From contig JAOAGY010000021.1 in assembly GCA_026415505.1 (NCBI GenBank), forward strand, positions 1-64,000: a stretch of 64,000 bases of DNA. The letters run 5' to 3'. The stretch comes from Chlorobiota bacterium. Lineage in GTDB: Bacteria; Bacteroidota; Ignavibacteria; Kapaibacteriales; NICIL-2. Position 1 is the stretch's first letter; each line of letters starts with the position of its first letter. Of this stretch, positions 1 through 64,000 are shown in pieces. The position numbers were made by a program, and so were the translations under genes. The notes beneath the pieces were generated by a model that searched no databases, was not told the DNA's origin, and worked only from the letters and a program-made list of their open reading frames with translations.

Positions 1-709
1 TGCCGAGCAGCCGAGCGCTCATCTGCTCGTAGCAGTTCGAAAGGTGCTGCCGCAGTGCACGGTCGGCGCAGAGCTGTTCCCACCAGGGCGGATGATCGCC
101 GCCGAGCCATTCGAGCGGCACAGTGATGCGATGGCGTTGCCAATCGGTGGCGATGTCTTGCCAAAAATTGAGCACTTGCAAGCCCGCGCAGAATGCATCG
201 GACAACGCTGCCGTCTGCTGCGACCACTGCCCTGCCATGCGGAGCAGCATTTCGCCGATCGGAGCTGCCGAGTTCCAGCAGTACGCTTCGAGCGCCGCTT
301 CTGTCAGGAACGGCACGAACGCCGCGTCGTAACGGAACGCAGCCAGCAAACGTTTCAGCGGATCGAGGGGCAACGATCGCCGCTCGATCGTCCGCGCAAG
401 TGCTCGCGCGATCGGATGCATCGGCGGTGGGTCGTCGAGCCATCGTTCCAACCGATCGAGCGCAGCGAGTTTGACGTCCGACGGTGCCGACCACTCGTCG
501 GCGATGTCGTCGGCGAGCCTGGCGAACGCATAGATCGCGGCAATGTCGTCGCGCATCGCTCCGAATGCGAGCGAGGCAATCGGGAAATTCTCGTAATGAC
601 CGAACGCCAGCCGTCGGCAAAAACGGTATGCTCGGCGGTCGCTCGAAACGGCAATGGCGCTATCGCCAGCTCCGAGCAAACGCTGTCGGAGTTCGTGCGG
701 TAGCGCCAT
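1..709 (-). CDS. hpnC: Squalene/phytoene synthase family, HpnC-like (partial, runs off window start; absent from ORF track)
   Basis: Manual translation from ATG at 709 on minus strand: MALPHELRQRLLGAGDSAIAV...FGHYENFPIASLAFGAMRDDIAAIYAFARLADDIADEW...NFWQDIATDWQRHRITVPLEWLGGDHPP; HYENFPIAS and YAFARLADDIADE are typical of HpnC; open to the edge. Confidence 0.85.
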   Translation of the reverse strand, partial: MALPHELRQRLLGAGDSAIAVSSDRRAYRFCRRLAFGHYENFPIASLAFGAMRDDIAAIYAFARLADDIADEWSAPSDVKLAALDRLERWLDDPPPMHPIARALARTIERRSLPLDPLKRLLAAFRYDAAFVPFLTEAALEAYCWNSAAPIGEMLLRMAGQWSQQTAALSDAFCAGLQVLNFWQDIATDWQRHRITVPLEWLGGDHPPWWEQLCADRALRQHLSNCYEQMSARLLG

Positions 710-735
710 CGCTTGAATCGGAAAATCGTTGCGGC

Positions 736-2913
736 TCAGCGGCTGAAAATTTCTGCGCGGTAATCTTCGATGTCGGCGTTCTGACGCAGATTGCTCAGCC
801 AGGTGAAGAAAGCGTTCTGCAGTGCTTCCTGGCGCTTGCGGCGAGCGATCGCTTCGATGCCTGCATCGCGCCCCTTCGGGTCGGCTTCGTGTTTTTCGCG
901 CACGAGGATCACGTAGTAGCCAGCCTCGCCGCGCAACGCAGGCGAAATCTTGCCGACCGGCTGCGAGAACGCTTGCACAGCGAGCGCGACATCGACGCCC
1001 GTCGGCAGTTGTCCTTGCTCGGTCACGCGCGCCGCGCTCATCACACGAAGCGTCGTATCGATCGTCCGGATGGCATCGAGCGTGCCGGCTTGCTGGAGCT
1101 GGCGGGCGATCTGCTCGGCGCGACTTTTGAGCGACTCGACGCGCTTGCGTGCCAGCAACCGATCGCGAATTTGATCTTCGACGTCTTCGAGTGGCTTGAT
1201 GCCTTTCTCGCGGATGCCCGAGACCTGCACGATCGTGTAGCCGTAGAAACGCAGCTCGAACGGGCGCGACACCTCGCCGACTTTGTGTGCGAAGGCGAAT
1301 TGCGTAACCTCCATCGAGCTGAGGAACGGCTGCGAACTTTCGAACCACACCGACTCGATGGCGCGCTTGCCGAGCCGCTTTGCGAGCGTGTCGATGTTCT
1401 CGCCGTTTTCGAGTTGTTGGGCGACGCTGTAGGCTTCGCGCAAAAGTGCTTTCTTCGTCTGCGGCGAAACGGTGTAGCCGATCTCGATCTCGCTGTATTC
1501 GATCGCTTCGGTTTTCTTGTCGGTCACCTTGATGATGTGATAACCGAACTGCGATTCGACCGGACCGACGATGCTACCGACCGCTGCCGAAAATGCTGCA
1601 TCTTCGAACGGCTTGACCATCCGACCGCGACCGAAGTAGTCGAGATCGCCACCGCGTGACGCCGAGCCTTTGTCTTCGGAGACTTCCTGGGCAACCTTGG
1701 CGAAATCCTCACCGCCACGAACTCGCGCCAACACTTGTTCAGCGACTTTCCGCGCGCTGTCTTTGTTGTTGCCGAAACCGATCAGGATGTGACTGGCACG
1801 AACGGTCGTGTCGGTGCTCGGTCCGCGATAGTCCAACCGGAAAAAGTACGTCTTGTTGTTGAGCGTCACTGGACCGGCGACTTGCCGAACTTGGAGACCA
1901 CCGATGAATGCTTGCTTGGCAGGATCGAGATCGGTCATCTTGCTCACCTTCTGCGTTCGCCCGCCGAGTGTGGCAAAGTAGTGCGAGAAGATCGAATCGC
2001 GTTTGGCTGGATCGGTCTCGGCGGCAAGTTCTGCGGAAATCTGGTCGATGAGTTTCCGTGTTCGTGCCGAGTCGGTCGCCGACGGCACGATCGGGAAGTT
2101 GATGTACTTGATTTTCCGCATCGGGCGCGTTTTGTAGTACTGCTTGTGCGATTCGTAGTACGCGCGGATTTCGTCGGCGGTCACCGCATTCGGCGGCAAG
2201 CTGACCTTCATCGCATCGAGGAACACGTAATCCATCGCCACGTATGCGTTCTCGGCAATGTAGCGACGCTCCAGATACGCGGGCGAAAAGGTTGCGGCTG
2301 ACCATCCTGCCACGCTCTGCAGCTTCTGCTGCATGCGCTGGAGCAGGAGTGTGTTTTCGATATCGACGAGGTTGCGTTTCCACTTGGCGACTTCGGCTTC
2401 CTTGTCGATGCTGGGGTCGTCTGGCAGTAGGTCGGCATAGCTGTCGGGGTTCGTCACGAGCTGGATGTAGCGATCGCGATGGAAGACGCCCGCCGAGTCA
2501 GTGAACGCTTGCTTGAGATAATCCGGCGGATCGACGAGCAACGCATCGGCAATCTCGCCTGCGGTGACGAAAACGCCGGCGCGCTCGGCTTCCTTGCGCA
2601 TCAAGACTTCGTTGACGTACTGATTCCAGACCTGCTCACGGATGAGGTTTTCATCGACGTCCTGTTCGATGCCTTGCTGTTGCATCTGCTTGCGTTGTTG
2701 CTCGGCTGCTTTGCGGACGCGCTCCTCGAAGTCTTTGTAGAGAAGCTTTTCGCCTTCGACGACACCGACGACCGTCGTCGGACGTACACCGCCACCGAAG
2801 TTGAAAATCTGCGGCAAATCGACGTCTCCGAGCACCATCAAAATCAAAAACGTGACGATCACGCTGCCGATGAGGATCGGCGAGAGCGATCGCATGCGTT
2901 CCATCATGCCCAT
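736..2913 (-). CDS. PpiD/SurA-like membrane-anchored peptidylprolyl isomerase (PpiC domain)
   Basis: MGMMERMRSLSPILIGSVIVTFLILMVLGD N-terminal TM anchor, SurA_N-like region, rotamase segment VRASHILIGF...GGDLDYFGRGRMVKPFEDAAF; internal Met preferred to ORF start 2994. Confidence 0.85.
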   Translation of the reverse strand: MGMMERMRSLSPILIGSVIVTFLILMVLGDVDLPQIFNFGGGVRPTTVVGVVEGEKLLYKDFEERVRKAAEQQRKQMQQQGIEQDVDENLIREQVWNQYVNEVLMRKEAERAGVFVTAGEIADALLVDPPDYLKQAFTDSAGVFHRDRYIQLVTNPDSYADLLPDDPSIDKEAEVAKWKRNLVDIENTLLLQRMQQKLQSVAGWSAATFSPAYLERRYIAENAYVAMDYVFLDAMKVSLPPNAVTADEIRAYYESHKQYYKTRPMRKIKYINFPIVPSATDSARTRKLIDQISAELAAETDPAKRDSIFSHYFATLGGRTQKVSKMTDLDPAKQAFIGGLQVRQVAGPVTLNNKTYFFRLDYRGPSTDTTVRASHILIGFGNNKDSARKVAEQVLARVRGGEDFAKVAQEVSEDKGSASRGGDLDYFGRGRMVKPFEDAAFSAAVGSIVGPVESQFGYHIIKVTDKKTEAIEYSEIEIGYTVSPQTKKALLREAYSVAQQLENGENIDTLAKRLGKRAIESVWFESSQPFLSSMEVTQFAFAHKVGEVSRPFELRFYGYTIVQVSGIREKGIKPLEDVEDQIRDRLLARKRVESLKSRAEQIARQLQQAGTLDAIRTIDTTLRVMSAARVTEQGQLPTGVDVALAVQAFSQPVGKISPALRGEAGYYVILVREKHEADPKGRDAGIEAIARRKRQEALQNAFFTWLSNLRQNADIEDYRAEIFSR

Positions 2914-2949
2914 GGCTGAAAAAGCGTAGTGAGTCGAACAAACAGGTGG

Positions 2950-2957
2950 CAAATTTA
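2950..2957 (-). promoter_or_regulatory. Putative -7 element TAAATTTG upstream of ppiD-like gene
   Basis: Matches Bacteroidota TAnnTTTG; 36 nt upstream of start 2913. Confidence 0.45.
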
Positions 2958-3022
2958 CGCTCCACATCGAAGGTGCGTAGCTCGACCGATGCAAGCGAGC
3001 GGTTCATCGCGCTGCGCTGCAG

Positions 3023-3030
3023 TAGTTTCG
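3023..3030 (+). promoter_or_regulatory. Putative -7 element TAGTTTCG upstream of MBL gene
   Basis: TAnnTTCG variant, 28 nt upstream of ATG 3059; same octamer at 6222 and 36577. Confidence 0.4.
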
Positions 3031-3058
3031 CAGCGTTCACCACCTGATTGCTCGTCGA

Positions 3059-3934
3059 ATGAAACTCGGCAACTACACCGTTCGCATTCTCGATGTCGGG
3101 CGTTTCGGTCTCGACGGTGGGGCGATGTTCGGCGTCGTCCCCAAACCGCTCTGGAGCAAAGCCTACCATCCGGGCGACGACGTCAACCGCATCCCGATGG
3201 CGACACGACTGCTCCTAATCGAGTGGGACGATCGCCGCATGCTCGTGGACACCGGCAACGGGACGAAACTCCCGCCGAAGCTGCGCAGCATTTACGCAAT
3301 CGCCGACGACTACCCACCGCTCGAACGCGCGCTGGCAGAAGCCGGCATCGCACCGGACACGATCACCGACGTCGTCTTGACGCACCTGCACTTCGACCAT
3401 GCGGGCGGTGCGACGCGGCTCGACGGCAACGATGTCGTGCCGACCTTTCCGAATGCTCGCTACTACGTCCAAGCAGATCAACTCGCGTGGGCACGCAATC
3501 CGACCGAAAAGGATCGCGCATCGTTCATGTCGGAAAACTACGAGCCGCTCGCCGATGCGGGACTACTCGACACACTCCAGGGGAGCGTTCATCTGACGCC
3601 GGAACTGAGTTTGCACCCGCTCTTCGGACACACGCAAGCAATGCAGGCGCTGCTGCTCCAAACCGACGACGGCACGCTGTTTTATCCGGCTGACTTGCTC
3701 CCGACCCACGCGCACATACCGATCCCCTACGTCATGGGCTACGACAATTATCCACTGACGACCATTCGCGAAAAGAAACACTGGCTCGAACGTGCCAGCC
3801 GCGAGCAATGGATCGTCGTCTTCGAACACGATGCATTCGTCGCCGCCGGAACGATCACCCACAGCGACAAAGGCTATGCACTCGGTCAACGACTCGACAT
3901 CGAACAATTCGTCCCGGCTCGCACCGAGCAGTGA
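3059..3934 (+). CDS. MBL-fold metallo-hydrolase
   Basis: HLHFDHAGG motif, downstream GHT and PADLLPTHAH, DTGNG strand. Confidence 0.85.
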   Translation: MKLGNYTVRILDVGRFGLDGGAMFGVVPKPLWSKAYHPGDDVNRIPMATRLLLIEWDDRRMLVDTGNGTKLPPKLRSIYAIADDYPPLERALAEAGIAPDTITDVVLTHLHFDHAGGATRLDGNDVVPTFPNARYYVQADQLAWARNPTEKDRASFMSENYEPLADAGLLDTLQGSVHLTPELSLHPLFGHTQAMQALLLQTDDGTLFYPADLLPTHAHIPIPYVMGYDNYPLTTIREKKHWLERASREQWIVVFEHDAFVAAGTITHSDKGYALGQRLDIEQFVPARTEQ

Positions 3935-3953
3935 ACGCTGCATACGCGCGAGC

Positions 3954-4262
3954 TTGAGCGAGCTTCGCCATCGGCAACGCATGCTCGTCGAGTGCGACGG
4001 CAAAAGCGTGCTGCTGATCGTAACGTCGGCGGGCATCGTCGCGCTCGATCCGACCTGTCCTCATCAGCACGTTCGCTCGTTGGACCGCGGCACGACCGAC
4101 GGCGACACGATCGTCTGTCCCAATCACGGCTGGACGTTTTCGCTCCGCACGGGGAAAGCCATCGTCGGCTCTGGCTGCATTCGCCTCTACCCAGTGCACA
4201 CGACCGACGCCGAAGCGATCGTCGAACTTCCCGACGAGCGACCGCGATGGATGCAGTACTGA
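3954..4262 (+). CDS. Rieske [2Fe-2S] ferredoxin-like protein
   Basis: CPHQH...CPNHGW (CxH/CxxH) Rieske cluster motif; start uncertain (TTG 3954 or ATG 3981). Confidence 0.75.
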   Translation: MSELRHRQRMLVECDGKSVLLIVTSAGIVALDPTCPHQHVRSLDRGTTDGDTIVCPNHGWTFSLRTGKAIVGSGCIRLYPVHTTDAEAIVELPDERPRWMQY

Positions 4263-5242
4263 CCGCTCACACCGTCACCGGCGAGCTGAAACGATTTTGC
4301 TCGTCGCTGGGATTCGATGCGGTCGGTATCGCACGCGCTGAGCCGCTCGATGCCGAAGCGGAACACTTCGACGAATGGCGCCGGCGCGGCTACCACGGCA
4401 CGATGCACTACATGGAACGCACACGCGATAAGCGACTCGACCCACGACTGGTTCTGCCGTCGGTCAAGAGCATCGTCGTCGTCGCAATGAGCTACGACAC
4501 TCCGTATCGCCACACCGATCGTCCTGGAACGGGCAAACTCAGTCGCTACAGTTGGGGCGACGACTACCACGACGTACTTCTGCCGAAACTCGAGCGTATC
4601 GTCGAATGGCTTTCCGAGCACGTGCCCGATTGCCAATCGAAAGCATACGTGGACACCGGTCCGGTGATGGAAAAGCAGTGGGCGCGTCGCGCCGGCATCG
4701 GCTGGCAAGGCAAGAACACGAACATTCTCTCGCGGCAATTGGGATCGTTTTTCTTTCTCGGCGTCGTGCTCACCAGCGCCGAGCTGAAGCCGGACAGCCC
4801 CGTTCCCGACTACTGCGGCACGTGCACTGCATGTCTCGATGCGTGCCCGACCGGTGCGCTCGTCGAACCGTATATCCTCGACGGCAGCCGATGCATTTCG
4901 TACTGGACAATCGAAACCAAGCCGGACGCCGAATTCCCCGACGAGATTCGCCAGCGACTCGACGGCTGGCTTTTCGGTTGCGATGTGTGTCAGGATGTGT
5001 GCCCGTGGAATCGCTTTCGCAAAGAAACCAGCGAGCCGGCGTTCTTCCCTCGTTTCGGCGAAACTGAGCTGGCGCTCGATGCAGTGCTTTCGATGTCGCT
5101 CGACGAATTTCGCCAGCGGTTCCGACGCAGTCCCGTCAAGCGGGCGAAGCTGGCTGGTCTGCAGCGGAACGCACGGATGCTCCGAGCTTGCGACGAATAT
5201 CGGCGAGAATCGGACGAGCGTGCGCCCTCCCGTTCTCGATGA
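4247..5242 (+). CDS. queG: Epoxyqueuosine reductase QueG
   Basis: MDAVLTAHTVTGELKRFCSSLGFDAVGIARAEPL; CGTCTACLDACPTGAL and CDVCQDVCPWN ferredoxin motifs; GRYSWG-like LSRYSWGDDYH; ATG 4247 overlaps Rieske 3' end. Confidence 0.93.
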   Translation: MDAVLTAHTVTGELKRFCSSLGFDAVGIARAEPLDAEAEHFDEWRRRGYHGTMHYMERTRDKRLDPRLVLPSVKSIVVVAMSYDTPYRHTDRPGTGKLSRYSWGDDYHDVLLPKLERIVEWLSEHVPDCQSKAYVDTGPVMEKQWARRAGIGWQGKNTNILSRQLGSFFFLGVVLTSAELKPDSPVPDYCGTCTACLDACPTGALVEPYILDGSRCISYWTIETKPDAEFPDEIRQRLDGWLFGCDVCQDVCPWNRFRKETSEPAFFPRFGETELALDAVLSMSLDEFRQRFRRSPVKRAKLAGLQRNARMLRACDEYRRESDERAPSRSR

Positions 5243-6143
5243 AGATGTTCCACGTCTCGCACCCGCACATGACCGACCCCGCGACGTAGAGACCCGGCAC
5301 GTTCGTTTCGAACGTCGCCCCATCGTAGCGCGGAATCAGCGTGTGCGGATCGACCTCCACCCCGCAGCGACGCAGAAACTCGGCATCGGGGCGATAACCT
5401 ATCTGCAGCAACACGAAATCGCATTCGTGGCGCCATCGCTGGCTCGTGTCGAGGCGCTCCAATTCGACTGCACCCGGCATGATACGCCGAACGACCGTCG
5501 AAAAGTGCGCTGCAATCTCGCCGTTGCGGATGCGATTCTCGATGTCCGGTCGCAGCCAGTATTTGACGCTCTCGCCGAGCGTAGGACGGCGATGCACGAG
5601 CGTCACCTGTGCACCGTGACGCCACAGATCGAGCGCTGTTTCGACTGCTGAATTTTTCCCGCCGACGACGAGCACGCGTGTCCCGCTGTACTCGAACGGC
5701 TCGGTGTAGTAGTGCCGCACGTGCGGCAGGTCTTCCCCTTCGACGCCCAAGCGGTTGGTGTGATCGAAGTAGCCGGTTGCGACGATCACAAAGCGCGCAT
5801 GCCAATTGCCCCGGTCGGTTTTGACGGTGAAACGATCGCCGTCTCGAACGACTCGTTCGACGCGCGTGTAAAGTTGGAGCGGAATGCCGAGTCGCTGCGC
5901 AACGAGCCGGTAGTACTGCAATGCTTCGCGGCGCGACGGACGAACGTTCGGCGTCGTAAACGGCACTCCGCCGAGTTCGAGCTGTTCCGGTGTCGAAAAG
6001 AACGTCATGCCGACCGGAAAGCGCCGAATAGAATCGCAAATGCTGCCTTTGTCGAAGACGATCGCGCGGAGATTGTTTTGCAAAGCTTCGATCGCACACG
6101 CCAGTCCGGTCGGACCGGCACCGATGATTGCTACATCGAGCAT
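5136..6143 (-). CDS. ypdA: YpdA-family putative bacillithiol disulfide reductase (FAD/NAD(P))
   Basis: MLDVAIIGAGPTGLACAIEALQNNLRAIVFDKGSICDSIRRFPVGMTFFSTPEQLELGGVPF; GGKNSAVETALDLWRHGAQVTLVHR; C-terminal IFIENGRAH. Confidence 0.88.
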   Translation of the reverse strand: MLDVAIIGAGPTGLACAIEALQNNLRAIVFDKGSICDSIRRFPVGMTFFSTPEQLELGGVPFTTPNVRPSRREALQYYRLVAQRLGIPLQLYTRVERVVRDGDRFTVKTDRGNWHARFVIVATGYFDHTNRLGVEGEDLPHVRHYYTEPFEYSGTRVLVVGGKNSAVETALDLWRHGAQVTLVHRRPTLGESVKYWLRPDIENRIRNGEIAAHFSTVVRRIMPGAVELERLDTSQRWRHECDFVLLQIGYRPDAEFLRRCGVEVDPHTLIPRYDGATFETNVPGLYVAGSVMCGCETWNIFIENGRAHARPILADIRRKLGASVRSAADQPASPA

Positions 6144-6221
6144 CGTCTCGCTGCCCAGGATGGTTGTCGAACGTTCGACAAAAACGACCAGCAGCGACAA
6201 ATAGTGCGACGGCAGTGTGTG

Positions 6222-6229
6222 TAGTTTCG
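6222..6229 (+). promoter_or_regulatory. Putative -7 element TAGTTTCG
   Basis: 25 nt upstream of ATG 6255; same octamer as 3023 and 36577. Confidence 0.4.
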
Positions 6230-6254
6230 CTGCGATTCGACTCGAGCAGTCGCG

Positions 6255-8102
6255 ATGAAGGTGCTCTCTGCACTGGCGTTTCTCCTTGTGGTGACCGATG
6301 CAGCGGCAGCAGATCAGCTCTGGGCGAGCGGCTCGCCGAAGGGCATCGAGCTGCTGTGGAGCCCGCCGCAGGACCAGCCACTACCGAAACACTACACGAT
6401 CCGGCGTGCGCAAAGCGGCAGTGGTCGTTGGACCGAAATCGCGACGACAGCGATCGGCAGTGGAGATTCGATTCTCGCTGCCGTCGTAGCACGTGCGATG
6501 AGCAACGACGCTGCCGCGCGCAAACGAGCGCTCGATACACTTCGCACGCTTCTGTTCGGCACTCCGCGCACAGTCGCAGCCGCACTCGGCACGTACCTTC
6601 TCGACACAACCACGACACCCGGCACCGAATACGACTACCAAGTTTGGACAGGCGCTGTTCTGATAGCCACGATCGCGGGCGTCGTCTCGCATCAGCGGAA
6701 CATCCCCGATCCGCCAGCGCACGTATCCGCACGGCAGCGAGCCGGCTGCATCGAACTGTCGTGGAGCACCGACTCGGTCGTCGAACGCGGCATCGTCGCC
6801 TTTGCGCTCTACCGTGCCGAGGCGAATCGCTCACCGACGCGATTGCTGCAGCGACCGCTGCCGGTGACAATGTTGCCCGCCGATACCGTGCTCGGCTGTT
6901 TCGTGCGCGATTGCTCAGTGCGAGAGGGGGCCGCATACACCTACTACGTCGCCGCACTCGACGTCTTCGGCAGCGAGGGACAGCCCGCAACGATCTCCAC
7001 TGTATGCCGACGGTCCGCACTTTCGCAGCCGGAGATCGCGCGCGTCGAGCAGATCGGGGAAGAACTGCGCATCGTCGCGCGAACTGCCGATACAGTCGCT
7101 CGCGCTCTCGTACCGCTGATTCGCACAAGCGATACCAAGCACTGGCGGGAAACGCCCTTCGTCCAGCAGGACAGCATACTCCGCCTTGCACCGATCGTCA
7201 CACGTGCCGATGCTGTCGCGATCAGCGTTGTCGCGCGCGATGGCGATCTGTGGAGTTGGTCGAGCATCCCAGTGGTCGTACCGATTCCGGATACGACTGC
7301 ACCGGCGCGTCCGGTGTACTGCCGTTTCGATCGCGATGGCGGGAACATCGCTCTTTGCTGGACACCATCGGACGACCCCGACGTCGCCGGCTATGTCGTC
7401 GAATCAGCGAGCGCCACCGACACACTTCGGCGTTTCGTAGCCGCGACGTTCTTTTCGATTCCCGACACAACCAGCACTCACCGCTCTTATCGCATCGTTG
7501 CTGCCGATGCGCACGGCAATCTCAGCAGACCGACGCCGTGGATGAATGCTTCTCTTCCGGCTGGTACTCGACCCGAACTCGTAGCGGTTACGCCGACCGA
7601 TCACGGCACGCTTGTCGTGTGGCGCAATCTACCCGGCACAGCACGTGTGCTGGTCAATCGGTACGACGACACTGCCGCGACACCGCTGACGATCGCTTCG
7701 CTCGATGGCAGTGCGACGTCGTATCTCGATCGCGCTCGTGGCTCGCACCGTGCGTGGTATCAAGTCGTCGCTCTCGATTCGAACGGACGCTACAGCATGC
7801 CTTCCCGACGCGTGCGCAGTCTGCAAGCGGAACGTTGCATCGCACCGCGACTCGATTCGGCGGTCTATCGCGATGGCGCTGTGGTTCTCTACTGGAGCCA
7901 CGGATCGGGAAGTGCGTACCTTGTCGAACGCATCGAAGCCGGTAGCGACGACGTGGTCGTCTTGGCGCGACCGAGCCGAAACGACACGACGTTTACCGAC
8001 GCCTCCATCGCACCCGGTGCGACGTACACCTATCGCATCCGATGCATCGGCGACACTTCGGCAAAAGAAGCTTCTTTGCTCACCATCACCGTGCCCCAGT
8101 AG
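6255..8102 (+). CDS. Secreted multi-fibronectin type III-like domain protein
   Basis: Signal peptide MKVLSALAFLLVVTDAAAADQ; repeated FnIII-like blocks (P..P..V.....DG.I.L.W....D..V..Y.VER/ Y.Y.V.A.D). Confidence 0.75.
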   Translation: MKVLSALAFLLVVTDAAAADQLWASGSPKGIELLWSPPQDQPLPKHYTIRRAQSGSGRWTEIATTAIGSGDSILAAVVARAMSNDAAARKRALDTLRTLLFGTPRTVAAALGTYLLDTTTTPGTEYDYQVWTGAVLIATIAGVVSHQRNIPDPPAHVSARQRAGCIELSWSTDSVVERGIVAFALYRAEANRSPTRLLQRPLPVTMLPADTVLGCFVRDCSVREGAAYTYYVAALDVFGSEGQPATISTVCRRSALSQPEIARVEQIGEELRIVARTADTVARALVPLIRTSDTKHWRETPFVQQDSILRLAPIVTRADAVAISVVARDGDLWSWSSIPVVVPIPDTTAPARPVYCRFDRDGGNIALCWTPSDDPDVAGYVVESASATDTLRRFVAATFFSIPDTTSTHRSYRIVAADAHGNLSRPTPWMNASLPAGTRPELVAVTPTDHGTLVVWRNLPGTARVLVNRYDDTAATPLTIASLDGSATSYLDRARGSHRAWYQVVALDSNGRYSMPSRRVRSLQAERCIAPRLDSAVYRDGAVVLYWSHGSGSAYLVERIEAGSDDVVVLARPSRNDTTFTDASIAPGATYTYRIRCIGDTSAKEASLLTITVPQ

Positions 8103-8164
8103 TTGCAGAGTGCGCGTCCGTTACCGAACTTTGCCGCACATTACCGAATACCGCCCACTGCATC

Positions 8165-10822
8165 ATGATGCGTTTGGTAGCGTTTACTGCGCTCGGTGCA
8201 CTCTTTGTCGTTGCAGCGAGAGCACAAATTTTTCGTCTCGACGAGCGGGATTTCCCGACCGTTCGCGTGTGGTACATACCGCGCACCGATCAAGAAACCG
8301 CTCCACCGCAACGTGTCCGCGACAACGGCAAAGACGTCGCCATCGTCGAGCATTCGTGCGCTTCGATTGCGCCGAGCACACCGACCGAAGTGACGCTGTG
8401 CCTCGACGTCAGCTCCAGCATGGCAGTCCACGCTGCAAGTCGTGCACTGCTCGACACGATCGCCGCAACGCTCGCAGAGCTGCTGCCCAGCTACCGCTTT
8501 CACGTGGTACGCTTTGCCAACACTGCGCACTCGCAGACCGATCTGGACGCAGGGCAGCTTCGCGATGCTGTCAGCCGACTGTCGTTCGGTGGCGGCACCG
8601 ACTACACCGCGGCGTTCGAAGAAGCAGCGCGCTGGAGCTCCCGGAGCAGTTGGCTGGTGTTCGTCACCGACGGACTCGATACGATCGCACCCTTGCGGAT
8701 TCGATCGCTATTCGGTCAGCGCCCGCCTCGCATCGCCGTGATCATGCTGCGCAACGAAACCCCCGACTGCCTTCGCGAGCTTGCACGCGATACCGATGGC
8801 GGATGGTTCGAGCTTATCACCTCGCCCGACGCTGCTGCCGATGCCACCGATCAACTGGCTCGACTCATTGCCGGTCGCAGGCGTCTCTGCTCGCTTCGCT
8901 ACGATGCGGTCGAAACCTGCGCCGCGTTGCACGACGTTCAGCTTCAGTTTCCGCTCGCCAGCTACGGCATGCGATACCGAGCAACGACTACAGCATCGCT
9001 GGAGCTTTCGACGTCGCACGTGTATTTCGGCGTGCCGATCGCTGGTAGCGTTCGCGATGCCGAGATCACACTCACAGCCCGCAAAGCACCGATCCGACTC
9101 GATTCGGTGTGGATGGTCGGTTCGCCCAACTTCAGCGTTGCGGCAACTGCCCCGGCGGTGCTTGTGCCCGATCGTCCGACGGCCCTCGCCGTGCGTTATC
9201 GCGCACGCGACACGAATGCTGCATGGGGCGAACTTCATATCCTGACCTCGTGCGGGAAAGAGGTCGTAACGTTCAGCGTCGGACGCCGCAACGCGCCAGC
9301 ATTGCGTTCGATGTTGCGCATGATCGAACCTGTCGGCGGCGAATTGTTCTTCAGCGGCACCCTCGTGCCAATCGAGTGGCTCGGTGTTCCGCCGGACGAC
9401 ACCTGTCGCATTCGCATGTTCGCATCCGGCGGACGCACCGAGGTGATCACCAGCGACGCAGCAGGCGGACGCTACCTGTGGAAAGTCCCGCCATTGAATC
9501 GTGCCATCGAAGCGCGATTGCGTATCGAACCGATCGCCTCGAACCGCGAAGCAATCACCGATCCGATTCAACTGCTGCCGACCGATGGAATACTTCGCCC
9601 CGTGGACATGGGACAAGCGACGATCGGTCGGCGCAAGGATTCGGTCATCGCTGCACTGATCACGAACACCTCGTCGGAATTGCCGCTCGTCGTCGAGCGC
9701 ATCGCGTTCGAAGGTGCTGCCGCAGGGGAATTCGGAATTGCGCAAGGCGTCTTTCCGGTAACGATACCGCCCGGTGGCTCGCTCGATGTGGAGCTGTATT
9801 TCCGCCCGACCGAACGCGGCAGACGAAGCGCAGAAATGTTGCTCGTCTCGCCGAGCGGATACGTGCGCCAGGTGATTTGGGGACACGGCATCGGCACTGC
9901 ACCCCAGCACTTCATCGTGGATTTCGGCGCCGTGCCGATCGGTTCGGAACGCGACGAGCGACTCGATCTCGGTCGTCGCATCGCTGGCGCAATTGCGCGT
10001 CGCGGCGATACGGCTGTCTTCGCTGCGTGGTGGGATACCGAGCATGCCGCACACCTTTCGCTGCGTTTTCGTCCCGATAGCGTGCGCGTGTATCGAGCGG
10101 TGTTTACTCTCGGCGACTCGATCGGCAGTGCAACGATCGAAATGACCGGACGCGGCATAGCGCCTGCACTGCCGTCCTTTGCAGCCGATCCGACGCGCTT
10201 TCGGACGCTTGTCCAACCGACCGCTGAACCTGTTGCTGCCGGAACGCTCGGGGTCGGAACGTTCGACGGCGTCGGATTGCTGGGAATTTATGCGCCGACC
10301 GAATCGCTGGCGATACTCGCTGGCGGCTTGATTCCGGTTCGTTTCGGTGATCGACGGTCGTCCGCATACGGGCTTGGCGTTCGATACGTGCACATGCTCG
10401 GTGACGATGTCGGGATTGCAGCCGGTGTCATGGCGGGACAAAGCATCGGCGAGCGTTCGACCGATACGACGACGATCTCCGTTGCGGCACCGTTTGCCAC
10501 AGCGACGTTTCGCCTCGGCAGAGCGCGATTGAATGTCGGCATCGGCTACGCCTTCAAAGAGCACCGTTCGGCGCTCCAGCGATTCCGCTCGGATGCAACG
10601 ATCGTGGCGATCGGCGGCGATTATCAATTCGCCGAGCGCTGGAAAATCGCTGCCGACGTGTTCCGCTTCGGTACGGTCGAGTCGCTTCCGATCGCTGTTG
10701 CTGTGCGGCATTTCTGGCAGCGACTCGTACTCGAAGCCGGCGTTCTCGTCGGGATTCCCACTGCTTCGAGTCAGAGCATGTTCGCTGCACCGCTCGTCAG
10801 TGCATTCTGGATGTTCCGCTGA
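8165..10822 (+). CDS. VWA-domain surface protein with Ig-like middle and C-terminal beta-barrel-like region
   Basis: Signal peptide MMRLVAFTALGALFVVAARA; MIDAS DVSSSMAVH and VFVTDGLDT; 'choice-of-anchor D'-like segment (LPLVVERIAFEGAAAGEFGI...FRPTERGRRSAEMLLVS); C-terminal amphipathic strands ending SAFWMFR. Confidence 0.75.
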   Translation: MMRLVAFTALGALFVVAARAQIFRLDERDFPTVRVWYIPRTDQETAPPQRVRDNGKDVAIVEHSCASIAPSTPTEVTLCLDVSSSMAVHAASRALLDTIAATLAELLPSYRFHVVRFANTAHSQTDLDAGQLRDAVSRLSFGGGTDYTAAFEEAARWSSRSSWLVFVTDGLDTIAPLRIRSLFGQRPPRIAVIMLRNETPDCLRELARDTDGGWFELITSPDAAADATDQLARLIAGRRRLCSLRYDAVETCAALHDVQLQFPLASYGMRYRATTTASLELSTSHVYFGVPIAGSVRDAEITLTARKAPIRLDSVWMVGSPNFSVAATAPAVLVPDRPTALAVRYRARDTNAAWGELHILTSCGKEVVTFSVGRRNAPALRSMLRMIEPVGGELFFSGTLVPIEWLGVPPDDTCRIRMFASGGRTEVITSDAAGGRYLWKVPPLNRAIEARLRIEPIASNREAITDPIQLLPTDGILRPVDMGQATIGRRKDSVIAALITNTSSELPLVVERIAFEGAAAGEFGIAQGVFPVTIPPGGSLDVELYFRPTERGRRSAEMLLVSPSGYVRQVIWGHGIGTAPQHFIVDFGAVPIGSERDERLDLGRRIAGAIARRGDTAVFAAWWDTEHAAHLSLRFRPDSVRVYRAVFTLGDSIGSATIEMTGRGIAPALPSFAADPTRFRTLVQPTAEPVAAGTLGVGTFDGVGLLGIYAPTESLAILAGGLIPVRFGDRRSSAYGLGVRYVHMLGDDVGIAAGVMAGQSIGERSTDTTTISVAAPFATATFRLGRARLNVGIGYAFKEHRSALQRFRSDATIVAIGGDYQFAERWKIAADVFRFGTVESLPIAVAVRHFWQRLVLEAGVLVGIPTASSQSMFAAPLVSAFWMFR

Positions 10823-10831
10823 GAATGCCGC

Positions 10832-12163
10832 ATGCGACGCCGTATCGTTTGGGCTTGGTGCATGTACGACTGGGCGAACTCTGCCTATCCGCTGGTGATT
10901 TCGACGGCGTTGTTTCCGGTGTACTTCAGCATCGTCGCGCGTGACGGAAGCTCGAACGTCGTTGCGTTTTTGGGGACGAGTTGGCAATCGGCATCGCTCT
11001 ACTCGCTGGCGATTGCCGTGTCGTATGCCGTCAATGCTGCGCTCGTGCCGATTCTGTCCGGCATCGCCGATCGGAGCGGCTGGAAAAAGCGATTCATGGC
11101 GCTGTTCTGCAGTCTCGGTGCGATCGGATGCGTCGGACTCGCCCTGTTCGATCGTCGCACGCTCTGGCTCGGTTTGGCTTCGGCGATACTTGCCAGTGTC
11201 GGTTTCAACGGTTCGCTGGTGTTTTACAACGCATTCCTTCCCGAAATCGCACCGCCGCGGTTGCACGATCGCATCAGCGCACGTGGCTTCATCTTCGGCT
11301 ATGTCGGCTCGTCGCTGCTGCTGATCGCTGTCGTGGCGGTGCTGCAGTTTGCCGATCGGTTCGGTCTCGGAAGCAGCAGCGAAGCAGCGTTCGTCCGCAT
11401 CGCTCCGTGGGCATTCGTTGCGGTTGCCCTGTGGTGGCGCGGCTTTGCCGAAGTGACGTTCCGCATTGTTCCTGAGCGCACAGTACCGGTGCAGCCATCG
11501 TTGGCAGTAGCGATTGCCAGTGGCTGGCAAGCGATTCGCCGTGCCATCGCTCGTGCTCGACACGATCGCGTGCTCGCCTTGTTTTTGCTCGCCTATCTGA
11601 GTGCTTCGATGGGCGTGCAATCGGTGATTCTGCTGGCGAGCGTGTTCGGCAAACAAGAACTGCGCATTGCCGAATCCGTGCTCGTGGGAATCATCGTGAT
11701 GGTGCAGTTCGTCGCTGCAGTCGGCTCATGGCTCTGCGCACGGCTGTCGGAGATGCTCGGAAACACGCGCGCTCTTGCCGTCATCGCTGCAGTATGGACA
11801 GCGGTGTGCGTGGCTGCATTTGCAATCGAGACACCGCTCCAGTTCGCATTGTTATCGGCTGCTGTAGGGTTGGTACTCGGCGGTATTCAGTCGCAAATGC
11901 GCTCGACGTTTTCCAAACTCATCGCCCGCGAGCCGCTCCACGCCTCGCTGTTCAGCTTGTACGACATCGCAGAGAAAATCGGCACGACGGCGGGGATGGC
12001 TGCGTTCGGTCTCGTCGTCGGCGTCACTGGTTCGCTGCGTATCGGTGCGCTCGTCTTGGCGAGTGCGTTCGTCGGAGCGATCGTGCTCATCGCGCTGTTC
12101 CATGCCAACGCACGCGCGGACGACCGCTATCGCCGCGTCACTGAGCCACGACGCGACCGATGA
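10832..12163 (+). CDS. MFS transporter, UMF1/Atg22-like family
   Basis: MRRRIVWAWCMYDWANSAYPLVISTALFPVYF is the family N-terminal signature; ~12 TM segments. Confidence 0.87.
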   Translation: MRRRIVWAWCMYDWANSAYPLVISTALFPVYFSIVARDGSSNVVAFLGTSWQSASLYSLAIAVSYAVNAALVPILSGIADRSGWKKRFMALFCSLGAIGCVGLALFDRRTLWLGLASAILASVGFNGSLVFYNAFLPEIAPPRLHDRISARGFIFGYVGSSLLLIAVVAVLQFADRFGLGSSSEAAFVRIAPWAFVAVALWWRGFAEVTFRIVPERTVPVQPSLAVAIASGWQAIRRAIARARHDRVLALFLLAYLSASMGVQSVILLASVFGKQELRIAESVLVGIIVMVQFVAAVGSWLCARLSEMLGNTRALAVIAAVWTAVCVAAFAIETPLQFALLSAAVGLVLGGIQSQMRSTFSKLIAREPLHASLFSLYDIAEKIGTTAGMAAFGLVVGVTGSLRIGALVLASAFVGAIVLIALFHANARADDRYRRVTEPRRDR

Positions 12164-13127
12164 CGATGCTTTGCTCGTCTGCGGTCAGCGCGAGCACAGT
12201 CGAAACATGCTCGGGACGGCAGACGATCACCATCCCGATGCCGAGATTGAAGACACGCCGCATTTCGTCGCTACTGACGTTCCCAATGCTCTCGATCAAT
12301 CGAAAGATCGGCGGCACTTCCCACGAATCCCACTCGATCGCCAAGCGGAGTCCTTTGGGCAGGATGCGTTGTGTATTGCCGACGATGCCGCCACCGGTTA
12401 TGTGCGCCAGTCCGACGACCAAACCGCGTTCGATCAGTGGCAGCACCGCGTGCAGATACGACCGATGAATTTCGAGCAGTGCAGAACCGAGCGTCGTGCC
12501 GAGCTGTGGGATGAACTCGTCGAGTCGGTATCTGTCGAGCAGCACCGCGCGCGCCAGCGAATAGCCGTTCGTGTGCAATCCGCTCGACCGCAAACCAATG
12601 AGCACGTCGCCATCGCGAATCGAGCGACCGTCCACGATGGCGTCTTTTTCGACGACTCCGACGATGGTGCCTGCAAGATCGTACTCGCCCTCGGTGTAGA
12701 GTGAGGGCAGTTCCGCTGTTTCGCCACCGATGAGCGCACATCCGTTTTCCCGACACGCAGCGACAAGACCTGCGATGACCTGCTCGGCGACGGCGACATC
12801 GAGTCTGCCGGTGGCGAAATAGTCGAGGAAAAACAGCGGACGCGCTCCGCATGCGAGAATATCGTTGACGCAGTGGTTGACCAAGTCGCGTCCTATCGTC
12901 GAATGCACGTTCATCGCAAATGCGATTTTGAGTTTCGTGCCGACGCCGTCGGTGCTGCTGACCAGCACCGGATGGCGCATTTCCTCGAACCGGGCGTCGT
13001 AAAAACCACCGAAGTGCCCGACATCGGCAAGCACACGACGATCGAACGTCGAGCGCACAAGCGGCTTGATGCGGCGAACCAATTCATCGCCTGCTGCGAT
13101 GTTCACGCCTGCGGAAACGTAGTCCAT
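12138..13127 (-). CDS. purM: Phosphoribosylformylglycinamidine cyclo-ligase
   Basis: MDYVSAGVNIAAGDELVRRIKPLV; SSTDGVGTKLKIA; HCVNDILACGARPLFFLDYFATG; LIGGETAELPSLY; HITGGG. Confidence 0.96.
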   Translation of the reverse strand: MDYVSAGVNIAAGDELVRRIKPLVRSTFDRRVLADVGHFGGFYDARFEEMRHPVLVSSTDGVGTKLKIAFAMNVHSTIGRDLVNHCVNDILACGARPLFFLDYFATGRLDVAVAEQVIAGLVAACRENGCALIGGETAELPSLYTEGEYDLAGTIVGVVEKDAIVDGRSIRDGDVLIGLRSSGLHTNGYSLARAVLLDRYRLDEFIPQLGTTLGSALLEIHRSYLHAVLPLIERGLVVGLAHITGGGIVGNTQRILPKGLRLAIEWDSWEVPPIFRLIESIGNVSSDEMRRVFNLGIGMVIVCRPEHVSTVLALTADEQSIVIGRVVAQ

Positions 13128-13157
13128 ACGCGGGAATGTTTCAAGAGGTGCCTTGCG

Positions 13158-13165
13158 CAAAGATA
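13158..13165 (-). promoter_or_regulatory. Putative -7 element TATCTTTG upstream of purM
   Basis: TAnnTTTG, 30 nt upstream of start 13127. Confidence 0.45.
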
Positions 13166-13210
13166 GGGCGCACCGATGCAACGGACTGCCAGAGGGGAGC
13201 ACATGAAACG

Positions 13211-13554
13211 ATGCCGAAACAAGTTCGGCATGACAGGCGGGAGACGTGATGAGATGCCATGATGAGATGCTGAAACAAGTTCAGCATGACGGCATGGGGG
13301 CGCGCTCATCGCAAAAGCACATCACCCCGAACTTGTTTCGGGGTCTCATTCTCTCTCCCGCGTCACCCTGAACTTGTTTCAGGGTCTTGGTGAGATGCCG
13401 AAACAAGTTCGGCATGACAGGCTGTGCAACAAGATGCTGAAACAAGTTCAGCATGACGGCATGGGGACGCGCTCATCGCAAAAGCACGTCACCCCGAACT
13501 TGTTTCGGGGTCTCATTCTCTCTCCCGCGTCACCCTGAACTCGTTTCAGGGTCC
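13211..13554. repeat. REP-like hairpin array 1 (8 units)
   Basis: Eight ~24-27-bp imperfect palindromes sharing GAA-CTTGT-TTC core: 13211, 13267 (reverse), 13322, 13362 (forward), 13395, 13434 (reverse), 13488, 13529 (forward). Confidence 0.93.
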
Positions 13555-14351
13555 CTCACCGGCGACCATTCGCTCGTCATGCTCCGATGGAGAAAAACGG
13601 CACCGACCCAATTGAGGAACCATTGCCAGAGAATCTTCCGATACCCCCAGCGGCGATAGCGACGCGGGGACTCGTACACGAGCAATTCGCGTGGCACCGC
13701 AACGCGCGTCCATCGCCGCACGCGGTGCATGAACTCGAAATCCTCGCCGGCAGCGAGCCTGGCATCGTATCCGCCGGTGCGTTCGAACAGCCATCGCCGA
13801 ACGACCTGGCATTCTCCCCGACCGACACCGAAGCCTACCGCTGCAGCGCTTCGCACATACGCATTGAAGAGAGCATGCACGATACGATCGCTCATCCGTC
13901 GCTCGACAGGAGCCACCTCGACCGGTGCAGCAAGTGCAGCGAAGCGAGCGTAGCGTCCTTTCCCATCGGACCACTCGGCGATCGTTTGCCAGAACGATTG
14001 CCACTCGGCTGGAATGCAATCGGCATTGAGAAACACCAGCGTCTTGCCGTGTGCAAGGCGAGCACCGTTGTTGCGACCTTCGGCGATTGTCTGCCGACGC
14101 TCGTCACGATGAACCACAACACGATCTGCAAGGGTCTGAGCAATAGCGACTGTCGCATCGGTGCTGCCGCCATCGCTGACGATCAACTCGATTCCCCACC
14201 GCTCGATTGTCTCCTCGTCGAATCGTTCCAAGAGCCGACCGAGTACGCGTTCTTCCTGCAGCGTCGGCACGACGACGCTGATGCGAATGCGATCCCGATC
14301 GAGTCGAGGCGGCGTTCGCTCCCAGACTGTGGCACTGGCTGAGTCGCTCAC
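13530..14351 (-). CDS. Family 2 glycosyltransferase (TIGR04283-like)
   Basis: ISVVVPTLQEERVLGRLLERF...ELIVSDGGSTDATVAIAQTLADRVV; ADCIP; GTG start at 14349-14351 overlaps upstream stop as GTGA. Confidence 0.82.
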   Translation of the reverse strand: MSDSASATVWERTPPRLDRDRIRISVVVPTLQEERVLGRLLERFDEETIERWGIELIVSDGGSTDATVAIAQTLADRVVVHRDERRQTIAEGRNNGARLAHGKTLVFLNADCIPAEWQSFWQTIAEWSDGKGRYARFAALAAPVEVAPVERRMSDRIVHALFNAYVRSAAAVGFGVGRGECQVVRRWLFERTGGYDARLAAGEDFEFMHRVRRWTRVAVPRELLVYESPRRYRRWGYRKILWQWFLNWVGAVFLHRSMTSEWSPVRDPETSSG

Positions 14352-15394
14352 AAACGGAGTCTCCCGATCGTGAGCTTGAACGGAAAGAGTAAATATGCAC
14401 GCGGCGGACGATGCTCGCTCCACTCGATCGCGGGCGTGGGCAGCTTGAAGTAGTTGAACGACTGCGCCAACCAGTTCAGCACGGACCCGACCGGCTTGCC
14501 CACGAGTGGTTCGAAATCCGGCAGAAGTTCGACCAAATCGAGATCGAAACTCAACACCAATCGCCGATCCGAAGAGCCGTTGTTTCCGCCCAATCCTCGC
14601 ACACCATAACCGACACCGAGAGCCAGCCAACGCGGAACATGCTGCCCGACCGTCTCTGGCAGCAGCGGTCGCAGCTTTGCCGACAGAAAGAACGTCGAGC
14701 TGCTGTAGTCGTCGATGAACGTCTTGCCTTCGGCACGTTCGGCTTCGCCGTACCAATGAGCAGGCACGTACTGCCATTTCGGCGAGACGTATTGAAGCGC
14801 CGGCACCGATTGTTGCAGCAGGAAAAAGCTTGTCCCGATGAGATCGAATGCCAAATCGCTCGGACTGAAGCCCCAGTCCTTGCCGACTCCATCCTCGAAC
14901 TCGACGTAGGTTTGATACACGATGCCCATCAACGCGCCGTACAGCATCGCATGACGATGAGCGACACCGGCACCCTGCAACAGCTCGCCGGAATAGTACG
15001 ACATGATGTATGCGCCGTAGATGTGCCCGAGTTTGTCCACTCCGCGTGCATAGTCGCCGTCTTCGATCACACGGAATTGAGCGCTCTCGTTCCAGATCGT
15101 CGCCTTCTGGTAAAAGTGCAAGCCGACCATGATACCGGTGTAAATCGTGCCGGCAGCGGCGAGCGTGTATGGATTGATGCGGCTTTCGCGCAGTGGTGGC
15201 AGCCCATCGATCGTATAGCGGCGATGTCCGGCATAGGTGAATTCGTCCCACGGGATCGCCGCTGCCGAATCGCGCGGACTCGGTGTGACGGCGACGCTAT
15301 CGGGCTGCGCATGCGCAGCGACGAGCGACACAATCGTCAGCAAGCAGATCAATCCATCACAGCGTGACAATGTCCACCTCCACCGTGACGACAT
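14348..15394 (-). CDS. DUF2279-type putative lipoprotein/periplasmic protein
   Basis: Signal peptide-like N-term; [27 protein letters not shown]...[38 protein letters not shown] typical of DUF2279. Confidence 0.75.
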
Positions 15395-16718
15395 CTTTCG
15401 GGATCAACGTCGGGAAGTACGCCACGACTTCGCTCGGCTTCGGACGACCGCCAGAAAAGCCCGTCACACCAGGCGGTCCGGTGAGTATGAGCGGCACGAT
15501 TTCCTTGCCGAAACGCTCTACTGCCGCGTAATCGTGCGAACGAACACCGATGCGCAGCATGACTTCCGGTGGTTCGCCCGCAAGACGCGCCAGCGGTCCG
15601 TGACAAGCGTTGTAACCGACGAACTCTGTGCGAATTTCGTCGAAGTGCAAGCCGAGTACTTCCAACCGACGCCGCAAGATCGTATCGGCAGCACGAGCGC
15701 GTTCGAGTGCGTTCGGTGCCGAGTAGGTCAACGTTCCGAATGCGACGTATCCATCGGCATAGCTGGCACTGACTTTGTAGGTGTCGGTCGCCGGACGTCC
15801 TTCGATCCCGAAGACGGCGACGCGATCGTTGCCTTCGTCGCGCAGTTGGATGGTCGTAAAATCGGCGACGCAATCGGGAGTGATGTACATGCGTGGATCG
15901 CCGATTTCGTAGAGGAGCTGCTCGGAGACAGTCTCGCGCGTCACGGCGCCACCGGTCCCCTCGTGCTTGGTGACGATGAACGTTCCGTCGGGATACGCTT
16001 CGATGATCGGGAAACCGATCTCGGCAAGATTCGGCAGTCGCTGCCAATCGCCGAGGAAGTTGCCGCCGGTCGCTTGAGCACCGCATTCGTTGATGTGACC
16101 GGCAACGACACCGGCGGCAAGCTTGTTCCAATCGTCCCACGACCAGCCGAACTCATAGACCATCGGCGCAAGCGTCAAGCCTGTGTCGGTGACGCGACCG
16201 GTGAGAACGATGTCGGCACCTCGCTCGAGCGCTTCGACGACAGCGCGCGCACCGAGATACACGTTCGCACTCAAGAGCCGATCGCGCACCGACGAGAGCG
16301 GCTCGCCCGTGTCCATGTGTCGCATCGGATAACCGGCAGCCAGCAGCTCGTCGATGCGCGGCAGTATATCGTCACCGGTGACGATACCGACGCGCAATCC
16401 GCTGATGCCGTGCTTGCGAGCGACATCGAGGAGTGCTTCGGCAGCGGCACGAGGATTGACGCCACCGGCATTGGTGACGACACGGATGTTCTTTGCGACG
16501 ACATCCGGCAGAATTTCCGCCATCGTTTCGATAAAATCGCGCGCGTAGCCCCACTGCGGATTGCGGAGCTTTTGCTTTTGCAGAATGGACATGGTCACCT
16601 CCGCCAAGTAGTCCATGACCAAGTAGTCGATCGGACCACGACGGACTTGCATGACCGGTGCGGTGAGAAGATCGCCCCAGAAGCCCTGTCCAGAAGCGAT
16701 GCGGATGAAGGGTTTCAT
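15357..16718 (-). CDS. AtuA-like / DUF1446 domain protein
   Basis: [50 protein letters not shown]...[41 protein letters not shown]. Confidence 0.9.
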
Positions 16719-16756
16719 TCAACCTCGACGATGAATGGTCGAAAACACCAGTTGCG

Positions 16757-16794
16757 TTTGCAGTACGTCTTGAGTTACTGCAAATTTGCAGTAC
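16757..16794. promoter_or_regulatory. Putative operator: TTTGCAGTAC direct half-site plus perfect 18-bp palindrome TACTGCAAATTTGCAGTA
   Basis: Palindrome 16776-16793; TTTGCAGTAC at 16757-16766 and 16785-16794; lies in divergent AtuA/RodZ-like intergenic region. Confidence 0.6.
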
Positions 16795-16828
16795 ACCCAA
16801 CATTACACCGACGCACGCCGATCGCAGC

Positions 16829-17845
16829 ATGGAAGACGACGCTCTGCATGCAGGAGCAATTCTCCGCCAAAAGCGCATCGCGGCTGGATTGTCCATTGCC
16901 GATGTCAGTCGCCTCAGCGGCATTCGCGCGACCGTCATCGAAGCGATCGAAGCAGGCTCGTTCGACGCGATGCCGGCAGTGTACATGCGCTCGTTCGTCC
17001 GACGGTACGCACGTGCGATCGGTGTCGATGAACGCGAGCTGCCTTCGATCGAAAGTGAGCCGCCACGCCAATCGCGACGAGCGATTCACTCCCAACCACC
17101 ACCGACTACCGAATCACCGAGCAGCCGTAGAACGATCGTCGCCATTGCGGCGCTCCTTGTCGCTGCGGTAGCGGGTTACTTGATGCTGTCGCCTTCAGAC
17201 TCACCGACACGAACACCAACCAGTGACAGCAGCCAAGCACCGGTCGAAACGCTTCGTACGACGCCGAGCGGAGGCGGACTGCTCGACTATTTCGGCGCGA
17301 CGAGCGGCGACAGCATTCGCCTGGAAGCGATCGCAACCGATACGGCGTGGATGAGCGTGACGATGGACGGTCGCCGCAGCGAGCAAGTTACTTTGCGACC
17401 CGGCGATCGGCGCCAGTGGACTGCCAACGAGGCGATCGTCGTTTCGATCGGCAACGTCGGTGGCGTCGAGCTGTATCGTAACGGCACAAAACTACCGTCG
17501 CTCGGTGCACGCGGTGAAGCTGTACGCTACGTCAAAATCACTGCGACCGACGTGATCCCCAGCACGAGCAGTTGGGCACGCAAGCGGGATTCGGTACTCG
17601 AAACACTTCGCAGTCGCCCTCCGCAGACGGTATCGAACTCGACCGTGAGCCAATCCCCGCGTCAGCCATCGTCTGCCACGGCAACCTCGCCACAGCAACG
17701 GCAGACAGTGCAGCCACGGACTGCGATTTCATCCGACGAGCGTCGTCGCCAAGAAATCCTGCGGCGAGCGGCACAGCAACGCCAGATCACACCTGTTCCT
17801 CCCAAAGTGCCTTTGCCGACGCCGACAAAACAATCGTCGCCGTGA
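16829..17845 (+). CDS. RodZ-like helix-turn-helix membrane protein (HTH_25 / DUF4115)
   Basis: GAILRQKRIAAGLSIADVSRLSGIRATVIEAIEAGSFDAMPAVYMRSFVRRYARAIGVD; one TM (TIVAIAALLVAAVAGYLML); DUF4115-like WMSVTMDGRRSEQVTLRPGDRRQWTA. Confidence 0.83.
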   Translation: MEDDALHAGAILRQKRIAAGLSIADVSRLSGIRATVIEAIEAGSFDAMPAVYMRSFVRRYARAIGVDERELPSIESEPPRQSRRAIHSQPPPTTESPSSRRTIVAIAALLVAAVAGYLMLSPSDSPTRTPTSDSSQAPVETLRTTPSGGGLLDYFGATSGDSIRLEAIATDTAWMSVTMDGRRSEQVTLRPGDRRQWTANEAIVVSIGNVGGVELYRNGTKLPSLGARGEAVRYVKITATDVIPSTSSWARKRDSVLETLRSRPPQTVSNSTVSQSPRQPSSATATSPQQRQTVQPRTAISSDERRRQEILRRAAQQRQITPVPPKVPLPTPTKQSSP

Positions 17846-17849
17846 GCGC

Positions 17850-18827
17850 TCAGATCGTCGAGCGCACGATGTCGTGAATGCGAACGACTCCGACACACTG
17901 CCCATCGGCAGTGACGACAGGGAGCACACCGATTTGCCGCTTTCGTCGCTCCATCGTCGCAAGAGCTTCGCCGAGCAATGCATCGGGTGCGATCGTTATC
18001 GGATTCGGCGTCATCACATCCGCAACACGGATCGGACGGATATCCTCGTACCGTTCGAGCGTGCGGCGAACGTCGCCATCGGTGATGATGCCGACGAGCC
18101 GTCCTTCGGTGATCACGCACACACAGCCGAGTCCTTTGCGGCTTATTTCGATGATCGCTTCGCGGAAGGAAGCATCGGGCGAAACAATCGGAATGCGATC
18201 CCCACGAGCCATCACATCGGCGACGGTCAGCGACAGGTTCTTTCCGAGCTGCCCCATCGGGTGAGAACGAGCGTAGTCGCCGATGGTGAACTCTTTGACC
18301 TGCATCAGCACGAGTGCGAGTGCATCGCCGAGCGCCAATGCGGCTGTCGTACTGGCACTCGGAACTGCGTCCCACGGACACGCTTCGCGTTCGACGCTCG
18401 CATCGAGGACAACGTCAACGACGCCGGCAAGGTAGCCATTCGGACTGCCCAGAATGCCGATAACCGGTATCCCACGCTGCTTGAGAAAGGGAACGAGCTG
18501 CACGAGCTCTTGCGTCGTACCGCTGCGAGAGAGAACGACGGCGACATCCTGCGGACAAAGCACGCCGATATCGCCGTGCAGCGCTTCGACCGGATGAAGA
18601 AAAATCGCCGGCGTTCCAACGCTCGATAGCGTTGCGGCGATCTTTTGCGCGATGATACCGGATTTGCCGATTCCGCTGACTGCAACGAGCCGTGCTGTGC
18701 GGAGCAATTCGATTGCACGAACGAAACTATCGCTCAATTGATTTGCGGTACGCCGAATGGCATCGGCTTCGATTGTCAAGATGCGGCGAGCTTCGGAGAG
18801 CAATTCGTTTGCGTTCATCGTTTGCAT
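17850..18827 (-). CDS. kdsD: D-arabinose 5-phosphate isomerase (KpsF/GutQ family, SIS + CBS pair)
   Basis: VAVSGIGKSGIIAQKIAATLSSVGTPAIFLHPVEALHGDIGVL; SRSGTTQEL; CBS repeats GLGCVCVITEGRLVGIITDGDVRR; start 18827 or 18818. Confidence 0.93.
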   Translation of the reverse strand: MQTMNANELLSEARRILTIEADAIRRTANQLSDSFVRAIELLRTARLVAVSGIGKSGIIAQKIAATLSSVGTPAIFLHPVEALHGDIGVLCPQDVAVVLSRSGTTQELVQLVPFLKQRGIPVIGILGSPNGYLAGVVDVVLDASVEREACPWDAVPSASTTAALALGDALALVLMQVKEFTIGDYARSHPMGQLGKNLSLTVADVMARGDRIPIVSPDASFREAIIEISRKGLGCVCVITEGRLVGIITDGDVRRTLERYEDIRPIRVADVMTPNPITIAPDALLGEALATMERRKRQIGVLPVVTADGQCVGVVRIHDIVRSTI

Positions 18828-18835
18828 ACCGCTTG

Positions 18836-19180
18836 TCATCCTGGCGGCCACCCCATCGGACGACCACCCAACAAGTGGCAGTGAAGGTGGAAGACCGTTT
18901 GCCCTGCTTCGGCGTTCGTGTTGATGACGAGCCGATAACCACGCTCGCTGAGCTGCTCTGCTGCTGCGATCCGTTTTGCAACGAGCAGAATGTGACCGAG
19001 AAGCTCGCGATCGTCGTCGGTTGCGTCGTTGAGCGTCGGTATGGGCTTTTTCGGAACGATGAGGATATGCACGGGAGCTTGCGGTGCAATGTCGCGGAAG
19101 GCGATCACGAGATCGTCTTCGTAAACGATCGCTGCCGGTAGCTCGCGGCGGATGATTTTCGAGAAAACCGTTTCGCTCAT
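18836..19180 (-). CDS. HIT family protein
   Basis: MSETVFSKIIRRELPAAIVYEDDLVIAFRDIAPQAPVHILIVPKKPI...GQTVFHLHCHLLGGRPMGWPPG. Confidence 0.93.
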   Translation of the reverse strand: MSETVFSKIIRRELPAAIVYEDDLVIAFRDIAPQAPVHILIVPKKPIPTLNDATDDDRELLGHILLVAKRIAAAEQLSERGYRLVINTNAEAGQTVFHLHCHLLGGRPMGWPPG

Positions 19181-19206
19181 CGTACACATCGCAACAGTGG
19201 GCAGCG

Positions 19207-19214
19207 CAAAAATA
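19207..19214 (-). promoter_or_regulatory. Putative -7 element TATTTTTG upstream of HIT gene
   Basis: TAnnTTTG, 26 nt upstream of 19180; overlaps T-tract of terminator 19217-19244. Confidence 0.4.
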
Positions 19215-19216
19215 GA

Positions 19217-19244
19217 GAGGGCAGCGTACCGATACGCTGCCCTC
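19217..19244 (-). terminator. Rho-independent terminator of the T9SS giant gene
   Basis: 12-bp perfect stem GAGGGCAGCGTA/TACGCTGCCCTC with 4-nt loop, followed on minus strand by TCTATTTTTG. Confidence 0.85.
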
Positions 19245-19269
19245 GCGACTTTCCGCGACTGCGCCGAGA

Positions 19270-22200
19270 TCAGCGCAAGAGCGACATCCGTTTGACTTCG
19301 ACGCGTTCGCCGACTTTGAGACGATAGAGGTAGGTTCCGTTGGCGACGGGGTTGCCTTGCTCGTCGGTACCGTCCCATCGCACCATCTGATAGCCCGACT
19401 GCACGTCGCCGCGCACGAGTTTTTTGACGACGTTACCGAGCACATCGACGACGTCGAGTTCGACCGGTGTGTTTGCCGGCACAGTGTAGGCGATCGTCGT
19501 CGTGGTGCTGAACGGATTCGGCGTATTTTGTTCGAGCGCGATGTCGGCTTGCTCAGTGAAGTCAAAGCGTAGCGTGCCGCTGTAGCTGATCGACCCGTCT
19601 CGGCTGACTTGTCGCAGGCGGTACTCGTACACCTTGCCACCACTGACAGTGCGGTCGGTGTAGGCATAGCTCAACGGCTTCGACGAAGTGCCATTGGAAG
19701 CTTGCGACGGTACGAACGTCAGATCGTTCCACTGGTCGCTCCCGGCGATACGGCGCTCGACGTAGAAGCCATGGTTGTCGGTTTCCGACGAGGTTTCCCA
19801 CCACAAATCGACGGCGGACGAACGCTTGGCTCCTTCGAAGAGCGTGATTTCGACCGGAGTTACGCGAGCGTACTTCCTCGGTCCATACGAGCGATTGCCG
19901 AGATAGGGAAGAATCATCGGGAGCCAACTACCACGGGTAAACGACATACCCTGACCAATGTAGCCTCTGTAGTCGAGGAAGTTGTAAGCTACATTGCCGA
20001 CGGTCGGGACGAACTCTGCCCACTGCCCACTGCCGACAGAATTCTCGAAGACGAATTTCGAATCGTTGATAAGCGTTCCTTGGATCGTACGCCGGCGGAA
20101 CGATTTCTCGATGAGCAGGTTGATGTTGTTCGCACCAGGTATCGGGAACGCGTTGTAGTTCCCTAATTGGATACCCATACGTTGACCGACGGCTCCCAAC
20201 TCGAATCCAACCGAGCTGAGCTGGGCAACAGCAGCCCAGTATGTTCCTGGCGGCAACACGACGGGGCGTTCCAGCAGGTACGTCGTGTACTCGTTGTATT
20301 TGACGTCCCCGCTGACATCCATACCGCGATAAGCACGGAGAACGCTGCCCTGAATCGGGTTACCCGACGGAATACCGCCTTGGTCCGAATAGATTGCGAA
20401 GCGAATATTGTCGGTATTCGAGTTGAGCGACCCGAACCACGCTTGGAATCCATAGACGGTATCTTGCGTGGTTAGCTCGAACTTCATCGCAATTTGCCCC
20501 GACCCGTTTCCACCATCGGCGCCAGCAGCAGTCACATTACTGTAGGCTGCAGACTGATAACCGAGCAGGTTCAAACCTTTGCCGAACATACGAATAGTCG
20601 GTTCGTTAGGTACCTCATTTTGCGCCGTCGGGTCATGGTAGGAGAACGAGGGACCGAACGTCATTTGGAAGATACTGAATGTCGAGTCGTTGAGCGGCTC
20701 GAGGTCTCCGCCCGGATACTCGACTTTCGCCGCAATGATGTAATTGTCCTGGTTCGAACGCGCCGATTCCCGAGCATTCCATGCAGGCATGGTCATTTCT
20801 CGATCCTCATTCCCTTTGATATAGGGGATCACGACGGTTCGGTAGTACACATAACGCTGATCTACGTTGGGGTTCTGGGCATCGTTACGATCGGCGATCG
20901 TAACACGAACCGGGAATGCCTGTCCGGGTAAGCCGGTATTGTTGCTGATCTTCACTCGGATCGGGATGCGCTGCGCTTGACTGGCTGGCGTCACGCGATA
21001 GGGCCAGCTTGCTACGACCGTCATCACTTCCAGGTCGGTTACTTCCCGCGGGAAGAGGATACGGATATTCTTGAGGAAAATCGGGTCGTAATCATCGGAA
21101 GGACCATTGAGAATCGAATGATCGCGTGCATGCCAACGAAAACGTATGCGGAAGTACTGCGCACCTTCATTGGGAGCGTTGATGAAGGTATCGGGTATTG
21201 GGATATAGACCTTCCTCCATTCGAAGTCCTTGCCGTCATCGAAGGGATCGACAACCAGACCCTGCGCTTTGGTCAGCGGTGTATCTTTATCGACCGGATG
21301 GAAACCTCGACGATAACCACCTCCACCCCAGACGCTCCAGGCGGGGTTGTCCGTAATAGCAGATTGCCCACAGCAGCGAGGATGCCAGTTCCATTCGAAC
21401 GCTGGAGCACCAGGCACATTCGAAACAACGACGTTATTGATCAGATCACGCGTCGGACGAGCGAACTCGACGAACAAGATGTCTTGAACATCCTCTGCTG
21501 TTGTTCCTGGAATAACGATCCCCGCTGTTGGGCCCTGATCGAAGTACGCCACACGAGGTTCAGGACCTGTCAATTCGCTCGAAGCCCAATCACGTGGATA
21601 GCCATCGGTCTTCTTTGCAGCGCGGTGGAATGCGAACGATAGCACTGCCCCTTTCCGATTGCGCAAATCAATCGGGAAAGTAATCAGCGTATCCCCACCC
21701 GTACCAATGATGAGGGGCTGTCCATCGGGCTGCTGTACTTCCCGATCGAGCCGAATGACCGGAGTTTTGAGAGTGAAGAAGGGGTTATTCGCTGCAGCAA
21801 ACTCGCCTCGTGGTGGCGGTGGATTGTTCGTCGCTTCATCACCATCGAGCACATCTGCTCCGATGCTGATGAACTTCAATACGGAAGGAATCGGACTGCC
21901 ACCGACAACGTGATACTCACGGATGTCTTCATTGAGCTGAGTCAGGCGGCGGCTGACGAAAAGACGGAATTTTACCGTATCGTCAAATGGCCACATGTCC
22001 TTGTAGCCAACGCCATTGGAATCGACTGGCACAGCGATAACGTAGGCGGTAAAGCGCCCAATTTGATCATCAATGAATTCGTTCGGCTCAAATGGTGGGA
22101 ACTGGACTTGGACATACGCATACGGAGGAACTCCATTGAGCGCGGGCGGCGGATTCGTCGCCGTAAAGACCGTGGTCGTACCCGACGTTTGGAACGTACC

Positions 22201-23979
22201 GAGCCGATAACCACCGACTGTCCAGTTCGAGTTGTCGCTGTAGAACGAATTGATCCGTACCAAGCGGTTATACACCACCCGCCCCGTCGCATCGTTGACG
22301 ATGCGGAATCGAGCGCTGAACTTGATGTTCTGGGGCTGATAATTGACGCCTTGCGGACCTTGAATATCGTTCGACATGTTCTGGAAGACCGCGATCGGCT
22401 GGATTCCACCGAGCCGTTCGTGTCCAGCAAGAATTTCGAAGTTTCTCAAATTCGCCGATGGCACAACGACAGTATAGTCAGCCGGTTGGTTGGGATCGCG
22501 TGGCTTGACACGATACTCGGTCGTTACAGCTCGGACAGTGTTCTTCCACTGCTTGAACTGCACAATCATGCTTTGTCCCGGGGTGCGATTGTCGGACGCT
22601 TGTGCTCCGGTCGTCGTACCCGTAACGAACACAACCGGTTGATACCCAGAGGCTGTCTGCGTATAGTACATCGTGTACTGGGTGTAACGAACTGTCGCGC
22701 CAGATGTACCATTGAGCGAGTTATAGGTGATGTGTCGCGCTTGTCCCCGTATCGCCAGTGTCGTGTTCATGCGCAACATATCCGCGGCGCGGTATGGGCG
22801 TCCGAACGCATCGTAAGCGATACCCTGCAGGTTGGTGAAAACAACGTGGATGGATGAATCCGAACGATTCAGCACGACAGCGATGCTGAACGAGATAAAG
22901 TTCTGGTCCCCTGGGCGGATGTTCGCAGGATACGTGTACGTGCCGACTAGTGCACCATTACGGTAAAACCGCCATTGCCCGCGCGGTGTCAAGTTTTGAT
23001 ACCAAATGATGAGGCGATCACCGTTGATCGAGCGCTTGTAGAAGACTTTTCCGTAGTCGTCGATGTAATTGTCGCGAGGATTGAATACCGACAACTGCAA
23101 ATCGCCCCAACACGGAAGAATCAACGGCGGCTGATTGACGAAGTTCGCAACACCTGCTATCCCATCGTTGCCCGGCTTGTTGTTGGGATTGCGGATACCA
23201 TCTTGAGCATTAGTGCTGCTTTCGGAAATCGTACCGATACCCGGTGCTTTGCCAAGAGCGATACAGCGATACCCATAATCGTCCGGTGTCGGATCGGTTG
23301 CACCGCTCGAACCTTGCGGGGCGCGTGTGTCTTCTGCTTGTGGATCGTAATACGAAAAGACGCCCGGAGCTATTTCCCGCTGAGTACGTTGCCCGTTCTC
23401 GTCGTAGAAATAGCGACGGTTGCTGAGTGCTATGATGCCGTTGGTCGAAACATAAAAGCTATCGTAGCGGACACCGTTGAAGTAAAAGTCGAAACCGATA
23501 GGAATCGGACCAGCGAATGCGTTGTCGGTCGAATCGGTGCCGTATGGCAGTTGCGCTGTCTTCGTCGCTGGATTTTGGAAATACGGCTTTCCCTCTGGAT
23601 GCCCAATCCAGTACGAATCGGGGAATTGATGCGGACCACTGACGATTTGCCGCCATGTCGTGGGTTGGTAGTTCAGATCAATTTCGTCCACTGGCGTGCG
23701 GAACGGATAGTTCTTCCACGCGGGATCGGCATTGTCGTCGCTATCGACGATGTAGTACCCCGTCGAAACTGTTGGGTTGATCGTATTCTTGACTGCAGGA
23801 TTGGGATTGGGATTGTCCGACGGCCCAAGTGGGAACGGACGCGGGAAGGATCCGTTGTTGTCCACTTTGCCGATCGTACTCCGGCGCTGCTCGTCAGCAC
23901 CTTTGCCATCGCCATCGGCAAAGGCAACACCGGCAAGGGCTGCCAGGACCGAGCAAACAAGAATCAATTTGTACCGCAT
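19270..23979 (-). CDS. Large secreted protein with T9SS type A C-terminal sorting domain
   Basis: Signal peptide MRYKLILVCSVLAALAGVAFA; C-term NTPNPFSTTTTIAYTVPANTPVELDVVDVLGNVVKKLVRGDVQSGYQMVRWDGTDEQGNPVANGTYLYRLKVGERVEVKRMSLLR. Confidence 0.88.
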   Translation of the reverse strand: MRYKLILVCSVLAALAGVAFADGDGKGADEQRRSTIGKVDNNGSFPRPFPLGPSDNPNPNPAVKNTINPTVSTGYYIVDSDDNADPAWKNYPFRTPVDEIDLNYQPTTWRQIVSGPHQFPDSYWIGHPEGKPYFQNPATKTAQLPYGTDSTDNAFAGPIPIGFDFYFNGVRYDSFYVSTNGIIALSNRRYFYDENGQRTQREIAPGVFSYYDPQAEDTRAPQGSSGATDPTPDDYGYRCIALGKAPGIGTISESSTNAQDGIRNPNNKPGNDGIAGVANFVNQPPLILPCWGDLQLSVFNPRDNYIDDYGKVFYKRSINGDRLIIWYQNLTPRGQWRFYRNGALVGTYTYPANIRPGDQNFISFSIAVVLNRSDSSIHVVFTNLQGIAYDAFGRPYRAADMLRMNTTLAIRGQARHITYNSLNGTSGATVRYTQYTMYYTQTASGYQPVVFVTGTTTGAQASDNRTPGQSMIVQFKQWKNTVRAVTTEYRVKPRDPNQPADYTVVVPSANLRNFEILAGHERLGGIQPIAVFQNMSNDIQGPQGVNYQPQNIKFSARFRIVNDATGRVVYNRLVRINSFYSDNSNWTVGGYRLGTFQTSGTTTVFTATNPPPALNGVPPYAYVQVQFPPFEPNEFIDDQIGRFTAYVIAVPVDSNGVGYKDMWPFDDTVKFRLFVSRRLTQLNEDIREYHVVGGSPIPSVLKFISIGADVLDGDEATNNPPPPRGEFAAANNPFFTLKTPVIRLDREVQQPDGQPLIIGTGGDTLITFPIDLRNRKGAVLSFAFHRAAKKTDGYPRDWASSELTGPEPRVAYFDQGPTAGIVIPGTTAEDVQDILFVEFARPTRDLINNVVVSNVPGAPAFEWNWHPRCCGQSAITDNPAWSVWGGGGYRRGFHPVDKDTPLTKAQGLVVDPFDDGKDFEWRKVYIPIPDTFINAPNEGAQYFRIRFRWHARDHSILNGPSDDYDPIFLKNIRILFPREVTDLEVMTVVASWPYRVTPASQAQRIPIRVKISNNTGLPGQAFPVRVTIADRNDAQNPNVDQRYVYYRTVVIPYIKGNEDREMTMPAWNARESARSNQDNYIIAAKVEYPGGDLEPLNDSTFSIFQMTFGPSFSYHDPTAQNEVPNEPTIRMFGKGLNLLGYQSAAYSNVTAAGADGGNGSGQIAMKFELTTQDTVYGFQAWFGSLNSNTDNIRFAIYSDQGGIPSGNPIQGSVLRAYRGMDVSGDVKYNEYTTYLLERPVVLPPGTYWAAVAQLSSVGFELGAVGQRMGIQLGNYNAFPIPGANNINLLIEKSFRRRTIQGTLINDSKFVFENSVGSGQWAEFVPTVGNVAYNFLDYRGYIGQGMSFTRGSWLPMILPYLGNRSYGPRKYARVTPVEITLFEGAKRSSAVDLWWETSSETDNHGFYVERRIAGSDQWNDLTFVPSQASNGTSSKPLSYAYTDRTVSGGKVYEYRLRQVSRDGSISYSGTLRFDFTEQADIALEQNTPNPFSTTTTIAYTVPANTPVELDVVDVLGNVVKKLVRGDVQSGYQMVRWDGTDEQGNPVANGTYLYRLKVGERVEVKRMSLLR

Positions 23980-24049
23980 GGTACCCTCGGAAAAATTGTG
24001 GAACATTCGACCGATTATTGCTCGCGAAAATTTCATGGCTCACGTTGTG

Positions 24050-24057
24050 CAAAAGTA
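24050..24057 (-). promoter_or_regulatory. Putative -7 element TACTTTTG
   Basis: TAnnTTTG, 70 nt upstream of start 23979. Confidence 0.35.
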
Positions 24058-24178
24058 ATGCACCTGCTTTCAATTTTGTTTCGTGACAACGGGGCTGCAA
24101 TCACGACGACAGGCACCGCATGCGTTGCAGCAGAAAACCGACACCTGCCACCGAGTGTAAAAATGCAAAAAAATGTCG

Positions 24179-24802
24179 CTACAACCAAAAGTTTTTCGCT
24201 CGTATCCGCGCACACACTCGATCGAGTGCAGCTGGGTAGTACCAGCGTTCAGCCGTTTGAACGCGCTCCATGAGTGTTTCAGGCGTGTCCGTGGCAAAGA
24301 TAGGAACACGCACTTGTTCCAGAATTGCACCAGTGTCGTAGTTGTCGTCAACCAAATGGACGCTCATGCCAGTACACCGCTCTCCCGCTGCCAAAACCGC
24401 TCGGTGGACGTTGATGCCGTACATCCCTTTCCCGCCGAATTTCGGGAGCAGTGCCGGATGAATATTGACGATGCGACCAGCATAAGCGGAAACGACCTCG
24501 GCTGGCACCTTCAACAAATAGCCCGCCAGTGCAACCATCTCGACGGCATACGCCGAAAGAAGCTCGAGGAGAGTAGTGACGTATTTCTCGCGGTTGTCGA
24601 AGTCGCGTGGCGATAGAACACGGGCATCTACGCCGAAGTCACGCGCAACGTCGAGGATGCCAGCATCGCTGCGATTGCTGAGCACGACAACGCAGCGATA
24701 TAGCGCCTTGCCGGACCGCTCGTGATCGAGCAGCGCTCGCGCCGTCGTGCCGCGTCCCGAACCGAAAACCGCTGTGCGAACGCTATCGCTTTGCTCGCCC
24801 AC
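24179..24802 (-). CDS. purN: Phosphoribosylglycinamide formyltransferase
   Basis: VFGSGRGTTARALLD; VALAGYLLKVPAEVVSAYAGRIVNIHPALLPKFGGKGMYG; HLVDDNYDTGAIL; GTG start 24802. Confidence 0.92.
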   Translation of the reverse strand: MGEQSDSVRTAVFGSGRGTTARALLDHERSGKALYRCVVVLSNRSDAGILDVARDFGVDARVLSPRDFDNREKYVTTLLELLSAYAVEMVALAGYLLKVPAEVVSAYAGRIVNIHPALLPKFGGKGMYGINVHRAVLAAGERCTGMSVHLVDDNYDTGAILEQVRVPIFATDTPETLMERVQTAERWYYPAALDRVCARIRAKNFWL

Positions 24803-26471
24803 CGCCTTCTTCTGCGTAGAGGATGTACGCCGCGAGTTTGCCTTCGTTGATCGTTTCGAAATTGTCCCAGTACTCGGCGGTGAATTCCGCACGAGAACTG
24901 GTATCGCCGTCGTCGCTCGAACACCGCTCCATAATCGTGCGACAGCGCTCGATCCACCGTTGCCAGTTGCTCTGGCGAAGATCGAGCCAACCATCGTGGC
25001 ACCAACGTTCGATGTTGTCGGGCGTCATTGTGCGATCGGTCGTTGTCGGCGACGGTACGAGCACGCTCGCCCCGCGCAGATACCGCTTGCCATCGCTGAG
25101 CAAAATCGGCAGTCCCACCGAGAGAACCGTCGAACGAAACTCGGCATTGGCAGCAATGAATGCGTCGGCGCGATGTGCGAGTTCTGCAGCATCGGTATGA
25201 GCGACTGCACGCACCGATCCCGCAATCGCTCGAAGAATCGCCGCTTCATAGAGCAATTTCGTCAAGCGTGGCGGTCCGAGCAACTCGAACCCGATGCTCG
25301 TATTGCCATGCTGAGCTTCCAGCTTCCGCAACGTTGCGATCGCACGCTCGCGGAGCGCGCCGGCTCGATATGTCGGACCCATCACGCTCGCATCGAGTGC
25401 GGCAACGATTTCCCGTCCCGTCGCAGCACCGCGCAGCTCGTCCACAACGACGCGAGCAATCTCTTCCGGTGTGACCATCTCCATGAGCCCCACTGTCGTG
25501 ACGGTTTCGAACTCGGCGCGTCCGAAGATGCCATTTTCACCGGTGTCGATGAATACCGATTCCAGCGGGATGCCAAGTGAAACGACACCGTCGCTCTGGC
25601 TATGTTCGAACGTTCCATCGAGCGTACGTGCACGATCGAGTGGCATATCGCACCGTTCGATGACCTGCCCGCGTCGCACGATCGGACCGTAGCCAATGCG
25701 TTTCCACCCGATCGCCGCACTCGGTTTGACTTCCTTGACGACCGGACCGTCCGGCGTACGTGCCATCAAAAACAGCAACAGCGACTGTGCACCGGCAACG
25801 GCAGCTTTCGAAAGCAGAACGCGCGATGGACGCTCTTCGCTGTGCGTGAACGGAATGTTGAGCCCCATTCCGCCAGTGCCGCTTGTGCCCACCTTGAGAT
25901 AGACCCGCACTTTCGCATCGCGTAGCGAATGGTGCAGCACCTGCACGTGACGCACAAGCTGCGGAATGTACAGGCTCGCCAGCAGTTGTTCGACCTCGGC
26001 GGTTTCGGGCACGCGATCCTCGGCGAGCGTGCGAGCCATCCGCATCCCGGTTGTGTACACGTCCTGGTACGCAATCGCGGTCGCAGTGTTGACGCAATCG
26101 ATTACAGCGTCGGGTTGGTAAGTCATCAGCAAGTCGTAGAGCGCTTGGCGACGGAGAACCTGTTCGGTCAGTTCGCCGAGCGTGTCTTCGATCAATGCGC
26201 GGCGCCGCTCAGGATCGGCGAGCAACTCGTGTCGCGAGAGGTCTTTCCACTCTGTCCGCACGAAGATGTTGCCCCACCACGGCACGAATGTTTCATCGGG
26301 CAAAAGCGAAAACTGCCGTCGCAGTTGTGCGACTGCATCCTCGGCTTCCTCGCGACGCAGCGAGGTTACGATCACACGCGCTGGTTCATGGCGCATCAAA
26401 CGTTGGATGATGGCAGAGCCGACCAAGCCCCACCCACCCAACACCAGTACTGTCGAGCCTTTTAGTTCCAT
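24783..26471 (-). CDS. NAD(P)-dependent SDR/epimerase-like protein
   Basis: MELKGSTVLVLGGWGLVGSAIIQRLMRHEPARVIVTSLRR Rossmann GxxGxxG motif. Confidence 0.7.
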   Translation of the reverse strand: MELKGSTVLVLGGWGLVGSAIIQRLMRHEPARVIVTSLRREEAEDAVAQLRRQFSLLPDETFVPWWGNIFVRTEWKDLSRHELLADPERRRALIEDTLGELTEQVLRRQALYDLLMTYQPDAVIDCVNTATAIAYQDVYTTGMRMARTLAEDRVPETAEVEQLLASLYIPQLVRHVQVLHHSLRDAKVRVYLKVGTSGTGGMGLNIPFTHSEERPSRVLLSKAAVAGAQSLLLFLMARTPDGPVVKEVKPSAAIGWKRIGYGPIVRRGQVIERCDMPLDRARTLDGTFEHSQSDGVVSLGIPLESVFIDTGENGIFGRAEFETVTTVGLMEMVTPEEIARVVVDELRGAATGREIVAALDASVMGPTYRAGALRERAIATLRKLEAQHGNTSIGFELLGPPRLTKLLYEAAILRAIAGSVRAVAHTDAAELAHRADAFIAANAEFRSTVLSVGLPILLSDGKRYLRGASVLVPSPTTTDRTMTPDNIERWCHDGWLDLRQSNWQRWIERCRTIMERCSSDDGDTSSRAEFTAEYWDNFETINEGKLAAYILYAEEGGGRAKR

Positions 26472-26502
26472 CGCTTCCACTGTCGGTACAAACAAACGGC
26501 GG

Positions 26503-26510
26503 CGAAATTA
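26503..26510 (-). promoter_or_regulatory. Putative -7 element TAATTTCG
   Basis: TAnnTTCG, 31 nt upstream of 26471. Confidence 0.35.
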
Positions 26511-26588
26511 CGCCACTTCCCGATGCTGCACTTTGACTACAACGATTCACTGTGCACTGGTTGCTACCCATCCACATCCAGTTCCGCT

Positions 26589-26811
26589 GTCACCTTGAAC
26601 TCGTTTCAGGGTCTCACGCTCCCCCAGTTGTCACCCCGAACTCGTTTCGGGGTCTCGTGTGTCACTTCCTCGTCACCCTGAACTCGTTTCAGGGTCTTGC
26701 TCTCGTGTTCATGTCACCCTGAACTTGGTTCAGGGTCTTTGTGAGATGCCGAAACAAGTTCGGCATGACAAGCAATGGCGCAGCGAGATGCTGAAACAAG
26801 TTCAGCATGAC
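26589..26811. repeat. REP-like hairpin array 2 (6 units plus a decayed copy ~26834-26855)
   Basis: Forward units at 26589, 26630, 26672, 26713; reverse units at 26744, 26786; same family as 13211-13554. Confidence 0.93.
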
Positions 26812-26900
26812 GGGCGGAAAAGCGATGCAGACGAAACCACGTTCCGGATGACGGAAAGAACACGTGCGCCTCCGACAATCAGGCAGAGAAAGAGCATCCA

Positions 26901-28685
26901 CTACCGCACACTGAAATAGCGTGCTTCCGGATGATGGCAAATCAGCGCGCTCGTGCTTTGTTCGGGAACGAGCTCGTATTCTTCCGTGAGCGTGATGCCG
27001 ATGCGTTCGGGACGGAGCAACTCCATGATGAGCGCTTGGTCTTCCAAATTCGGACATGCCGGATAACCGAACGAGTAACGTGACCCCTGATAGCCTTGCA
27101 CGAATAGCTCCTTGACCGTCGGCGCGTCGCGATCGGCGATACCGAGTTCGGTGCGAACGATCTTGTGCCAATACTCAGCCAAACCTTCGGCACTTTCGAC
27201 GCTCAAACCGTGGAAGAAAAGGTAATCCCGATACCGACCGCTTTCGAAGAGCATCTGTGCATACGGCGTCGCACGATCGCCGATAGTGACGACATGGAAT
27301 GCCACCACGTCGAATTCGCCCGATTCGACCGGACGGAAGAAATCGGCAATGCAGAGAAATTTTCCCTCGCGCTGACGCGGAAATCGAAATCGAACCCACA
27401 CGACCAGCGCCGCATCGTCGGCGCGCAACCGACTGGGCGGTAACTCGCTCCATTGCTCGTAGAGCGCATCGCCCGTGCGACCGGCAGGACGATACACGAC
27501 CAGATCGTCGCCCTCGCTCTGGCACGGGAAATAACCATAAACGACCTTCGGTTGCAACAATCGTTCGCGCTTGCAAAGCAGCTTCAGCTCGTTGTACGCC
27601 GGACGTGCTTCGCGCTCGATGATAGCGGCGAATTCCTCTTCGCTGCGACGACCGCGGCGAAATTGCCACTGCCCACGAAACAGTGCATTCTCGTTGACGA
27701 ACGCGAACACGTGCTCGAGCGGAATATCCTCGACCACGCGCGATCCCCAAAACGGAGGAACGGGAATCGGTACGTCGCGCCGTACTGCCGACACTCGATG
27801 CAACACCGGTTGCCCAGCCGTAGTGCGCTCGGCTCGAACGTTGCCGACAGGCTGATCGGCGCGCTGGTGCTGGATACGCTCCAACTGGAGCGATACCTCC
27901 AGCGACGAAGTCGGCGATGCGATCGACTCGGTGTGCTTTTCGCGCCTCAACTCTTCCATGAAGCGAAGTCCATCGAACGCATCCTGGGCATAGGCGAGCT
28001 TGCCACTGTAGATAGCCCGCAAGTCTTGCTCGACAAAACGCCGATTGAGCGCTGCCCCACCGAGCACCACGGGAATGCGAATGCCGCGTGCCTCCATCGT
28101 TTCGAGATTTTCCTTCATGACGGCAGTGGACTTGACCAGCAGCCCGCTCATGCCTATTGCATCGGCATTGTGCTCCTCGACTGCCTGAAGCATTTGCTCG
28201 AGCGGTACTTTGATACCGAGATTGATCACGCGATAGCCGTTGTTGCTCAGGATGATGTCCACGAGATTTTTCCCGATGTCGTGGACGTCGCCTTTGACCG
28301 TTGCCAGCACAATCGTGCCTTTCGGCGTCGAGTCCTCGACGCGTTCCATGTGCGGTTCCAGATACGCAACCGCAGCCTTCATCGTCTCGGCAGCCTGAAG
28401 CACGAAGGGCAATTGCATCTGACCACTGCCGAAGAGATCACCGACGACACGCATGCCTTCGAGCAAAATGTCGTTGATGATCTGCAACGCCGAGTACCGC
28501 TGGAGTGCTTCGTCGAGGTCGCGTTCGATGCCGATCCGATCGCCATGAACGATGCGCTGTTTGAGTCGCTCTTCGACAGGGAGTTCAGCGCGCGACGTCG
28601 CTGCTGCCGTCTGCTGCGGTTGCTCGGCATAGTAGGCAATCAGCTCGGCGAGCGGATCGTACACACAGCGACGCACTTTCGCCAT
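26901..28685 (-). CDS. metH: Truncated-architecture cobalamin-dependent methionine synthase: cap + B12-binding + AdoMet-activation domains only
   Basis: Cap ERLKQRIVHGDRIGIERDLDEAL...GMRVVGDLFGSGQMQLPFVLQAAETMKAAVAYLEPHME; B12 motif VKGDVHDIGKNLV; activation domain RYSFGYPACPNLEDQ and HHPEARYFSV; no Hcy or pterin domain upstream (cdd is there). Confidence 0.92.
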   Translation of the reverse strand: MAKVRRCVYDPLAELIAYYAEQPQQTAAATSRAELPVEERLKQRIVHGDRIGIERDLDEALQRYSALQIINDILLEGMRVVGDLFGSGQMQLPFVLQAAETMKAAVAYLEPHMERVEDSTPKGTIVLATVKGDVHDIGKNLVDIILSNNGYRVINLGIKVPLEQMLQAVEEHNADAIGMSGLLVKSTAVMKENLETMEARGIRIPVVLGGAALNRRFVEQDLRAIYSGKLAYAQDAFDGLRFMEELRREKHTESIASPTSSLEVSLQLERIQHQRADQPVGNVRAERTTAGQPVLHRVSAVRRDVPIPVPPFWGSRVVEDIPLEHVFAFVNENALFRGQWQFRRGRRSEEEFAAIIEREARPAYNELKLLCKRERLLQPKVVYGYFPCQSEGDDLVVYRPAGRTGDALYEQWSELPPSRLRADDAALVVWVRFRFPRQREGKFLCIADFFRPVESGEFDVVAFHVVTIGDRATPYAQMLFESGRYRDYLFFHGLSVESAEGLAEYWHKIVRTELGIADRDAPTVKELFVQGYQGSRYSFGYPACPNLEDQALIMELLRPERIGITLTEEYELVPEQSTSALICHHPEARYFSVR

Positions 28686-28692
28686 CGCAGCC

Positions 28693-29130
28693 TCAGGTCG
28701 TTGTTCGGAACATGCTTCCACCGAATGCATGCGGCAACAAATCGTTCGGCGTACACCAGCGTTCGCTGCCATCGAGCGTGAGCATTGCGACCAGCGCATG
28801 CGGAGCCAGCTCAGCAATCCACTGCCGACACGCACCGCACGGCGTAATCGGTTCGGCTGTGTCGGCAGCTATCGCCACCAGCAGAATCCGTTCGGCTCCG
28901 CCGGTACGCGCAGCAGCCAGCGCAGCTCGCTCGGCACAGAGGGTCAGTCCGTAGCTGGCATTTTCGACGTTCGTACCTGCGGTAATTCTCCCAGCCGCGT
29001 CGAGCACTGCTGCACCGACGCGAAAACCGCTGTACGGTGCATACGCATACTGGCGAACGCTGCGCGCACTATCGAGCACGCTCTCGACGATGGCAGCGAA
29101 ACCGGCTGCTGTGTCGTTTTCGGAAGCCAT
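28693..29130 (-). CDS. cdd: Cytidine deaminase
   Basis: APYSGFRVGAAVLDAAGRITAGTNVENASYGLTLCAERAAL; PCGACRQWIAEL. Confidence 0.95.
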   Translation of the reverse strand: MASENDTAAGFAAIVESVLDSARSVRQYAYAPYSGFRVGAAVLDAAGRITAGTNVENASYGLTLCAERAALAAARTGGAERILLVAIAADTAEPITPCGACRQWIAELAPHALVAMLTLDGSERWCTPNDLLPHAFGGSMFRTTT

Positions 29131-29384
29131 GACGTTCTGCGCTGTCGCCGCCCGTGCGGCTATCGCGCGTGCGAGCGATCGCGCCGCATCACCGTCGAGA
29201 TCGCACAAGAGATGATCGTAAAAACGCGAAAAGTTCGGATCGGGCACTGCCACCGGTCGTCAGGATGTTATTGGCTAATCGGCACACTCCGCTGTGCGCT
29301 TCGGCTTGCAAAATTGCAATCGCTCTGTAACCTTCGGCTACGCTACGTTATTTTGCCGTCCAGGTAACACACTCGGATAATCCC

Positions 29385-32255
29385 ATGCAAGTTCTTCGCA
29401 CATTTCTGGCTCTGGTCGGATTGCTCGGCACGCTCGTCGCATCCGACGATATCGTTCCCCGCACGTTGATCGTCAAGTTTCGCCCCGGCACGGTCGAACT
29501 CGATCGCTGGCTTGCTGCCGGCAGAAGCGGCACGATTCCAGCACTCGAAACAATCGTCGGTCCTCATCGCTCGCGTCCGTACTTGCGCGACGGCGTTCTT
29601 CGGGCATTGTCGCAGCGTCTGCAGCGATTCAACGCTCGGTCGTCGGACGATCCGATCGCTCGGTTGGAGCGCATCGCTGTCGTCGAGTTCGATCGCGACG
29701 TGGATGTGCGGCTGATCGCTCGCAAGCTTGCCGCGCATCCGGCTATCGAGTACGCCGAACCGATGCCCGAGCGGCGAGTGTTCTTTCAGCCGAACGACAG
29801 CTTGTCCGCGATGCAGTACCATCTAACGAAAATTCGCGCAACCGATGCGTGGGATTCCATTCCCGGAAACGCTCCGCTCGTACTGATTGCCATCGTGGAT
29901 ACCGGTGTGGACTATACCCACGAAGATTTAGCGGATGTGATTTTCGTCAATCCCGGCGAGACCGGCACCGATTCTCAAGGACGGGATAAACGAACAAACG
30001 GTGTTGACGACGACGGCAATGGCTTTGTGGACGATTGGCACGGCTGGGACATTGCGCTCGGTGACAACGATCCACGCCCGGGTAACGAGCATGGGACGCA
30101 TGTTGCCGGTATAGCTGCGGCTACTGTCAACAACCGCATCGGTGTTGCAGGGGTTTGCAATCGCGCTCGCATTCTACCGGTCAAGTGCGCAACGGACTCT
30201 CCTTCGGCGCCGAGCATTCTCAATGGCTACGAAGGCATCGCATATGCTGCTGCAATGGGGGCGAAAGTGATCAATTGTTCCTGGGGCGGTAATACCTCAT
30301 CCCAAGCCGAACAAGAAGTCATCAACACGGCAATTGCAGCAGGTAGCGTCGTCGTGGCTGCTGCTGGTAACAGTGGCGGTGAAGAGCAGCTTTTCCCTGC
30401 CGGCTATACAGGCGTTCTCTCGGTCGCAGCGGTCGGCAGCAACGACGTGCGAGCAGCATTCAGCAGCTACCACGTCTCGGTCGGCATCAGCGCACCGGGT
30501 GTGTCCATCCTTTCGACATATCCCGGCAACACGTATGGCTACGCCGACGGCACCTCGATGGCATCCCCAGTCGTTGCAGGCGCAGCAGCGTTGGTACGCG
30601 CAAAGTATCCCACGCTCGATCCTCTCCACGTCGTTGCTCGTCTCAAGGCAACAGCCGATCCGATCGACAACCTTACAGGCAACCGGAATCGCGCCTGGAT
30701 GGGCAAACTCGGAAGTGGGCGGGTCAATGCATTCCGCGCAGTTACCGAAGCCAATCCGAAGTACGTCGAGCTTGTTTCTGCAACGATAACCGACGATGAC
30801 GGCGACGGCGTGTTCGAGCCTGGCGATGTCGTCACAATCGTTCCGACATTTCGCAATCTCCTCGCGCCGATCACCGATGCACGAGCGATTATTCGCCCGG
30901 TCGGCACAGGCTCGTCAATCTTCGTTTTCAGCGATTCGGTCATTGTGCTGGGCATGTTGGGCAGCGATCTGACGATGACTGCACCAGCGCCGTTTAGGCT
31001 GACCATACCTGCCAATGCACCGCAGAACTACGTCCTCACCTGCCAAGTCACTATCACCGATGGCAACACGACGGTCGGACGTGGCACACTCAGTTTCATC
31101 ATCATGCCGACGTTCCGCACGCTCCGCAATGGTGATCTTGTACTGACGGTCAACAGCACAGGCAATCTCGGCTACAACGATTATCCCACCAACCTCCAGG
31201 GCGAAGGGTTCCGCTACAAAAGCAGTCCGAGCGTTCTTTTCGAGGCTGGCTTGATGATTGGTTCCAGCGCCGATAAGCTCTCGGACGTGGTTCGTAACGA
31301 GACGGGGAACGCACAGAACACCGACTTCCAAATCGGCATCCCCACGGTTCTCCGTACAGTCGCATCAACCAACACTGAGGAAGTCGTCACGACCTTCGCC
31401 GACCAAGGATTGTCCGCCCAAGCGAATGTGCAGGTCGAGCATCACACCTATGTTTTCGACGAGGACAACAAGCGCGATTTTGCACTCTGCGTCTATCGCA
31501 TCACCAATCGCAATCCCGAACCGGTCGAATCAATGTACTGCGGCATCTATGCCGACTGGGACGTCGGGCAATCAGGACAAAACGACGTTGCGATCTGGAG
31601 CGACGAGGACAGTTTTTACTACGTGTACAACACACGCGACACGTCGTTGCCCTACGTCGGTATGCAACTGGTGTCGGATCATCAGCCGAATTCTTTCATG
31701 ATGGACAACGACGGAAATACCAGCGACAACCCTGGCGTCTATGACGGCTACACGAAAGCGGAAAAATGGCGGACGATTTCGAGCGGCATCGGACGTGCAC
31801 GCAGCAATGTCACCGACGCCTCGGCTGTCATCGCTGCCGGACCGTTTCGCATGGACGCCGGCGCAACCGAGCAAGTCGTTTTCAGCATCTTCGCCGGGCG
31901 CTCGCTCGCCGATTTGCGGTCGGCTGCCGAACGTGCCCGTCAGACAGCACAGCAACTGCTCGGCGTCACACCTACCGAACCTCGCACGACGTCGCTCAGT
32001 GTTCGCGTAACGCCGAATCCCGCTACGGGCGACAATCTCACGATCGAGTACACTCTCCCCGACTCCGGCACGATGAGCCTCGAAATAACCGACGCGCTCG
32101 GTCGCACGGTCGCGACGGTGCTCGCCAGCGGCGTTCATCCACCGCACGGGCGGCTCGACGTTCAGCTCGACGGGCGATGGAGCCAGGGAACGTATTTTGC
32201 AGTCGTGCGCGGTGCTCGTCAGAGTGTCGCTGCGCCGTTTGTGATCGTCCGATGA
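29385..32255 (+). CDS. S8 family (subtilisin-like) serine peptidase with T9SS sorting domain
   Basis: Triad contexts IVDTGVDYTHEDL, HGTHVAGIAA, GTSMASPVVAGAAAL; propeptide-like N-term; C-term TPNPATGDNLTIEYTLPDSGTMSLEITDALGRTVATV...GTYFAVVRGARQSVAAPFVIVR. Confidence 0.94.
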   Translation: MQVLRTFLALVGLLGTLVASDDIVPRTLIVKFRPGTVELDRWLAAGRSGTIPALETIVGPHRSRPYLRDGVLRALSQRLQRFNARSSDDPIARLERIAVVEFDRDVDVRLIARKLAAHPAIEYAEPMPERRVFFQPNDSLSAMQYHLTKIRATDAWDSIPGNAPLVLIAIVDTGVDYTHEDLADVIFVNPGETGTDSQGRDKRTNGVDDDGNGFVDDWHGWDIALGDNDPRPGNEHGTHVAGIAAATVNNRIGVAGVCNRARILPVKCATDSPSAPSILNGYEGIAYAAAMGAKVINCSWGGNTSSQAEQEVINTAIAAGSVVVAAAGNSGGEEQLFPAGYTGVLSVAAVGSNDVRAAFSSYHVSVGISAPGVSILSTYPGNTYGYADGTSMASPVVAGAAALVRAKYPTLDPLHVVARLKATADPIDNLTGNRNRAWMGKLGSGRVNAFRAVTEANPKYVELVSATITDDDGDGVFEPGDVVTIVPTFRNLLAPITDARAIIRPVGTGSSIFVFSDSVIVLGMLGSDLTMTAPAPFRLTIPANAPQNYVLTCQVTITDGNTTVGRGTLSFIIMPTFRTLRNGDLVLTVNSTGNLGYNDYPTNLQGEGFRYKSSPSVLFEAGLMIGSSADKLSDVVRNETGNAQNTDFQIGIPTVLRTVASTNTEEVVTTFADQGLSAQANVQVEHHTYVFDEDNKRDFALCVYRITNRNPEPVESMYCGIYADWDVGQSGQNDVAIWSDEDSFYYVYNTRDTSLPYVGMQLVSDHQPNSFMMDNDGNTSDNPGVYDGYTKAEKWRTISSGIGRARSNVTDASAVIAAGPFRMDAGATEQVVFSIFAGRSLADLRSAAERARQTAQQLLGVTPTEPRTTSLSVRVTPNPATGDNLTIEYTLPDSGTMSLEITDALGRTVATVLASGVHPPHGRLDVQLDGRWSQGTYFAVVRGARQSVAAPFVIVR

Positions 32256-32286
32256 TGTTCAACGAATCGTTCGCAGGAGTTCGACC

Positions 32287-32481
32287 ATGAGTACGGACCG
32301 CTACACCGAGCTTATTCAGCACATCGAAGCGATGAAGGAGGACTTCGAAAAGTTCTACGCCAAAGGCAAGAATGCCGCCGGCACGCGTCTGCGCAAAAGC
32401 TTGCAGGAATTGCGCCGCTTAGCGCAGGAAATCCGTACCGAAATTCAAGCCATAAAGGTCGCCCGCAAAAGCGGTTCGTAA
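32287..32481 (+). CDS. Histone H1-like (Hc1 family) small protein
   Basis: MSTDRYTELIQHIEAMKEDFEKFYAKGKNAAGTRLRKSLQELRRLAQEIRTEIQAIKVARKSGS matches the short Hc1-like proteins of Bacteroidota. Confidence 0.88.
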   Translation: MSTDRYTELIQHIEAMKEDFEKFYAKGKNAAGTRLRKSLQELRRLAQEIRTEIQAIKVARKSGS

Positions 32482-32482
32482 G

Positions 32483-33901
32483 TCACCGTCGCTCCAAGAC
32501 GGCGACGTTTTCGACGTGGTACGTCTGCGGGAACATATCGATCGGCTGCACGCTGCGCACGGTATAGCGTTCCGCCAGCCGTTTCACGTCGCGCGCCTGT
32601 GTTGCCGGATTGCACGACACGTACACAATGCGTCGAGGCAGACGCTGGAGCAAATACTCGACGAGCTTCGGATGCATCCCTACACGCGGTGGATCGGCGA
32701 CGGCGACGGCGGGATCGGGCAGACGTGCCAGTATTTTCCATCCGCTCTCGGTGTGAAGATCGGCGGTGATGAATTCGGCATTGGCGATGCTGTTTCGCGC
32801 GGCGTTGGCGATCGCATCGGCTGTTGCTGCCCCGTTGCTTTCGACACCGATGATCTGCCGACAGTGACGCGCCAGCGGGAGCGTCAACGTGCCGGCACCT
32901 GCGTACAAATCCCACACCGTTTCGCTGCCATCGAGCGCTGCTGATTCGATGACGCAGCCGACGAATCGCTCCAATTGCGCAATGTTCGCTTGGAAAAACG
33001 ATTGCGCGGAAATTCTGAACTCCACCCCCGCAACACGCTCGCAGATGTAGTCGCGCCCCGACAGCGTCGTAAACGGACCCGGCGCTACGGGCGACGGCGT
33101 GTCGTTGAGCGCCCACACGACGCTGATCAACTGCGGGACCGCACGTGTCGCTTCACTGGCGCATGTCTCGATGAAAGTGCGTTCGTGTTCGTGCTGCGGC
33201 GATCGCGTCACGAGCACGAGCATGGCTTCGCCGGTGCCCGTCCGGCGGATGACGACGTTGCGGAGAAAGCCGTCGCGCGTGCGGTGGCTATTGCAACTGA
33301 CTCTGCTCGATCGCACCAGCCGCCGCACGACCGCCAGAATTTCGTTGGCGACCTCGTCTTGCAACATGCATCGTTCGATATCGAGCACCGCATCGAACCG
33401 CCCGCGAACATGCAGCCCGATGGCAGCACGTTTTCGTTCCATTGCGTTCGGTTCCATGCTGTGCCAAAGGCGATCGGGTATCCAGGTGCGATCGGAACAG
33501 GTGAACTCCATTTTGGCGCGATAGGCGAACTCGGACGGCGAGGGAAGAATCGGGCGATACTCTTCGACTCTTACGCCACCGATACGCTCGAAAGCATCCC
33601 GGACGTGCTGCTGTTTCCAGCGGAGCTGTTCGGTGTAGTCGGCATGCTGCCACGTACAGCCGCCACAGTCGCCAGCGTATGGGCACGGCGGTTGTCGTCG
33701 CGACGGCGATGGCTCGATGATCTCGGTGACATCGGCTTCCACGTACGAGCGGCGCTTGCGGCGAATGCGCGCACGGACACGCTCGCCCGGCAAGCCACCG
33801 CGAAGCTGAACGACAAGACCGCTACCCTCGAGCCGCGCAATAGCAATGCCTTCGAATCCGAGCGACTCGACGGCAAGCTCGACTGTGTCGCCTGGTTTCA
33901 T
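32483..33901 (-). CDS. rlmD: 23S rRNA (uracil(1939)-C(5))-methyltransferase RlmD-like (TRAM + MTase)
   Basis: TRAM N-term; CPYAGDCGGCTWQHADY; VWDLYAGAGTLTLPLA; DPPRVGMHPKL; IVYVSCNPATQARDVKRL. Confidence 0.93.
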   Translation of the reverse strand: MKPGDTVELAVESLGFEGIAIARLEGSGLVVQLRGGLPGERVRARIRRKRRSYVEADVTEIIEPSPSRRQPPCPYAGDCGGCTWQHADYTEQLRWKQQHVRDAFERIGGVRVEEYRPILPSPSEFAYRAKMEFTCSDRTWIPDRLWHSMEPNAMERKRAAIGLHVRGRFDAVLDIERCMLQDEVANEILAVVRRLVRSSRVSCNSHRTRDGFLRNVVIRRTGTGEAMLVLVTRSPQHEHERTFIETCASEATRAVPQLISVVWALNDTPSPVAPGPFTTLSGRDYICERVAGVEFRISAQSFFQANIAQLERFVGCVIESAALDGSETVWDLYAGAGTLTLPLARHCRQIIGVESNGAATADAIANAARNSIANAEFITADLHTESGWKILARLPDPAVAVADPPRVGMHPKLVEYLLQRLPRRIVYVSCNPATQARDVKRLAERYTVRSVQPIDMFPQTYHVENVAVLERR

Positions 33902-35712
33902 TGCGCACGTGCTCCTTCGGTTTGTAAGGCATACAGTGTCGCGTAGATGCCGTTGCTGTTGGCGAGCAACTCCTCGTGCGTACCGACCTCGACGACACGA
34001 CCGCGATCGAGCACGTAAATGACATCGGCATCGCGCACTGTCGAAAGCCGATGGGCGATGACGAGCGCTGTTCGATTGCGCAGCACATCGGCGATAGCTT
34101 GCTGCACGAGCACTTCCGACTCGCTGTCGAGCGCCGAGGTCGCTTCGTCGAAAATCAAAATGTCCGGCTCTGCAAGGATGGCGCGGGCGATCGCGATGCG
34201 CTGACGCTGCCCGCCCGACAGTCGCACGCCGCGATCGCCGATCAGCGTGTCGTAGCCGTCGGGCAATTCGACGATAAACTCGTGCGCGTGAGCGATCCGT
34301 GCAGCGCGCTCGATCTCTTGACGCGTCGCATCGGGCTTGGCCAGTGCGATATTGGCGGCAACGGTGTCGTTGAACAGCATCGCATCCTGTGACACCACGC
34401 CGAACCGCTGCCGATACGACGCGACACGAAACGATCGAATGTCGGTGCCGTCGTAGAGAATTCGTCCCGCGGTCGGATCGTAAAAACGAACGAGCAGATC
34501 GGCGATCGTGGACTTGCCGCTCCCGCTGATACCGACGAGCGCGACTTTCTTACCGCGCTCCAAGCGAATCGTCACATCGTGCAGAACCGTGCGCGTGCTG
34601 TCGTAGCTGAACGAGACGCGATCGAACACGATCGCATCTCGAAGCGGCGGACAGTCCTGCGTGCCGTCGCGAAGCTGCGCCGCCGAATCCAGAACCGCAA
34701 AGACTCGTTCGGCAGCGACCAGCCCACGTTGAATCTGTCCGGGAATACCCGTCAGCGAAGCGACCGGCGCCATGATGGCAAAAAGTGCGAAGAGAAACGT
34801 CATCAGGTCCGAACCGCGCATCGCACCGGCAAAAACTTCCGTCCCGCCGACGTAGAGCACCACTGCGAGCGCTCCGATTGCGAGTGTTTCGCCGATCGCC
34901 GGCACCATGTCGTTGACCGCTGTCAGCTTGATCGCCGATCGAACATACCGCTGCAAATCGTGCCAGAAGCGCTCCCGAACGCGCGGTTCGGCGCGAAAGG
35001 CTTTGACGATGCGAATACCGGCGATGCTTTCTTGCAGTGTGCTGGTGTATTGAGCCACTGCCTGCTGCATCCGTTGCGAGTATCGCCGCAAGTATCGTCG
35101 AGCGATACGAATCACCAGAAGCGTTCCGGCGCTGGTGCTCAGTGCAATGAGCGTCAGCTTCGGAGAAAGCGTCACCAACAAACCGAGCAGAAGCAGTATT
35201 TCGATCGGCGCCCGAACGAGCGTGACCATGAACGGTAGCAGCGACGAATGCATCAACCCCACTTCGGTCGTCACCAGCGAGATGAGTTCACCGGTTTTCG
35301 AGCGATTGAAGTAACCCACGGGCAGTTCGATCAGGCGAGAAAACACCAACTGGCGCATGTCGCGGATGATCCATTCGCCCAATCGAACGCCGATTTGCCC
35401 GGTAGCATACTTGACGAGATTTTTCGCGACGAACATCGCCACGATGAAGCCAGCCAGATGCAGCAGCGTCGTCATCGGATCGGGTGCGATGAGCCAGCCG
35501 AAAAGCGCCGCGAACACACGTTCTTTGAGCGAGGACTGCGGCGTGCTCGGCGATGCAGCCGACCCGATACCGAAAAGCGTCGAAAGCACCGGCTCGATCA
35601 CCGCCATGCTGACCGCACCGAAAGCACCGAGCGCTGCGTTGCCGACGATCGACAGCAGCAGCATCCACCAATACGGGCGCACAAACCCAGCGACTCGAAG
35701 AAACGTGCGCAT
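33898..35712 (-). CDS. ABC transporter permease/ATP-binding protein (MsbA/LptE-type exporter)
   Basis: 6 TM region; Walker A VGISGSGKSTIA; LSGGQRQRIAIARAIL; DEATSALDSESE. Confidence 0.95.
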   Translation of the reverse strand: MRTFLRVAGFVRPYWWMLLLSIVGNAALGAFGAVSMAVIEPVLSTLFGIGSAASPSTPQSSLKERVFAALFGWLIAPDPMTTLLHLAGFIVAMFVAKNLVKYATGQIGVRLGEWIIRDMRQLVFSRLIELPVGYFNRSKTGELISLVTTEVGLMHSSLLPFMVTLVRAPIEILLLLGLLVTLSPKLTLIALSTSAGTLLVIRIARRYLRRYSQRMQQAVAQYTSTLQESIAGIRIVKAFRAEPRVRERFWHDLQRYVRSAIKLTAVNDMVPAIGETLAIGALAVVLYVGGTEVFAGAMRGSDLMTFLFALFAIMAPVASLTGIPGQIQRGLVAAERVFAVLDSAAQLRDGTQDCPPLRDAIVFDRVSFSYDSTRTVLHDVTIRLERGKKVALVGISGSGKSTIADLLVRFYDPTAGRILYDGTDIRSFRVASYRQRFGVVSQDAMLFNDTVAANIALAKPDATRQEIERAARIAHAHEFIVELPDGYDTLIGDRGVRLSGGQRQRIAIARAILAEPDILIFDEATSALDSESEVLVQQAIADVLRNRTALVIAHRLSTVRDADVIYVLDRGRVVEVGTHEELLANSNGIYATLYALQTEGARAQ

Positions 35713-35720
35713 CGTCGCTC

Positions 35721-36557
35721 TCAGTTCATCCGATGACGATGCAGAACCGGGCGAACATCGAGCACTCCCAGCGATGCACCGCTCCACTGCGGAGCAGCGA
35801 CGGGCGCGAGCGCGAACACATGCGATCGTTCGTCGGTGAGCCGCACGTGCCGCGCTCGATAGGTCGCGTCACGCCGCACCACGTGTGCACATCGCAGCAG
35901 TGCGCGTGTGCTCGAGTTCTCGCACTCTTTGCGTGCTGCAAGGAGCTGTTCGAGCGTTGCCCGATCGAATGCGAGCGCACTGCTCGACAATTCGCCACCG
36001 CGACAAAACGCTGTCCCCTGTTGCCACCACTTCCCCATTGGAGCAATGCGCAGGGAATATCGCGTTCGACCGACAGTGCCATCGAGCACGACACGCCACC
36101 ACGACCGGAACGGCTCTCCTGCAGCGATCGCCGCTTCATCGAGCGACGACGACAAATGCGGCGACAGTACCGCCGCGAACGCCGTCGCGACACTCTCTGC
36201 CGTCGCAGCGCCGAGCATCGCATGCGCGAAATCGGCGTGCAGCACGACATTGCTTTCGGTGAGAATGACGTGCCGACAGTGCCCGCGCTCTGCAATCGTT
36301 TCGAGGACGCGCCAGTTGACGCCACGTTCGTCCGCATCGGGCACCGCACACCAGGTCAACGTTTGTTCGACCTCGAGCGGCAGCGGATGCCTAGCGGCAA
36401 GCTGCGCGACCGCTGAACCGCTCGATGGTAACCCGACAAACAAAACCTCCGCTGGCAGAAGCGATTGCCCGACAACCGACCGCAGCATAAGCCGGAAGTG
36501 GCGCACATTGGCGCTCCGCAACACGACAGCCAGCGTGTACAAGCGATCGGCGTTCAT
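35721..36557 (-). CDS. Putative glycosyltransferase (GT2-like)
   Basis: MNADRLYTLAVVLRSANVRHFRLMLRSVVGQSLLPAEVLFVGLPSSG...HVILTESNVVLHADFAHAM; weak family similarity by eye. Confidence 0.55.
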   Translation of the reverse strand: MNADRLYTLAVVLRSANVRHFRLMLRSVVGQSLLPAEVLFVGLPSSGSAVAQLAARHPLPLEVEQTLTWCAVPDADERGVNWRVLETIAERGHCRHVILTESNVVLHADFAHAMLGAATAESVATAFAAVLSPHLSSSLDEAAIAAGEPFRSWWRVVLDGTVGRTRYSLRIAPMGKWWQQGTAFCRGGELSSSALAFDRATLEQLLAARKECENSSTRALLRCAHVVRRDATYRARHVRLTDERSHVFALAPVAAPQWSGASLGVLDVRPVLHRHRMN

Positions 36558-36576
36558 CATCAGCAAAACAAATGCG

Positions 36577-36584
36577 TAGTTTCG
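36577..36584 (+). promoter_or_regulatory. Putative -7 element TAGTTTCG for outer membrane protein gene
   Basis: 32 nt upstream of 36617. Confidence 0.4.
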
Positions 36585-36587
36585 CGG

Positions 36588-36595
36588 CGAAATTA
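36588..36595 (-). promoter_or_regulatory. Putative -7 element TAATTTCG for GT-like gene
   Basis: 30 nt upstream of start 36557; face-to-face with 36577 element. Confidence 0.4.
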
Positions 36596-36616
36596 TCAAC
36601 CGTTGTCGAGGGACGT

Positions 36617-37468
36617 ATGCTGCGGTGTTTTCTTTTGAGCGTGGTTTCGCTCGCTACCCTCCTCTACGCCGACGAGGACGTGTTGCGTCCGAAAGGGCGT
36701 GTCGGCAGTCAAGCACCGATCGTTCAGCCGGAGGGTTTGGTGCGCAATCCGTGGGCATTCGGTATCGAGCTGGGCGGCTCGCTGAGCTTTTTTGCTCAGA
36801 ACATCACACTGCACCAGTCGCCCGATTACGAAACGAACATGACCGGCGGATCCGGCTTCGGTCCGCTCATCGACGTCGCGCTCGATTATGCGCTGACCGA
36901 TCAGCTCGGTTTGCAACTGCGACTCGGTTACGACCGCAAGCATTACACCGTCAGTGGCTATCTCGACGCCCCCTGCGAGACACCACCCGGCAGTGGGTTC
37001 TACCTTCCTGCCCGCATCAATGAAGACTACAGCCAGACGGTCAACTACTGGACGGGCAACATCGGTATTCGCTACCGGTTTGCCGACAGTTGGCTGCTGA
37101 CCGCAGGATTTACCTACCACGCACGCAGCAATGCATCGTACACCGTCACCGACACAATCACCGAAGGAACGTGTCAGTTTCATGACGATCTCGGCAACCC
37201 GCTCGGACAACGCCGCCAATTGACCGGCTCGAATACAGCAGGATTCAACGCATCGCGGTGGTCGCTCGATCTCGGAATCGGCTACCGTATTCCACTCAGC
37301 GAAAATGTGGTACTCGTGCCGCGTTTGAACGGGCAACTGTTTCTTTCCCCCCTTGCTCCCGATGACTCGGCAAGCGGAAGACACCCTGCTGTGGGGCAAA
37401 TCTATTCATACACCGACCGACGCTTGCACGCGTTGCAATTGATCGTCGGACTCTGGTTCAACTTGTAA
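36617..37468 (+). CDS. Outer membrane beta-barrel protein
   Basis: Signal peptide MLRCFLLSVVSLATLLYA; alternating strands DQLGLQLRLGYDRKHYTV, GNIGIRYRFADSWLLTAGFTYHAR; ends HALQLIVGLWFNL. Confidence 0.75.
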   Translation: MLRCFLLSVVSLATLLYADEDVLRPKGRVGSQAPIVQPEGLVRNPWAFGIELGGSLSFFAQNITLHQSPDYETNMTGGSGFGPLIDVALDYALTDQLGLQLRLGYDRKHYTVSGYLDAPCETPPGSGFYLPARINEDYSQTVNYWTGNIGIRYRFADSWLLTAGFTYHARSNASYTVTDTITEGTCQFHDDLGNPLGQRRQLTGSNTAGFNASRWSLDLGIGYRIPLSENVVLVPRLNGQLFLSPLAPDDSASGRHPAVGQIYSYTDRRLHALQLIVGLWFNL

Positions 37469-37482
37469 AACGGAGGTGACCA

Positions 37483-38970
37483 ATGAGAACTCTTGCGACG
37501 ATCGCATTTGCCTGCTGTGCTGTGACGGTGCTTGCGCAAATTCAAACGCGCACGCTCCGACCGAAAGTCGAAATCTTCCCGTTCGAATACAACAGCTCGG
37601 CAGACGACTTCTGCCCTGCCATCACGCACAACGGCGCGACGCTCTACTTTACCTCCGATCGCTCGGGCGAGCAGCGGATTTACCTCTCGCGTTCACGTGG
37701 TGGCGAGCTGCAGAGTCCCGACCGCATTCGCACGCTTGGCGATGCTGCACAGATCGGATGCCCGGCACTGACACCCGATGGTCAGACGATGATCTTCGCT
37801 GCGTACAAGCACGAAGCCGGCAGCATCGGGCGGACCGATCTCTACATGAGCAAACGAAGCGACGGATACTGGAGCAGCGGCACAGGTCTCGGTTCGCCGG
37901 TCAATTCGAGTGCATGGGATTCGCAAGCCTCGCTCTCGAGCGACGGACGCACGCTTTACTTTGCCAGCGATCGTCCGGGCGGCAAAGGCGGCACCGATCT
38001 CTACCGCTCCCGATGGCTGGGCAATCGGTGGTCGGAACCGGAACCGCTGACCGAACTCAACACCGAGTACGACGAAATCACACCTTCGATCGCACCAGAC
38101 AACAAAACACTCTATTTCGCCAGCAATCGTCCGGGCGGACTCGGAGGGCACGACATCTACGTCGCGCGTCTGCAGGGAAATCGCTTTTCGGCGCCACAGA
38201 ACATCGGCGAGCCGATCAACTCCGCCAGTGACGACATCAGCTACATTGCGCTGCCGAACTCGACGACAGCATATTTTGCCAGTGACCGTCCGGGAGGAAA
38301 AGGCGGCTTCGACATTTACCGCGCCGTGCCCAATCCCGAAATGCCCGAGCCAGTCGTCACCATGCGCGGTATCGTCCGTAACGCTGCTACGCAAGTGCCC
38401 GTCGGCGCCGACATCATCATCACCGATCTGAAGACCAAACAAAAAGTCGCCACCTTCCGCAGCGACGACGAAACCGGCGAGTACTACGTCACGCTCACTG
38501 CCGGGCGCACTTACGCAATCACGGCATCGCACCCGAACTTCCTGTTCTATTCCGAGCAAGTGGAAGTGCCCGCAACCGAGCGTGGACGCGACCTGGAAAA
38601 GAATCTCGATTTGGCACCGATCGAAAACGAAAGTGCAACCCGCCTGCTGGTCTTTTTCGACTTCGACAAAGCCGACCTGAAGGAAGAATCGCTACCGGAA
38701 CTCGATTTAGCCGCCGAGTTCTTGAAAGAGCATCCCACCGTGCGTGTCCGCATCGAGGGTCATACCGACGACGTCGGCACCGACGACTACAACCTTCAGC
38801 TTTCCAAGCGACGCGCCGATGCCGTCAAAACCTATCTCGTCTCGAAAGGGGTGGACGAAAAACGAATCATGACGGTCGGCTACGGCAAGTCACGACCGAA
38901 AGTCAAGGACACCACGCCCGAAGCACGCGCACAGAATCGCCGTGTGGAGATGAAAATCGTCGCCAAATAG
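37483..38970 (+). CDS. OmpA-family protein with PD40 (WD40-like) propeller repeats
   Basis: Repeats LYFASDRPGGKGGTDLY/LYFASNRPGGLGGHDIY; OmpA C-term VRIEGHTDDVGTDDYNLQLSKRRADAVKTYLVSKGV...NRRVEMKIV. Confidence 0.94.
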   Translation: MRTLATIAFACCAVTVLAQIQTRTLRPKVEIFPFEYNSSADDFCPAITHNGATLYFTSDRSGEQRIYLSRSRGGELQSPDRIRTLGDAAQIGCPALTPDGQTMIFAAYKHEAGSIGRTDLYMSKRSDGYWSSGTGLGSPVNSSAWDSQASLSSDGRTLYFASDRPGGKGGTDLYRSRWLGNRWSEPEPLTELNTEYDEITPSIAPDNKTLYFASNRPGGLGGHDIYVARLQGNRFSAPQNIGEPINSASDDISYIALPNSTTAYFASDRPGGKGGFDIYRAVPNPEMPEPVVTMRGIVRNAATQVPVGADIIITDLKTKQKVATFRSDDETGEYYVTLTAGRTYAITASHPNFLFYSEQVEVPATERGRDLEKNLDLAPIENESATRLLVFFDFDKADLKEESLPELDLAAEFLKEHPTVRVRIEGHTDDVGTDDYNLQLSKRRADAVKTYLVSKGVDEKRIMTVGYGKSRPKVKDTTPEARAQNRRVEMKIVAK

Positions 38971-38971
38971 C

Positions 38972-39757
38972 GTGCGGCGCAAGCGCTACAAACTCACGAT
39001 CGAATACGACGGTTCGCGCTATCGGGGTTGGCAAGTCCAGCCAAGCGGGCGAACGATCCAAGGCGAGTTGATCGCGGCACTGCGCGCTGCGACAGGTAGC
39101 GCTGACGCCACGTGCACAGGCGCCGGACGTACCGATGCCGGTGTCCACGCACTCGGGCAGGTCGCCCATACGGATTTGATCACTCGGCTCGAACCAGCCG
39201 ACCTGTGCGCTGCGATCAACGAACATCTACCAGCCGATATTCACGTGCTGTCGGTCGAACCCGTCTCGCACACCTTCGACGCTCGGCGTAGTGCCGTCGC
39301 GCGGAGTTACCTCTATTGCATCGCGCTGCGCCGCAGCGCATTCATCAAAAACTACGCATGGTGGGTGCGCTCGCCGCTCGATCTGGAGCGCATGCAGTCC
39401 GCCGGCGAGCTGCTCGAAGGAATGCACGACTTTCGCTCGTTCGCCAAACCCGATCCCGGGGTGCGTTCGACGCGCGTCATGGTCGAGCAGGTACACATTG
39501 AACAGCAAGGCATGCTCGTGCTCGTGCGCATAACCGCGTCGCATTTCCTTTGGCATATGGCGCGAGCGATTGTCGGCACACTGGTCGGTGTCGGCAGTGG
39601 ACAGCTCAGCGACGACGACGTCGTTGCATATCTCCGCTCGCCGTCTGCCGAGCCACTGCGGAATGCTGCTCCTGCTGCTGGTTTGTATTTGGAGCGGGTG
39701 TACTACAAAGGAGAGCCACGCATCAGCACGATCGCACCAATTCTGCGGCTCACCTAA
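38972..39757 (+). CDS. truA: tRNA pseudouridine(38-40) synthase
   Basis: YKLTIEYDGSRYRGWQVQPSGRTIQGEL; GAGRTDAGVHALGQVAH; GTG start. Confidence 0.96.
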   Translation: MRRKRYKLTIEYDGSRYRGWQVQPSGRTIQGELIAALRAATGSADATCTGAGRTDAGVHALGQVAHTDLITRLEPADLCAAINEHLPADIHVLSVEPVSHTFDARRSAVARSYLYCIALRRSAFIKNYAWWVRSPLDLERMQSAGELLEGMHDFRSFAKPDPGVRSTRVMVEQVHIEQQGMLVLVRITASHFLWHMARAIVGTLVGVGSGQLSDDDVVAYLRSPSAEPLRNAAPAAGLYLERVYYKGEPRISTIAPILRLT

Positions 39758-40917
39758 GCGATGGCGTACTCTTTGAGCAATTCGCGCGCGATGACGATGT
39801 GTTGGATTTCGCTGGTGCCTTCGTAAATCTCGGTGATTTTGGCATCGCGCAAGTATCGCTCGACCAAATATTCCCGCACGTAGCCATAGCCGCCGTGCAC
39901 CTGAATCGCATCGAGGGCGTTTTCGACCGCCACACGCGATGCAAGCAGCTTCGCTTGTGCTGCTTCCTTGACGTAACGCTTGTGCTGATCTTTGAGCCAT
40001 GCTGCACGGTAGGTCAGCAGTCGTGCTGCGTCGAGTTTTGTCGCCATGTCGGCGAGCTTGAATTGAATCGCTTGCAGCTCGGCGATCGGGCGACCGAAGG
40101 CATGGCGCTGCTGCGAGTACTCGAGCGCTGCTTCGAACGATGCTGCAGCAATACCGAGCGCTTGGGCTGCGATCCCGATGCGCCCGCCGTTGAGCGTTTC
40201 CATCGCGATTTTGAATCCTTGTCCGACCTCGCCGAGCCGGTTCGCATCCGGCACGTGAACGTTGTCGAAACCGAGCGAGCAGGTATCGCTCGATCGAATG
40301 CCGAGCTTGTCTTCCTTTGCGCCGTGCGTAAAGCCTGGCGTTCCTTTTTCGACCAGAAAGCATGTGATGCCGCGGTGGCGCAACTCGCGATTGGTCTGCG
40401 CGAAAACCAAGTACACGCTCGCCGTCGTGCCGTTGGTAATCCAGTTCTTGGTGCCGTTGATGATCCACTCGTCGCCATCGCGCGTTGCAGTGGTGTGCTG
40501 CGAGGTGGCATCCGAACCGGCTTCCGGCTCCGAAAGACAAAATGCACCGATGATTTCGCCTTGTGCCAGTCGGCGCAAGTAGCGCTCTTTCTGCTCGTCG
40601 GTGCCGTAGGTTTCGATTGCCCAGCACACGAGCGAGTTGTTCACCGACATGATGACACCGACGCTGGCATCCACTTTGGAAATTTCCTCCATGGCGATCA
40701 CGTAGCTGATGCAATCGAGTCCACTGCCGCCCCACTCGGGCGAAACCATCATGCCGAGGAAGCCAAGTTCGCCGAGCTTGCGGACGATTTCGGCGGGGAA
40801 TTCGCCGGTTTTATCGCGTTCGACGGCACTGGGAGCGATCTCGCTTCGAGCGAACTCGCGCGCCGTCTGACGAATCATCTCGTGCGTTTCGGAAAATTCG
40901 AGCGAAAACATTCGCAT
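39754..40917 (-). CDS. Acyl-CoA dehydrogenase
   Basis: FSLEFSETHEMIRQTAREFARSEIAP; GAFCLSEPEAGSDAT; QAFGRPIAELQAIQFKLADMAT-type motif; IYEGTSEIQHIVIAREL. Start 40917 or 40911. Confidence 0.95.
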   Translation of the reverse strand: MRMFSLEFSETHEMIRQTAREFARSEIAPSAVERDKTGEFPAEIVRKLGELGFLGMMVSPEWGGSGLDCISYVIAMEEISKVDASVGVIMSVNNSLVCWAIETYGTDEQKERYLRRLAQGEIIGAFCLSEPEAGSDATSQHTTATRDGDEWIINGTKNWITNGTTASVYLVFAQTNRELRHRGITCFLVEKGTPGFTHGAKEDKLGIRSSDTCSLGFDNVHVPDANRLGEVGQGFKIAMETLNGGRIGIAAQALGIAAASFEAALEYSQQRHAFGRPIAELQAIQFKLADMATKLDAARLLTYRAAWLKDQHKRYVKEAAQAKLLASRVAVENALDAIQVHGGYGYVREYLVERYLRDAKITEIYEGTSEIQHIVIARELLKEYAIA

Positions 40918-40995
40918 GCGCAAGGTGTGTGAAACAGCTATGAGCAAAAATGCGAATTTTGCCGTCGAACCATCCGCAGCGATTCCACAGGTCCA

Positions 40996-42852
40996 ATGCC
41001 ATCGCAGCGACCGACATTTGCCGAACGTCTCAGCGATCGAGTGCGACCGATCGTCGCGGTCGGCTCGATCGAACACGAACTGGCACGACACACCGACGAC
41101 CGCCCCGAGCTTGCAGCAGTGCAATCGCCACTATTGCTCGAGGACGTCATTGCCCGTTTCGTCGAAGCAGGTGCCGAACTTGTGTTGACCCCGACAGAGC
41201 GCGCCAGTCGTTTGTGGTTGGAGCCGCTCGATCGTGCCGAGAAAGTCTATGAACTCAACCGCAAGGCGGTCTGGATCGCCCGCAAAGCAGCGCGCAAAGC
41301 AGCATACGTCGGTGGTGTCGTCGCCCCGCCACCGGCGATGTTGGAGCCGATCGGTCCGCTGACCAAGGACATGCTGCGCCGCAGTGTCGCCGAGCAAGCA
41401 ATCGCACTGCTCGACGGCGGTTGCGATGTGCTCGTCCTCAAGTCGTTCGTGGACCTCGACGAATTGCTCATCGCGCTCGAAACCGTTGCGCCGATCGCCA
41501 ACGGCACACCAATCGTCGCACTCAAATCGTTCCCCGAAGACGGCGCAGTACTGGCGACGTCGTTCCCTGCCGATGTCGCTCGTCTGCTGGCGGCACAGGC
41601 AGCCGTCGCAGCGGTCGGTGCATGCGGTACGGTCGGTCCGCAGCGGATGCGCAGCATCGTCGCAGCGATGAGAAGCGGCACCGCATTGCCGCTCGCAGCC
41701 TTGCCCGATTGCGGCATTCCGACGATCGTCGGTGGCAAAGCGATCTACACTGCCGATGCCGACTACGTCGCGCGCAGTGTGCGCCACTTAGCCGATCTCG
41801 GCACGCGCATCGTCGGAACCGATCGTGGCACGACTGTGCCGATTGTCGCAGCCATCAGCGAAGCGCTCCGATCGGAATCGCTGTCGGTCGAAGAAACGCC
41901 ACCGGCAGCACCGGCGACGCATCTGGTCGCTCCGATGGATCGCCAACCCCCGTCGAGCTTTGCCGAGGCGCTCCGCACGCGCTTCGTAGTGACCGCCGAG
42001 CTGGACATTCCGCGCGGTCTCGATATGCGAAGCGTTCTCGATGGAGCCGCATTCTTTCGCAAGCATGGTTTCGACGCGGTCAATATCAGCGACGGTGCAC
42101 GGGCACGATTGCGCGTCAACTCGATCATGCTCAGCGCGCTGGTGCAGCAGCAAACGGGCATCGAGTGCATCGCGCACATCGCCTGTCGGGATCGCAACAT
42201 GGTCGCCCTGCAGAGCGATTTGCTCGGTGCGGCATTGCTCGGCGTGCAAAACATCTTGGCGGTCAGTGGCGATCCGACGCACATCGGCGACTTTCCCCGT
42301 GCCAAGTCGGTCGGCGACCTCGATTCGATCGGATTGATTCGCGCTGCACGAATGATGAACGCCGGACGCGACCTTGCCGGCAATCCGCTCGGCAGTGCGA
42401 CTTCGTTCACCATCGCGTGTGCATGCAATCCGTGCGCCGAGGATTTGGACGAGGAACTCGACAGGCTCGCACGCAAGATCGCCGAAGGCGCCGAAGCGGT
42501 TTTCACGCAGCCGATTTTCGACCCCGACACGTGGCTGCGCTTCATCGAACGGGTACGCGCGTTGCCGGCACGGTTCATCGTCGGCGTGCTCCCATTGCGA
42601 AGCCTTCGCCACGCGGAATTCTTGCACTACGAAGTACCCGGCATGGTCGTGCCCGGCTGGGTGCGTCAGCGCTTGGCACACGCTGCAACGCCGCGACACG
42701 CCGCCGAAGAAGGTATCGCCATCGCTGCAGAGTTTCTCGCTGCCGTCCGCCCACATGCCGACGGAGTGTACCTGATGCCGCCGTTCAAAAAGTACAGCGT
42801 CGCCGTCGAAGTTCTCCGACGCGCCGGTGTGGCTGTCACAGCCGACCGCTGA
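40996..42852 (+). CDS. Homocysteine S-methyltransferase-like (Zn ligands lost) / methylenetetrahydrofolate reductase fusion
   Basis: MTHFR half: FVVTAELDIPRGLD...DAVNISDG...CIAHIACRDRNMVALQSDLLGAALLGVQNILAVSGDPTHIGDFP; N-terminal half aligns to Hcy_methyltransferase fold but catalytic motifs altered. Confidence 0.85.
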   Translation: MPSQRPTFAERLSDRVRPIVAVGSIEHELARHTDDRPELAAVQSPLLLEDVIARFVEAGAELVLTPTERASRLWLEPLDRAEKVYELNRKAVWIARKAARKAAYVGGVVAPPPAMLEPIGPLTKDMLRRSVAEQAIALLDGGCDVLVLKSFVDLDELLIALETVAPIANGTPIVALKSFPEDGAVLATSFPADVARLLAAQAAVAAVGACGTVGPQRMRSIVAAMRSGTALPLAALPDCGIPTIVGGKAIYTADADYVARSVRHLADLGTRIVGTDRGTTVPIVAAISEALRSESLSVEETPPAAPATHLVAPMDRQPPSSFAEALRTRFVVTAELDIPRGLDMRSVLDGAAFFRKHGFDAVNISDGARARLRVNSIMLSALVQQQTGIECIAHIACRDRNMVALQSDLLGAALLGVQNILAVSGDPTHIGDFPRAKSVGDLDSIGLIRAARMMNAGRDLAGNPLGSATSFTIACACNPCAEDLDEELDRLARKIAEGAEAVFTQPIFDPDTWLRFIERVRALPARFIVGVLPLRSLRHAEFLHYEVPGMVVPGWVRQRLAHAATPRHAAEEGIAIAAEFLAAVRPHADGVYLMPPFKKYSVAVEVLRRAGVAVTADR

Positions 42853-42863
42853 ACCATTGCCCG

Positions 42864-42871
42864 TATATTCG
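42864..42871 (+). promoter_or_regulatory. Putative -7 element TATATTCG
   Basis: TAnnTTCG, 54 nt upstream of 42926. Confidence 0.35.
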
Positions 42872-42925
42872 CGCAGCCCTCGCGGTGGGGCAGGTGGTGT
42901 TGTTTCACTTTTTCGGGAGCGTCCC

Positions 42926-43546
42926 ATGTCACAGGAACCTTCGCGCACAGTGCCGGTCACGGAATTGCGCATCGGATTCGGGCGCCGTCTGGTCGCCATC
43001 CTCCTCGACGGCATCATCATTGCCATTGTCTCCGGTATCCTCGCACTGAGTGCAGGCTCAGCGTTCGAACCCCTCGTCGAAAAACACATCGCAGCGCAGA
43101 CGGAAGAAATGAACGCGTCGCTATCGGAGATGGACGAAGAGCAAGCAGACATGGCGATGGGATTTGCCAAAACCGGTATCGTCTGGGGCTTCGTCGCCAC
43201 TGCGCTTGCGCTCGTGTACTCGCTGTTCGAAATCTTCGCGGCAGCTTCGCCCGGCAAAATGATGCTCGGCATCAAGATCGCCAATGCCGATGGAACTGCG
43301 GCGACCACGCAAACGCTGACGACACGCTGGCTCGTCAAAACGGGACTATCGAGCCTGCTGAGCATCGCCGGTATGCTCACTGGAACTGCGATGTTGACGA
43401 CGCTTTCGCAAGTGATCGGGCTGGTCGTCTTTCTGGGCTGTTTCCTCGTGCTCGGCAGCAACCGTCAAGCACTCCACGATATGATCGCCAAGACGGCGGT
43501 GTATCGTCGCGAGCACGTCATGCAACCGGAATCCGTCGTCATGTGA
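42926..43546 (+). CDS. RDD family membrane protein
   Basis: GFGRRLVAILLDGIIIAIVSGIL...SPGKMMLGIKIANADG...RQALHDMIAKTAVYRR. Confidence 0.87.
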   Translation: MSQEPSRTVPVTELRIGFGRRLVAILLDGIIIAIVSGILALSAGSAFEPLVEKHIAAQTEEMNASLSEMDEEQADMAMGFAKTGIVWGFVATALALVYSLFEIFAAASPGKMMLGIKIANADGTAATTQTLTTRWLVKTGLSSLLSIAGMLTGTAMLTTLSQVIGLVVFLGCFLVLGSNRQALHDMIAKTAVYRREHVMQPESVVM

Positions 43547-43548
43547 CA

Positions 43549-44637
43549 ATGGAACGCAAGCGGCTCTACTACAGCGACTATTTGCAGCTCGACAAAATTC
43601 TCGGTGCACAGCATCTGCGAAGCTCCGAGCTGGGCGAGCCAGCACACGAGGAAATGCTCTTCATCATCGTCCACCAGGCATTCGAGCTGTGGTTCAAGCA
43701 ATTGCTGTGGGAGTTGCGCGACGCGATCGCACGCTTGGGGCAGGATTACGTTCCGGAATCCGACGTCGGCATCGCACTCGATCGGATTCGGCGGATGCTC
43801 GCGATCGTCGAACTTCTCGAACGGCAGTTCGACGTTCTCGAAACGATGACCCCACAACAGTTCATGGAATTCCGCGACCTGCTCTATCCCGCCAGTGGCT
43901 TCGAGTCGGTGCAGTTCCGCATGCTCGAAGTGCTCTTGGGAGTCGATGAGCGTCATCGCGTCCAGATTGACGCAGCGGGGTATCGAGCGCGGTTGCACGA
44001 CCACGATCGCACCGCGCTCGAACGCGTCGCCGCCGAGCCGAACCTTTTCGCGACGATCGAACGGTGGCTCGAAAAAATGCCGTTCATGGAATCGAGCGGC
44101 TATCGTTTTCTCGATGCCTACCGCCGAGCGGTCGAGCGCATTTTCGCTCACGACCGCGAAGAACTTCACCGCGTCGCGACGCTCAGCGACGACGAACGCC
44201 GCAAACAGCTCGACCAAATCGCCCGACTGGAAGCGCATTTCGCCGCACTTTTCGACGAAGGCGCTTACCGCCAGCTCATCGAGCGCGGCGAAAAACGCAT
44301 GTCGCAGCGCGCTACACTGGCGGCGTTGTTCATCGCTGTGTACGCGAACTATCCTCTGCTTCAGCAGCCGTACCGCTTGCTCGATGCCGTACTGGAGCTG
44401 GACAAACGGGTAAGTCTGTTTCGGTTTCGACACGCGCTCATGGTCAGCCGGATGATCGGGCAGCGGACAGGAACGGGCGGATCGAGCGGATTCGACTATC
44501 TGATGAAAACCGTGCTCCAGCATCGCGTGTTCACCGATCTGGCAGCGCTCGCCAGCTACATTCTCCCGTCGTCGCAAGTGCCGCCGCTCCCACCGGACAT
44601 TGCGGAAAAGCTGCACTTTGTCGCAGAGCTGCGTTGA
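43549..44637 (+). CDS. kynA: Tryptophan 2,3-dioxygenase
   Basis: YYSDYLQLDKILGAQHLRS...HEEMLFIIVHQAFELWFKQLLWEL; TPQQFMEFRDLLYPASGFESVQFRMLE; GTGGSSGFDYLM. Confidence 0.95.
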   Translation: MERKRLYYSDYLQLDKILGAQHLRSSELGEPAHEEMLFIIVHQAFELWFKQLLWELRDAIARLGQDYVPESDVGIALDRIRRMLAIVELLERQFDVLETMTPQQFMEFRDLLYPASGFESVQFRMLEVLLGVDERHRVQIDAAGYRARLHDHDRTALERVAAEPNLFATIERWLEKMPFMESSGYRFLDAYRRAVERIFAHDREELHRVATLSDDERRKQLDQIARLEAHFAALFDEGAYRQLIERGEKRMSQRATLAALFIAVYANYPLLQQPYRLLDAVLELDKRVSLFRFRHALMVSRMIGQRTGTGGSSGFDYLMKTVLQHRVFTDLAALASYILPSSQVPPLPPDIAEKLHFVAELR

Positions 44638-44655
44638 GCAGCACCCTGCAGCTCG

Positions 44656-45906
44656 TCATGCAGCTTCGGTAGCCGCGTCGAGATCGCGGTCGTACACGGC
44701 AGGCGACTCCCCGCGAACCGCTGCTGCAGTGATGCGGACGCGCCGCACGCCGCGGAGTTCCGGCAGTTCGTACATGATCGGCAGCATCACCTCCTCGAGA
44801 ATCGAGCGAAGTCCGCGGGCACCGGTTTTTCGCTCTTTCGCCAGTCGCACGACTTCGAGCAATGCCTCGCGGTCGAATTCGAGCTGCACTCCCTCCATCG
44901 CGAACAGTTTTTGATACTGCTTGACGAGTGCGTTTTTCGGTTCAGTCAGAATGCTCAACATCGCTTCGTCGTCGAGCGGGTGGAGCGCAACGAGCACCGG
45001 CAACCGACCGATGAATTCGGGGATGAAGCCATACTTGAGCAAATCGTCCGGCTCGACGTGACTGAGAAGCTCGTAGGTTTCCTCGACGCTCGTCGTGCCA
45101 GGATTGTGGAAACCGATCGCTGTCGATCGCATCCGCCGTGCGATGATTTTTTCCAGCCCGTCGAATGCGCCACCGCAGATGAAGAGAATGTTGCGCGTGT
45201 TGACCTGCAAGAGCGGTTGTTCGGGATGTTTGCGTCCGCCGCGCGGCGGAACACCGGCGATCGTGCCTTCGAGCAGCTTGAGCAGAGCTTGCTGGACTCC
45301 TTCCCCCGATACATCGCGCGTGATGCTGGGCGAATCGCTCTTGCGGGTGATCTTGTCGATCTCGTCGATGTACACAATGCCCATTTCGGCACGCGCGACG
45401 TTGTAGTCGGCATTCTGCAGCAGCGCTGCGATGATGGATTCGACGTCGTCGCCGACGTAGCCGGCTTCGGTCAGTGTCGTCGCATCGGCGATGGCGAACG
45501 GAACGTCGAGAATTTTCGCCAGCGTTCGAGCCAGCAGCGTTTTTCCCGTCCCGGTCGGTCCGATGAGCAGAATGTTGCTTTTTTCCACCTCGACGTCTTC
45601 GAACGCACCGAGCACACTGCCGCCGAGCACGCGCTTGTAGTGGTTGTACACAGCCACCGAGAGTGCCCGCTTCGCTTCGTCTTGACCGACGACATACGCA
45701 TCCAATTGCGCCTTGATTTCGGACGGCTTGGGAAGTTTGAGCGCAGGCACCGGCGCTGCCGACTGCCGCTCGCGCTGGCGGCTCTGCAGCATGATGAGCG
45801 AGTTGATGACGCAGATGTCGCAGATGTTCGCGTTGTTGCCCGTGATGAGCGTCGTCACTTCGTGTGCCGAACGCCCGCAGAACGAACAGGTGTATTCTTT
45901 GCTCAT
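44656..45906 (-). CDS. clpX: ATP-dependent Clp protease ATP-binding subunit ClpX
   Basis: Zn finger [11 protein letters not shown]...[46 protein letters not shown]. Confidence 0.97.
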
Positions 45907-45973
45907 CGTTGCTTGGTCGGTAGTCGTCAACCTTCGATGCACGTCGAGCGTGTATGCCCGATGTCGCGTGCTG

Positions 45974-46624
45974 TCAGACAGTTTTTGTGCTTTCGAGTAC
46001 GTGATCGACGATGCCGTATTCGAGCGCTTCGTGTGCCGACATGTAGTTGTCGCGGTCGGCATCGCGTTTGATGTCGTCGTAGGTCTTGCCGGTGTGCCGC
46101 GCGATGACGTGATAGAGCATGTCGCGAATGCGCAGCATCTCTTTGGTGAAAATCTCGATATCGGTGGCTTGCCCTTGCGTGCGACCGAGCGGCTGATGCA
46201 TCAGGATACGCGAGTGCGGCAGTGCGTAACGCTTGCCCTTCGTTCCGGCACACAGCAGCACTTGCGCCATCGAAGCTGCCACGCCGACGCAGTAGGTGGC
46301 GATGTCGGGCTTGATGTACTGCATCGTGTCGTAGATCGCCATTCCGGCGGTGACGCTACCGCCCGGCGAGTTGATGTACATGAAGATGTCCTTCGACGGG
46401 TCTTCGCTGGCTAAAAAGAGCAACTGCGCGATGACCAGCGATGCGACGTAATCGTCGATCGGCGTTCCGATGAAGATGATGCGCTCTTTGAGCAGACGCG
46501 AGTAGATGTCGTAGGAACGCTCGCCGCGGCTCGTTTGCTCGATGACGATCGGCACGAGCTGGCTACGTGGATCGAACGAGTAGAGTTCCATGCAATCTCG
46601 AGCAGTGGTGAATGCAAGCGCCAT
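45974..46624 (-). CDS. clpP: ATP-dependent Clp protease proteolytic subunit
   Basis: [66 protein letters not shown]. Confidence 0.96.
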
Positions 46625-46646
46625 TGACGCATCGGTGCGCGATTTA

Positions 46647-47933
46647 TTAGCCTTCGCCGCCCATTTCCGCCATCAGCTCGTCGTAGGGTCGCTCGACGAT
46701 CCGCACACGCTGGAAGAGGAAATCGAACAGCGCATCGGTGAGCAGCCGATTTCGGAGCGAGGGATTCTGTTCGAGCGCCATTTTGAGCTGGGCGACGTCC
46801 ACGCCGTATCGCGCGGCAAGTTGCTCCAATTGCTGACTGCCGATGGTGAGGTTTTCCGTTCGCAGCACCGTATCGGCGATGAGCTGCCACCGCACCGACT
46901 GCTCGGCTTGCGGCAGGAAATATTCGACGAGCTGTTGACGGGGAATGCTCGCAAGTCGCTTGTCGTCTTTGTTCCGCTCCAATGCATCGGTGGCAAATTC
47001 TTCTGCCATCGCGCGGACGAGGCTTTCCGGCACAGGGAAATCGTGCAGCTCGACCATCGCATCCACCAGTCGCTCGCGCAGATACGAAGCGATTTCTTTT
47101 TCCCAGTGTTCCTCCAATGCACGGCGAATGTCCTCTCGGAGTTCGTTTTCGTTGCGCAAGCGACCTCCGGTGAGCTTGGAGACGAACTCTTCGTCCAGCT
47201 CCGGAAGAACGACACGCTGGATTTGTTGAACCGTCACGTGATAGACGTGTGTGTGCGGCTCGTTGCCGTGTTCCCCTGCGGCGTGTTCGGTGCGATAGAT
47301 GAACGTGTCGCCAGTGCGCAAGTTGATCAACTCGGTTCGCAGCAGCGGATCCATCCGCTCGTCGTCGAGAAAGAACTCCTGCTCCTTGCCGCCGAGCAGA
47401 GGAGCGTTCGTTTCGGGATCGACCGGCGCGAATTTGAGTTTGACGACGTACATCGAATCGGTGATTTGCTCGGCAGGCTCCAGCTGTGCCGAACGGAGTT
47501 GAAGGTTGTACAGTTCTTCTTCGACGTCGGCATCGCTGATCTGGCGAACGGGTTTGACGATTTCGATCTCGTCGTAGGGGCGGAGCGCGATCTCGGGCAT
47601 CACATCGAACTCGATCACAAAGCGTGCACCGCGTTCGGCAGTACGATTCATCTCGACGAGCACCGGCGTACCGACAACGTCGAGCGATTGCTCGGTAGCA
47701 GCGGTGCGGAATGCATCGCTGGCGACATCGCCGAGCGCATCGCGTTCGATTTGGTCGCCGTAGCGTTGCTTGATGATGTCGATCGGCACCTTGCCTTTGC
47801 GAAAACCTTCCAATTGCAGCTCGCGCTGGAACTCAGTGTAGGCACGTTCGAAATGCGGTGCCAGTTCGTCGTGACTGAGCGTGATTTCGATACTGCGGCG
47901 CAAGCCCCCGATGGTGTTGATGGTCGTTTGCAC
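46647..47933 (-). CDS. tig: Trigger factor
   Basis: Gene order tig-clpP-clpX and N-terminal ribosome-binding region [16 protein letters not shown]. Confidence 0.93.
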
Positions 47934-47967
47934 AGGAAACCTCGAAAAAGTGGATAAACTGAAGCTG

Positions 47968-48049
47968 TGCGGACGGAGAGACTCGAACTCTCACGGGTTG
48001 CCCCGCCAGATCCTAAGTCTGGTGCGTCTGCCAATTCCGCCACGTCCGC
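47968..48049 (-). tRNA. tRNA-Leu (anticodon TAG)
   Basis: GCGGACG/CGTCCGC acceptor stem, long variable arm, anticodon arm CCAGACTTAGGATCTGG, TTCGAGTCT T-loop; no encoded CCA. Confidence 0.93.
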
Positions 48050-48070
48050 ACGTGTATCGGTGCGGCGCTG

Positions 48071-48078
48071 CGAATTTA
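48071..48078 (-). promoter_or_regulatory. Putative -7 element TAAATTCG upstream of tRNA-Leu
   Basis: TAnnTTCG, 21 nt upstream of the tRNA 5' end. Confidence 0.4.
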
Positions 48079-48088
48079 CGGCACACCG

Positions 48089-50881
48089 TCACCGCACGCG
48101 GACGATAAGACGTTGCCACCGATGGGTTCGTGCATCGACGATCAGCGCATACACTCCCGGCGGCACCGATTCCAGCGATAGCGATACACGAGGCGGCGTT
48201 GCAGCGTACACCTTCTCGGCGACGACGCGCCCATCGAGCGAGACCAGTCGCCAATGGGACAAAACACCGCACGCATCGTCGCATTCGGCAACGATCACAT
48301 CGCCATCGGCAGGTTGCGGATAGACACGCAGTGCGGCGATCGAGCTGTCGGATACCGACGAGAGCGCATCGGCACGCCGTGCGAGTTCGTTCCGATCGCG
48401 ACCGAGCAGGATGTACACCTCGAACGTCCGCTGCTCGCCGGCTTGGAGCGCATTCGGATAGCGTGCACCGACGACGATGGATTTATCGCCCAGCCCGCCG
48501 AATTGCAGCGAGGTGCCGCGCTGGAGCGATTCCATTTTCCGCTCCGGGATGAAATTCCCGGTTCGTGCATACGCAGCATCGAGTCCGGCGCACTGCAAAA
48601 CAGCGTCGCTATCGGCACTGCGCACGAGTGTAACGACGATCGGATCGCCCGGCATGCGTTCCATGATTTCGGCGCATGTGTGCGGGTGCTCCAGCAGCAG
48701 GCTCACAGCAGAGCTATCGCCGCTGGGCGTCAGATCGAAATCGAAGAAGTAACCGACGGCGAGGTTTTCCAGCGGCGTGCTCGTGCGGTTGGTCAGCCTG
48801 GTCCGTATCCGAAGCGTCGAGCGATCGAGCACGTCGAACCGTTCGTCGAGCGCAATACCGATCGCATCGCCGGCGGCATTGCTCGTGTCGCGAAGTCGCC
48901 GAAGCGTGGCGTTTTCGGTCGGCGTGTTTTCGATCGGCACATAATCGTTGTAGTATGCCACTGCATCGCCTTCGATGCCGCTGCGGACACGTTCCGTTGC
49001 GAAATGCACCGCAAAGACACCGCCCCCGTAGAGCAACGGTCCAAATTGCGCCGCCGTCAATCCCTCGCCTTTGTATGCTTGACCCGAACCGCTGTTTCGA
49101 CCGATCCAACCCCAATCGCCGACCGACAAAGCGGTACTGTCACGGCGAATCGTCACCCAATCGGGCGTGGGATAAAATGGCAGCAAGGCAACGTCGCGAT
49201 AGTCGGCGCCACCGCTCCCACGCCCACTGACCGACAAGCGGAGAAAATGCAGCGACGGATCGTTGCCAGTGATCGCGATCGAAAACGGACCGAGCGTCAA
49301 TTCTTCTCCGGCTGCGACTGCGTCACGACTGTATGTCGCATCGAGAACACGTGCAGCGAGCGACTCGCCGCCCCACGATTGCATCGCTTGAAGCGTCCAC
49401 TGCAATTGCGTACCACTGCCGAGCCGATTGACGGCATGAATGTACACCAAGAGCGTATCGCCGAACTGGCTGCGCTCGACCGGTGAGCCATCGAGTCGCC
49501 GCAGTTCGACGCGAGTCGGAACGATTGCCGGTGTCGAAAATGGATCGCGTTCGAGGGCGAGACGAGCATTGACCATCCCAGGCAGAAGCTGCGCGAAGTC
49601 GGGATTGACGGCACTGACATCGCGCGTCGAAAGCCGAACGTGCTCGATCGCCTGCAGTGCCGTCAGTTGTGGATAGCGCGAGCGAACCAGTGCCACGACC
49701 GCTGCGACCATCGGTGTCGCCGACGACGTGCCGGAAAAGTACGTGTAGTCTGCGTCGTAGGCATTGCCCGTCGTGCGTGCACCGGAGCCGGGCGCCAAAA
49801 TTTTGCAGTGCGATCCGATGCCGGTGCCCGGCACGATGCTGCCATCGACTTCCGTTTCACCGACGCCGAGCACACCGGGATATGCCGCGGGATACATCGG
49901 TTGCGTGCCGGTTCCGTTGCCCGATGCAGCGACGATCGCCACATCGCGTGCGATGGCGTAGGTAACGATGCTTTCTTCGATCGGGCTGGGCGCTTGGTCG
50001 TCGTTTCCCCAACTGCAATTGACCACCTTGCATCCTCGTACTGCAGCATAGACGAGCGACTCGTAGCCGAAGAGAATGTAGCCATCGGTGCTGTTCGGTG
50101 TCGCTTTGATCGGGACGATGCGACAACCGGGCGCGATGCCGCTGATGCCTTTGCCGTTGTTCTGAGTGGCAGCGACGATACCGGCGACGTTTGTGCCGTG
50201 ACCATCGGTCGGATGGACGACGTTGTCCGGTTGCGTTCCATCGTCGCGCCATGTGAGGTTGTATCCGCGGTAGTCGTCGGTGTAGCCGTTGCCGTCGTCG
50301 TCGATGCCGTTGCCGGGTATTTCGCCGCTGTTGATTGCGATTGCATTCTGCAGGTCTTCGTGCGTTGTGCGAACGCCACTGTCGCTGATGCCGATCAATA
50401 CCGACGGCGAGCCGGTCGTCACGTTCCATGCTGCCGGTGCTTCGATCGCCTGCAGGTACTGTTGATCGCTGAACATCGGATCGTTGGGCACGAGCAGCAG
50501 CCGCTGGCGGCGCACCGGCTCGGCATATTCGACCAGCGGATGAGTCGCCATGAGCATGCGGCAAAGCTTTGCCGGGTCGTCATTGCCGTCGTATCGAACG
50601 CACACTGTACGCAGCAGCGGCTCTTCGGCACGAGCGATCTCTGCACGCCGGCGCACGGTCAACTCCGGCGCCTTGCCGCGTGCGACGAGCGCAGCGACTG
50701 TTTGCTCGCTCGTCAGCAGCGGTCGTTCGATCGTCAGTCCATCGCCCAACCACAGCGTGCGGCTCTGCAGCATCGGCAGTGCCTGCGGAGCAAGACGAAC
50801 GTACAACCACACAGGCTCGGCTACAACGGCAGAGACTACCGACACGAGCAACACGACAACAAACAACCTCGATCGCCGCAC
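48089..50881 (-). CDS. S8 family serine peptidase with T9SS-like C-terminus
   Basis: Triad contexts IGISDSGVRTTHEDL, GHGTNVAGIVAA, GTSSATPMVAAVVAL; C-term RVYPQPADGDVIV...VPPGVYALIVDARTHRWQRLIVRVR. Confidence 0.92.
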   Translation of the reverse strand: MRRSRLFVVVLLVSVVSAVVAEPVWLYVRLAPQALPMLQSRTLWLGDGLTIERPLLTSEQTVAALVARGKAPELTVRRRAEIARAEEPLLRTVCVRYDGNDDPAKLCRMLMATHPLVEYAEPVRRQRLLLVPNDPMFSDQQYLQAIEAPAAWNVTTGSPSVLIGISDSGVRTTHEDLQNAIAINSGEIPGNGIDDDGNGYTDDYRGYNLTWRDDGTQPDNVVHPTDGHGTNVAGIVAATQNNGKGISGIAPGCRIVPIKATPNSTDGYILFGYESLVYAAVRGCKVVNCSWGNDDQAPSPIEESIVTYAIARDVAIVAASGNGTGTQPMYPAAYPGVLGVGETEVDGSIVPGTGIGSHCKILAPGSGARTTGNAYDADYTYFSGTSSATPMVAAVVALVRSRYPQLTALQAIEHVRLSTRDVSAVNPDFAQLLPGMVNARLALERDPFSTPAIVPTRVELRRLDGSPVERSQFGDTLLVYIHAVNRLGSGTQLQWTLQAMQSWGGESLAARVLDATYSRDAVAAGEELTLGPFSIAITGNDPSLHFLRLSVSGRGSGGADYRDVALLPFYPTPDWVTIRRDSTALSVGDWGWIGRNSGSGQAYKGEGLTAAQFGPLLYGGGVFAVHFATERVRSGIEGDAVAYYNDYVPIENTPTENATLRRLRDTSNAAGDAIGIALDERFDVLDRSTLRIRTRLTNRTSTPLENLAVGYFFDFDLTPSGDSSAVSLLLEHPHTCAEIMERMPGDPIVVTLVRSADSDAVLQCAGLDAAYARTGNFIPERKMESLQRGTSLQFGGLGDKSIVVGARYPNALQAGEQRTFEVYILLGRDRNELARRADALSSVSDSSIAALRVYPQPADGDVIVAECDDACGVLSHWRLVSLDGRVVAEKVYAATPPRVSLSLESVPPGVYALIVDARTHRWQRLIVRVR

Positions 50882-50902
50882 GGGAATAGTTCCAGACAGT
50901 GC

Positions 50903-50910
50903 TACATTTG
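50903..50910 (+). promoter_or_regulatory. Putative -7 element TACATTTG upstream of dnaX
   Basis: TAnnTTTG, 31 nt upstream of 50942. Confidence 0.45.
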
Positions 50911-50941
50911 CAACGGCAAATTACGACTATCACGAGCGCAC

Positions 50942-52606
50942 ATGGCAGCGACAAGCGAGTACCTGGTCACCGCGCGGAAATGGCGACCGCAGCGTTTTGC
51001 GGAAGTCGTCGGGCAAGACCACGTCACCACGACGCTCCGCAACGCACTCGCCAGCGGACGCATCCACCACGCGTATCTCTTCTGCGGACCGCGCGGCGTC
51101 GGCAAAACCACCACCGCACGCATCATCGCACGTGCGATCAATTGCGCCTCGCCGCTCGACGGCATCGAACCGTGCAACGAGTGCGAGTCGTGCCGCGACA
51201 TTCTGAGCGGACGCTCGATGGACGTCGTCGAAATCGACGGGGCATCGAACAACAGCGTCGAAGACATTCGCCGCATTCGCGAGAACGCCAAGTACCCACC
51301 GACCTACGGCAAGTACAAGGTGTACATCATCGACGAAGTGCACATGCTTTCGACCAGTGCATTCAACGCACTGCTGAAAACGCTCGAAGAACCGCCCGCG
51401 CACTTGCTGTTCATTTTCGCCACGACCGAGCCGCACAAGGTTCCCGCCACGATTCAGAGCCGCTGCCAACGGTTCGATTTCCATCGGATGGACACGCGCA
51501 CGATCGCCGCACACTTGCGCACGATCGCCGATGCCGAGAAGGTCGCCATCGACGACGACGCGCTCTTTACGATCGCGCGTTTCGCCGATGGTTCGATGCG
51601 CGATGCACAATCGCTTTTCGATCAGGTGCGAGCGTTTTCGACCGACACGATCACCGGCGATGCCGTTCGCCGCAGCTTGCACGTTCTCGGCGACGACGTG
51701 TTTTTCGCGATCACCGATGCCATCGCTCGGCGCGACTTGGGAGCGGCATTCGAGCTGGCGCATACGATCGTTTCGCACGGCTTCGACGTTCAACAAGCCA
51801 TGCTCGGCTTGCTCGAGCATCTGCGCAACGCTCTGACCGTTCGCGCTACCGGTAGCACCGAACTCATCGAAGCCGCCGATGAAACACGCGAGCGCTACCG
51901 CCAACTCGCCGAGCAATTCAGCCAGGAAGACCTCGTGCAGATGATGACCATCGTCGCCACTGCCGAACAGCAGCTCCGCTATGCAGCCCAGCCACGTGTA
52001 CGGCTCGAACTGTTGCTTTCGCAGCTCGTGCACTTGCCGTCGGCTGTCGAGATCGGCACCCTCGTCGCCGAATTGGAAAAGCTGCGATCGAGCGGCGTCG
52101 CCGTCGTCGAGCCGACAGCATCGCAACCTCGGACGACAGCACCGACGGCGACCGCGCCGCCGACAGTCAGCAGCACCGAACAAACGACCGCTGCACTACC
52201 GACCGCATCGCAGCCAACGACACCACCGGAGTCACGTACCTCCAGCACCTTCGATTGGCAAGTCTTCGTAGCCGAGCTTCCTCCGCAGTTGCAGATCGTT
52301 CGCACCGTGCTCGCAGAACAACCACCGCCGCAGTTCGACGGCGACCGCGTCGTTATCACGTGCGGCGATGCCACAGCACTCGATGCGCTTCAACTCAAGC
52401 GCCAGCAATTGAGCCGCTTTCTCGCAAAAAAACTCGGACGGACGGTGGAACTGGTCATCGAGCGGCGCGAGCAACCCATCCCGCCCGCTCAACCGACGTC
52501 TGCACCGCAGCAACAAACCACGCAGGCGACAACGACCGACGAGCTTGCACCGATCGAGCGCGCCCTCATCGAGAAGTTCGGCGCAAAGCGGATTCCCCTG
52601 CTGTGA
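50942..52606 (+). CDS. dnaX: DNA polymerase III subunit gamma/tau
   Basis: RKWRPQRFAEVVGQDHVTTTLRNAL; CGPRGVGKTTTARI; EIDGASNNSVEDIR; DEVHMLS; true start 50942, not ORF start 49640. Confidence 0.96.
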   Translation: MAATSEYLVTARKWRPQRFAEVVGQDHVTTTLRNALASGRIHHAYLFCGPRGVGKTTTARIIARAINCASPLDGIEPCNECESCRDILSGRSMDVVEIDGASNNSVEDIRRIRENAKYPPTYGKYKVYIIDEVHMLSTSAFNALLKTLEEPPAHLLFIFATTEPHKVPATIQSRCQRFDFHRMDTRTIAAHLRTIADAEKVAIDDDALFTIARFADGSMRDAQSLFDQVRAFSTDTITGDAVRRSLHVLGDDVFFAITDAIARRDLGAAFELAHTIVSHGFDVQQAMLGLLEHLRNALTVRATGSTELIEAADETRERYRQLAEQFSQEDLVQMMTIVATAEQQLRYAAQPRVRLELLLSQLVHLPSAVEIGTLVAELEKLRSSGVAVVEPTASQPRTTAPTATAPPTVSSTEQTTAALPTASQPTTPPESRTSSTFDWQVFVAELPPQLQIVRTVLAEQPPPQFDGDRVVITCGDATALDALQLKRQQLSRFLAKKLGRTVELVIERREQPIPPAQPTSAPQQQTTQATTTDELAPIERALIEKFGAKRIPLL

Positions 52607-53144
52607 GCACACCGAGCGCATCGAGCGCGCGATAAAGCACGACTCCCACGCTGACGGCAACGTTGAGCGAATGCTTCCGCCCGAACATCGGGATGATAAC
52701 CGCGTCGTCGCACGCCTGAAGTATCTCCTCGCCGATACCGACCAGCTCATTGCCGAAAACGAACGTCGCCGGAAAATCGCTGCTGGCGAGCGTGGCGTAG
52801 TTGCGTGCGTCGCGCGCGAGCTCGACGGCGATGATGCGGTGCCCTCTCTGTCGCTGCTGTGCTATCGCATCGAGCGGATCGGCGACGTGGACCCACGGCA
52901 CGCTTCGTTCGGCACCGAGCGAAGTTTTGTGTACCTTGCCGTGATCGGGGCTCGGCGTGTAGCCGCTCAGGAGGAGCATTTCGACGCGCGCAGCATCGCA
53001 CGTGCGGAAGATCGAACCGACATTGTAGGCACTACGCACATTCCAGAGCATCACGCCGAGCGGGTGGCGCTTGTCGCCGTAGTAGCGCTCCGTTTCGGCG
53101 CGTGCGGCAGCGATTTCGTCGAAACTCAATCGGCGAGATTCCAT
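52566..53144 (-). CDS. TrmH/SpoU family RNA methyltransferase
   Basis: LWNVRSAYNVGSIFRTCDAARVEMLLLSGYTP; FVFGNELVGIGEEILQACDDAVIIPMFGRKHSLNVAVSVGVVLY. Confidence 0.92.
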   Translation of the reverse strand: MESRRLSFDEIAAARAETERYYGDKRHPLGVMLWNVRSAYNVGSIFRTCDAARVEMLLLSGYTPSPDHGKVHKTSLGAERSVPWVHVADPLDAIAQQRQRGHRIIAVELARDARNYATLASSDFPATFVFGNELVGIGEEILQACDDAVIIPMFGRKHSLNVAVSVGVVLYRALDALGVLTAGESALRRTSR

Positions 53145-54292
53145 CGGGCGAGCACATCAGCCAAGTAGTCGTACTCGTCAGCTTCGTTGTACACCTGCGA
53201 GGCGGTGCGTAGCACGAGCATACCGTCGAAGGCGAACACCGGCACTTCGATGCGATGCTCGTCGAAAAGCCAGTCGTGAATGCGTTGAGCGTCATCGAGC
53301 GTGCGACCGCGACCAGCGAGCGGCACGGCTGCAAGGTACGCGATCATCTCCGGCGGTGCAGGCGGCTCGATTGCGAGCGCCTCGGCAAGAACGCTCTGTG
53401 CATGGAGTGCGAGCGTGCGATTGTACTGTCGAGCGCGCTCGAATCCCAAACGCTGGAGAAACGCCAACCCCGCAGGCGCGCTCAAGTATGCCGACCAGTC
53501 CTTTGTTCCGGTAAAATCGAACTCGGCAAGATACCCGCCGCCGTAGCCGTGCGAAATGACCACGGGGTGAGTGATCGGCTGGCGTTCGGGCGCTGTCCAG
53601 AGAAATGCGCAGCCCTTCGGTGCAAAAAGCCACTTGTGGAAATTGCCCGTGTACCAATCGGCACCGAGCGATTCCAAATCGAGCGGCACCATACCCGGCG
53701 CATGTGCACCGTCGATCATCACCCACACCCCGCGCTCTTTGCAGAGCCGAACGAGCTGTTCGACGGGGAAAATCAGTCCTGTCGGCGAGGTGACATGGTC
53801 GAACACCGCAAAGCGCGTGCGATCGGTCAGCACTGCAGAGACTCTTTCGACGACCTCCTCGCTACTGGCGATCGGAAATGGCACGGGAACCTCGACGTAT
53901 TCGGCACCAGTGAGCCAGGCGATATAGCGCATCGCTTGCCGCACAGCGTTGTACACGTGCGAGGTCGTCAGCAACCGATCGCCCGGTCGGAGCAGTGGTG
54001 CGATCGAGCGCAGCACGGCGTTGATACCGGTTGTGGCATTCTCGACGAACACGACGTCCTCGCCGCGGCAGCTCATGAACGCTGCCATCGCCTGAGCAGC
54101 GGAACGCAACTCATCGTGCAAGTGACGCCCGACGAATTCGAGCGGCTCGCGTTCGAAGCGGCGCTGCCATTCGTGCTGGACCTCGAGCACCTCGATCGGC
54201 GTCGCGCCGAACGAACCGTTGTTGAGAAAAACCACATCCGGATCGAGTAGCCACGCAGACCGAATCGCGCGACCGAATCGAGCATCTGTCAT
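53126..54292 (-). CDS. Class V aminotransferase (isopenicillin N epimerase-like)
   Basis: FLNNGSFGATPIEVLEVQHEWQRRFEREPLEFV; DGAHAPGMVPLDLESLGADWYTGNFHKWLFAPKG PLP-lysine motif. Confidence 0.92.
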   Translation of the reverse strand: MTDARFGRAIRSAWLLDPDVVFLNNGSFGATPIEVLEVQHEWQRRFEREPLEFVGRHLHDELRSAAQAMAAFMSCRGEDVVFVENATTGINAVLRSIAPLLRPGDRLLTTSHVYNAVRQAMRYIAWLTGAEYVEVPVPFPIASSEEVVERVSAVLTDRTRFAVFDHVTSPTGLIFPVEQLVRLCKERGVWVMIDGAHAPGMVPLDLESLGADWYTGNFHKWLFAPKGCAFLWTAPERQPITHPVVISHGYGGGYLAEFDFTGTKDWSAYLSAPAGLAFLQRLGFERARQYNRTLALHAQSVLAEALAIEPPAPPEMIAYLAAVPLAGRGRTLDDAQRIHDWLFDEHRIEVPVFAFDGMLVLRTASQVYNEADEYDYLADVLARWNLAD

Positions 54293-54987
54293 GAAGGCAA
54301 ACCGCAGAGAGTGAGTGCATCGTGATATGCGCGAACATACCGCTCGACGTACTCGGCGAGTCGGCGCCGGCGATATTGCATCACGAATCGCGGGTGCTCG
54401 AGCACGATGAGTCGCTCGAAAAAGCGATGCTCGGCGTTGAGCTGCTCGGCAATGCGCCGCAGCTTGCCGCTACCGAGCACAATCGCGACCTGACGATGCA
54501 ACGGAAACGCTATCTGCTGCCATAGCGTTTCGACGATGAATGGCACTGCGACACGCTCCACTCGGGGATCGTCGTAAAAGTTCAGGTTGCGACCGCCACG
54601 CACCAGCCCAAGCGGAACGAGTGCCGACATGTAGAAGCGCCGGTAGAAGCGCTCGACACCGCCGAACGCTGCAATCGTCTCGTACACGAACGTCGCCGAA
54701 AGTTCGCGCCCGTTGCCGAGCGAATGCGGTATCCCACACAGTTTCCCGAGCGCATATGGATCGGTGAACGATAGCCCCGTCGTCCCAGCACCGAAACGAC
54801 CAGGGTTGATACCGAAGATGCCGATCCGCGGCGCGGTGTCGTCGTAGTAGCGCCGAGCGAATGCAGCGACCGCATCGCGCACCGCAGGCTCGCGATAGGG
54901 ATCGAGCACTTCGACGTCGTCGGGAAGCGGCGCAGGAAATCGCAGCGTTTCGAGCCACTGGAGAAATGCATCGCCGAACGTTCGCAT
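54289..54987 (-). CDS. SMUG2-like uracil-DNA glycosylase family protein
   Basis: RIGIFGINPGRFGAGTTGLSFTDPYAL motif plus conserved YETIAAFGGVERFYRRFYMSALVPLGL and HPRFVMQYRRRRL. Confidence 0.82.
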   Translation of the reverse strand: MRTFGDAFLQWLETLRFPAPLPDDVEVLDPYREPAVRDAVAAFARRYYDDTAPRIGIFGINPGRFGAGTTGLSFTDPYALGKLCGIPHSLGNGRELSATFVYETIAAFGGVERFYRRFYMSALVPLGLVRGGRNLNFYDDPRVERVAVPFIVETLWQQIAFPLHRQVAIVLGSGKLRRIAEQLNAEHRFFERLIVLEHPRFVMQYRRRRLAEYVERYVRAYHDALTLCGLPS

Positions 54988-55059
54988 GACCAGCATCACG
55001 ACCGTGACCGCTGCAAAATTGGCACCGCGATTGCTGTGGTTGGCTTCGGGGCTTCGATT

Positions 55060-55089
55060 TTGTTCGAAAAGTTTTTCTGTGTAGTTTTG
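55060..55089 (+). promoter_or_regulatory. Full Bacteroidota-type promoter: TTG (55060-55062) N19 TAGTTTTG (55082-55089)
   Basis: Matches TTG-N19-TAnnTTTG; 32 nt upstream of ATG 55122. Confidence 0.6.
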
Positions 55090-55121
55090 TCCGGACACTT
55101 CCACCGTTTGCGAGGTGACGC

Positions 55122-56588
55122 ATGAACCGCCGCGAATTCCTTTGGCGCATTCTTCCCCACCGCGAAGGACAGCCCATCGCGACGAGCACCGGACTCGATC
55201 CGTACAAACCCGACGATGTGCTCAGCGAAGAAGACGCTCTCCATTTGCTCCGACGCACGACGTTCGGTGTATCGCGGCAGGACGTCGCTCGCGCCCAGCA
55301 GATGACAACACGCCAAGCAGTGCAAGCACTTTTTAGCGGCAACCTCGACCCGACACCGCCGGCGTGGGCAACGGTTGACCCGCTGACGGAATCGTTTCCC
55401 AGTGCCGATGCTCGCCAGCAAGAGTACTACCGCCGCTACGCCGAATTGCAGCAGTGGTGGCTGCAGCTCATGCTCGGTTCGGGCTTTTCCATTCTCGAAA
55501 AGCTCGTCTTCTTCTGGCACAACCACTACTGCTCGGATTACCTGAAGGTGTACTACCCGCAGTACATGTACCTGCAGAACCAGACGTTCCGTCGAATGGC
55601 ATGGGGCAATGCACGCGAGCTTGCGCGCGCGATGGTCGCCGATCCTGCGATGCTGATCTTCCTGGACAACGTCGCCAGCATCAAAGGCAATCCGAACGAA
55701 AATTTCGCACGCGAGTTGCTCGAGCTGTTCACACTCGGCGTCAATCACTACACCGAACACGACATCGTCGAAGCAGCACGAGCGCTCACCGGCTGGCGGA
55801 TCCAAGGCATGCGCGGTGTGTTCAATCCGCAACTGTGGGACCCCGGCACGAAAGAGTTTTTGGGGCAGCGAGGTGCTTTCAATGCCGACGACATCATCCG
55901 CATCGTCTTCGAGCAAGACCAAGCAGCACGTTTTCTCGCCACCAAGTTTTACCGCTTTTTCGTCTACGACGTCCCCGACCCGGCAATCGTCGAGCAGCTT
56001 GCGCAGATTCTCAAAGCCAACGACTTCGAACTCCGCCCGATGCTCGAAACGCTCTTGATGAGCGAGCATTTCTTCGACCCTGCATTTCGCGGAGCGGTCA
56101 TCAAAAGCCCGATCGACTTCATGGTGGGCTTGTGCCGCCAACTGTCGTACAGCGACCTTCCGCTCGCATACGGCATCGAGCGCATGGCGAAACTATCGCT
56201 CGAACTGCTCAACCCGCCGACCGTCGAGGGCTGGAAAGGACATCACCTCTGGATCAACACGAACACGTACCCCTTGCGCGAGCGAATCGCCGAATACTTT
56301 GCCGACGGCAAGCGCAACGACAACTTCCAGAACTTCCCCACCGCACCGGATGTTCGAGCGTTCGCGCAGAGCTTCCCGTCCAACGGCAACGCTCGCCAGT
56401 TCGTGCGCGATGTCGCGCGATTCCTGCTCGCGATCGAACCCGGACCGAAGACGCTCGACTATTTGCTCGAACAACTCCTGCTCGGCGCCCCGGAATACGA
56501 GTGGAGTCTGGCGATGTCGAACGTCGAGCTGCGCTTGCGATCGCTGCTGAAAGCCATCTTCACACTGCCCGAATACCAACTACTGTGA
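55122..56588 (+). CDS. DUF1800 family protein
   Basis: ALHLLRRTTFGVSRQDV; LEKLVFFWHNHYCSD; DNVASIKGNPNENFARELLELFTLGVNHYTEHDIVEAARALTGW. Confidence 0.94.
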   Translation: MNRREFLWRILPHREGQPIATSTGLDPYKPDDVLSEEDALHLLRRTTFGVSRQDVARAQQMTTRQAVQALFSGNLDPTPPAWATVDPLTESFPSADARQQEYYRRYAELQQWWLQLMLGSGFSILEKLVFFWHNHYCSDYLKVYYPQYMYLQNQTFRRMAWGNARELARAMVADPAMLIFLDNVASIKGNPNENFARELLELFTLGVNHYTEHDIVEAARALTGWRIQGMRGVFNPQLWDPGTKEFLGQRGAFNADDIIRIVFEQDQAARFLATKFYRFFVYDVPDPAIVEQLAQILKANDFELRPMLETLLMSEHFFDPAFRGAVIKSPIDFMVGLCRQLSYSDLPLAYGIERMAKLSLELLNPPTVEGWKGHHLWINTNTYPLRERIAEYFADGKRNDNFQNFPTAPDVRAFAQSFPSNGNARQFVRDVARFLLAIEPGPKTLDYLLEQLLLGAPEYEWSLAMSNVELRLRSLLKAIFTLPEYQLL

Positions 56589-56598
56589 CGGAGGAGCC

Positions 56599-58173
56599 AT
56601 GAAACGTCGAGAATTCTTGCACCGTTCGACAACCGGACTCGCACTTGCGACACTCGGCACCGCATTCGGCGGTGTCCGGCTGCGTGCACTGGCAGCCTCG
56701 CCGACACTGCGCGCATGGCGACAATTGACCGGCGCCAGCGATCGCGTCTTCGTCCTCATCCAGCTCACCGGCGGTAACGACGGACTCAACACCATCGTGC
56801 CGATCGAAAATCCACTCTACTACCAAGCACGCCCGACGCTGGCGATTCCGAAAAACCAGACGCTGCATCTGACCGACACGCTCGGCTGGCATCCGGCGCT
56901 CGATGGCTTCCGACAACTGTTCAGCGAGGGACGACTCTCGATCGTGCAGAACGTCACGTATCCCAACCCGGACCGCTCGCATTTCCGGGGAACGGACATT
57001 TGGCTGACGGCAACCGACAGCGACGTGTTCAAAAGCAGCGGTTGGGTGGGACGTTTTCTCGAAACACTTGCGCCGGATTTTCCCGAACGGCTTCCCGACG
57101 AACCTCTTGCGGTGCAGATCGGCACGACCCAATCGCTCGGATTCCAAGGCGAACGCGGTTCGATCGGCATCACGTTCCGCGACCCGGAAACATTTTACTC
57201 GCTCGTGGACCAACAGAACACTGGCACTCTCTACGATCCAGCACCGGAGACGGTCGGCGGCAATGAACTGGAATTCGTTCGCACAGTCGAGCTATCGTCA
57301 CAGGTGTACTCTCGAGCAGTCAAGAATGCTGCCGATCGCCAAAAAACGAACACCGTGACCTATCCCGCCGACAATCAGCTCGCACAGAGTTTGCGGATCG
57401 TCGCTCGCTTGATCGCCGGCGGACTTTCGACGAAATTTTACCTGGTCAGTATCGGAGGCAATACATTCGATACGCACATCAATCAAGGCACACTCACCGG
57501 TATTCATCCGCAATTGCTCCGGCAGCTCGGCGACGCGGTGAAGCTCTTTTTGGACGACTGCCGCGGACTCGGCATCGCCGATCGCGTCGTCGGGATGACG
57601 TTCTCCGAATTCGGTCGTCGCGTGATGGAAAACGGCAGCCGCGGTACCGATCACGGCACAGCAGCACCACTTTTCGTCTTCGGCGAACAAATCATCGGGG
57701 GACAAATTTTGGGTCACGACCCTGACCTGGTCAATCTCGACAATCGCGGCGATCTGCTGATGGAGTTCGATTACCGCCAGGTGTATGCTGCTGCGCTCTT
57801 GCAGTGGTTCGGTGCGCCGATGAACACGATGCAATCGGTCCTGCTCCGCCAGTTCGCTGCACTGCCGCTGTACCAACAAGTAAGCTCGGTCGAACCGTGG
57901 GAAGATGCAGCACTGGTGCAATCGCTTGCGATAACGCCGAACCCGTGCACGACACAAGCGACAGTGTCGTTTCTGCTGCCGGCAGCAGCTCGCCTCGCCG
58001 TGACCATCCACGACATCCGAGGGAGAACACTCCTCGCACTCGATTGCGGCGAGCGCCCTGCTGGCGCAGGAACTGCAACACTGGCGACCGATCGGCTGCC
58101 GAGTGGAACGTACTTTGTCCAGCTCCACGCTGGGCAGCGCCGAGCGATGAAGGCACTGTTCGTCGAGCATTGA
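56599..58173 (+). CDS. DUF1501 family protein with T9SS C-terminal sorting domain
   Basis: MKRREFLHRSTTGLALATLG; VLIQLTGGNDGLNTIVPI; SEFGRRVMENGSRGTDHGTAAPLFVFG; C-term TPNPCTTQATVSFLLPAAARLAVTIHDIRGRTLLAL...SGTYFVQLHAGQRRAMKALFVEH. Confidence 0.93.
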   Translation: MKRREFLHRSTTGLALATLGTAFGGVRLRALAASPTLRAWRQLTGASDRVFVLIQLTGGNDGLNTIVPIENPLYYQARPTLAIPKNQTLHLTDTLGWHPALDGFRQLFSEGRLSIVQNVTYPNPDRSHFRGTDIWLTATDSDVFKSSGWVGRFLETLAPDFPERLPDEPLAVQIGTTQSLGFQGERGSIGITFRDPETFYSLVDQQNTGTLYDPAPETVGGNELEFVRTVELSSQVYSRAVKNAADRQKTNTVTYPADNQLAQSLRIVARLIAGGLSTKFYLVSIGGNTFDTHINQGTLTGIHPQLLRQLGDAVKLFLDDCRGLGIADRVVGMTFSEFGRRVMENGSRGTDHGTAAPLFVFGEQIIGGQILGHDPDLVNLDNRGDLLMEFDYRQVYAAALLQWFGAPMNTMQSVLLRQFAALPLYQQVSSVEPWEDAALVQSLAITPNPCTTQATVSFLLPAAARLAVTIHDIRGRTLLALDCGERPAGAGTATLATDRLPSGTYFVQLHAGQRRAMKALFVEH

Positions 58174-58221
58174 GTTTCACGATTTCAAAAAATGGGTGAA
58201 ACTTCCGCATACTCGAGCGCG

Positions 58222-58229
58222 TATTTTCG
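58222..58229 (+). promoter_or_regulatory. Putative -7 element TATTTTCG
   Basis: TAnnTTCG, 56 nt upstream of 58286. Confidence 0.35.
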
Positions 58230-58285
58230 CCCCGTCCCGCTTGTGGGACGGTCGGTAATGTTCAACCATTTTCGAGGGACGTTTT

Positions 58286-58768
58286 ATGAAAACGTTCGTT
58301 TCTGCTTTGGCAGCAGCAATGGTGCTCGCTGCATCGAGTGCATTCGCGCAAGCTCCGAACGGACAGTTCGGCATCGGGTTGGCGTTGGGAACAGGGTCGG
58401 GAGCACAGTTCACCTACGCAATCAACCCGAATGTTCATATCGGGGCGCGGCTTGGATTTCAAAGCACCAGTGTAAGCGGTGCATCTCAATCTGTCTTCGT
58501 TTTCGGACCGTTTTTCCGCTACCTTCTGACCACCAGCGGAGTGACGCCGTACCTGCTCGGCGAATTCGAATACGCAAGTCAAAGTACGGGCGGGGCGAGT
58601 ACCTCGACGACTTCGCTCTTCCTCGGCGGTGGCGTGGGATACTACTGGAATGCGACGTTCGGCGTCAGGGGCGAAATCTATCTGCTCAACTTGGGTCTCG
58701 ATCCGTCTTCGACGACGTTCTCGATCGTGCCAGCACGCATCGGCATTGACTGGTTCTTCGGTCGGTAA
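58286..58768 (+). CDS. Small outer membrane beta-barrel protein
   Basis: Signal peptide MKTFVSALAAAMVLAASSAFAQ; amphipathic beta-strands, terminal RIGIDWFFGR. Confidence 0.75.
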   Translation: MKTFVSALAAAMVLAASSAFAQAPNGQFGIGLALGTGSGAQFTYAINPNVHIGARLGFQSTSVSGASQSVFVFGPFFRYLLTTSGVTPYLLGEFEYASQSTGGASTSTTSLFLGGGVGYYWNATFGVRGEIYLLNLGLDPSSTTFSIVPARIGIDWFFGR

Positions 58769-58788
58769 ACCGTCGCAGTGCGATGAAC

Positions 58789-58827
58789 GCGGCGCTGCCC
58801 GATCGCGCGTGCAGCGCCGCTTTTTTT
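58789..58827 (+). terminator. Rho-independent terminator
   Basis: 10-bp stem GCGGCGCTGC/GCAGCGCCGC (58789-58798, 58811-58820) followed by TTTTTTT. Confidence 0.88.
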
Positions 58828-60827
58828 CAGGGCTCTTGCACGATGAAGAAGTTGTAGCCAGCAGAGGCAGTGCCGTAGAAGATCGCCGTGTACGCCTTGC
58901 CGAGCGTGAAGCTGACCGAACCATCGGGACGGAGCAGTTCCTTCGGCGGCGAGTCCGACGTACCGAAAACGAGATTGATGCGCTGCACGCGGTCCATCTC
59001 GATCGGACGTGAAGCGAAACCGAACGCGAGCCGATCGGCAAAAATGTTCGAATCCCACTGGTCGAGCGAGACGAGCTGATCGCGCGCCATCCGCAGTGTT
59101 GCGACATCCGGCGCTGCATTGATGCACCGCACACGCGCCACAAAGCTGGTCGGCTGCAGCGAACTGCTGTCGAGCACAATGAGCGTCGGAGAGTGCCCGC
59201 TGCCTGCTGCAACGATCGTTACCACACGCGATGGATCGAACGTCAACACGCGCTGGGTGCCACCGATGGTGATCGCGTGTGTTCCCGCTGGCAGAACCGT
59301 CGCCACAAGATTGGCTGGCGCCAGTCCCGTGCGTTGGACGATACCTTCGACGCTGCACGCTATCAGTTCTCGATCGGCGACAGCACTGATCATTTGCACG
59401 TAGGCACCCGGATCGAGCGGCACGATCGGACCACTCGGCACATCGTCTGCAATCGTGTACAGTTGCGTGTTGCCGGCAACGTCGTTTGCCACAACGAGCG
59501 TGTATTGCTGCGATGGTTGTGCGGTATCCACCGCCAGTGCGACGATTCGTTCGGGCACGCCGCCTCGCACGATCAGCGGCATTGTACCCGCGGGCAATCG
59601 TACCGCTTGGCTGAGTTCTCCGTCGCCGAGTGCGCTCGCCAAATTCTCGCCGTTGTGGTATCTGCCGCGTGCATCGAGCCGGGCACCCAAAAACGCCGTC
59701 ACCGCGTTGCCCGAACCGGTCGCATTGAGAACGCGCCACTCGCTCGAATCCGCTGGTATCGCCGTTCGATCTTTGACGATCACCGCAAGTCGCGATGCCG
59801 GTGCACCGAAGTTGGGCGCATCGAGCACGACGACGGTGTACCGATAACCGACCTCCAACGAGATCGGCTGGGCGTCTTGCAGAATCCCGTTCGAGTAGAG
59901 AGCGATCGTATCGCTGAGGGCGTCGGTGCAAGCGGGAATCGCTCGGTAATCGCTGACGAGCTGTCCGCCTCCATTGCGAGCGACCACACCGACCGACGCG
60001 ATGCGAATGCTGTCGAAACTATAGCGCGAAATGTTCACCCACCGAAGCTGGGCTGTGCGTTCGGTCAGCGGCACAGGAGCAAGCTCGACGAATGCGTTCG
60101 GCGTCGGATCGAGTTCGTCGAGCAAAAACACGCGCACATCGCTCGTACTGCCGGCGACGATGAGCGTCGCAAATCGCCGATCGCCGACCCTGCCACGAAC
60201 GATCGCAACAGGCGTGGTACCGACGAGCACCGATACGACCACATCCCCAGCCGGTATATCGCGCGGCGTACCACTGCTGCGGAACGTTTGCCGGTCGAAG
60301 AGTTCTCCGCTGGGACACCCCAGCCGAAGCTCGACGGTTACGGTCGAATCCGGCAACGCACAGAGAAACCGAAGCTGCGCCCGTCCTGGCAGCGGCAACG
60401 GCGAAGGATTGGTCACCAGACGCACGAGCGTGTCGGCTCCGTTCTGCCGACCGCTACCGAGCGGCGACGGTAGCAACACCATCGTTTCGGTCGTTCGTTT
60501 GGTAAAGCGCGTTCGCGCGAGTGCATCCTTTGCGATGCGCCCGTTTGCGTCGAGCACGCGCACGTATGCCGAGTCCGACGGCGAGGCAACCAACGGGCTG
60601 GCGGACATCGGCGCAACCAGCGGAGTTCGCGACTCGGCGACGACAGCGTCGAGCTGGAGCGCATAGTGCTGCCCGTTCGACGCAAGATTGACCAACCGCA
60701 CCATGATGCTGTCGGCATCCGGTGGCGGCGAGACCAAGTCCCACGACTCTTTTTCGCATCCGAGCAGCGTTGCAGCGAGCAACGTCGCGAGCGTTCGATG
60801 CACGATCGTCTTGGCTTTCATACGCAT
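58827..60827 (-). CDS. Lipoprotein with DUF4397-like repeats
   Basis: Lipobox-like LATLLAATLLGCEKES; repeated VRLVNLASNGQHY / FVARVRCINAAPDVATLRM / YVQMISAVADREL blocks. Confidence 0.68.
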   Translation of the reverse strand: MRMKAKTIVHRTLATLLAATLLGCEKESWDLVSPPPDADSIMVRLVNLASNGQHYALQLDAVVAESRTPLVAPMSASPLVASPSDSAYVRVLDANGRIAKDALARTRFTKRTTETMVLLPSPLGSGRQNGADTLVRLVTNPSPLPLPGRAQLRFLCALPDSTVTVELRLGCPSGELFDRQTFRSSGTPRDIPAGDVVVSVLVGTTPVAIVRGRVGDRRFATLIVAGSTSDVRVFLLDELDPTPNAFVELAPVPLTERTAQLRWVNISRYSFDSIRIASVGVVARNGGGQLVSDYRAIPACTDALSDTIALYSNGILQDAQPISLEVGYRYTVVVLDAPNFGAPASRLAVIVKDRTAIPADSSEWRVLNATGSGNAVTAFLGARLDARGRYHNGENLASALGDGELSQAVRLPAGTMPLIVRGGVPERIVALAVDTAQPSQQYTLVVANDVAGNTQLYTIADDVPSGPIVPLDPGAYVQMISAVADRELIACSVEGIVQRTGLAPANLVATVLPAGTHAITIGGTQRVLTFDPSRVVTIVAAGSGHSPTLIVLDSSSLQPTSFVARVRCINAAPDVATLRMARDQLVSLDQWDSNIFADRLAFGFASRPIEMDRVQRINLVFGTSDSPPKELLRPDGSVSFTLGKAYTAIFYGTASAGYNFFIVQEP

Positions 60828-60869
60828 GCCATTGACGAACGAAGCGCCGCTTGCGCTTGCAGGGGGCGC

Positions 60870-60877
60870 TAATTTTG
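60870..60877 (+). promoter_or_regulatory. Putative -7 element TAATTTTG upstream of prfA
   Basis: TAnnTTTG, 24 nt upstream of 60902. Confidence 0.45.
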
Positions 60878-60901
60878 CGGTCGTTATCGTTTTCTGGCTG
60901 C

Positions 60902-61996
60902 ATGGAAGAGAAAATTCGCGGTATCATCGAGCGTTTCCGGTCGGTCGAGGCATTGCTGAGCGATCCCGACGTGATCACCGATCAGCAGCGCTACCGTGCT
61001 GTCGGGCGCGAATACAAAACGCTCCAGCCGATCGCCGAGGAAGGTCAACACTACCTTCGACTGCTCGATCAACTGCAGCAAGCTCGCAGCCTGACGACCG
61101 ATCCCGACGTCGAACCGGAGCTTCGCGAGCTTGCCTACGACGACATTCGCCGCCTCGAAGCTGAACTGGATCAATCCGAAGAGCGCTTGAAGGTTCTGCT
61201 TCTACCGAAAGACCCCACCGACGCGAAAAACTGCATCGTCGAAATCCGCGCGGGCACTGGTGGCGAAGAGGCTGCTCTCTTCGCGGGCGATCTGCTGCGC
61301 ATGTACACACGGTTTGCCGAACGCAAAGGCTGGAACGTTGCGCTGCTCGATTACACCGAAAGCGACCTGGGCGGCTTCAAGGAAGTCTCGCTCGCCGTCG
61401 AAGGCGAGGGCGCCTATGGCATGCTCAAGTACGAAAGCGGCGTTCACCGCGTCCAGCGCGTGCCGGAAACCGAAGCCAGCGGACGCATCCATACTTCGGC
61501 TGCAACGGTGGCTGTTTTTCCCGAACTCGACGACGACATCGAAATCGAAATTCGTCCGGAAGACATCGAGCTGGAAACGTTCCGGTCCGGCGGCAAAGGC
61601 GGGCAGAACGTCAACAAAGTCGAAACTGCAGTTCGTCTCCGCCACATTCCCACCGGAGTCGTCGTCGCTTGTCAGCAAGAGCGCTCGCAACACGCTAACC
61701 GCGAACGCGCAATGAAAATGCTCAAAGCCAAGCTCTACCAGATGGAGCGCGAGCGGCAGGAGCAATCGCTATCGCAAGCACGTCGTCAGATGGTCAAAAG
61801 CGGCGACCGCTCGGACAAAATCCGCACGTACAACTTCCCGCAAAATCGCGTCACCGATCATCGGCTCGACGGCGAGGAAAAGAACTACGCGCTGCAGCAG
61901 ATCATCGACGGCGAACTCGACCTGCTCATCGAACGTTTGCGACTGCACGAACAAGCCGAACTGTTGCACCAATCATCCGGGCAGACAGCATCATGA
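60902..61996 (+). CDS. prfA: Peptide chain release factor 1
   Basis: [17 protein letters not shown] (GGQ) and [23 protein letters not shown] (PxT-type codon recognition). Confidence 0.95.
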
Positions 61997-63006
61997 GCAA
62001 TACGGCGAAGCGTCCGGTTATCTTCAGCGGCATTCAACCTTCCGGCGATCTCACACTCGGTCACATTGCAGGCGCGCTTCGCAACTGGGTCGCGCTCCAG
62101 CACGATTACGACTGCTACTTCTGCGTGGTGGATTTGCACGCGATCACCGTGCGGCAACAGCCGGCGAAACTGCGCCGATGGACACTCGATTGCGCCGCGA
62201 TGTACTTGGCTGCCGGCATCGAGCCGACCAGTGCGACCATCTTCGTGCAATCGCACGTTCCCGCTCATGCCGAGCTGGCATGGGTTCTGAGCACGTTCAC
62301 CGGCTTCGGCGAAGCCAGCCGCATGACACAGTTCAAAGAGAAATCCGAGCAGCATGCACAGAACGTCAACGTCGGTTTGTTCGCCTACCCCATTTTGATG
62401 GCTGCCGACATTCTGCTGTATCAAACCGATCTCGTGCCGGTCGGCGAGGACCAAAAACAGCACTTGGAACTGACGCGCGATCTTGCGCAGCGCTTCAACA
62501 ACGCGTACTCGCCGACGTTCACTGTGCCCGAACCGTACATTCCCCGCTACGGCGCGCGGCTGATGAGTTTGCAAGACCCGCGCAAAAAAATGTCCAAGTC
62601 CGATCCGAACCACAATGCGACGATTTTCCTCGTCGACGACAACGACGCCATCCGACGGAAAATCCAGCGCGCAGTGACCGATTCGGGCACGACGATCGAG
62701 TACGACCCAGAGCGGCGCCCCGGTATATCGAACCTCGTGGAGATGTATCACTTGGCAACCGACGAGCCGATCGAAGCGATCGTCGAGCGTTTTCGGGATG
62801 CTTCGTATGCGGCATTCAAAGCAGCCGTCGCCGATGCGCTCGTCGCGTACATCGAGCCAGTGCGCACGCGGTTTCTGGAAATTCGCGCCGACGAAGGTCA
62901 TCTGGCATCGCTCCTTGTCGCCGGCGCCGAACGCGCTGCTCGCGTCGCAGAGCGCACCTTGCGCAAGGTGTATCGCAAGGTCGGTTTCTGGTCGCCGAAA
63001 GATTGA
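61993..63006 (+). CDS. trpS: Tryptophan--tRNA ligase
   Basis: [38 protein letters not shown] overlap with prfA. Confidence 0.96.
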
Positions 63007-63009
63007 CCG

Positions 63010-64000
63010 ATGTCGTCCCACCCGACAGCACTTTCCACGACACGGCGCATCCGATGGATCGTCGTCGGTACTGTTGCCCTGCTATCGGCTGCAGTGCTCG
63101 TTGCACTGCCGATGTACCACGACCACGCCATCTATTGGCGCGGCGGGGAGCTGCTATCGAGCGGCGGCAAGCTGGCTGACGATTACCTGGTCAAGCAGCC
63201 GGCGATCTACATGCTGTTTGCCGCAGCACGAGCGCTTTTCGGCGAGCATGAATGGAGCTATCGGCTGCTCGATGCCATCGTGCAAATCGCGACGGCAGCA
63301 GTGCTCGCACGCATCGGCAGTCGGTTCGGCGACAGCGATCTCGGTGCAGTCGCTGCAGCCATCTATCTGGTTGCGTACAGCGCCAGTGGCTACGTCCTCG
63401 CAGCGCATCCGGAATCGTACATCGGCATCGTCGTCGGACCGCTGGCACTGTTGCATGCAACCGATGGCACACGCCGGTGGCACTGGTTCGCCGAAGGCAT
63501 ACTGCTGACAGCATTGGTCTGGCTGAAGGTCACGTTCGGACTCGTTGCAGTGGCGTTGCTCGCATACGACATCGTCGAACGCCGGTGGAACGGAAATCGG
63601 TGGATCGCCATTGCTGCAGGTGCAATCGTCGCAAATGCGATCGGACTTGCGCTCATCTACGACCGCATCGAATGGTCGAGCCTTCCGGCAGCGATCGAGT
63701 ACGTGCACTTCTACGGCAGCTTGCCACCGCTCGGTTCAGCGGCACTCATTGCTGCATGGCACAACGTGATTCGCTCGGTAGCTGAGCATTACACGATCGC
63801 ACTTGCGACATTTGCGCTCTACGGTTGGCTCGGCGTCGCCCGCCATCGCGATCGGATCGTCGCCGTGTGGATTGCGGTGTCGTTGGCACTGGCAGTGAGT
63901 ATCGTCGTCGAACGGAAGTTCGGCGTCGTGCACCTGTGGCGCATGCTCCCGATGCTGGCAATCCCGATGGCTGAAGGCGCGATCGAGCTGTGGCACAAGC
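63010..64000 (+). CDS. Multi-pass membrane protein, GT39/ArnT-like glycosyltransferase (partial; absent from ORF track)
   Basis: Manual translation: MSSHPTALSTTRRIRWIVVGTVALLSAAVLVALPMYHDHAIYWRGGELLSSGGKLADDYLVKQPAIYMLFAAARALFGEHEWSYRLLDAIVQIATAAVLARIGSRFGDSDLGAVAAAIYLVAY; many TM segments; open to window end. Confidence 0.65.
   Translation, partial: MSSHPTALSTTRRIRWIVVGTVALLSAAVLVALPMYHDHAIYWRGGELLSSGGKLADDYLVKQPAIYMLFAAARALFGEHEWSYRLLDAIVQIATAAVLARIGSRFGDSDLGAVAAAIYLVAYSASGYVLAAHPESYIGIVVGPLALLHATDGTRRWHWFAEGILLTALVWLKVTFGLVAVALLAYDIVERRWNGNRWIAIAAGAIVANAIGLALIYDRIEWSSLPAAIEYVHFYGSLPPLGSAALIAAWHNVIRSVAEHYTIALATFALYGWLGVARHRDRIVAVWIAVSLALAVSIVVERKFGVVHLWRMLPMLAIPMAEGAIELWHK

Follow-up and report, generated by a model that had tools for sequence, protein, structure and literature searches.

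A homocysteine-methyltransferase-type barrel fused to MTHFR lacks its zinc site throughout a clade of Kapabacteria-type bacteria

We analyzed a stretch of 64,000 nucleotides (the window) from a Chlorobiota bacterium (assembly GCA_026415505.1, contig JAOAGY010000021.1). It encodes a protein in which a homocysteine-methyltransferase-type barrel without zinc ligands is fused to MTHFR. The relevant features, in window coordinates and with residues numbered in the fusion protein, are:

40996..42852, + strand: fusion gene (618 amino acids), zinc-less homocysteine-methyltransferase-type barrel plus MTHFR
41047..41871, + strand: homocysteine-methyltransferase-type (beta/alpha)8 barrel, residues 18-292, from Pfam, profile alignment, and the structural model (TM 0.87)
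41059..41076, + strand: strand 1 motif VGSIEH, replacing DGAMGT; the clade consensus is DGSM/I, and S24 is conserved
41440..41448, + strand: strand 4 motif KSF, replacing ETF; K149, with the homocysteine-binding Glu lost
41617..41640, + strand: strand 6 motif GACGTVGP; zinc ligand 1 is replaced by G211
41704..41712, + strand: strand 7 motif PDC, with D238; the clade consensus is PDIG, versus PNAG/PAAG
41815..41835, + strand: strand 8 motif GTDRGTT; zinc ligands 2 and 3 are replaced by D276 and R277; the clade consensus is GADGGA
41977..42816, + strand: MTHFR half, residues 328-607; E335, D426, and Q505 are kept
26904..28835, - strand: C-terminal half of MetH (cap, cobalamin-binding, and activation domains), outside the fusion and given as context

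A sequence-only reading of this DNA had described the fusion's reading frame as uninterrupted and its MTHFR half as intact, and both statements hold. The frame is open from end to end, and E335, D426, and Q505, which align with E28, D120, and Q183 of E. coli MTHFR, are invariant in 44 sequences. Together with a match to PF02219 (MTHFR) in Pfam (residues 328-585, 103 bits), these residues place the C-terminal half in that family. The protein also has a full-length match to NF006396 from NCBIfam (residues 21-609; 513 bits versus a cut-off of 453), the equivalog for bifunctional homocysteine S-methyltransferase/MTHFR. Just one of the two active sites in that name is present: the MTHFR residues are kept, and the zinc site is gone.

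As checks on the barrel, the same reading had proposed a PF02574 profile search and a superposition on MetH from Thermotoga maritima, and we ran both. PF02574 (homocysteine S-methyltransferase) matches residues 23-291 with 102 bits. AlphaFold2 modeled the full protein with pLDDT 87 and pTM 0.82, and the N-terminal half alone with pLDDT 90 and pTM 0.89; the latter model superimposes on T. maritima MetH with a TM score of 0.87 at 25% identity. By profile and by fold, then, the N-terminal half belongs with the homocysteine methyltransferases.

The main claim of the sequence-only reading was that this barrel aligns end to end with the homocysteine methyltransferase domain and has nonetheless lost all three zinc cysteines. 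We confirmed both parts. A profile of 16 barrels from the clade covers the whole homocysteine domain of T. maritima MetH (E = 1e-46). In pairwise and profile alignments, the zinc ligands C207, C272, and C273 of T. maritima MetH (numbering counted from the profile alignment) fall, in the window protein, on G211, D276, and R277. None of the three ligand cysteines of PF02574 is present. The motifs had also been read correctly: VGSIEH stands for DGAxGT, KSF for ETF, and GTDRGTTV for GGCCGTTP. The Glu of ETF contacts homocysteine in BHMT. This Glu is K149 in the window protein. Outside the window's genus, 50 of 52 clade members have Lys or Arg at the position; within the genus, all five members have Lys.

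Cys210 of the window protein sits one residue ahead of the first ligand position. We rejected it as a shifted or substitute ligand because even the genus does not conserve it: the four nearest relatives have Ser there, and most others have Asn. A search for an alternative Cys/His metal site found no Cys or His among the barrel positions that are conserved in 95% of the clade.

The enzymes around the fusion bear on what the barrel could be doing. PF02219 matches this genome only once, at the fusion gene, which is therefore its sole MTHFR. MetH is split into two unlinked genes. One of these encodes the homocysteine and pterin half (642 amino acids; contig C21, L126:4036-5964, + strand), with DGAMGT, NC, and GGCCG intact, and the other is the C-terminal half listed above. 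(In families f8 and f14, the frames with the homocysteine domain are similarly short; in family f3 they are about 1210-1245 amino acids.) There is also a near-identical copy of the homocysteine half of MetH that is cut by a contig end and has a different upstream gene (L002, G000:C34:60566-61264); this could be either a duplication or an assembly artefact. We considered whether the genome has a second, zinc-bearing fusion that compensates for the first and rejected this, as there is just the one match to PF02219, and the other matches to PF02574 are the MetH gene and its near-identical partial copy.

Fourteen other genomes with the zinc-less fusion carry a second homocysteine domain of the MetH type, with GGCCG and, where the first ligand was read, NC. 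Another genome from the window's genus (G143) has the zinc-less fusion and MetE, and its only homocysteine-domain match is the fusion itself. Since MetH or MetE is present, methionine synthesis is independent of the fused barrel; since the fusion is the sole MTHFR, the supply of methyl-folate depends on the fused MTHFR. In G143 the fusion coexists with MetE, and no homocysteine-methyltransferase domain beyond that of the fusion is seen, which weakens the suggestion that the barrel is a partner for MetH.

Might the barrel still methylate homocysteine, either without a metal or via another metal site? The fold is preserved, with its TM score of 0.87 to T. maritima MetH, and the NF006396 score is above the cut-off. 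But none of the three ligands is left, Lys stands in for the Glu of ETF, the clade has no conserved barrel Cys or His with which to rebuild a zinc site, and the genome encodes a MetH whose site is intact. Residual activity of this kind seems very improbable.

We took 51 loci from 85,462 species genomes, and further loci from the class, the phylum, and the families of the window's genome. The sequence-only reading had proposed that the substitutions be checked in relatives, as their absence there would point to a sequencing error. The triad is absent from 57 of 57 non-redundant members of one Kapabacteria-type clade. Because the substitutions recur across dozens of independent genomes, in every clade member whether closely or distantly related, we rejected sequencing or assembly error. 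Sister fusions from the same class retain NCTVGP and GACCGS. We built two trees, one from the MTHFR half and the other from the barrel after taking out its catalytic-face loops. Both group the zinc-less proteins as a single clade, supported at 100/99 and recovered in 100% of bootstrap trees. This strongly supports a single loss of the zinc site, in the ancestor of the clade. Profile scores across 299 genomes of the phylum separate the zinc-less proteins (at least 390 bits) from the remaining hits (at most 349 bits), and among the next-ranked hits that are not zinc-less, NCTVGP is kept in the four with the motif read there.

The full-length fusion is kept in every near-complete genome that we sampled, from families f1, f2, f3, f5, f8, and f14. 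It is present in 8 of 8 genomes of the window's own family, where one copy reaches the edge of its contig. In one 67%-complete genome of f14, no fusion was seen.

In the same order, a second, separate clade has undergone its own, independent loss of two zinc cysteines out of three. It comprises five genomes from two genera of family f4 (L072, L190, L192, L193, and L194), with the motifs NST, GGC(L/V)G, and PSAG, and these fusions sit on a distant zinc-bearing branch. Also, 13 of the 41 sampled genomes of family f4 lack any match to NF006396, which suggests that this part of methionine synthesis has been lost in several genera.

The changes in the zinc-less clade extend beyond the ligands. Counting differences that are fixed at 85% or more, and with the window's genus set aside from the clade, 11 barrel positions differ between the clade and its zinc-bearing sisters. 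Seven of them are in the strand-end loops of the catalytic face: A24S, E149K, T150S, C211G, A238D, C277G, and S279A. This corresponds to 7 of 49 loop positions, versus 4 of 226 others (Fisher p = 0.0007, with loop boundaries that we set from the strands of the model). Other thresholds give p = 0.003 (80%) and p = 0.0001 (90%). The mean frequency of the commonest residue is 0.83 in the loops and 0.64 elsewhere in the barrel. The new residues S24, K149, S150, G211, and D238 are conserved in the clade; position 276 is A, S, C, Y, or F instead of Asp in one subclade. Across 31 zinc-less pairs, the barrel has a median dN/dS of 0.048; across 14 zinc-bearing pairs, the median is 0.070. These values are rough, as branches are shared between pairs, some genomes are present twice with different locus identifiers, and dS often approaches saturation. 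Judging from these alignments, the change at the zinc site is a coordinated rewiring rather than decay. The loops are more conserved than would be expected of a purely structural remnant, which would be compatible with catalysis or specific binding.

Within the window's genus, part of the new clade motif is eroded (D22V, N66P, and G277R). The five members that we read have V or I for D22, P for N66, and R or H for G277, and they keep S24, T67, K149, S150, K177, E181, G211, D238, and D276. The stem of the genus is 0.72 changes per site in the barrel tree, versus about 0.25 in a separate quick tree of the MTHFR half, so the barrel changed faster than its partner in this genus. Such a long stem, together with the second lineage that is also losing ligands, might indicate a relaxed, decaying domain that is heading for loss and is kept merely because it is in frame upstream of MTHFR. 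Yet dN/dS in the clade is about 0.05, no deletion of the barrel was observed, and the new motif is conserved. We consider decay to be improbable.

Near the fusion gene are genes for an RDD protein, a tryptophan dioxygenase, a ComF-like protein, and MauE/DoxX-like proteins. As these are not one-carbon genes, we rejected a functional partner from the gene neighborhood. The order of the fusion, the RDD protein, and tryptophan 2,3-dioxygenase (window 42824-44637) is shared with distant families. A MauE/DoxX-like gene lies upstream of the fusion in 22 relatives and is absent from that place in the window.

The rewired face may instead have acquired a new role, either in catalyzing a different reaction or in recognizing a specific ligand, using K149, D238, D276, and S24 along with the inherited K177 and E181. 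For instance, it might perform a folate- or C1-linked step that is coupled to the MTHFR half. The new residues were fixed together in one ancestor, the new motif is strongly conserved outside the window's genus, and dN/dS is low, all of which is consistent with neofunctionalization. However, some of the candidate residues vary (D276 differs in one subclade, and the window's genus has lost D22 and N66), the nearest folds are without exception zinc methyltransferases, and the gene neighbors (the RDD protein, the tryptophan dioxygenase, and the MauE/DoxX-like proteins) do not suggest a partner reaction. Also, no enzyme with this fold is known to use such a site. Overall, we view a neofunctionalized barrel as possible but rather unlikely. 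Equally tentative is the idea that the barrel gained a function in catalysis or effector sensing, linked to methyl-folate synthesis, when the ancestor of the clade lost its zinc site.

We lean towards reading the N-terminal half as a pseudo-methyltransferase that serves the organism's sole MTHFR as a structural or ligand-binding domain and is not itself catalytic. The ancestor would have been a bifunctional homocysteine methyltransferase/MTHFR fusion whose zinc and homocysteine site disappeared a single time, in the clade's ancestor. We propose that this happened because methionine was already supplied by MetH or MetE and the fused MTHFR was the sole source of methyl-folate. The barrel would thereby have lost homocysteine methylation, and we propose that its retention reflects a requirement of the MTHFR half, be it for folding, oligomerization, or covering the active site. 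If so, MTHFR would depend structurally on the barrel. The former active-site face would now be a pocket of S24, T67, K149, S150, K177, E181, G211, and D238, joined in most members by D276. Such a pocket seems better suited to a salt-bridge network or to binding a small charged effector than to zinc-dependent thiolate methylation. The sequence-only reading had likewise described a retained pseudoenzyme. Retention of the zinc-less barrel is strongly supported by its single origin, by purifying selection, and by the lack of observed domain loss; the evidence is compatible both with that reading's scaffold or allosteric partner and with its barrel acting on another substrate.

The database name of NF006396 ("bifunctional") probably assigns this clade an activity that is now gone. 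The equivalog model gives homocysteine methyltransferase activity to the entire clade, which lacks the catalytic metal site, and such annotations would mislead reconstructions of the methionine pathway in these uncultured bacteria. The clade is also a clean natural case of a metal site that was lost once, with coordinated rewiring and then strong selection, and it can be compared both with a sister group that still bears zinc and with a second loss that arose independently.

We found no description of this zinc-site loss in the open-licence papers that we searched. The closest known systems include the NF006396 fusion of the YitJ/SamT type from Bacillus subtilis. YitJ is an AdoMet-dependent homocysteine methyltransferase in B. 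subtilis (PMC6302742), and in an engineered strain E. coli metF took the place of yitJ (PMC9618320). The window's clade resembles this type in its domain order, its full-length profile match above the cut-off, and its MTHFR catalytic residues. It differs in lacking the zinc cysteines, in having Lys for the Glu of ETF, and in its new DGS, KSF, NGTVGP, PD, and ADGG motifs. BHMT and MmuM share the fold (TM about 0.7-0.8), but the window's barrel lacks their zinc triad and homocysteine-binding Glu. The homocysteine domain of T. maritima MetH (residues 1-566, PDB 1q7m/3bof) has the same (beta/alpha)8 fold, with the TM score and identity given above. There, C207, C272, and C273 are in place and the partner is a pterin-binding barrel, whereas here the cysteines are replaced and the partner is MTHFR.
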